DNA of 24,793 bases from a virus: IMG/VR virus record IMGVR_UViG_3300028025_003414, positions 1-24,793 of that record; one strand, given 5' to 3'. The position numbers and the translations under genes were made by a program. Each line of letters opens with the position of its first letter. Within the stretch, counting starts at the first letter, position 1. Shown here piece after piece: positions 1 through 24,793 of the stretch. Under the pieces are notes generated by a model that was not told the DNA's origin, ran no database searches, and worked only from the letters and a program-made list of their open reading frames with translations.

Positions 1-1013
1 ACGAGGCTGGTCACAAAATGTACCGCCACCTCACAACGTGGACTAAGTTGCACACCGAGAACGCGCAGTTGGCCAACCAAGCGATGGACTACGTGATTAA
101 CTTGATGCTCAAGGACTTAGACCCGAACGAGTCAGTCATCGCTATGCCACGCTACACCGAGGACACAGGACACCCCAAGGCTAAGAAGGGTGACTTCATG
201 GGCTTGGTTGATGAACGATTCCGTGGCATGAACACCAAGCAGGTGTACGACATTCTGAAGCAGGAGCAGAAGGATGACCCGAACGGCGGTGGCGGCGGTG
301 ATGGGTTCGACGAACATGATTGGGAAGGTGCTGAAGGCTTGTCCGATGAGGAGAAGAAAGAGTTGGCGCGTGAGATTGACCAAGCGATTCGTCAAGGCTT
401 GATTGCACATCAGAAGAACATCGGCAAGGGCGGCGGGATGCTCGACCGTGAGTTGGAAGACTTGCTCGCACCCAAGATTGATTGGCGTGAAGTGTTGCGC
501 GAGTTCGTCAAGGCTACGTGTTCTGCGAAAGACACAAGCTCATGGCGTCGTGTGAATCGTCGTTTCCTTTCCACAGGTATGTATATGCCGAGCATGATTG
601 GCGAGAAGGTTGGTCACTTGGTTGTGGCTATCGACACATCGGGTTCTATCGGTGGGCCTGAGCTTGCCGAGTTCTTGTCCGAGGTCAAGTCAATCGCTGA
701 GGAAGTGAACCCCGAGGTCGTGGACTTGCTGTACTGGGACGGCCATGTAGCTGGGCATGAGAAGTACGAAGGTAGCGAGGTATCTAACATTGTTAGCTCG
801 ACCAAGCCACGAGGCGGTGGCGGCACTGACCCTTCTTGCGTATCCAAATACCTGCGTGACGAGAACATCAAGCCCGAGGCAGTCATCGTGCTGACCGATG
901 GTTATGTACCGAACTGGGGTGACGAGTGGACAGCTCCGACTATGTGGGTAATCAGTGGTGGTAACACAAGCGCGGTATCTGACCACGGCAAGACGATTTA
1001 CTTGGAGGATTGA
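1..1013 (+). CDS. VWA-containing putative metallopeptidase (DUF2201-like), 5' end cut by the window
   Basis: The frame is open from base 3, and the first visible codons read EAGHKMYRH. The preceding codon ends in 'ac' at bases 1-2, so it can be His; that would complete an HEAGH zinc motif, and the start then lies outside the window. Numbering from the ATG at 18, DYVIN follows at 24-28, as in DUF2201-type putative metallopeptidases. A Gly/Asp-rich linker lies near 90-100. A C-terminal VWA-like domain has a complete MIDAS set: DTSGS at 206-210, Thr270 in GGGGTD and Asp294 in LTDG. In bacteria such proteins often pair with a MoxR-type AAA ATPase; any partner would lie upstream. Substrate and role in the phage are unknown. 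The gene ends 1 nt before the next start, so it looks like part of one operon. A palindrome copy lies inside it at 784-796. Confidence 0.88.
   Translation, partial: EAGHKMYRHLTTWTKLHTENAQLANQAMDYVINLMLKDLDPNESVIAMPRYTEDTGHPKAKKGDFMGLVDERFRGMNTKQVYDILKQEQKDDPNGGGGGDGFDEHDWEGAEGLSDEEKKELAREIDQAIRQGLIAHQKNIGKGGGMLDRELEDLLAPKIDWREVLREFVKATCSAKDTSSWRRVNRRFLSTGMYMPSMIGEKVGHLVVAIDTSGSIGGPELAEFLSEVKSIAEEVNPEVVDLLYWDGHVAGHEKYEGSEVSNIVSSTKPRGGGGTDPSCVSKYLRDENIKPEAVIVLTDGYVPNWGDEWTAPTMWVISGGNTSAVSDHGKTIYLED
784..796. repeat. Dispersed palindrome copy 1 (inside VWA gene)
   Basis: CTAACATTGTTAG, which is CTAACAATGTTAG read on the minus strand. It has perfect 6-bp arms around one central base. It lies inside the VWA gene and codes for part of SNIVS, a different frame use from the later coding copies. 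Confidence 0.85.
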
Positions 1014-1014
1014 T

Positions 1015-1239
1015 ATGCCGATGATTATTACGTTGCCTTATGGGGACTTGGTTGTGTCTGTCGAAGATGCGATAACTGTGGCCAAGATATTTGAGAAGGC
1101 GGAGAAGTACCGATGCAAGTACAACGGAGCGGAGGGCACGACGCACCACATCTTTTCGGTAGAGGACAACGCACAGATGCGGATGATTACCAACGACACC
1201 TACGCCATGTACAAGATGGCGGGAAAGCCCGAGGATTGA
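1015..1239 (+). CDS. Small hypothetical phage protein (74 aa)
   Basis: Begins MPMIITLPYGDLVVSVED. The ATG at 1015 is chosen over an in-frame upstream start at 955 because GGAGG at 1004-1008 sits 6 nt before it and the previous gene stops at 1013. The N-terminus looks like a beta-hairpin, followed by an AEKYRCKYNG segment and a Met-rich stretch. I do not recognise the family. The tight junctions on both sides indicate co-translation with the VWA gene and the next small gene. Confidence 0.8.
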   Translation: MPMIITLPYGDLVVSVEDAITVAKIFEKAEKYRCKYNGAEGTTHHIFSVEDNAQMRMITNDTYAMYKMAGKPED

Positions 1240-1240
1240 T

Positions 1241-1468
1241 ATGAAAACTGTGCAAGACATACTGAGTGAGGACATGAAGCAATCGTTCAACAAAGCGATA
1301 CGGCAAGTGTTCGACGAGCAGTACGTTACGACTTTTGGGATGCCCGACTACTACTCCAAGCGCAAGTACGGCAAGCACACCATCTACAACAAGGAAGGTA
1401 TGCGTGTGGCGTGGGGGTTGAACGAGAAAGAAATGAAGGCGTATATGAAGCTATTGAAGGAGGAGTAA
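1241..1468 (+). CDS. Small hypothetical phage protein (75 aa)
   Basis: Begins MKTVQDILSEDMKQSFNKAI and ends MKLLKEE. It is charged and mostly helical in appearance, with a Tyr/Lys-rich middle (PDYYSKRKYGKHTIYNKEG). A GAGGAT ribosome site precedes the ATG. The stop TAA overlaps the next start (TAATG at 1466-1470). Function not recognised. Confidence 0.8.
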   Translation: MKTVQDILSEDMKQSFNKAIRQVFDEQYVTTFGMPDYYSKRKYGKHTIYNKEGMRVAWGLNEKEMKAYMKLLKEE

Positions 1469-1707
1469 TGGCAGTGCAGTTCGACCCAAAGTACGAGAAC
1501 CAACACGAAATAAAGTGGAGGAACATTGACCTGCGGTTACGAGATATTGGGTTTTGGGTGAAGTGGCAATTTGACTACACCACTATCGAATTCAAGTACG
1601 CGATTGGATTGAAAGGAGAGAGGCAACCGATGGGTATATACAACGACGAAGACACAGCTACGGCTATGGTCAAGATGCTTTTAAGTAACGCAAAGGATGG
1701 AGGCTAA
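1468..1707 (+). CDS. Small hypothetical phage protein (79 aa)
   Basis: The ATG at 1468 follows AAGGAGGAG, a strong Shine-Dalgarno site, and overlaps the previous stop. This start is preferred over an in-frame one at 1411 that would lie inside the upstream gene. The protein is aromatic-rich (IGFWVKWQFDYTTIEFKY) and looks like a small beta-sheet protein with a C-terminal helix. Function not recognised. Confidence 0.8.
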   Translation: MAVQFDPKYENQHEIKWRNIDLRLRDIGFWVKWQFDYTTIEFKYAIGLKGERQPMGIYNDEDTATAMVKMLLSNAKDGG

Positions 1708-1716
1708 CAATGTTAG
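1704..1716. repeat. Dispersed palindrome copy 2 (over the start codon of the 1710 gene)
   Basis: CTAACAATGTTAG. The left arm begins directly after the Shine-Dalgarno GGAGG (1699-1703), and the centre holds the start codon ATG at 1710-1712. As DNA it is an operator-like site. As RNA it could fold over the start codon, although the stem is only 6 bp with almost no loop. Confidence 0.88.
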
Positions 1717-2165
1717 ATGCACAGCAGAAGATGAAGCTATTGATAAGCGACAGACCTTGGGAGAAAGAGCCCGACATAGAGGAGTGGGTGCATGAGTTAT
1801 CGGGGTACAAGTGCACAGTGATGCGGCATGGGACGCTCGGACACCTGAATGGGTACGTGGCTATACCGAAGGGGCACAACGCATGGGGTGAAAACTACGA
1901 CCTGATTAACGACAACGGCATCGAGGTGCATGGTGGGTTGACGTACTCAGACGAGGACAAGGAAACAGGCGAGTGGGTAGTTGGGTTCGACTGCTCACAC
2001 GCAGGGGACTTTAGCCCGAAGCTAGTGGCTACGCTGATGGAGTACACCGAGACCGACATCAGCCACCACATGAGAGATACCTACCGCACGTTCGCGTGGG
2101 TGAAAGAGGAAGTGTGCAGTCTTGCACGACAGTTGAAGATGTTAAACCTAGGAGTAAAGAAATGA
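1710..2165 (+). CDS. Conserved phage protein of unknown function (151 aa)
   Basis: Shows GYVAIPKGH near residues 48-56, then VHGGLTYSDED and VVGFDCSHAGD, and a C-terminal helix with VKEEVCSLARQLK. From memory this pattern recurs in many phage and prophage hypotheticals, but no activity is assigned to it. The conserved His/Cys/Asp residues could bind metal; that is inference. The start codon is embedded in a palindrome copy, with GGAGG 6 nt upstream. The last codons overlap the next gene (ATGA at 2162-2165). Confidence 0.88.
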   Translation: MLDAQQKMKLLISDRPWEKEPDIEEWVHELSGYKCTVMRHGTLGHLNGYVAIPKGHNAWGENYDLINDNGIEVHGGLTYSDEDKETGEWVVGFDCSHAGDFSPKLVATLMEYTETDISHHMRDTYRTFAWVKEEVCSLARQLKMLNLGVKK

Positions 2166-2389
2166 CATTAAATGAACTGAGTAGGTACTACTGGGCACGG
2201 ATGAGCCAAGCCTCATACATGGAAGGGGCGATGAGAAACTTTGAATTGGGTGGTGTGTATGAGTATGGTACGTGGAGCTGCCTATTGAACTGGGCGTACT
2301 ACAAGGACATAGCCGACGAGATAAATGATTTGTATGGTTGCGCGGAGTGGGTAGAAGTAACTAACGAAATGAATGGAGTATCAAAATGA
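2162..2389 (+). CDS. Small hypothetical phage protein (75 aa)
   Basis: Begins MTLNELSRYYWARMSQASYM and ends NEMNGVSK. It is rich in Tyr and Trp. The ATG at 2162 overlaps the previous stop (ATGA) and follows AGGAGT, so it is preferred over an in-frame upstream ATG at 2096. The end overlaps the next gene by 4 nt. Function not recognised. Confidence 0.78.
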   Translation: MTLNELSRYYWARMSQASYMEGAMRNFELGGVYEYGTWSCLLNWAYYKDIADEINDLYGCAEWVEVTNEMNGVSK

Positions 2390-3240
2390 GTATTGCATCA
2401 AGCGCGGTTCTAGTGGAACTGAACATAAGTGTGTGGCCAGCCAACAAGGTTGACCGAGAGATGACCAACACAGTAAACGAGGCGGCGTCAGCAGTGCGTG
2501 ATGCTTCGCAGACACGTAAGAATCTGTTTGCAGGTACTAGCCTACGCAAAGACATTGAGAAGCTGGCGGCGCGTATACGCCTCTATCACAACCAGCACAC
2601 GATGCCTTGGGCCGACAAGGGCCAGCGACTGTTGCCGACTAAGTTGTTCATGGAGTACAAGCAGACGATGAATAACTACGAGGCGCAGTTCAAGCAGATG
2701 TGCGACAACTTCTTCATTGCTTACCCGCAGTTGGTGAACGAGGCACAGACGCACTTGGGCACGATGTACCGAGCGAGTGACTACCCTGAGTTAGCAGAGG
2801 TGGAGATGAAGTTTGGTTTCCGTATGGCGATTGACCCCATTCCTGAGTCTGGTGACTTTCGCTTGGACATATCAGCGCATGACTTAGACGAGATGAAGGC
2901 ACAGTACGAAGCCAAGTTCGACGAGCGACTGGCCGAGGCTATGCGTACACCTTGGGAGCGACTGCACACCGTGCTTACTGCCATGTCAGATAAGTTGAAA
3001 GACGAGGAAGGCAGTGATAGCACTAAGCGTTATCACGACTCGCTCGTGACCAATGCTGTGGACTTGTGCGGCTTGCTGGACAAGATGAACATTACGAACG
3101 ACCCCAAGCTGGAGGAAGCGCGTAAGCAGTTGGAGCTAACAATGTTAGGCGCTGACATTAAAACAATCAAAGAGAGTTCTCATGTGCGTGAGTCTATGAA
3201 GAACAAAGTAGATGCGATTTTGCAGAAGTTTGAATGGTAA
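2386..3240 (+). CDS. Conserved phage protein, possibly DUF3150-like (284 aa)
   Basis: Mostly helical and charged. It carries LVELNISVWPANKVDREM at the N-terminus, then LYHNQHTMPWADKGQRLLP and a YPELAEVEMKFGF segment. From memory this arrangement resembles a phage/prophage family filed as DUF3150; the name is tentative and no biochemical role is known. It is ATGA-coupled to the upstream gene. The C-terminal ELTMLGAD segment contains an exact copy of the dispersed palindrome. Proximity to the VWA/metallopeptidase gene suggests they may work together, but this is inference. Confidence 0.85.
   Translation: MSIASSAVLVELNISVWPANKVDREMTNTVNEAASAVRDASQTRKNLFAGTSLRKDIEKLAARIRLYHNQHTMPWADKGQRLLPTKLFMEYKQTMNNYEAQFKQMCDNFFIAYPQLVNEAQTHLGTMYRASDYPELAEVEMKFGFRMAIDPIPESGDFRLDISAHDLDEMKAQYEAKFDERLAEAMRTPWERLHTVLTAMSDKLKDEEGSDSTKRYHDSLVTNAVDLCGLLDKMNITNDPKLEEARKQLELTMLGADIKTIKESSHVRESMKNKVDAILQKFEW
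3136..3148. repeat. Dispersed palindrome copy 3 (inside 2386-3240 gene)
   Basis: CTAACAATGTTAG. It encodes Leu-Thr-Met-Leu in frame, the same tetrapeptide in the same frame as copy 6 in the unrelated DNA polymerase. Confidence 0.88.
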
Positions 3241-3250
3241 GGAGTGAATG

Positions 3251-3391
3251 ATGAATGATTTAGCAATTATTGTCGTGCCCGTATGGGCGTACTGGTTTAT
3301 TGTCGGCTGGATAGCACTCGATGCAGTACAGATTACGGTGAAGCTAGTGAATCAGTATTTGGAATGGCGTTTAGAAAAGAAAGGTAAATGA
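3251..3391 (+). CDS. Small single-pass membrane protein (46 aa)
   Basis: Short reading frame MNDLAIIVVPVWAYWFIVGW continuing to a charged tail ending RLEKKGK. One hydrophobic segment spans about residues 4-23, so it is probably an inner-membrane protein with a cytoplasmic basic tail. AAGGAG at 3239-3244 is 6 nt from the ATG at 3251; the ATG at 3248 is too close to the ribosome site. The stop overlaps the next start (ATGA at 3388-3391). It fills an otherwise empty gap between two genes, which supports it. Function unknown. Confidence 0.72.
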   Translation: MNDLAIIVVPVWAYWFIVGWIALDAVQITVKLVNQYLEWRLEKKGK

Positions 3392-4224
3392 TTATGGCTA
3401 TTGAATTATTGAAGTTGCCCAACGTGCGTATGGGTAAGACCGCTGGAAACATAGAAGAGGGCCAGCTACATGGCGAGGCCAAGCGATTGGCTTGGGAGGT
3501 TGCGACCAAGAACCCACTATGGACTATCGAGGTCGATGGATTCCGTACCTACCGTGTACTAGCTGATACCGAGGTGCTGGGTTACGTCGGCTCCGAGTGG
3601 TATGGCAGTAGCCACAAGTTGTTTGTTCGCAACAACCGAATCGCAATGCAGAGCGAACGTAAGAACGCATACCACACCGACAAGGTTGATAAGGCGATGC
3701 TCAAGGTAAAGAAAACCTTCGGCGCTATGTCACTGCCCGAGCGTATGCTCGATGCCGCGAAGAAGACCGAGGATGTATTGAGTAACCAAGCACATCGTAT
3801 ACGTGTTCGAGCGCGTGAGCATGAACGTCCGATTGAGATAGGTTTGGATAGATGGGCGCGTGACAACATAACCCAGTACATCCTATGGCTGAAGCAGACA
3901 AACAATGTAGTAGTACTAGAGCACATGGAGAAGCTAAACGATGTCAAAGCCGACATGGTGACTATTGAGGAAACTACTAAGGCGTTTCAGAACCAAAGAA
4001 CTGCGCTGGTGGTATTGGCAGACGGGAAATATATTGTTAAGATACGTGACAATGTACAACTGTATGATGATGCGACTCTACCCGTGGAGCTACGTGGCAA
4101 GCTAGGTATGCTCAAGCTGGTGGAGAAAGAAGCAATGGTAACTGGCATAGGTTGTCGAGTTAACGATGAAATTTTTGTGTTGATTTTGGAGAATGAAGAT
4201 GAAGAAACCAAACCCCAAATTTGA
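3388..4224 (+). CDS. Hypothetical phage protein (278 aa)
   Basis: Begins MIMAIELLKLPNVRMGKTAG. The middle has DGFRTYRVLADTEVLGYVGS followed by a basic helical part, and the C-terminus is a beta-rich region ending in an acidic tail (ENEDEETKPQ). The start at 3388 overlaps the upstream stop; ATG 3394 with a 9-nt spacing to AAGG is an alternative. No domain recognised. It overlaps the next gene by 26 nt. Confidence 0.82.
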   Translation: MIMAIELLKLPNVRMGKTAGNIEEGQLHGEAKRLAWEVATKNPLWTIEVDGFRTYRVLADTEVLGYVGSEWYGSSHKLFVRNNRIAMQSERKNAYHTDKVDKAMLKVKKTFGAMSLPERMLDAAKKTEDVLSNQAHRIRVRAREHERPIEIGLDRWARDNITQYILWLKQTNNVVVLEHMEKLNDVKADMVTIEETTKAFQNQRTALVVLADGKYIVKIRDNVQLYDDATLPVELRGKLGMLKLVEKEAMVTGIGCRVNDEIFVLILENEDEETKPQI

Positions 4225-4396
4225 AGGTTGGCCTACAACCCGATGCTACCCACGTAGCCTAGACGAAGCGTTTCCCCAAGACCGACTTGGTGAGTGGTGG
4301 ACTGCCCACAAGCGCCCCATGCCAACGTGGAATGACTTTGTGCTATACGCCCTAACAGTGTTAGTGCTTTTATTGCTGGCGAGGTTATTCGCATGA
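4199..4396 (+). CDS. Small tail-anchored membrane protein (65 aa)
   Basis: A polar, Pro-rich N-terminal part (MKKPNPKFEGWPTTRCYPRS) is followed by a C-terminal hydrophobic helix at about residues 46-64, ending LLLLARLFA. This predicts a tail anchor. GGAGA at 4188-4192 is 6-7 nt from the ATG at 4199, so this start is preferred to the ATG at 4193. The gene begins inside the preceding one and ends with an ATGA overlap. The variant palindrome lies in the membrane-helix codons. Function unknown. Confidence 0.75.
   Translation: MKKPNPKFEGWPTTRCYPRSLDEAFPQDRLGEWWTAHKRPMPTWNDFVLYALTVLVLLLLARLFA
4352..4364. repeat. Dispersed palindrome, centre variant (copy 4)
   Basis: CTAACAGTGTTAG. Both 6-bp arms are identical to the other copies and only the central base is G. 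It lies in the codons for the hydrophobic helix of the 4199-4396 gene. Conservation of the arms with a free centre fits binding by a symmetric dimer. Confidence 0.75.
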
Positions 4397-4653
4397 AAGT
4401 CTCTAACCGTATGCGTAAGCAGATAAAAGAGTATGAGCGTGAAGGCTTTCACATCGTAAGCATAGAGGACAGAGCAGGGTCGCACAAGATGGTGACGTTT
4501 GCCGAGTTCCCTGAGCCACAAATCGTGACGGAATGTAAATCAGACTGGCGCGCTTTCAAGAACAACATCTCACGCTATCGCCGACTGGCTCGTGAGTACG
4601 CAGAGAAACTACAACATGAAAACAGTACTAGCACCCAACGCGCCGTGGCCTAA
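4393..4653 (+). CDS. Small hypothetical phage protein (86 aa)
   Basis: Begins MKVSNRMRKQIKEYEREGFH. It has a basic N-terminal helix, then a beta-like stretch (AGSHKMVTFAEFPEPQIV) and a second basic helix (SRYRRLAREYAEKLQHEN). The high Arg/Lys content would allow nucleic-acid binding, but no family is recognised. It is ATGA-coupled to the membrane protein upstream and overlaps the next gene by 38 nt. Confidence 0.75.
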   Translation: MKVSNRMRKQIKEYEREGFHIVSIEDRAGSHKMVTFAEFPEPQIVTECKSDWRAFKNNISRYRRLAREYAEKLQHENSTSTQRAVA

Positions 4654-4789
4654 CAAGCCAGTGCAGAAACCCAAGCCCGTGGCTAAGACGCGAGTGCCAC
4701 CACCGCCGAAGAACCCGAGCAAGATAGCTAACACAGACAAGAAGTTCACAGAGTGGGCTGACAAAAACTTAGTGAGGAAATTCAAATGA
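4616..4789 (+). CDS. Small Pro/Lys-rich hypothetical protein (57 aa)
   Basis: Begins MKTVLAPNAPWPNKPVQKPK and includes a PPPPKNPSK run, so the first half is probably disordered; it ends WADKNLVRKFK. The ATG at 4616 is chosen over an in-frame GTG at 4592. The ribosome site is weak (GAGAAA), so translation may depend on coupling to the overlapping upstream gene. It ends in ATGA with the next gene. Function unknown. Confidence 0.65.
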   Translation: MKTVLAPNAPWPNKPVQKPKPVAKTRVPPPPKNPSKIANTDKKFTEWADKNLVRKFK

Positions 4790-4971
4790 AGTACATAGAT
4801 TTGATTGCATACCCCGTAATGATTGCGGCGGTGTATGTGTTGATGGGCCTAGCAAGGTGGCAGAGTGACCCTGAGTATTGGGAACACGCCGACCGAGTCG
4901 TATGGATTATTTGGGGGTTATGTTGGGGCTACGCGCTTCAACGCCGTATTGCGCGTGGAGGTACGCTGTAA
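4786..4971 (+). CDS. Small membrane protein, two predicted helices (61 aa)
   Basis: Two hydrophobic segments, at about residues 6-22 (LIAYPVMIAAVYVLMGL) and 38-51 (VVWIIWGLCWGYAL), flank a polar loop; the C-terminus is basic (QRRIARGG). It is probably in the inner membrane with both ends cytoplasmic. ATGA overlap with the upstream gene and TAATG with the next. Possible holin-like size and shape, but there is no lysis gene nearby to support that. Confidence 0.72.
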   Translation: MKYIDLIAYPVMIAAVYVLMGLARWQSDPEYWEHADRVVWIIWGLCWGYALQRRIARGGTL

Positions 4972-5102
4972 TGGACAGCGACTTGACAAACATTGGGTTG
5001 ATTTGTTTGCTGATGGGTGTGGGCATCGTGGTGTTTATCGGCATCATCTTTGTGTACCTAGCGGTGAATGAGTTTTTAGAAACATGGTTCTTGAAAGATT
5101 GA
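4971..5102 (+). CDS. Small single-pass membrane protein (43 aa)
   Basis: MDSDLTNIGLICLLMGVGIV continues hydrophobically to about residue 31, then NEFLETWFLKD. GGAGG at 4957-4961 lies 9 nt before the ATG, and the start overlaps the previous stop (TAATG). Longer readings from in-frame starts inside the upstream gene are rejected for lack of a ribosome site. Function unknown; a neighbour to another tiny membrane protein. Confidence 0.7.
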   Translation: MDSDLTNIGLICLLMGVGIVVFIGIIFVYLAVNEFLETWFLKD

Positions 5103-5103
5103 T

Positions 5104-5343
5104 ATGACAAAAGACGAAATGACTACGCTGCTACGCAGTGTGAGCTGTGATGAGAACACCATCACGGCAATGGGCAACGCCTACGAACTAGGGTTCGACC
5201 AAGGTGCGAACGTGGCCGAGGTGATGAAGAAGCTGGTGGAAGAAGCTGAGGGTGTATGTAACACAGTAGATGCAGGGGATGGTGATCCTCCCAACACGCG
5301 CAAGTTTTGGAATCTGTATGACCAACTGAGGGCGATGCAATGA
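5104..5343 (+). CDS. Small hypothetical phage protein (79 aa)
   Basis: Begins MTKDEMTTLLRSVSCDENTI. It is acidic and helical in the middle (ANVAEVMKKLVEEAEGVCN), then DGDPPNTRKFWNLYDQLRAM. The start lies 1 nt after the previous stop, and the end overlaps the next start by 4 nt (ATGA). Function not recognised. Confidence 0.75.
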   Translation: MTKDEMTTLLRSVSCDENTITAMGNAYELGFDQGANVAEVMKKLVEEAEGVCNTVDAGDGDPPNTRKFWNLYDQLRAMQ

Positions 5344-5618
5344 GTGAAGTTATCAACGCGTTCCACCCCGACTACGTGAAGACGTATATGCCTGACGTTA
5401 TGAAAGACTTTCGCACCCATGCGGCTAACCGCGAAGTGCGTGAGGAGAAGAACCTAAAGGTCAGCAAAAAGCCTTTGAAGACTGTGACTAAGTCGCTATC
5501 AGTAAAGATTTCTAAGGAACAGGCTAGGTTGAACTTGGAGAAGCAGAAAGCCCTGCTTATCAACAACCGAGACTTTAAGTATTTCAGTGGCGCAGGTATG
5601 CCCAAAGGAGTTAAGTGA
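5340..5618 (+). CDS. Small basic hypothetical phage protein (92 aa)
   Basis: Begins MSEVINAFHPDYVKTYMPDV. The middle is Lys-rich (EEKNLKVSKKPLKTVTKS), followed by a helix with KEQARLNLEKQKALL. The strongly basic middle could contact nucleic acid. It is coupled at both ends by overlapping start/stop codons. Function not recognised. Confidence 0.75.
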   Translation: MSEVINAFHPDYVKTYMPDVMKDFRTHAANREVREEKNLKVSKKPLKTVTKSLSVKISKEQARLNLEKQKALLINNRDFKYFSGAGMPKGVK

Positions 5619-5785
5619 TGAGTAACAGAGAAGCTGGTAAGGGCGATACCCAACGACCAACTGACCAAAATAAATACGGCAGTAACTACGATTTGATTTG
5701 GGGAACCAAGAAAAAGCAGGATGATGCCAAGGCAGAAGACGACGAGTTTGAACGAATCCAACGTGAACAAGGAGAAAAGAAATGA
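5618..5785 (+). CDS. Small polar phage protein (55 aa)
   Basis: MSNREAGKGDTQRPTDQNKY is followed by GSNYDLIWGTKKKQ and an acidic C-terminus ending QREQGEKK. The NYDLIWGTKKK stretch resembles short polar proteins found between genes in many phages (from memory). AAAGGAG at 5604-5610 gives a good ribosome site. The start overlaps the upstream stop and the stop overlaps the next ATG, so it fits exactly into the gap. Function unknown. Confidence 0.75.
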   Translation: MSNREAGKGDTQRPTDQNKYGSNYDLIWGTKKKQDDAKAEDDEFERIQREQGEKK

Positions 5786-6069
5786 GAGAGTGGCTAGCAA
5801 AGTGGTTGATGAAGAGCGAGATTAATAATGCGCGTTTACGCGCCGCGTATTCGACTGAGGTATCGGTTGAAGAAGCTGTGGACAAACCAAAGCCCAAGGT
5901 GCGTATTGCTGTGATGGAAGCGATGAACGGTAAGTTGTTAGAGGTGCAGTCGTATCAGCGAAACAGCCACGGCCCTGATTGGAAGAGCGAGTACTACATC
6001 TTAGAAGAAGGCCGACCACTTGCCGAGCAGATTGCTGTGGTGATGACGATGCGAGGTATGGGCGTATGA
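5782..6069 (+). CDS. Hypothetical phage protein (95 aa)
   Basis: Begins MREWLAKWLMKSEINNARLR, an amphipathic basic helix. The C-terminal half (RIAVMEAMNGKLLEVQSYQR and EYYILEEGRPLAEQIAVV) looks like a small alpha/beta domain. ATGA-coupled upstream, and it ends over the start of the methyltransferase gene. Function not recognised. Confidence 0.8.
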   Translation: MREWLAKWLMKSEINNARLRAAYSTEVSVEEAVDKPKPKVRIAVMEAMNGKLLEVQSYQRNSHGPDWKSEYYILEEGRPLAEQIAVVMTMRGMGV

Positions 6070-6584
6070 AGACCGAACTGTTGATTGGATGCGGTAGCGA
6101 CAAGGGCAAACGCTTGAAGGCTAGCCCTACCGATGCTGATACGTGGAGCAGTGTGACTACGCTCGACTACAACGACGACCACAAGCCTGATGTGGTGTGG
6201 GACTTGACGAACACCATGGGATTGCCGTTCGAGGAGAACAGCTTCGACGAGATTCACGCATACGAAGTGCTTGAGCATACTGGCGCACAGGGAGACTACA
6301 AGTTTTTCTTTTGGCAGTTCTCTGACTTTTGGCGCGTGTTGAAACCCAACGGCTACCTGCTGGCTACGTGTCCGTCACGTCATTCGGTGTGGGCATTAGG
6401 CGACCCGTCACATACCCGTGTGATGCAGAAGGAGCAGTTGGTTTTCTTGGAGCAGTGGCGCTACGTTGCTGTGGGCAAAACTTCTATGAGCGACTTCCGC
6501 AGTATCTACAAGGCCGACTTCAAAATCATTGCGGCTGAGGAAGATGCGGACTCGTTGAAGTTCATCTTACAGGCGGTCAAATGA
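6066..6584 (+). CDS. SAM-dependent methyltransferase, class I, Methyltransf_11-like (172 aa)
   Basis: Motif I LIGCGSDKGKR at residues 6-16 would bind S-adenosylmethionine. It is followed by TLDYNDDHKPDVVWDLT, the FDEIHAYEVLEHTG segment (motif IV area) and RVLKPNGYLLATCPS, a common hallmark of this fold. The protein is short but contains the core Rossmann fold. Substrate is unknown: no DNA methyltransferase DPPY motif is seen, so a small-molecule, nucleotide or protein target is as likely as DNA. The ATG at 6066 overlaps the previous stop; an in-frame start at 5979 lies inside the upstream gene and is rejected. Confidence 0.88.
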   Translation: MKTELLIGCGSDKGKRLKASPTDADTWSSVTTLDYNDDHKPDVVWDLTNTMGLPFEENSFDEIHAYEVLEHTGAQGDYKFFFWQFSDFWRVLKPNGYLLATCPSRHSVWALGDPSHTRVMQKEQLVFLEQWRYVAVGKTSMSDFRSIYKADFKIIAAEEDADSLKFILQAVK

Positions 6585-7054
6585 GAAAACGAAGTAAGTA
6601 CCGCCCCAAGGGGCTACTACCTGACCCAGTGAACTGGGTGTTGGCTGGGCTCAAGCCGTTTACTAGTGTTGCACTTAGCGCCGACTTGCGAATCAAGAAC
6701 CATGACGCGATGGACTTGTTGCGCCGAGGTGATGCAACGGTAGCGACTATTGACGTACTGATTGGTGCGTTCAATATGTGTGAGGCATACACCATGCTAC
6801 GCCCTGAGCTTGGCCAAGATTGGAAGGAAGAAATCAAGGCTGGCTTGGACGCGCTTCATGCCGTGGGTAGGCGTGGTGTCGAGAGTGGCCGCTTCATCCT
6901 GAAGGCCGAGGAGCTTAACGCTATGAACCTAGTCATGGAGATTCACGACACGCAGTTACAGAACACTACGGTGCGCGACATGGAGAAGGCGATGGACATA
7001 GTGAGCGCAGAGTACCGCGCCCGAAGGATGCGGCCTATCAAGGAGAAAACGTAA
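6581..7054 (+). CDS. Conserved phage protein of unknown function (157 aa)
   Basis: Starts with a basic KYRPKGLLPDPVNWVLAG segment followed by LRIKNHDAMDLLRRGDAT and helical stretches. From memory this N-terminal pattern recurs in hypothetical phage proteins of similar length. No catalytic motif is visible. ATGA overlap with the methyltransferase gene upstream, and its stop TAA overlaps the next ATG (TAATG). Confidence 0.82.
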   Translation: MRKRSKYRPKGLLPDPVNWVLAGLKPFTSVALSADLRIKNHDAMDLLRRGDATVATIDVLIGAFNMCEAYTMLRPELGQDWKEEIKAGLDALHAVGRRGVESGRFILKAEELNAMNLVMEIHDTQLQNTTVRDMEKAMDIVSAEYRARRMRPIKEKT

Positions 7055-7329
7055 TGCAGAGCGTACACGTATCAGCGTACATGGTGAGAACAACGAGAGG
7101 AAGCTATGTCAGAACTAAAGACGATGAAGGCATCGGCTACATCATGTTCCGCACCAAAACGGAAGCCAAAGAATGGGTTGAGTCCCAAGGAAAAGAAGAT
7201 TGCTTTGTCGTCAAAGTCAGAGCAGCCATCACGCCGATTGACTCAGGCCGAGCTGAACGCTTGGTGGCCGTTCACAAGGCTCGACCCAAAGTTGTTCCCC
7301 AAGCCCATCAAACAGAGTATAGATTTTGA
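7054..7329 (+). CDS. Hypothetical phage protein, overlaps the next gene in another frame (91 aa)
   Basis: AAGGAGA lies about 7 nt before the ATG, and the start overlaps the upstream stop. The protein has a plausible compact fold: beta-strands (GIGYIMFRTK), a helix (TEAKEWVESQ) and a strand (CFVVKVRA). Its last 224 nt overlap the frame at 7106-7348. The start is well supported; the far C-terminus is less so. Function not recognised. Confidence 0.65.
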   Translation: MQSVHVSAYMVRTTRGSYVRTKDDEGIGYIMFRTKTEAKEWVESQGKEDCFVVKVRAAITPIDSGRAERLVAVHKARPKVVPQAHQTEYRF

Positions 7330-7348
7330 AGAGGAAGCACTTTTATGA
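7106..7348 (+). CDS. Small basic protein encoded in an overlapping frame (80 aa)
   Basis: Begins MSELKTMKASATSCSAPKRK, a basic and probably flexible N-terminus. The C-terminus has LTQAELNAWWPFTRLDPKLF and ends SIDFEEEALL. AGAGGA is about 5 nt before the ATG, and the stop forms an ATGA overlap with the next gene, the junction style used throughout this operon. It shares 224 nt with the 7054 frame. Either both are expressed or one is spurious; the ends of both look like real gene ends. Confidence 0.55.
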   Translation: MSELKTMKASATSCSAPKRKPKNGLSPKEKKIALSSKSEQPSRRLTQAELNAWWPFTRLDPKLFPKPIKQSIDFEEEALL

Positions 7349-7542
7349 CAACAGGAATTGAATATCTGAAACCCGAGAAGAAACGACAAGGTCGCGGTCC
7401 AAGCAAGAAGCCGACCCTTGTTAATACGAGCTTGCGTTTGCCGCGAGAGGTAGTCGAGTACTTCGAGACCTTTCCCAACAAGCAAGCCAAAATCCGAGAA
7501 GTTCTTGTGAATTATGTAGAAACCCAAACTGGAGAATTTTGA
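7345..7542 (+). CDS. Ribbon-helix-helix type DNA-binding protein candidate (65 aa)
   Basis: After a basic N-terminus (PEKKRQGRGPSKKPT), residues about 26-59 read VNTSLRLPREVVEYFETFPN followed by a helix ending VLVNYV. This matches the ribbon-helix-helix pattern: one beta-strand with alternating residues, then two helices, and it resembles BrnA/CopG-type proteins. Such proteins bind palindromic DNA as dimers and usually act as repressors. No toxin gene is beside it, so a toxin-antitoxin role is not supported. It lies about 580 bp before a palindrome next to promoter P1, making it a candidate for binding that repeat (inference). Confidence 0.72.
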   Translation: MTTGIEYLKPEKKRQGRGPSKKPTLVNTSLRLPREVVEYFETFPNKQAKIREVLVNYVETQTGEF

Positions 7543-7543
7543 A

Positions 7544-8113
7544 ATGGCAACAGCTAAAAAAGTGAACAAAGCAGAGCAAGTCCGTGCGTACCAAGCGAAG
7601 AACCCTGACGCTAGTGCTATGAAAGTAGCCAAAGCGTGTAACACAAACCCAGCGTATGTGTACGCTATCCGCGCCAGCGACAAGGGCAAAGCCGCGAAGA
7701 CACCAAAGAAGGAAGACTGGAAGACCGTGATGCTGGCCACGAGCAAAAAGGCAATGGTTAAGCACCTCGGCGTGACTATGGCCAAAGATGACGTCACCAA
7801 ACTGACGGAAGAACAAACAGCACGTTTGATTTTCAACAACACCCAAGGCCGTCAACGTATGCAGTCGCAGGGCTTACCCTACGGGAAAAATATCGAGATG
7901 ATCGAACCACAAGCCGACAACGTCAACCATCCTGCTCATTACAAGGTAGGTGGAATCGAGACCATCGACTTCATCGAAGCTAAGGGTTTGAACTACCACT
8001 TGGGTAACGTGGTGAAGTACATCACGCGCGCCGACACTAAAGGCAACCGCGAGGAAGACCTGCTCAAAGCACGTTGGTACCTGAACCGCGAGATTGCCAA
8101 GTTCGCTAAGTAA
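7544..8113 (+). CDS. DUF3310 protein with an HTH-like N-terminus (189 aa)
   Basis: The C-terminal region from about residue 125 reads VNHPAHYKVGGIETIDFIEA and continues through VVKYITRADTKGNREEDLLK, a clear DUF3310 domain. This family relates to T7 gp1.7, a nucleotide kinase, though other members are untested. Residues 10-45 (AEQVRAYQAKNPDASAMKVA, then KACNTNPAYVYAIRAS) look like a helix-turn-helix, joined by a basic linker. A role in nucleotide metabolism, DNA binding, or both is possible. GGAG lies 9 nt upstream. It is the last gene before the palindrome and P1. Confidence 0.88.
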   Translation: MATAKKVNKAEQVRAYQAKNPDASAMKVAKACNTNPAYVYAIRASDKGKAAKTPKKEDWKTVMLATSKKAMVKHLGVTMAKDDVTKLTEEQTARLIFNNTQGRQRMQSQGLPYGKNIEMIEPQADNVNHPAHYKVGGIETIDFIEAKGLNYHLGNVVKYITRADTKGNREEDLLKARWYLNREIAKFAK

Positions 8114-8125
8114 AAACACGGGGGG

Positions 8126-8138
8126 CTAACAATGTTAG
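8126..8138. repeat. Dispersed palindrome copy 5 (extended, beside promoter P1)
   Basis: The core CTAACAATGTTAG is extended here to GGGCTAACAATGTTAGCCC (8123-8141), with 9-bp arms. It begins 10 nt after the DUF3310 stop and ends 2 nt before the -35 box of P1. It could form an RNA hairpin but is not followed by a U-run, so an operator is more likely than a terminator. Confidence 0.88.
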
Positions 8139-8143
8139 CCCTC

Positions 8144-8171
8144 TTGACAAAGTCTAATTATGTGGTACAGT
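8144..8171 (+). promoter_or_regulatory. Promoter P1: sigma70-type with extended -10
   Basis: TTGACA (8144-8149), 16-nt spacer, TACAGT (8166-8171), with TG at 8163-8164 forming an extended -10. The predicted start of transcription is near 8178. It matches P2 at 23 of 28 positions, including much of the spacer. The operator-like palindrome at 8123-8141 is immediately upstream. It would drive the operon from 8194. Confidence 0.82.
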
Positions 8172-8193
8172 GAATGTAACGAAGGAGAAAACG

Positions 8194-8523
8194 ATGAGTG
8201 TATTTGGACGAAAAGCTATTGAGATAGGCGACATTGGTGCGCTGGCTTGCCCCGATTGCGGAGAGCAGTACCTACACCACCAAGACACAACCATCTTCCA
8301 GCGCGGGGAAGATGCAGAAATAACAACCGTCATTGCACAGGACGGCAAGACCGCACAGGTTACAGACTTCCCCTCCGCTGATACGTGCAACCCAAGCTCC
8401 CGCCGACACGGTTTGATTATCGAGTTCGAGTGTGAGTTCTGCCACGGTGAGAAAAAAGAGATACCCCCGTTTCGCCTAGCTGTTCTTCAGCACAAGGGCA
8501 ACACATTCGTGGAGTGGTTGTAA
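8194..8523 (+). CDS. Zinc-ribbon phage protein (109 aa)
   Basis: Two CxxC pairs, CPDCG near residue 18 and CEFCHG near residue 88, can form one zinc site; the part between is acidic and beta-like. AAGGAG is 6 nt before the ATG at 8194. An upstream in-frame GTG at 8170 is rejected because it lies in the -10 region of P1. It is the first gene of the P1 operon, so it is probably made early and abundantly. Exact role unknown. Confidence 0.85.
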   Translation: MSVFGRKAIEIGDIGALACPDCGEQYLHHQDTTIFQRGEDAEITTVIAQDGKTAQVTDFPSADTCNPSSRRHGLIIEFECEFCHGEKKEIPPFRLAVLQHKGNTFVEWL

Positions 8524-8828
8524 TGGCATCGACACCCGAAGCAAAAGTCAAAGACAAGATAAAGAAGCTACTGAAAGAACACAACGTGTACTACGCGATG
8601 CCGATGGGCACGGGGTATGGCAACAGTGGAGTCCCTGACTTCTTGTGTTGTGTGAATGGTAAGTTCTTGGCCATTGAAGCGAAGGCTGGCAAGGGCATAC
8701 CGACAGCGTTGCAAGAGAAGAACCTGCGGGATATTCGAGTAGCTAACGGCGTAGCAGTAGTGGTGAATGAGGAAAATTTGGATGCCCTTGGGCACACCAT
8801 TAAATTTTTAAATGGAGAAGAAGTATGA
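8523..8828 (+). CDS. VRR-NUC family nuclease (101 aa)
   Basis: Residues 34-60 carry the family's catalytic pattern: GVPDFLCCVNGKFLAIEAKA, with the Asp of PD and the Glu and Lys of EAK, followed by ALQEKNL. This is the minimal, single-domain phage form. The family includes structure-specific nucleases such as FAN1, and phage members are thought to process replication or recombination intermediates. The ATG at 8523 overlaps the previous stop with GGAG upstream. Linkage to polymerase, Cas4-like nuclease and helicase genes fits that role. Confidence 0.92.
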   Translation: MASTPEAKVKDKIKKLLKEHNVYYAMPMGTGYGNSGVPDFLCCVNGKFLAIEAKAGKGIPTALQEKNLRDIRVANGVAVVVNEENLDALGHTIKFLNGEEV

Positions 8829-9196
8829 GCGAAGTAAACGAAGGCGTGGGCATCATCTTGGCCCGTATGGAATCACATCCCGAGGAGTTCTTTGGGTTGG
8901 GTGAGACGAACAGCAAGTGGCGTTGGATTTTTAGCGAGAACTTGCGCGAGGTAATGACCGAGCCTGAGAAGGCGGCGCTCCATTCGGGCATGACCAAGGT
9001 TCGTCGCTTGGAGATTACGCATAAGGCGATAGCCACAATCATGCCAGCGGAAGAGGAAGACCCATACGAGAAGGAAGAATATCGCTTCAAGGGTAAAGGG
9101 CTGACTGCAACCACAGCAGACCTGAAGCCCAGCAAAATGGTCGTCAGCGCCGCGCAGATGGAGATGATGAAGCGCATGAGTGGAGGTTTTAAATGA
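8825..9196 (+). CDS. Phage protein with ARMESHPEE motif, paralogue of the next gene (123 aa)
   Basis: The N-terminus holds ILARMESHPEEFFGLGE, then a Trp-rich helix (NSKWRWIFSENLREVM) and an acidic middle. The same motif opens the next gene, so the two are probably a divergent tandem duplication. From memory similar phage proteins exist, but without a known function. ATGA overlap on both sides. Confidence 0.85.
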   Translation: MSEVNEGVGIILARMESHPEEFFGLGETNSKWRWIFSENLREVMTEPEKAALHSGMTKVRRLEITHKAIATIMPAEEEDPYEKEEYRFKGKGLTATTADLKPSKMVVSAAQMEMMKRMSGGFK

Positions 9197-9693
9197 CCGA
9201 ACTATCTAACGCAGTGACCGTTCTGATTGCGCGGATGGAATCACACCCCGAAGACTTTGCGGTAGACGATGGGGAACTGTACTCAAAGTCTAAGTTTGGG
9301 GATATGGTGAACGGGCTCTACGCGCTGTCGGAGGTTGACACCTCCTTGAAGAACGCCTTTTGGTATTTGAACGATGCCGACAAGCAAGCGTTGGCCGATG
9401 CGTGGAAGAAGTACCACTACACAAAGTTCGAGAAGAGAGTCATGGAGAAAATCTTTGACGACGGCGCGGAAGAACGTGAGCGTATGCAGATGAAACAGCA
9501 GATGTACCAAGCGCAACAGAGGGCAATGATTCAAAACCAAATGATGCAAAGCACGGGCACGTTCCAAACCGCCACAATCAAACCCGGCCAACTTACCTCC
9601 ATGTCAAACAGCGCACAAAACAGCTTACTCGGTACTATCGGCTCATCAGGTATAGGCAACGCCATCCAAGGAATTTTTGGGGGTTCTAAATGA
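9193..9693 (+). CDS. Phage protein with ARMESHPED motif and Gln-rich tail (166 aa)
   Basis: LIARMESHPEDFAVDDGE at the N-terminus matches the preceding protein. Helices follow (LADAWKKYHYTKFEKRVMEK), then a Gln/Met-rich stretch (MKQQMYQAQQRAMIQNQMMQ) and a low-complexity Gly/Ser tail, so the second half is probably flexible or coiled-coil. GGAGG is 6 nt upstream. It is ATGA-coupled to DNA polymerase, so a role near replication is possible. Confidence 0.87.
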   Translation: MTELSNAVTVLIARMESHPEDFAVDDGELYSKSKFGDMVNGLYALSEVDTSLKNAFWYLNDADKQALADAWKKYHYTKFEKRVMEKIFDDGAEERERMQMKQQMYQAQQRAMIQNQMMQSTGTFQTATIKPGQLTSMSNSAQNSLLGTIGSSGIGNAIQGIFGGSK

Positions 9694-11510
9694 ACATCAT
9701 CACGATTGATTTTGAATCGGCGTATGGCGCTGATCTCGGCTTCTCTAAACAGACTACTGAGGAATACGTACGTGACCCGCGCTTCGAAGTCGTCGGCGTT
9801 GCAGTGCAGATCAATGACGGTGAGCCCGAGTGGTACACAGGTGATTCGATTGGCACGTATGCCTTCCTCAAACAGTTCGATTGGGAGAACTCACTTGCGC
9901 TGGCGCACAACGCTATGTTCGACGGGTTCATCCTGACCGAGCACTTCCAAATCAAACCGAAGGGTTGGTTGGACACCTTGTCGATGGGCCGAGCGCTTCA
10001 CGGTACGAACGTAGGCGGTAGCCTGAAGGTTCTGGCGGAGTTCTATGGCATCGGCGAGAAGGGCACTGAGGTCAACGATGCGAAGGGCTTACGCCGCACT
10101 GACTTCCCGAAGGAACAGCTAGCTCAGTATGGGGAGTACTGTAAGAACGACGTGCGCCTGACATGGGACTTGTTCGGGTGCATGAGCCAAGACTTCCCGA
10201 AGACGGAGTTGCGTTTGATCGACCTGACCATCCGTATGTTCACCGAGCCAGTCTTGCAACTGGATGAGGGGATGCTGAACGTACACCTACACAAAGAGCG
10301 CCAACGCAAGGCCGAGCTGCTGGAGAACTTCGACAAAGACACGCTGATGAGCAACCCCAAGTTCGCCGAGTTGCTTACGGTTCATGGTGTCGTGCCACCA
10401 ATGAAGAAGAGCCCAGCGACAGGAAAGGAAACCTATGCGTTCGCAAAGACAGACGAGGCGTTTAAAGAACTTCTCGAACATCCGAATCCAGCCGTTCAAG
10501 CTCTCGTCGCAGCCCGACTGGGTACGAAGTCTACGATTGAGGAGTCGAGAACTGAACGTTTTATTGGGATTGCTCGGCGAGGTGCCATGCCAGTTCCCCT
10601 CCGATATTACGCCGCTCACACAGGACGGTGGGGTGGTGACGACAAACTTAACCTTCAGAACTTGCCGAGGGGGTCGGCGCTGAAGAAATCCATCCTCGCT
10701 CCTGCGGGGTACTTGATGATCGACTCCGACTCATCACAAATTGAAGCCCGTACGCTGGCATGGCTAGCTGGGCAAGACGACTTAGTGGAGGCATTTGACC
10801 GTGGCGAGGACGTATACAAAATCATGGCATCTGCTATCTATGGCAAGGCTGTCGAAGAAATCACAAAGGACGAGCGCTTTGTGGGCAAGACAACAATCCT
10901 TGGGGCAGGTTACGGAATGGGTGCAGCGAAGTTTCAGGCGCAGCTTAAGAACTTTGGGGTGGCAGTTGAACTGGAAGAAGCCAAGCGCATCATAGACACA
11001 TACCGTCAGACGTACCCAAAGATCACCGCGCTGTGGAAAGCGGCGGGTACTGCGTTAGAAGCAATTCTGCGCGGCCAGCTAACAATGTTAGGTCGTGACG
11101 GCATCCTGAAGATCGAAGGTAAAGACGGCATCCGCTTGCCCAACGGCTTGTATATCCGCTACCCGAACCTGCGTCAGAAGGCCGACGAGGAAACAGGCAA
11201 GACCGAGATTGTGTACGACACGAAGAAGGGCCGAGCCGTTATCCCCAACCGCATCTACGGCGGGAAGGTAATCGAAAACGTATGCCAAGCCCTAGCGCGT
11301 ATCATCATCGGCGACCAAATGCTGATGATTGCCAAGAAGTATCACGTTGTGATGACTGTGCATGACGCGGTGGCTTGTATCGTCAAGACCGAAGAGGTTG
11401 CGACTGCTGTGGAATACGTCGAGATGTGTATGCGCATCCGACCCAAGTGGGGCATGGAGTTGCCCTTGAATTGCGAATCAGGATACGGAGAGAGCTATGG
11501 CGACTGTTAA
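9690..11510 (+). CDS. Family A DNA polymerase with 3'-5' exonuclease (606 aa)
   Basis: Replicative polymerase of the PolA/T7 type. The exonuclease domain has DFES (Asp7, Glu9), AHNAMFDG (Asp78) and YCKND (Tyr150, Asp154), so proofreading should be active. The polymerase domain has motif A DSSQIEAR with catalytic Asp347, and motif B with Arg396, Lys400, Leu404 and Tyr408. Motif C is VHDA (His558, Asp559). Position 404 corresponds to E. coli Phe762, here Leu, a known variant in viral PolA. The usual VHDE glutamate is Ala560. There is no 5'-3' exonuclease domain. A palindrome copy sits in the codons for LTML (464-467). It is coupled to the gene before and overlaps the next by 14 nt. Confidence 0.96.
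   Translation: MNIITIDFESAYGADLGFSKQTTEEYVRDPRFEVVGVAVQINDGEPEWYTGDSIGTYAFLKQFDWENSLALAHNAMFDGFILTEHFQIKPKGWLDTLSMGRALHGTNVGGSLKVLAEFYGIGEKGTEVNDAKGLRRTDFPKEQLAQYGEYCKNDVRLTWDLFGCMSQDFPKTELRLIDLTIRMFTEPVLQLDEGMLNVHLHKERQRKAELLENFDKDTLMSNPKFAELLTVHGVVPPMKKSPATGKETYAFAKTDEAFKELLEHPNPAVQALVAARLGTKSTIEESRTERFIGIARRGAMPVPLRYYAAHTGRWGGDDKLNLQNLPRGSALKKSILAPAGYLMIDSDSSQIEARTLAWLAGQDDLVEAFDRGEDVYKIMASAIYGKAVEEITKDERFVGKTTILGAGYGMGAAKFQAQLKNFGVAVELEEAKRIIDTYRQTYPKITALWKAAGTALEAILRGQLTMLGRDGILKIEGKDGIRLPNGLYIRYPNLRQKADEETGKTEIVYDTKKGRAVIPNRIYGGKVIENVCQALARIIIGDQMLMIAKKYHVVMTVHDAVACIVKTEEVATAVEYVEMCMRIRPKWGMELPLNCESGYGESYGDC
11079..11091. repeat. Dispersed palindrome copy 6 (inside DNA polymerase)
   Basis: CTAACAATGTTAG within the polymerase gene, encoding Leu-Thr-Met-Leu at residues 464-467. 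The reading frame relative to the repeat is the same as in copy 3. Confidence 0.88.
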
Positions 11511-12432
11511 CAAACCACTTATTGACAAGTTTTTTGACCGTGTCACATCCAACGAGTTTGGGATACCGATTGAGTTCCGACACAACGTACCGAAGAAGGA
11601 CGTGCAGACATTCATTCTGTCGCCCGAAGTTGCGTTGAGCGCCGAGATGCTTGTGCGTTCCAAGTCTTTCAAGATGCCGACCCTCGATGAGTTGCACATG
11701 CCGTACCCACATACGGTGATTGAGTACCCGCTGACTGAGGAGATTCGCAAGCTACGCCACAACGGACTTATCAACGGCATCGTGGAGATTACACGCATTG
11801 GCGCGTACATCCGAGAGATGGACAACGGGGTGTTCACTTGCTTGCCGTACTGGGAGTTTGTTGACGGCAGAATCCAGCACAGCTTCTTCACCTTCTTGTT
11901 TGGCATGGATGCCCTCGGAGCGTTTAAGGTGTCTCTTAGCGCCAAGACCAACGGGGAAGGCGCGGTCGATTGCAACCTCATCCCATGCACAGCGTTCGTC
12001 ATGGCCGCAGAAAAAGCGGGGGTCACACCTGAACACATGGAGCAGGTATTCCAAGCGCCTGAGACACAACAGCACATCAAGGAAGCCGCCACAGAAATCC
12101 CGTGCTTGATGTTCGCTTCCTATCTCTTGCTTAGCTGTAAGAGTGGTGTGGGCCGGACCAAGGTTCCCGCACGGACACCGCCCAAGGGCATGAAGCTCGG
12201 CGGTAAGAAACAGAAGGCATACTCTGCTAGCGCGTACACGTTGTTGCATTTGGAAGAGATTGAGAGCGTCACCTCTGAGGGTGTTGTCAGCCATCGTTCA
12301 GATATTTCAGCCCACTACGTGCGAGGCCACTTCAAACAACGCAAGAGCGGTATCTATTGGTGGAATTCATTTGTGCGCGGCAACGGGGAACCCCGTAAAC
12401 GCGAAGCTTACTTGGTAGAAGAAACAGCATGA
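11497..12432 (+). CDS. Conserved phage protein of unknown function (311 aa)
   Basis: Alpha/beta protein with the C-terminal signature HYVRGHFKQRKSGIYWWNSF followed by VRGNGEPRKR. This Arg/His/Trp-rich ending is shared (from memory) by many phage proteins encoded beside DNA polymerase. It looks like a nucleic-acid-binding tail, but its function is untested. GGAGAG precedes the ATG at 11497, which lies inside the end of the polymerase gene. It ends with an ATGA overlap onto the Cas4-like gene. Confidence 0.88.
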   Translation: MATVNKPLIDKFFDRVTSNEFGIPIEFRHNVPKKDVQTFILSPEVALSAEMLVRSKSFKMPTLDELHMPYPHTVIEYPLTEEIRKLRHNGLINGIVEITRIGAYIREMDNGVFTCLPYWEFVDGRIQHSFFTFLFGMDALGAFKVSLSAKTNGEGAVDCNLIPCTAFVMAAEKAGVTPEHMEQVFQAPETQQHIKEAATEIPCLMFASYLLLSCKSGVGRTKVPARTPPKGMKLGGKKQKAYSASAYTLLHLEEIESVTSEGVVSHRSDISAHYVRGHFKQRKSGIYWWNSFVRGNGEPRKREAYLVEETA

Positions 12433-13097
12433 CACAACCAATCAAATGGTCTTTCAGTAGCCTGAAGACGTTCCAACAATGCCCGAAGAAGTACTACCAC
12501 ACCAAGGTAGCCAAGGATGTTAAGGAGCCCGACACCACGGCTACGCTGTACGGTAAGACGGCGCATACCGTTGCTGAGGAATACATTAAAGACGGAACAC
12601 CGATCCCTCCGGCCTTTGAATATCTTAGAGATACGCTAGACGCTCTAGCCGCTATCCCCGGGATTAAATTGTGCGAGGAAGAACTTGGCCTGACCAAAGA
12701 CCTTGAGCCATGCGCGTTTGACGCACCCGAGGCATGGTGGCGTGGCATTGCCGACTTGGTCATCTTGGACGAGGAGAAGGAGCTGGCGTGGTCGGTTGAC
12801 TACAAAACCAGCAAGAGCGCCCGTTATGCTGACGTGAAACAGTTGGACTTGGTGGCCACGGCCATCTTCAAGAAGTACCCCAAAATCAAGCGCATCAAGT
12901 CAGCCCTGCTGTTTGTCGTGAGCAAGGAGTTCGTCAAGGCTACGCACCACGCCGAGATGGTGGCTAAGTACATGGAGAAACCCAGCCAAGACGTTGCCCG
13001 TATCGAAGCAGCTTTGGAGAACGGCGTGTGGAACCCCGTGACTGGACCCTTATGCCGATTTTGTGCAGTGAAGCAGTGTGAACATAACAGGAGTTGA
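12429..13097 (+). CDS. Cas4-like PD-(D/E)XK exonuclease with Fe-S cysteines (222 aa)
   Basis: The nuclease core shows His46 (GKTAHTVAEEY), Asp109 (WWRGIADLVI) and DYKTSK with Asp124 and Lys126, the PD-(D/E)XK layout. Cys18 (QQCPKKYYH) plus Cys209, Cys212 and Cys217 (CRFCAVKQC) form the four-cysteine set that holds a 4Fe-4S cluster in Cas4 and AddB-type nucleases. It probably resects DNA ends for recombination, together with the SNF2 helicase and ssDNA-binding candidate downstream. No other Cas genes are present, so this is a phage recombination nuclease. Confidence 0.93.
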   Translation: MTQPIKWSFSSLKTFQQCPKKYYHTKVAKDVKEPDTTATLYGKTAHTVAEEYIKDGTPIPPAFEYLRDTLDALAAIPGIKLCEEELGLTKDLEPCAFDAPEAWWRGIADLVILDEEKELAWSVDYKTSKSARYADVKQLDLVATAIFKKYPKIKRIKSALLFVVSKEFVKATHHAEMVAKYMEKPSQDVARIEAALENGVWNPVTGPLCRFCAVKQCEHNRS

Positions 13098-13098
13098 T

Positions 13099-13425
13099 AT
13101 GAACGAAATGACGAACCAAGAGACCGACACAGCCCTGATTCTTGAGAATGAACTGAAGCGCCGAGTGAAAGAAGTAGCCGTACGCATCGTGCAAGACATC
13201 GTGCGTGAAGAGATGCGGGAGCAGTTTGCTAAACAGAAAGAAGCCATGCTGATGGAGATCAGCGTCACGATTGGCAAACACCTGCGTTTGATCGAAAATG
13301 AGGGGCGCAAACCACTTTGGGAAGCAACCCCCGAGGAGTTTGGTTTGACGCGAGAATCTATTGACAGCCACCACATCACAGGAAAAGAACTCGATGCCGT
13401 ACGTGAACAAACCCCGCCCCTATAA
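13099..13425 (+). CDS. Helical hypothetical phage protein (108 aa)
   Basis: A long charged helix (NELKRRVKEVAVRIVQDIVR, then EEMREQFAKQKEAML) suggests a coiled coil and an oligomer. The C-terminal part is WEATPEEFGLTRESIDSHH. AGGAG precedes the ATG at 13099; an in-frame start at 13078 lies inside the Cas4-like gene and is rejected. It overlaps the next gene by 32 nt. Function unknown. Confidence 0.8.
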   Translation: MNEMTNQETDTALILENELKRRVKEVAVRIVQDIVREEMREQFAKQKEAMLMEISVTIGKHLRLIENEGRKPLWEATPEEFGLTRESIDSHHITGKELDAVREQTPPL

Positions 13426-13708
13426 AAAAGAATACCAACAGCAAGTCGCCCGTGGCGAACTGCCTGACCGCATGGAGCGCCAACGTGCCCGTGAAGCTAT
13501 CGACAAGAAGAGCCCCGACAAGAACGGCAACAACATTGCAGATAAGCGAGAAGGCAAAGACGTAGCTCACGTCAAAGCCATGTCCAAGGGCGGCACGAAC
13601 AAAGACGGTGTACGCATCGAAGCCCCATCAAAGAACCGATCATTCAAGCGTGGGTCAAACCACAAAGTTGTGTCAGAGACGAGTACAAGAGAACGAAAGA
13701 AAAAATGA
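13394..13708 (+). CDS. HNH-like phage protein, perhaps catalytically degenerate (104 aa)
   Basis: Basic N-terminus (MPYVNKPRPYKKEYQQQVAR), then GKDVAHVKAMSKGGTNKDGV and SKNRSFKRG. The AHVKAMSKGGTN / SKNRSF pattern resembles HNH-fold proteins of phages, but the usual DH pair is replaced by AH, and the second His/Asn positions are not obvious. It may be a binding-only relative. It starts inside the preceding gene and is ATGA-coupled to the SNF2 helicase. Confidence 0.75.
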   Translation: MPYVNKPRPYKKEYQQQVARGELPDRMERQRAREAIDKKSPDKNGNNIADKREGKDVAHVKAMSKGGTNKDGVRIEAPSKNRSFKRGSNHKVVSETSTRERKKK

Positions 13709-15102
13709 GCCTAGCGAACTACGAATGGCCTCGTCCTCATGGGTTCGAGCCATTCAACCACCAAAAAGAAACAGCGCAATTCCTGACCACCAACCGCAAG
13801 GCGTTCTGCTTCAACGAGCAGGGTACAGGTAAGACAGCGTCAGTGATTTGGGCGGTGGACTATTTGATGCAGCGAAGTATTGTGAAGAGAGTGTTAGTGA
13901 TTTGCCCTTTGTCGATCATGAAGTCGGCATGGCAACAGGACTTGTTCAAGTTCGCTATTCATCGCACAGTAGCAGTAGCCCACGGCAGCGCGCGCAAGCG
14001 CAAAGAAATCATCAACGCTGGTGCCGAGTTCGTCATCATCAACTTCGATGGTGTCGAGATTGTGAAGAACGAAATCATCAACGGGGGGTTTGACCTCATC
14101 GTTGTGGACGAAGCCTCTGCGTATAAGAACGCACAGACAACCCGCTGGAAGACCCTGCGTGACATTAACAAAGTCGTCAAAGGCTTGTGGATGTTGACAG
14201 GTACGCCAGCGGCGCAGTCTCCGCTCGATGCGTATGGCTTGGCCAAACTGATTAACCCAACGGGTGTGCCCATGTTCCACGGCCAGTACAAGGACATGGT
14301 CATGACGCAGCTCACCAAGTTCAAGTGGATTCCGAAGCCGACTGCCAAGCACACGGTACACAGCATCCTCCAACCCGCTATTCGGTTTGTGAAGAAGGAC
14401 TGTATCGACTTGCCGCCTCTGACGTTCATCGACCGTGATGCGCCATTGACTCCGCAGCAAGCCAAGTACTACGGTATTCTCAAGAAGGAGATGTTGTTGG
14501 AGGCAGCGGGCGAAGAAGTCTCAGCCGTGAACGCCGCGACCAAGATGAGTAAGCTGCTTCAGATTTCTTGTGGCTCGGTCTACACCGACACTGGCGAGGT
14601 GCTTGAGTTCGACGTGTCCAACCGCATGAACGTGGTGCAGGAAGTCATCGACGAGAGCAGCAACAAGGTATTGGTGTTCGTACCCTTTACGCACACCATC
14701 GAGATGCTCCAAAAGCATCTGACCAAGAACGGCATAACGTGTGACGTGATTAACGGAGCCGTGCCAGTGAACCGCCGCAGTGACATTGTGCGCGACTTCC
14801 AAGACCAGCCGACTACGAAGGTGCTCATCATCCAGCCACAAGCTGCATCGCACGGGCTTACCCTTACGGCGGCTGACACAATCATTTGGTACGCTCCCTG
14901 TACCAGCGTGGAGACTTATCTTCAGGCCAACGCACGTATTGACCGCCCCGGTCAGGTCAACCCAATGACCATCGTGCACATCTGTGGGAGCCAAACTGAA
15001 CGTCGGGTTTACTCGATGCTTCGGGGGAACGTATCCAACCACCAACAAATCATTGATTTGTACCGACAAGAAATTTCTTCTGAAGATGTTGACAATGTCT
15101 AA
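13705..15102 (+). CDS. SNF2/SF2-family helicase (465 aa)
   Basis: DNA-dependent ATPase. Motif I EQGTGKT ends at Lys43-Thr44, motif II is VVDEAS (Asp135-Glu136), motif III LTGTPA at 164-169, motif V SHGLTLTAAD near 382-391, and motif VI QANARIDRPGQ at 407-417. Both RecA-like domains are complete, with no extra accessory domain. Phage members probably remodel protein-DNA complexes or recombination intermediates; the direct substrate is unknown. It is coupled to the HNH-like gene. Its last codons contain the -35 box of P2. Confidence 0.95.
   Translation: MSLANYEWPRPHGFEPFNHQKETAQFLTTNRKAFCFNEQGTGKTASVIWAVDYLMQRSIVKRVLVICPLSIMKSAWQQDLFKFAIHRTVAVAHGSARKRKEIINAGAEFVIINFDGVEIVKNEIINGGFDLIVVDEASAYKNAQTTRWKTLRDINKVVKGLWMLTGTPAAQSPLDAYGLAKLINPTGVPMFHGQYKDMVMTQLTKFKWIPKPTAKHTVHSILQPAIRFVKKDCIDLPPLTFIDRDAPLTPQQAKYYGILKKEMLLEAAGEEVSAVNAATKMSKLLQISCGSVYTDTGEVLEFDVSNRMNVVQEVIDESSNKVLVFVPFTHTIEMLQKHLTKNGITCDVINGAVPVNRRSDIVRDFQDQPTTKVLIIQPQAASHGLTLTAADTIIWYAPCTSVETYLQANARIDRPGQVNPMTIVHICGSQTERRVYSMLRGNVSNHQQIIDLYRQEISSEDVDNV
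15068..15079. promoter_or_regulatory. AAGAAATTTCTT palindrome upstream of P2
   Basis: Perfect 12-bp inverted repeat ending 9 nt before the -35 box of P2, in the final codons of the helicase gene. It is in a position suitable for an activator or repressor, but a single copy this AT-rich could be chance. Confidence 0.35.
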
Positions 15103-15116
15103 AGATGTGATATAGT
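15089..15116 (+). promoter_or_regulatory. Promoter P2: sigma70-type with extended -10
   Basis: TTGACA (15089-15094), 16-nt spacer, TATAGT (15111-15116), with TG at 15108-15109. Transcription probably starts near 15123. It is a near copy of P1 (23 of 28 positions). The -35 overlaps GACAATGTC, an imperfect relative of the dispersed palindrome. It would drive the 15146, 15578 and 16475 genes. Confidence 0.85.
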
Positions 15117-15145
15117 CGGTTTTCTTTCAACCAACGGAGTGTTAG

Positions 15146-15562
15146 ATGAGTGAAGAAAATGAAGCGGCCACACGGCCAGACCTAGATCAGCTTACCGCTA
15201 TCTACCTGAAGATTCGAGATACCCGCGCCGAGAACAAACGTGAGTTTGAGAACGTCGACAAAGACCTCGAAGAGCAACAGAAAATGCTGGCCGAGCAAAT
15301 GCTCGACTCATGCAAAGAGATTGGTGCCGACAGCATCAAGACCCCACACGGAACCATCATTCGTTCGGTCAAGTCAAAGTACTGGACTGGCGATTGGGAC
15401 TCCATGTACACCTTCATCAAGGAGCACAACGCCTTCGGCTTGCTGGAGAAACGATTGCATCAAACCAACATGAAGGACTTCCTCAACGAGAACCCTGACG
15501 CACTGCCGATGGGTTTGAACGTTGAGAGTGAATACACCATCGTCGTACGACGCGCTAAATAA
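15146..15562 (+). CDS. Conserved phage protein of unknown function (138 aa)
   Basis: An N-terminal coiled coil (residues about 20-55, with KREFENVDKDLEEQQKMLAE) is followed by IKTPHGTIIRSVKSKYWTGD, a Trp/Asp segment (DWDSMYTFIKEHN) and NESEYT-like GLNVESEYTIVVRR. From memory it is widespread in phages, where it sits near recombination or SSB genes. It is the first gene after P2, with GGAG 6 nt upstream. Its pairing with the next gene suggests a partner of the ssDNA-binding candidate. Confidence 0.88.
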   Translation: MSEENEAATRPDLDQLTAIYLKIRDTRAENKREFENVDKDLEEQQKMLAEQMLDSCKEIGADSIKTPHGTIIRSVKSKYWTGDWDSMYTFIKEHNAFGLLEKRLHQTNMKDFLNENPDALPMGLNVESEYTIVVRRAK

Positions 15563-15577
15563 TCGGAGAAATGAAAA

Positions 15578-16471
15578 ATGAGTAACATCGCACTTTTGAA
15601 CCAAGACCTGCCTGACTTCCTGCAAACCGCTGGCGTCAGTGACCTCACCAAACAACTCGCTGGCAAGACTGGCGTTAAGCGCATCGTGCCTAAGAACGGT
15701 ATCTTCCGTAAGATGGTCGGCGGCGAAGAGATGGGCAAGGTCAAGGGCAACCTCGAAGTTGTCATCGTCAACGCATCTCCCAAAGTCGGTCGTATCTTCT
15801 ACGCGAAGGCATGGACACCTGATGCAGACCCAAGCGCACCTGACTGCTTCTCTAACGACGGCAATGCACCTGATGCTGGTTCTACTGCACCCCAAGCTAG
15901 CCGTTGCGACTCTTGCGCTCAGAACATCAAAGGTTCGGGTCAAGGTACTTCCAAGGCTTGCCGTTACAGCCGCCGCATCGCTGTGAACTTGGTGGAAGAT
16001 TTTGGTACTTCTTTGGAAGGCGAAGTCTATCAACTGAACTTGGCATCCAAGTCCCTGTTCGGCGACGGCAGTGGCGACAACTCGCACACGTTTGAGAACT
16101 ACACCAAGTACTTGGCCAACAACGGCAAGAGCTTGGACTACGTGGTGACTGAACTCAGCTTCAACGAGAACAACGACAACCAATCCATCCTGTTCACACC
16201 TGCGCGTTTCATCAACAAGCAAGAGTACGCGGTGACGAGCGAAGTGGCTAAGAAGCCCGAAGTTCAAAAGATGGTGACGATGACTCCGTACCAAGCGGAT
16301 GCGTCGGGTCGTGCTCCTGCATTGGCTGCACCTGCTCCTAAAGCTGCTGCACCTGTGGCCGAGGACGTTGCCGAGCCAGTCAAACGCGAAAGCGCCAAAG
16401 CTGCTGCACCTACTCCAACCGCCAAAAAGGGTCTGGACGACGTGGTCAAAGCTTGGTCTGACGAGGAGTAA
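15578..16471 (+). CDS. Putative phage ssDNA-binding protein with zinc-finger insert (297 aa)
   Basis: The core is beta-rich (GNLEVVIVNASPKVGRIFYA). Cys90, Cys110, Cys113 and Cys128 could form a zinc finger. A long Ala/Pro linker (residues about 240-285) leads to an acidic end, VKAWSDEE. Core plus flexible linker plus acidic tip is the plan of ssDNA-binding proteins such as SSB and T7 gp2.5, although the fold is not proven here. Position between a P2-driven partner and replication genes supports the idea. CGGAGAA precedes the ATG at 15578. Confidence 0.8.
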   Translation: MSNIALLNQDLPDFLQTAGVSDLTKQLAGKTGVKRIVPKNGIFRKMVGGEEMGKVKGNLEVVIVNASPKVGRIFYAKAWTPDADPSAPDCFSNDGNAPDAGSTAPQASRCDSCAQNIKGSGQGTSKACRYSRRIAVNLVEDFGTSLEGEVYQLNLASKSLFGDGSGDNSHTFENYTKYLANNGKSLDYVVTELSFNENNDNQSILFTPARFINKQEYAVTSEVAKKPEVQKMVTMTPYQADASGRAPALAAPAPKAAAPVAEDVAEPVKRESAKAAAPTPTAKKGLDDVVKAWSDEE

Positions 16472-16474
16472 GTA

Positions 16475-16714
16475 ATGAGCTACGGATACAGCTACCAACT
16501 GGTTGAAGCCAATAAAAAGGCCGATGCTAAGTCATGGGGCGTCGTCCTTGGCCGCACTTGCATCCAACTCAATATTCCTGTGAGTGAGATAGCTGGTCGT
16601 CTTGATGTGAGTCGAGCGACCATCTACAACTGGTTCTGGGGCACTACGCTCCCGAGCCGTACTCACAGCGAGCAGATTGAGCGATTGCTCCCGCGCCTCA
16701 AGGCAAAAAAGTAA
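16475..16714 (+). CDS. Small helix-turn-helix DNA-binding protein (79 aa)
   Basis: Residues 35-56 (PVSEIAGRLDVSRATIYNWF and the following WG) form a clear HTH of the XRE/Cro type, with basic residues at the C-terminus (RLKAKK). Similar small proteins follow the SSB-like gene in other phages, from memory. It is the last gene before the UUCG hairpin and is co-transcribed from P2, so it may regulate P1/P2 or bind the dispersed palindrome (inference). AGGAG lies upstream of the ATG. Confidence 0.87.
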   Translation: MSYGYSYQLVEANKKADAKSWGVVLGRTCIQLNIPVSEIAGRLDVSRATIYNWFWGTTLPSRTHSEQIERLLPRLKAKK

Positions 16715-16728
16715 ATCCGTGCACTGAC

Positions 16729-16750
16729 GGGGGCTTCGGCCCCCAGCTTT
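16729..16750 (+). terminator. UUCG hairpin after the HTH gene (weak terminator or stabiliser)
   Basis: GGGGGC (16729-16734), loop TTCG, GCCCCC (16739-16744): a 6-bp GC stem closed by the very stable C(UUCG)G tetraloop. It is followed by AGCTTT, a poor U-run, so termination may be partial. It lies 14 nt after the stop at 16714. Confidence 0.6.
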
Positions 16751-16773
16751 GCCGTCCCTAAAAGAAAATCAAT

Positions 16774-19626
16774 ATGTCTAACTTCGACCTTCTCGACACC
16801 GTACTGCCCACCGAAGGCCGGTACTGTGTGCTCGGGCTTGGACGGTACCCAGACCAAAAGTTTTTCGATACGAGAGAAGAAGTAGAGGCACAGACTCAGA
16901 CGTTGGTGGACAACAAGTTTGATGTGTATTTCGGTTGCGCCAAGTACGGCCCACTGAACAAGCGCACAGCAGACAACGCCACTTACTTCCGCGCACTGTG
17001 GATGGATATTGACTGCGGCCCAACAAAGGGTGTGCCTAACGACAAGGGCATCATTCAAGGGTACCTCACGCAGCAAATCGGCTTGGACGAACTGAAGAAG
17101 TTCTGCATTGCCGCAAGATTGCCCCGCCCAATTATGGTCAGCTCAGGTTATGGCGTTCACGCCTACTGGTTGATTGAAGAAACAGTTGAGCGCCGCGACT
17201 GGCTCCCCCTCGCAACTCGTCTACGTGAACTGTGCGTTGAGCATGGCATCATTGTGGATTCCTCCGTATTCGAAGCAGCACGGGTACTGCGCATTCCCGG
17301 CACATTTAACTTCAAGCAAGCCGAACCGATGGAAGTCACTGTTCTCAATGAGAACACACAGACCCTGACGTACGCCCAATGGAAAGAACTGCTCGGCGCT
17401 GCCGACCCAGTTGACGACAAGCCTGATTTCTTACCGTCCATCAGCCCAATGATGGAAGCCTTGATGGGCAACAAGGTGAAGCGGTTCAAGAACATCATGA
17501 TGAAAGCGGAGAACGGCTGCGCACAGCTTAACTACTGCTACCAAAACCAAGACACTATTGAGGAACCCCTGTGGCGTTCCGCTCTGTCGATCACCGCGTT
17601 CTGCGTGGACAAAGACAAAGCTGCGCACATGATGTCCAGTCAGTACCCAGCCTACAACCCTTCCGAGGTAGATAAGAAGGTAGCCGAGCTGATTGCGAAC
17701 GGTGGCCCTCATCACTGCCTGACATTTGAGAAGATCAACCCGACTGGCTGCGCAGGGTGCCCACACAAAGGCAAGATCAAATCCCCGATCGTACTCGGCA
17801 TGGAGATTGCCCAAGCTGAAGTCGAAGACGGTGAGTACGTTGTCGAGCAGGAGCCGACAGAGGAAGAAGGAGAAGCTACTAGCTACCGTATTCCTGAGTA
17901 TCCGTTTCCTTTCTTCCGTGGCAAAGAAGGCGGTATCTGGCGCAAGGGGGAGACCGACGAGGATGAATCTCAGCTGGTGTACGAGCATGACCTGTACGTG
18001 GTCAAGCGTATGAAAGACCCCGAGATGGGTGAAGTGGCTCTGTTCCGACTGCACCTGCCGCACGACGGAGTGAAAGAGTTCTCTATCCCAGCGACAGCAA
18101 TCTCAGCGAAAGATGAGCTGCGCAAACAACTGTCACACCATGGTGTGATGGCAACACAAAAACAACATGAGCTACTGGCGATCTTCGTCGTGGCGTTCAT
18201 GAAAAACTTACAGTACGTGAGGAAGGCAGAAGTTATGCGAACACAATTTGGATGGGTCGACAACGACAGCAAGTTCATTGTCGGCGACCGAGAGATTACA
18301 AAAGACGGGGTGTTTTACAGCCCACCATCAGCCATCACCCGTGCGTTTGCCGAGAAGATGGTGCCCACGGGTACGTTTGAGAAGTGGAAGGAAGTGTTCA
18401 ATATGTACGCACGGCCCGGCCTTGAGCCCCATGCGTTTGCAGCACTCACAGCCTTCGGCTCTCCTTTGTTGAAGTTCACGGGTTTGAGCGGCGCGATCAT
18501 CAACGTCATCCACAAGTCGTCAGGCTCGGGCAAGTCGACAGCGTTGTTTATGTGCAACAGTGTCTGGGGCCACCCCAAAGAGTTGTCTTCGATGTGGAAG
18601 GACACGCTCAATGCCAAGATGATGCGTCTGGGTGTGCACAACAACCTGCCCAACACGATCGACGAGATCACGAACACCAGCCCCATGGAGTTCTCTGACT
18701 TGGCTTACAGCATCTCCCAAGGCCGAGGCAAAGACCGCGCTAAGTCGCAAACCAACGAACTGCGCGCCAACCACACCAAGTGGAACAACATGACTTTGGC
18801 ATCGTCCAACGCCAGCTTCTACGAGAAACTCGGTGCGGCAAAGAACTCACCCGACGGCGAATCCATGCGTCTGCTGGAGTACAAGATTGAGCCAACAACG
18901 ATCATCAGCGTCGAAGAAGGCAAGCAGATGTTTGACCATCAGATGCTTGAGAACTACGGCCACGCCGGTGACATTTACGCCGAGTGGCTCGTCAACAACT
19001 TGGAAGAGGCCACCAACTTGGTTCGCAGTATCCAAGCCCGCATCGACAAGGAAGTTAAGTTCACCGCACGGGAGCGCTTCTGGTCAGCCGCCGCTGCCAT
19101 CAACATTGCTGGTGGTTTGATTTCTCAAGAGCTCGGCTTGCACGACTACGACATGAAGGCAATCTATAAGTGGCTGCTCGGTATGCTTGCTGAGATGCGC
19201 GACGAGGTGACCCCACCTGCTTCTAACCCGACCATCATGCTCGGCGACTTCATCAACTCACACATGAACAATGCCTTGGTTGTGAACGGAGTGGTGGACA
19301 AGCGCACGAATATGGAGGCACTGCCACTGGCCGAGCCGAAGGGTGAACTGCTTATGAGGTTTGAGCCTGACACGGGTGACCTGTTCATTGCGGCCAAGGC
19401 GTTCAAAGACTACTGCGTGAAGTTCCAAATCCACTACCGCGATGCAATTAAGCAGCTGACTAGTGAAGGTGTGTTCATCGAGGCCGTCAACAAGCGCATG
19501 TCAAAGGGCATGAAAATGGTGTCCCCAGCCGTACGCGCACTGCACTTCAACACCAAGAACTTCGACTCCCTCGTGCCACTGGACGCGTTAACTGATGAAG
19601 ATCGAGACGGTAACGTACCGGCTTAA
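16774..19626 (+). CDS. AEP primase / DUF927-like helicase fusion (950 aa)
   Basis: The N-terminal primase of the archaeo-eukaryotic type has WMDID (Asp78, Asp80), SSGYGVHAYW (His129) and the AARVLRIPGTFNFK segment (about 168-181). A Cys/His cluster (Cys315, Cys326, Cys329, His331) could bind zinc. An acidic linker follows near 350-365. The C-terminal helicase has Walker A KSSGSGKST (Lys587), Walker B TIDEIT (Asp630-Glu631) and TLASSN near 674-679. It would make primers and unwind DNA for the family A polymerase. No clear Shine-Dalgarno precedes the ATG, and a hairpin lies between it and the previous gene. Its last 32 nt overlap the next gene. Confidence 0.94.
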   Translation: MSNFDLLDTVLPTEGRYCVLGLGRYPDQKFFDTREEVEAQTQTLVDNKFDVYFGCAKYGPLNKRTADNATYFRALWMDIDCGPTKGVPNDKGIIQGYLTQQIGLDELKKFCIAARLPRPIMVSSGYGVHAYWLIEETVERRDWLPLATRLRELCVEHGIIVDSSVFEAARVLRIPGTFNFKQAEPMEVTVLNENTQTLTYAQWKELLGAADPVDDKPDFLPSISPMMEALMGNKVKRFKNIMMKAENGCAQLNYCYQNQDTIEEPLWRSALSITAFCVDKDKAAHMMSSQYPAYNPSEVDKKVAELIANGGPHHCLTFEKINPTGCAGCPHKGKIKSPIVLGMEIAQAEVEDGEYVVEQEPTEEEGEATSYRIPEYPFPFFRGKEGGIWRKGETDEDESQLVYEHDLYVVKRMKDPEMGEVALFRLHLPHDGVKEFSIPATAISAKDELRKQLSHHGVMATQKQHELLAIFVVAFMKNLQYVRKAEVMRTQFGWVDNDSKFIVGDREITKDGVFYSPPSAITRAFAEKMVPTGTFEKWKEVFNMYARPGLEPHAFAALTAFGSPLLKFTGLSGAIINVIHKSSGSGKSTALFMCNSVWGHPKELSSMWKDTLNAKMMRLGVHNNLPNTIDEITNTSPMEFSDLAYSISQGRGKDRAKSQTNELRANHTKWNNMTLASSNASFYEKLGAAKNSPDGESMRLLEYKIEPTTIISVEEGKQMFDHQMLENYGHAGDIYAEWLVNNLEEATNLVRSIQARIDKEVKFTARERFWSAAAAINIAGGLISQELGLHDYDMKAIYKWLLGMLAEMRDEVTPPASNPTIMLGDFINSHMNNALVVNGVVDKRTNMEALPLAEPKGELLMRFEPDTGDLFIAAKAFKDYCVKFQIHYRDAIKQLTSEGVFIEAVNKRMSKGMKMVSPAVRALHFNTKNFDSLVPLDALTDEDRDGNVPA

Positions 19627-19789
19627 TTGGGGGAAATTTCGAAAGGGGCACAGTTTCTTTGTGCCCTGCATCGACCACAAAGAAGCCAGAAAAACCATCG
19701 CGCAAATTACGAAGAGATTGAAGATTGCTGTGATTACTAAAGTAACCATAGAAGATGGAATCAAAGGATTGCGCGTCTGGAGAACCTGA
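19595..19789 (+). CDS. Small conserved phage protein (64 aa)
   Basis: MKIETVTYRLNWGKFRKGHS leads into FFVPCIDHKEARKTI, and the protein ends GIKGLRVWRT. It is basic with an alpha/beta appearance. From memory, small phage proteins with FFxPC and GLRVWR motifs occur near replication genes; function unknown. It begins inside the primase-helicase gene and is the last plus-strand gene before the terminator. Ribosome site weak, so coupling to the upstream gene is likely. Confidence 0.78.
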   Translation: MKIETVTYRLNWGKFRKGHSFFVPCIDHKEARKTIAQITKRLKIAVITKVTIEDGIKGLRVWRT

Positions 19790-19795
19790 CGTAGA

Positions 19796-19808
19796 CTAAC
19801 AATGTTAG
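19796..19808. repeat. Dispersed palindrome copy 7 (before the terminator)
   Basis: CTAACAATGTTAG, with flanking A and T extending the arms to 7 bp (19795-19809). It lies 6 nt after the last plus-strand stop and 16 nt before the terminator stem. A second half-site, TGTTAG, occurs at 19821-19826. Confidence 0.88.
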
Positions 19809-19824
19809 TTGCCATCCCTCTGTT

Positions 19825-19852
19825 AGCCCCGCCTAGTGCGGGGCTTTTTTTT
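19825..19852 (+). terminator. Rho-independent terminator of the plus-strand block
   Basis: AGCCCCGC (19825-19832), loop CTAGT, GCGGGGCT (19838-19845), then a T-run to 19852. A textbook intrinsic terminator for the plus strand. The reverse direction lacks a T-run, so it should not stop the converging minus-strand transcript. The T-run overlaps the stop codon of the minus-strand gene. Confidence 0.93.
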
Positions 19853-22800
19853 ATTTCGAGGACTCTCGGTTGAGTTTCACCGTGCTTGGTTCGAGTAAGT
19901 CGGCAACAAACGGGTAGTACTTCTTGTCGATGGGGAACCCACGGTCGGTCATGAGGCGTCGCTCCATTTGCTTCTTCAACGATTGCTTAATGTTCTCGTT
20001 GTCGATCATGTCCATTGGATTACGTGAGTTGAACTTGAACACCCGCTCAAACGCTTTCTCCACATCTTCATCGGAACCTTTATTGATTTCCAAATCGAGG
20101 CGGTCAAGAATCTTGGTGCGCTCTTGCTTAACCTTCATGATCTCACCTTGCAACTTGAAGATGGCTTCGCGCTTTGCTTGGAGACCGTCGGTAACGAAAC
20201 CAGCACTTTGCGCCAGCAACTGACCTGCGGTGAACTCGTTTGGCTCTTTAATCACTGCGCCAGAAGAAGTAGTCGCACCTTCTTGGCCGTATCGAGCCGC
20301 AGTAAAACTACCACGGAACAACGCTGGAGACAGCTGCTCCATACCCTGCATGATCTTGCCTTGGTTGAAGTAGTCGATCGCTTTGGGTACTTGCTGAGTA
20401 GCAAGAGACGCGCCGGGACCTGCCAACGACAGCAGCCAGCTTTGCATTTCGCCGACGGCTGTGGCTTGTTCCTTCTGCTCAGGAAACCACATGTTGTTCA
20501 TCGACAAGCTACTGGTAATGTCGTAGCCAGTCAAACCCGCAACTAAACCACGATCAAGCAGCTCGTCCATACCTTTGCCGCCGATCTTGACACCGCCAAA
20601 TGTCTCGGGCATCCATTTGTTGCGGAACCAGAACTCAAGGTTGCGGCCTTCCAACTCGTCGTCATCATCTTCGCCGCGCAGCCCGTTCAAGATACCTTGC
20701 GCAATGCCCATAGCGAGGCTGATACCGGGAATACCGATGTAGCCAGCTAAGCCGTATGACATCATCAACGAACCAATAAGTTGGATACGCGCTTCGCGTT
20801 TAGTCTCGGCGTCCATGCCACGAGTGGCGCGATAAATGTTCCGAATGAAGTAAGTCGTTACAAACGCTGGGTACATCTTGAACTGGAGAATCGCACGGCC
20901 AAGCGGCTTGTGCGCGTCGAGCATGACTTCGCGTTGTTTGTTGGCCAAGATACCTCGTGGGCGGTTGGAGCCGTGGTAGTTGTTCAATGCTTCGTGAGAC
21001 TCGGCCTCGGCCAAACGCAGTGCTTTTTCATGCGCGCCCGGTGCGTTCCCCAATTTATCACGGTTCAAGCGATATGAGGTCATGAACGTCACTTCACGAA
21101 TCAAGCGTTCCGCGTGGTGGAACATCCCCGTCATAAGGTTAGAAATCTGGCGCATCTTCAAGCGCACGGGCTTGTTGTACTCCGCAGTAGAAATATCGCG
21201 TCGGCTACCCAACTCAAACGCCATTGTGTTGTCACTCAGCCCACGATCCTTCATGTACTGCATGGCGGCTTTCTCGTCGGCGGTCAAACCTTTCAAGTTC
21301 TCCATGCTCGGTGCGGCGTACTTGCCGTTTTTGTCCATGATGCCGATGCCGTTGAACACATTCAGAGCCTTACCCAAAGCCGCAGCGGTCTTAGCCGTGC
21401 CGTGCTTTGACGCCAACACAGGAGCTACGAAGATAGGGATAGACGTAAACTGAGTAACCATGGTTTTCACCGAGGTCATCATCCACAAGAACGCTGAGGT
21501 GTTTGCAAGCTTAGCCAAGTCATAGCCAAGCCCACTCTCTGGGTCAGGGCGAACTTGCGACTCCGCACGAATACGCATTTCTGATACGAGTTCACCAAGC
21601 CGTGCTTTGTCTGGGTTACCCACCAACGAGCTTTCCGCACGCTCCAGCTGGTTCATGATCGTTGGGCCGTACTTAATCCGAGCCAACTGATTGGCTGTGT
21701 TGGTACCCATGTTGATGAAGTTGCGCTGGATGTCGCCGGAGAAACCAGCTTTACCTTGGCGCTTCAAGTACTGACGGCGGAAGTTGCGGTCAGGCAGAGT
21801 CTGCAAGTACAGCTGGTAAATCTCATCCTTGAGTGCTTCGGACTTAACTTCTCCGTCTTGCTTAGAAGAATCAATGGTGTTGAAGATTTGCTTCAGCATG
21901 TCGCTGGCGCTGTCATCTTTGCGGCGCGCGCTAGTCAGATCGTTGCCCTCGTCTATGTCGAGGTCCTTAATCATTTCCTCACGGCTGCGCTTGTCTCCGC
22001 CCTCGTTCAGTTGGCGCACACGTTCCATCACAAAGAGGTCACGATCAGTCGCGCTCTCGAACATGTGGAACTCGCCTTCCTTGCCCTTGCCGACGCGCAC
22101 CCAGAACTGTCCGTAACGCATCAGTGGGAAGTAGGGATACAGTTTCTTGCCGTCCTCGTACATCTTCTTGATGGACGCCATGAGCTTGCTTTTTGCTTCT
22201 TGCGGCAGGGTAGAGGCTTCCAACTGCTCGTCAAGCAGAGTGTGATACAGCTCGTGGTTGTTCTTGTAGAAGTCGCGCATTTCCTCGTACAACTTCTGGT
22301 TCTCGGGCGTGAGTTCACCCCACATGCGGTTAAGCGCGGGGTTAGTTTTGTTCGTCGCCGGGTCTTTGGAGATCAGCGTCGAGAAGTGCATCACGTCGGC
22401 GAGCTTTTTGTATTGCTCGGGGGACTTTGCTGCTACCTCATTCAACTGTTCGTTGACCTTGCCCATAGCGTTTGTGAGCTTGGTGCGCATAGCGATCATG
22501 TCGCCCATCGACTGCCAAGACTGCGCGATACCGGGGATACCACGTTGGCCACCACCTGTGTCAATACGGTCTGCCATCTGCACCAGAGTTTCAGTCGGCA
22601 GAGAAGGCAGTAGCTGTTTTAGCGCGCCAAGCTTGAAGTTTTTGTACCGCAGGTTAAGCAAATCCGCCATAGGCGTCTCGCCACGCAAAGTGGTCAGCTC
22701 AGGGATAGTGTCGCGGAGGTTGTCGGCGAATGAAGACTTGGCCAACTTGTCGAGCTGCTTTTGCGTAGCCTTCGTCACCTTCTGCTGGGACATCTTAATT

Positions 22801-23987
22801 TCAGCTTCGCCACGCTGGGCCAAGGCTTGGTCGCCCTTTTCCAATACGCGCATATCCGCAGTCTTTTGAGCGGATAACAAACGATCAGTCGACACGATCA
22901 AGTCGGTCAAGGCGTTGGTGGTTTCCTCGCCCATCTTGAAAAAGTTACGGATGGCAGCAACGAAGCGGGAGAAGAACGATACGTCTTCCTCAACACCCTG
23001 CACATTCATCATGAACTCTTGGAAGTCTGGGTCAGACATGCCGTAGGCCAAGAACTCGCGCAGGTCGGTAATCACCATGCCGTTGGTGTTCCTGATGATG
23101 TCAAGAACTGCTGGTGGCAGTTGGCCCCTGTTATCCATAACGTAGTCTTGCACGCGGTGCATGACGTCCTGTAACTCTCGGACTGCTTTAGTCAGTGTGG
23201 CATCGGCGGAGAAACCATTCTCAATAGCCTTGAGGCCGAGGTACAGCTTTTGGTTCGTCGCGGCGTGCAGCAGCTCGTGCAGCACGGTAATGTTGTTGAT
23301 GCCTTGGAGTTCGCCGTAGCTGTCCCCCGCCACATAGACGGTGCGCTCACCTGTTGCGTCATTCTGCACGAACAGACCGCTGGCATTTTTCCAGAACTTC
23401 TCGCCCTTCTCAGTCTTCAGCGCGTCGGGCTCGTTGCCCTTTTCCACGACCACGAACTTGACGTTACGCACGAATGGGAGGATGCGCTTAGCGAGCATCT
23501 TCTGGAAGCCGTTGCCTGTCTTGATGACGATGGCCAGCACTTGCGCGCCGTTGGTGGCTTTGCCGAACGCAGTGTTTGCGGGCGCTTCCGCAGCCTTGAG
23601 CTGGGCGCTGTACTTGGCACGAAGTGCGCGGCCCTTAACGATGTCGTCGTACTCTTGCTTGGAGATAGAAGGGCTGTTAATCAAGTCGTTCAGACGCGCC
23701 TTTACCTCGGGGCTAGCCGTCTTCATCTTCTCGCGCATGTCGAGAATGTCGTTGATTGCCTGAATCTTACCCATGCGTCGGTCGCGCATGTAGTCAACTT
23801 TGTACGCTGGGTCTTGGATGAGATCACTCTCTCTAGCCTGCTGCATGGACTCAACTTCTTCGCTCGTAAGCGGGCGGCTGATTTCAGCGAACTTGGTCTC
23901 AAGCTCTTCAACTGCCTTGAGGTTGGCCTTGTCCTGCGCTTTCTTGCTACCCTTTGTGGGGGCCACAACAGGCGTAGTTTCTTCCAC
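19851..23987 (-). CDS. Giant polyvalent virion-type protein, main C-terminal part
   Basis: 1378 aa counted from the GTG at 23987, but the frame is open to 24161 and the protein very probably continues into 24115-24793. HELLHAA at residues 237-243, then REFLAYGMSDPDFQ, matches the zincin-like metallopeptidase of phage polyvalent proteins. A long helical middle follows. The region around 1010-1110 (AILQFKMYPAFVTTYFIRN, then IGIPGISLAMGIAQGIL) resembles an LPD38-type segment and is hydrophobic. An amphipathic C-terminal part ends VKLNRESSK. Such proteins are packaged in the virion and can be ejected with the DNA. The exact enzymatic role is not proven. Opposite strand to all other genes here, as expected for a late structural block. 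Confidence 0.9.
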   Translation of the reverse strand: MEETTPVVAPTKGSKKAQDKANLKAVEELETKFAEISRPLTSEEVESMQQARESDLIQDPAYKVDYMRDRRMGKIQAINDILDMREKMKTASPEVKARLNDLINSPSISKQEYDDIVKGRALRAKYSAQLKAAEAPANTAFGKATNGAQVLAIVIKTGNGFQKMLAKRILPFVRNVKFVVVEKGNEPDALKTEKGEKFWKNASGLFVQNDATGERTVYVAGDSYGELQGINNITVLHELLHAATNQKLYLGLKAIENGFSADATLTKAVRELQDVMHRVQDYVMDNRGQLPPAVLDIIRNTNGMVITDLREFLAYGMSDPDFQEFMMNVQGVEEDVSFFSRFVAAIRNFFKMGEETTNALTDLIVSTDRLLSAQKTADMRVLEKGDQALAQRGEAEIKMSQQKVTKATQKQLDKLAKSSFADNLRDTIPELTTLRGETPMADLLNLRYKNFKLGALKQLLPSLPTETLVQMADRIDTGGGQRGIPGIAQSWQSMGDMIAMRTKLTNAMGKVNEQLNEVAAKSPEQYKKLADVMHFSTLISKDPATNKTNPALNRMWGELTPENQKLYEEMRDFYKNNHELYHTLLDEQLEASTLPQEAKSKLMASIKKMYEDGKKLYPYFPLMRYGQFWVRVGKGKEGEFHMFESATDRDLFVMERVRQLNEGGDKRSREEMIKDLDIDEGNDLTSARRKDDSASDMLKQIFNTIDSSKQDGEVKSEALKDEIYQLYLQTLPDRNFRRQYLKRQGKAGFSGDIQRNFINMGTNTANQLARIKYGPTIMNQLERAESSLVGNPDKARLGELVSEMRIRAESQVRPDPESGLGYDLAKLANTSAFLWMMTSVKTMVTQFTSIPIFVAPVLASKHGTAKTAAALGKALNVFNGIGIMDKNGKYAAPSMENLKGLTADEKAAMQYMKDRGLSDNTMAFELGSRRDISTAEYNKPVRLKMRQISNLMTGMFHHAERLIREVTFMTSYRLNRDKLGNAPGAHEKALRLAEAESHEALNNYHGSNRPRGILANKQREVMLDAHKPLGRAILQFKMYPAFVTTYFIRNIYRATRGMDAETKREARIQLIGSLMMSYGLAGYIGIPGISLAMGIAQGILNGLRGEDDDDELEGRNLEFWFRNKWMPETFGGVKIGGKGMDELLDRGLVAGLTGYDITSSLSMNNMWFPEQKEQATAVGEMQSWLLSLAGPGASLATQQVPKAIDYFNQGKIMQGMEQLSPALFRGSFTAARYGQEGATTSSGAVIKEPNEFTAGQLLAQSAGFVTDGLQAKREAIFKLQGEIMKVKQERTKILDRLDLEINKGSDEDVEKAFERVFKFNSRNPMDMIDNENIKQSLKKQMERRLMTDRGFPIDKKYYPFVADLLEPSTVKLNRESSK

Positions 23988-24114
23988 CGGTTCAGCTTCA
24001 GCTTTGGCTTCTTCAGTAGCAATAAGCTCTTGAGCTATCTCTTGTGGAGTGATTACTTCAGCGGCAGGGGTTGGTTCTTGTCCTTGCGTTTCTGCTTGGA
24101 CGGCTTCAGTGGTT

Positions 24115-24793
24115 TCAGTGCCAACTTGGTCTCCTTGGGGGGGTTTCAGTAACGGGTTCGGTCAGTGCACTCGGCTCGACTGCTTCTCCTGCAACAGCAG
24201 GTTCAACATTCTCTCCAGCAGGAACCATTCCATCGGTTGTAGGTTCTGCAACTCCTCCGGCGGGCTCGATTTGATCGGGCTGTCCAGCCAACTCAGGGCT
24301 GACTCCACCTGCATCGGTGTTAGGTTGTCCAACATCTGTTTCTCCTGCTGCATCTCTTTGGGCAAGCGCATCTTCTTTAGCTTCCTCTGTGGCGAGTTCA
24401 ACCGCTGTAGTCTGTGCTTCGTCGGGTGTCAGGTCAAATTGTTGCTGGAGGGTAGAAGTTAACTCAGCGACACGCTCGGGGCTAGGGGCTACATCAGCGA
24501 CCTCAGCCTCTACTTCTGGGGCACGGGCTTTCGCATCCTCGTCGGCAATATTGCGAGTAGCCACCTTGATGGCATCGTCGGCTTGCATACCTTGAGACTG
24601 AAGTTGTTCCGCGCGCGCAGTAACTCGCTCTTCCACTGGAGCTGTTTCTGCTGGTTGTGCTTCTGCCGTAGGAGTAGCAGAGGGAACTGGCATATCTTTC
24701 TCGGCAGCGGCTCGGCGAGCTTCCAAACCTTCACGCACACCAGACGTTGCACCAAGACCGGCACCAGCCAGACCTTCCAAAGTAGCTTGGCCG
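24115..24793 (-). CDS. Giant polyvalent protein, N-terminal-side part (runs off window)
   Basis: The minus-strand frame is open from the window end and stops at 24115. The sequence is Ala/Glu/Pro-rich and low-complexity (AEAQPAETAPVEERVTARAE and similar), with an LTPDEAQTTAVELATEEAKE helix, typical of a linker. It ends in PPRRPSWH just after a run of seven C. Removing one C there joins it smoothly to the frame of the 1378-aa part (ETPQGDQVGTETTEAVQAE). So it is probably one gene. The apparent TTG start at 24780 is not convincing; the true start is outside. Confidence 0.75.
   Translation of the reverse strand, partial: GQATLEGLAGAGLGATSGVREGLEARRAAAEKDMPVPSATPTAEAQPAETAPVEERVTARAEQLQSQGMQADDAIKVATRNIADEDAKARAPEVEAEVADVAPSPERVAELTSTLQQQFDLTPDEAQTTAVELATEEAKEDALAQRDAAGETDVGQPNTDAGGVSPELAGQPDQIEPAGGVAEPTTDGMVPAGENVEPAVAGEAVEPSALTEPVTETPPRRPSWH
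24137..24143 (-). other. Frame discrepancy at a C7 run in the giant gene
   Basis: The plus strand has seven G here (seven C on the coding strand). The upstream frame stops at 24115, and the downstream frame is blocked at 24162-24164, so the two overlap over this run. One base fewer gives continuous reading. A sequencing or assembly indel, a true mutation, or +1 frameshifting would all look like this. Confidence 0.7.

Follow-up and report, generated by a model that had tools for sequence, protein, structure and literature searches.

The window analysed here, a stretch of 24,793 nucleotides (IMG/VR virus record IMGVR_UViG_3300028025_003414, positions 1 to 24,793), is a fragment of an uncultured phage encoding a family A DNA polymerase (polA), a SNF2-type helicase, a PD-(D/E)XK exonuclease and a DUF927 primase-like protein. 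At 8123-8141 it contains a palindrome with two 9-bp arms, GGGCTAACA and TGTTAGCCC, flanking a central A at 8132. The core of this palindrome, CTAACA-N-TGTTAG, has seven copies in the window (at 784, 1704, 3136, 4352, 8126, 11079 and 19796). The copies and the features adjacent to the palindrome are as follows:

784-796, copy CTAACATTGTTAG, within the DUF2201/VWA gene
1704-1716, copy CTAACAATGTTAG, in which ORF 1411-1707 stops (TAA) and ORF 1710-2165 starts (ATG), preceded by an SD-like GGAGG
3136-3148, copy CTAACAATGTTAG, within ORF 2386-3240, in frame L-T-M-L
4352-4364, copy CTAACAGTGTTAG, with a G centre, within ORF 4193-4396
7544-8113, plus strand, last ORF before the palindrome, with an N-terminal HTH-like region and DUF3310
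8123-8141, extended palindrome GGGCTAACAATGTTAGCCC, core CTAACA-A-TGTTAG at 8126-8138, putative operator and terminator-like hairpin
8144-8171, plus strand, promoter P1, TTGACA, 16 nt, TACAGT, with a TG extension and a predicted start at about 8178
11079-11091, copy CTAACAATGTTAG, within polA, retained in the related locus L010 and altered in L007
19796-19808, copy CTAACAATGTTAG, after the last plus-strand ORF and before the terminator at 19825-19845

The palindrome at 8123-8141 is real and stands far above chance. With up to three mismatches, the 17-mer GGCTAACAATGTTAGCC gave nine strand-matches in the window (0.09 expected), and the 13-mer core, with up to two mismatches, gave 14 strand-matches at seven places (0.36 expected); none of the shuffled sequences reached either count. 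As described in an earlier note made from the letters of the window, the 9-bp arms end 2 nt before the -35 box TTGACA, which starts at 8144, and within the window this is both the sole copy at a promoter-like site and the strongest one. It is also the only copy with long G/C-extended arms, six G's preceding the core and CCCTC following it. Its RNA fold reached -16.9 kcal/mol (z -4.8), and the other window copies, each folded alone, were far weaker.

For comparison, 80 loci encoding relatives of the window polymerase were retrieved from IMG/VR. These are mostly fragmentary contigs related to one another, so that the counts given below include related phages, and gene calls and promoter scans were heuristic and based on simple rules. 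A search for recurring palindromes, run without a prior motif, recovered these arms from most of the loci that have long upstream sequence, separated by 1, 2 or 3 central bases; the consensus across relatives was CTAACA-N(1-3)-TGTTAG, a few phages carrying ATAACA/TGTTAT or CTGACA/TGTCAG arms instead. This recurrence throughout related phages, with other spacers and mostly left of polA, had been overlooked when the window was read alone. In 12 larger contigs, 120 sites were located left of polA (273 kb) versus 4 to its right (329 kb). Where contigs were whole or otherwise long, sites extended up to about 17 kb left of polA and numbered up to about 20 over that distance. As judged from these genomes, the sites form a dispersed array confined to the early region. 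Among 139 sites from 13 early regions, 66 were intergenic (24.6 expected) and 30 covered a start codon (4.5 expected), the remaining 43 (about 30%) being within genes; many copies included a gene's stop codon as well as the start of the gene after it. Regular spacing along the genome was looked for and was not general.

Several further observations concern the gene content of these loci. A DUF2201/VWA-type protein and an AAA-type (MoxR-like) ATPase are conserved in the early region (18-1013 in the window, 3102-4175 in L055), with palindromes inside and between their genes. ORF 3394-4224 encodes a fast-evolving 276-aa protein, of function not known, present in about 40 related loci; it is 70% identical between L055 and L058, where most of its conserved neighbours are 95-100% identical. 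A 311-aa ORF (11497-12432) in the interval between polA and the exonuclease was found in 7 loci only, the window included, its place being taken by other genes or none in L008, L021 and L055. In L007, a polA relative that is 90% identical, the innermost palindrome pair was lost alike at three sites (3038, 4786 and 6668; CTAACAAAGTTAG / CTAACAGAGTTAG). Phage and host are both uncultured; a host search gave three MAG contigs only and assigned no host. One of the loci (L112; CP070693.1, 1054672-1076510) carries a phage polA 60% identical to that of the window in a 1.1-Mb contig titled Dehalococcoidia MAG chromosome; runs of N gaps lie nearby, and the locus is possibly a misassembly or an integrated element.

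The relation of the palindrome to P1 was assessed across relatives. P1 scored 10 of 12 with its extended -10 TG, among the best promoter matches in the first 20 kb, and its reality is well supported by a P1-type promoter found upstream of polA in 67 related loci. In 63 of these 67 loci a palindrome lies at most 130 bp upstream of the promoter, as would be expected if a regulator bound at 8123-8141 acted directly on RNA polymerase at P1, as activator or repressor, and in the window the palindrome comes within 2 nt of the -35 box. However, the core palindrome is 5 bp away from the -35 box only in the window, L008 and L080; the distance is 23 bp in L085 and L086 and 41-55 bp in most other loci, and in 55 of 64 loci an intrinsic terminator separates the palindrome from the promoter. 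The action on RNA polymerase proposed in the earlier note is doubtful because of this varying distance and intervening terminator. The same site is moreover found at many promoterless places and downstream of early-type promoters, and a P1-specific operator is for these reasons improbable. An activator positioned at P1 was likewise rejected as a general rule, spacing being variable and a terminator usually lying between. A second promoter-like sequence of the window (TTGACA-16-TATAGT with a TG extension) was noted at 15089-15116, upstream of ORF 15146-15562.

Abutment of the palindrome on the -35 box was restricted to the window, L008 and L080, where the longer arms generate a strong RNA hairpin in the position occupied by the canonical terminator of relatives. 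The suggestion that the palindrome may act as a weak hairpin at the end of the upstream operon was thus better founded than had been stated, although the U-run is poor (UCUUGAC), and the terminator scan called the hairpin on the minus strand only, not on the plus strand. Taken further, 8123-8141 might be mainly the intrinsic terminator of the upstream operon, with the motif incidental. This reading draws on a strong hairpin at the exact terminator position of 55 relatives and on the same G/C extension in L008 and L080; besides the poor U-run, it leaves the other copies and the spacer pattern unexplained, and we consider it unlikely as the main account. For this one copy, a terminator function is compatible with an operator array.

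Promoter class provided a further distinction. Scanning yielded 39 promoters that were not of the P1 type, of which about 32 were left after dropping those of the TTGACAC(T/C)GT kind, located right of polA or near it. The early-type promoters so defined lie in the early region and have a 17-bp spacer and the consensus TTGAC(T/A)T...TAAC(T/A)TTGTGGTATAAT; none was seen in the window. A palindrome was present 35-82 bp (mostly 35-54) downstream of the -10 box in 30 of the approximately 32 early-type promoters, and downstream of 1 of 70 P1-type promoters. Since early-type promoters have the palindrome downstream, the common rule would be a position within or at the end of early transcripts, rather than beside P1. 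Classical operators hold a fixed position relative to the promoter that they control; the palindrome lies upstream of P1 and downstream of early-type promoters. In some early-type promoters, in the oriented genomes G016 (about 9503-9531 and 12551-12579) and G008 (about 35208-35236), an operator-like (A/G)TAACA-NNN-TGTTAT overlaps the core promoter, being contained in its spacer and -10 box. Promoters of the TTGACACTGTCAA type were observed right of polA in relatives, without palindromes.

Sites in the leaders of early-type transcripts, over start codons (30 of 139) or before terminators could also be RNA elements, acting as transcript hairpins in mRNA processing, stability or translation, and the -16.9 kcal/mol fold of the P1 copy would fit such a role. 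However, most copies fold weakly. Where a phage uses C as well as A at the outermost bases, the two sides varied approximately independently and were often mispaired (A with G), which disfavours an RNA element and points to recognition of DNA half-sites rather than to an RNA stem. Contrary to half-site recognition, the first flank position showed a modest excess of complementarity (89 versus 70.9 expected); positions 2 and 3 showed none, and in analogous sites of a Rhizobium phage, described below, inner positions pair in only 13 of 26 and 8 of 26. On balance, the RNA reading is quite improbable.

The length of the spacer between the arms was characteristic of each genome. In a set of 23 genomes or loci, 237 of the 251 sites had the majority spacer of their own genome, and the mutual information between genome and spacer was 1.157 of 1.356 bits, the maximum upon shuffling being 0.229; mixed spacers were found in G001, G016 and G018. 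Two pairs of close relatives were informative. L021, with spacer 1, and L071, with spacer 2, share their gene order and have many proteins at 75-100% identity; at four aligned sites the flanks are conserved and the spacer differs by exactly one base, and other sites occur in one of the two only. A similar exchange, of CTAACA-N3-TGTTAG and ATAACA-N2-TGTTA[G/T], was observed between L055 and L058. A one-base change of spacer at orthologous sites of near-identical phages argues for a trans-acting dimeric DNA-binding protein. The palindrome as a binding site for a regulator, as proposed earlier, is well supported.

Two other uses of dispersed repeats were considered. Palindromes at gene boundaries might promote the swapping of cassettes among early genes, and indeed many copies take in the end of a gene together with the start of its neighbour, and small early genes are patchily distributed. 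Yet about 30% of copies lie inside genes, some of them conserved (polA), and cassette swapping predicts neither a genome-wide uniform spacer nor single-base changes with intact flanks, which renders it highly improbable. Dispersed palindromes together with small DNA-binding-like proteins would also be found in a partition system with centromere-like sites. However, ParA (AAA_31), ParB_N and phage integrase models had no match in the contigs of five relatives (57-65 kb), which thus gave no sign of lysogeny or partition, and the sites are tied to promoters and genes; a role in partition is hardly credible.

Two small proteins of the window are candidates for binding the sites:

7345-7542, plus strand, 65-aa ribbon-helix-helix-like protein
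16475-16714, plus strand, 79-aa helix-turn-helix protein with an XRE / lambda-repressor-like predicted fold

The model predicted for the 79-aa protein had a pLDDT of 88, and its best PDB matches were mostly XRE / lambda-repressor-like, with weak E-values and high Foldseek probability. The 65-aa protein showed a weak match to an antitoxin family and a confident prediction for its two helices only, and sequence and fold searches of the PDB returned nothing useful for it. Both proteins are conserved across the phage family, and in both the putative DNA-contacting residues are conserved while other parts vary, as expected if a constant half-site were combined with a changing spacer. Tree congruence and association of residues with spacer gave no clear winner, neither candidate tracking spacer class cleanly; a ribbon-helix-helix protein identical over its length is present in L055 and L058, yet their site sets differ. 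The named phages that were searched had no match to either candidate. The N-terminal HTH of the DUF3310 protein was judged a less likely binder, its putative recognition helix being variable and the half-site constant. A host protein could bind the sites in place of the candidate phage proteins.

The explanation that we favour, and hold to be fairly probable, is that 8123-8141 forms the last operator in an array dispersed over the early region, at which a putative small dimeric regulator stops early transcription and spares P1. A small dimeric DNA-binding protein, probably encoded by the phage, would recognise two CTAACA half-sites at a spacing fixed in each phage. From sites downstream of early promoters, over gene starts, within genes and ahead of the terminator, the bound protein would block early transcription. 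P1 would escape the block because its palindrome is upstream of the -35 box. In the window phage the last operator seems to have become one with the terminator beside P1, its G/C-extended arms taking the place of the terminator found in most relatives. More tentatively, dispersed palindromic operators may represent a new class, a possibility that we rate somewhat short of probable, in which a small dimeric phage regulator uses up to about 20 sites, distributed along the early transcription units, to end early transcription and the half-site spacing changes in concert at all sites between near-identical phages. If true, multi-site control resembling that by stoperators would extend beyond temperate mycobacteriophages, with palindromic sites, and would operate in an abundant, apparently uncultured family of aquatic phages. 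It would also supply a straightforward guide to the early-to-middle switch in genomes of this family, and natural pairs differing mainly in operator spacing (L021/L071, L055/L058) in which to follow how a regulator and some twenty sites change specificity together.

Operators of XRE / lambda-repressor-like proteins (P22 c2, CylR2, restriction-modification controller proteins) are short palindromes bound by small HTH dimers. The 79-aa protein is predicted to have a fold of that type; by contrast, such operators are small in number and grouped at promoters, and the window family has up to about 20 sites over about 17 kb. A polA relative, Rhizobium phage RHph_TM3_14A (MN988472; L107, L109, L110), carries 34 dispersed palindromes of the GTTACC-N6-GGTAAC type (26 TTACC-N6-GGTAA and 8 with spacer 5) over its whole 61-kb genome, many at gene boundaries; unlike those of the window family, they have different arms, a longer spacer and a genome-wide spread. 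Neither an annotation nor a paper that describes them was found, and the part of Pseudomonas phage KPP25 examined had no such palindrome set.

Start-Associated Sequences (SAS) of Cluster K mycobacteriophages are short repeats at translation starts, present in 11-19 copies per genome, whose extended form is an inverted repeat with variable spacer and a binder that is not known (PMC3203893). Of the sites of the window family, 30 of 139 are at translation starts (4.5 expected), most being elsewhere. SAS are, however, asymmetric (GGGATAGGAGCCC), a consensus that CTAACA-N(1-3)-TGTTAG does not match, and in the window family start codons account for about one fifth of the sites, and a site follows the early-type promoters. 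The stoperators of Cluster A mycobacteriophages (L5, Bxb1, TipsytheTRex) are dispersed copies of a short site, mostly off promoters, at which one repressor binds and stops transcription, with specificity varying between related phages; each is an asymmetric 13-mer that is bound by a monomer and lies in the direction of transcription, and the phages are temperate, with an immunity repressor that combines an HTH and a Stoperator domain (PMC9283540, PMC6550527). The window-family sites are also many, short, dispersed and mostly off promoters. In contrast to stoperators, they are palindromic, with a centre of A or T in either orientation, and often lie over start codons or inside genes; the phages differ mainly in spacer length, and five relatives had no integrase match. 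Because they lack the asymmetry of stoperators and do not conform to the SAS consensus, the sites appear to belong to neither group, and they would work like stoperators and, in their placement, like SAS.
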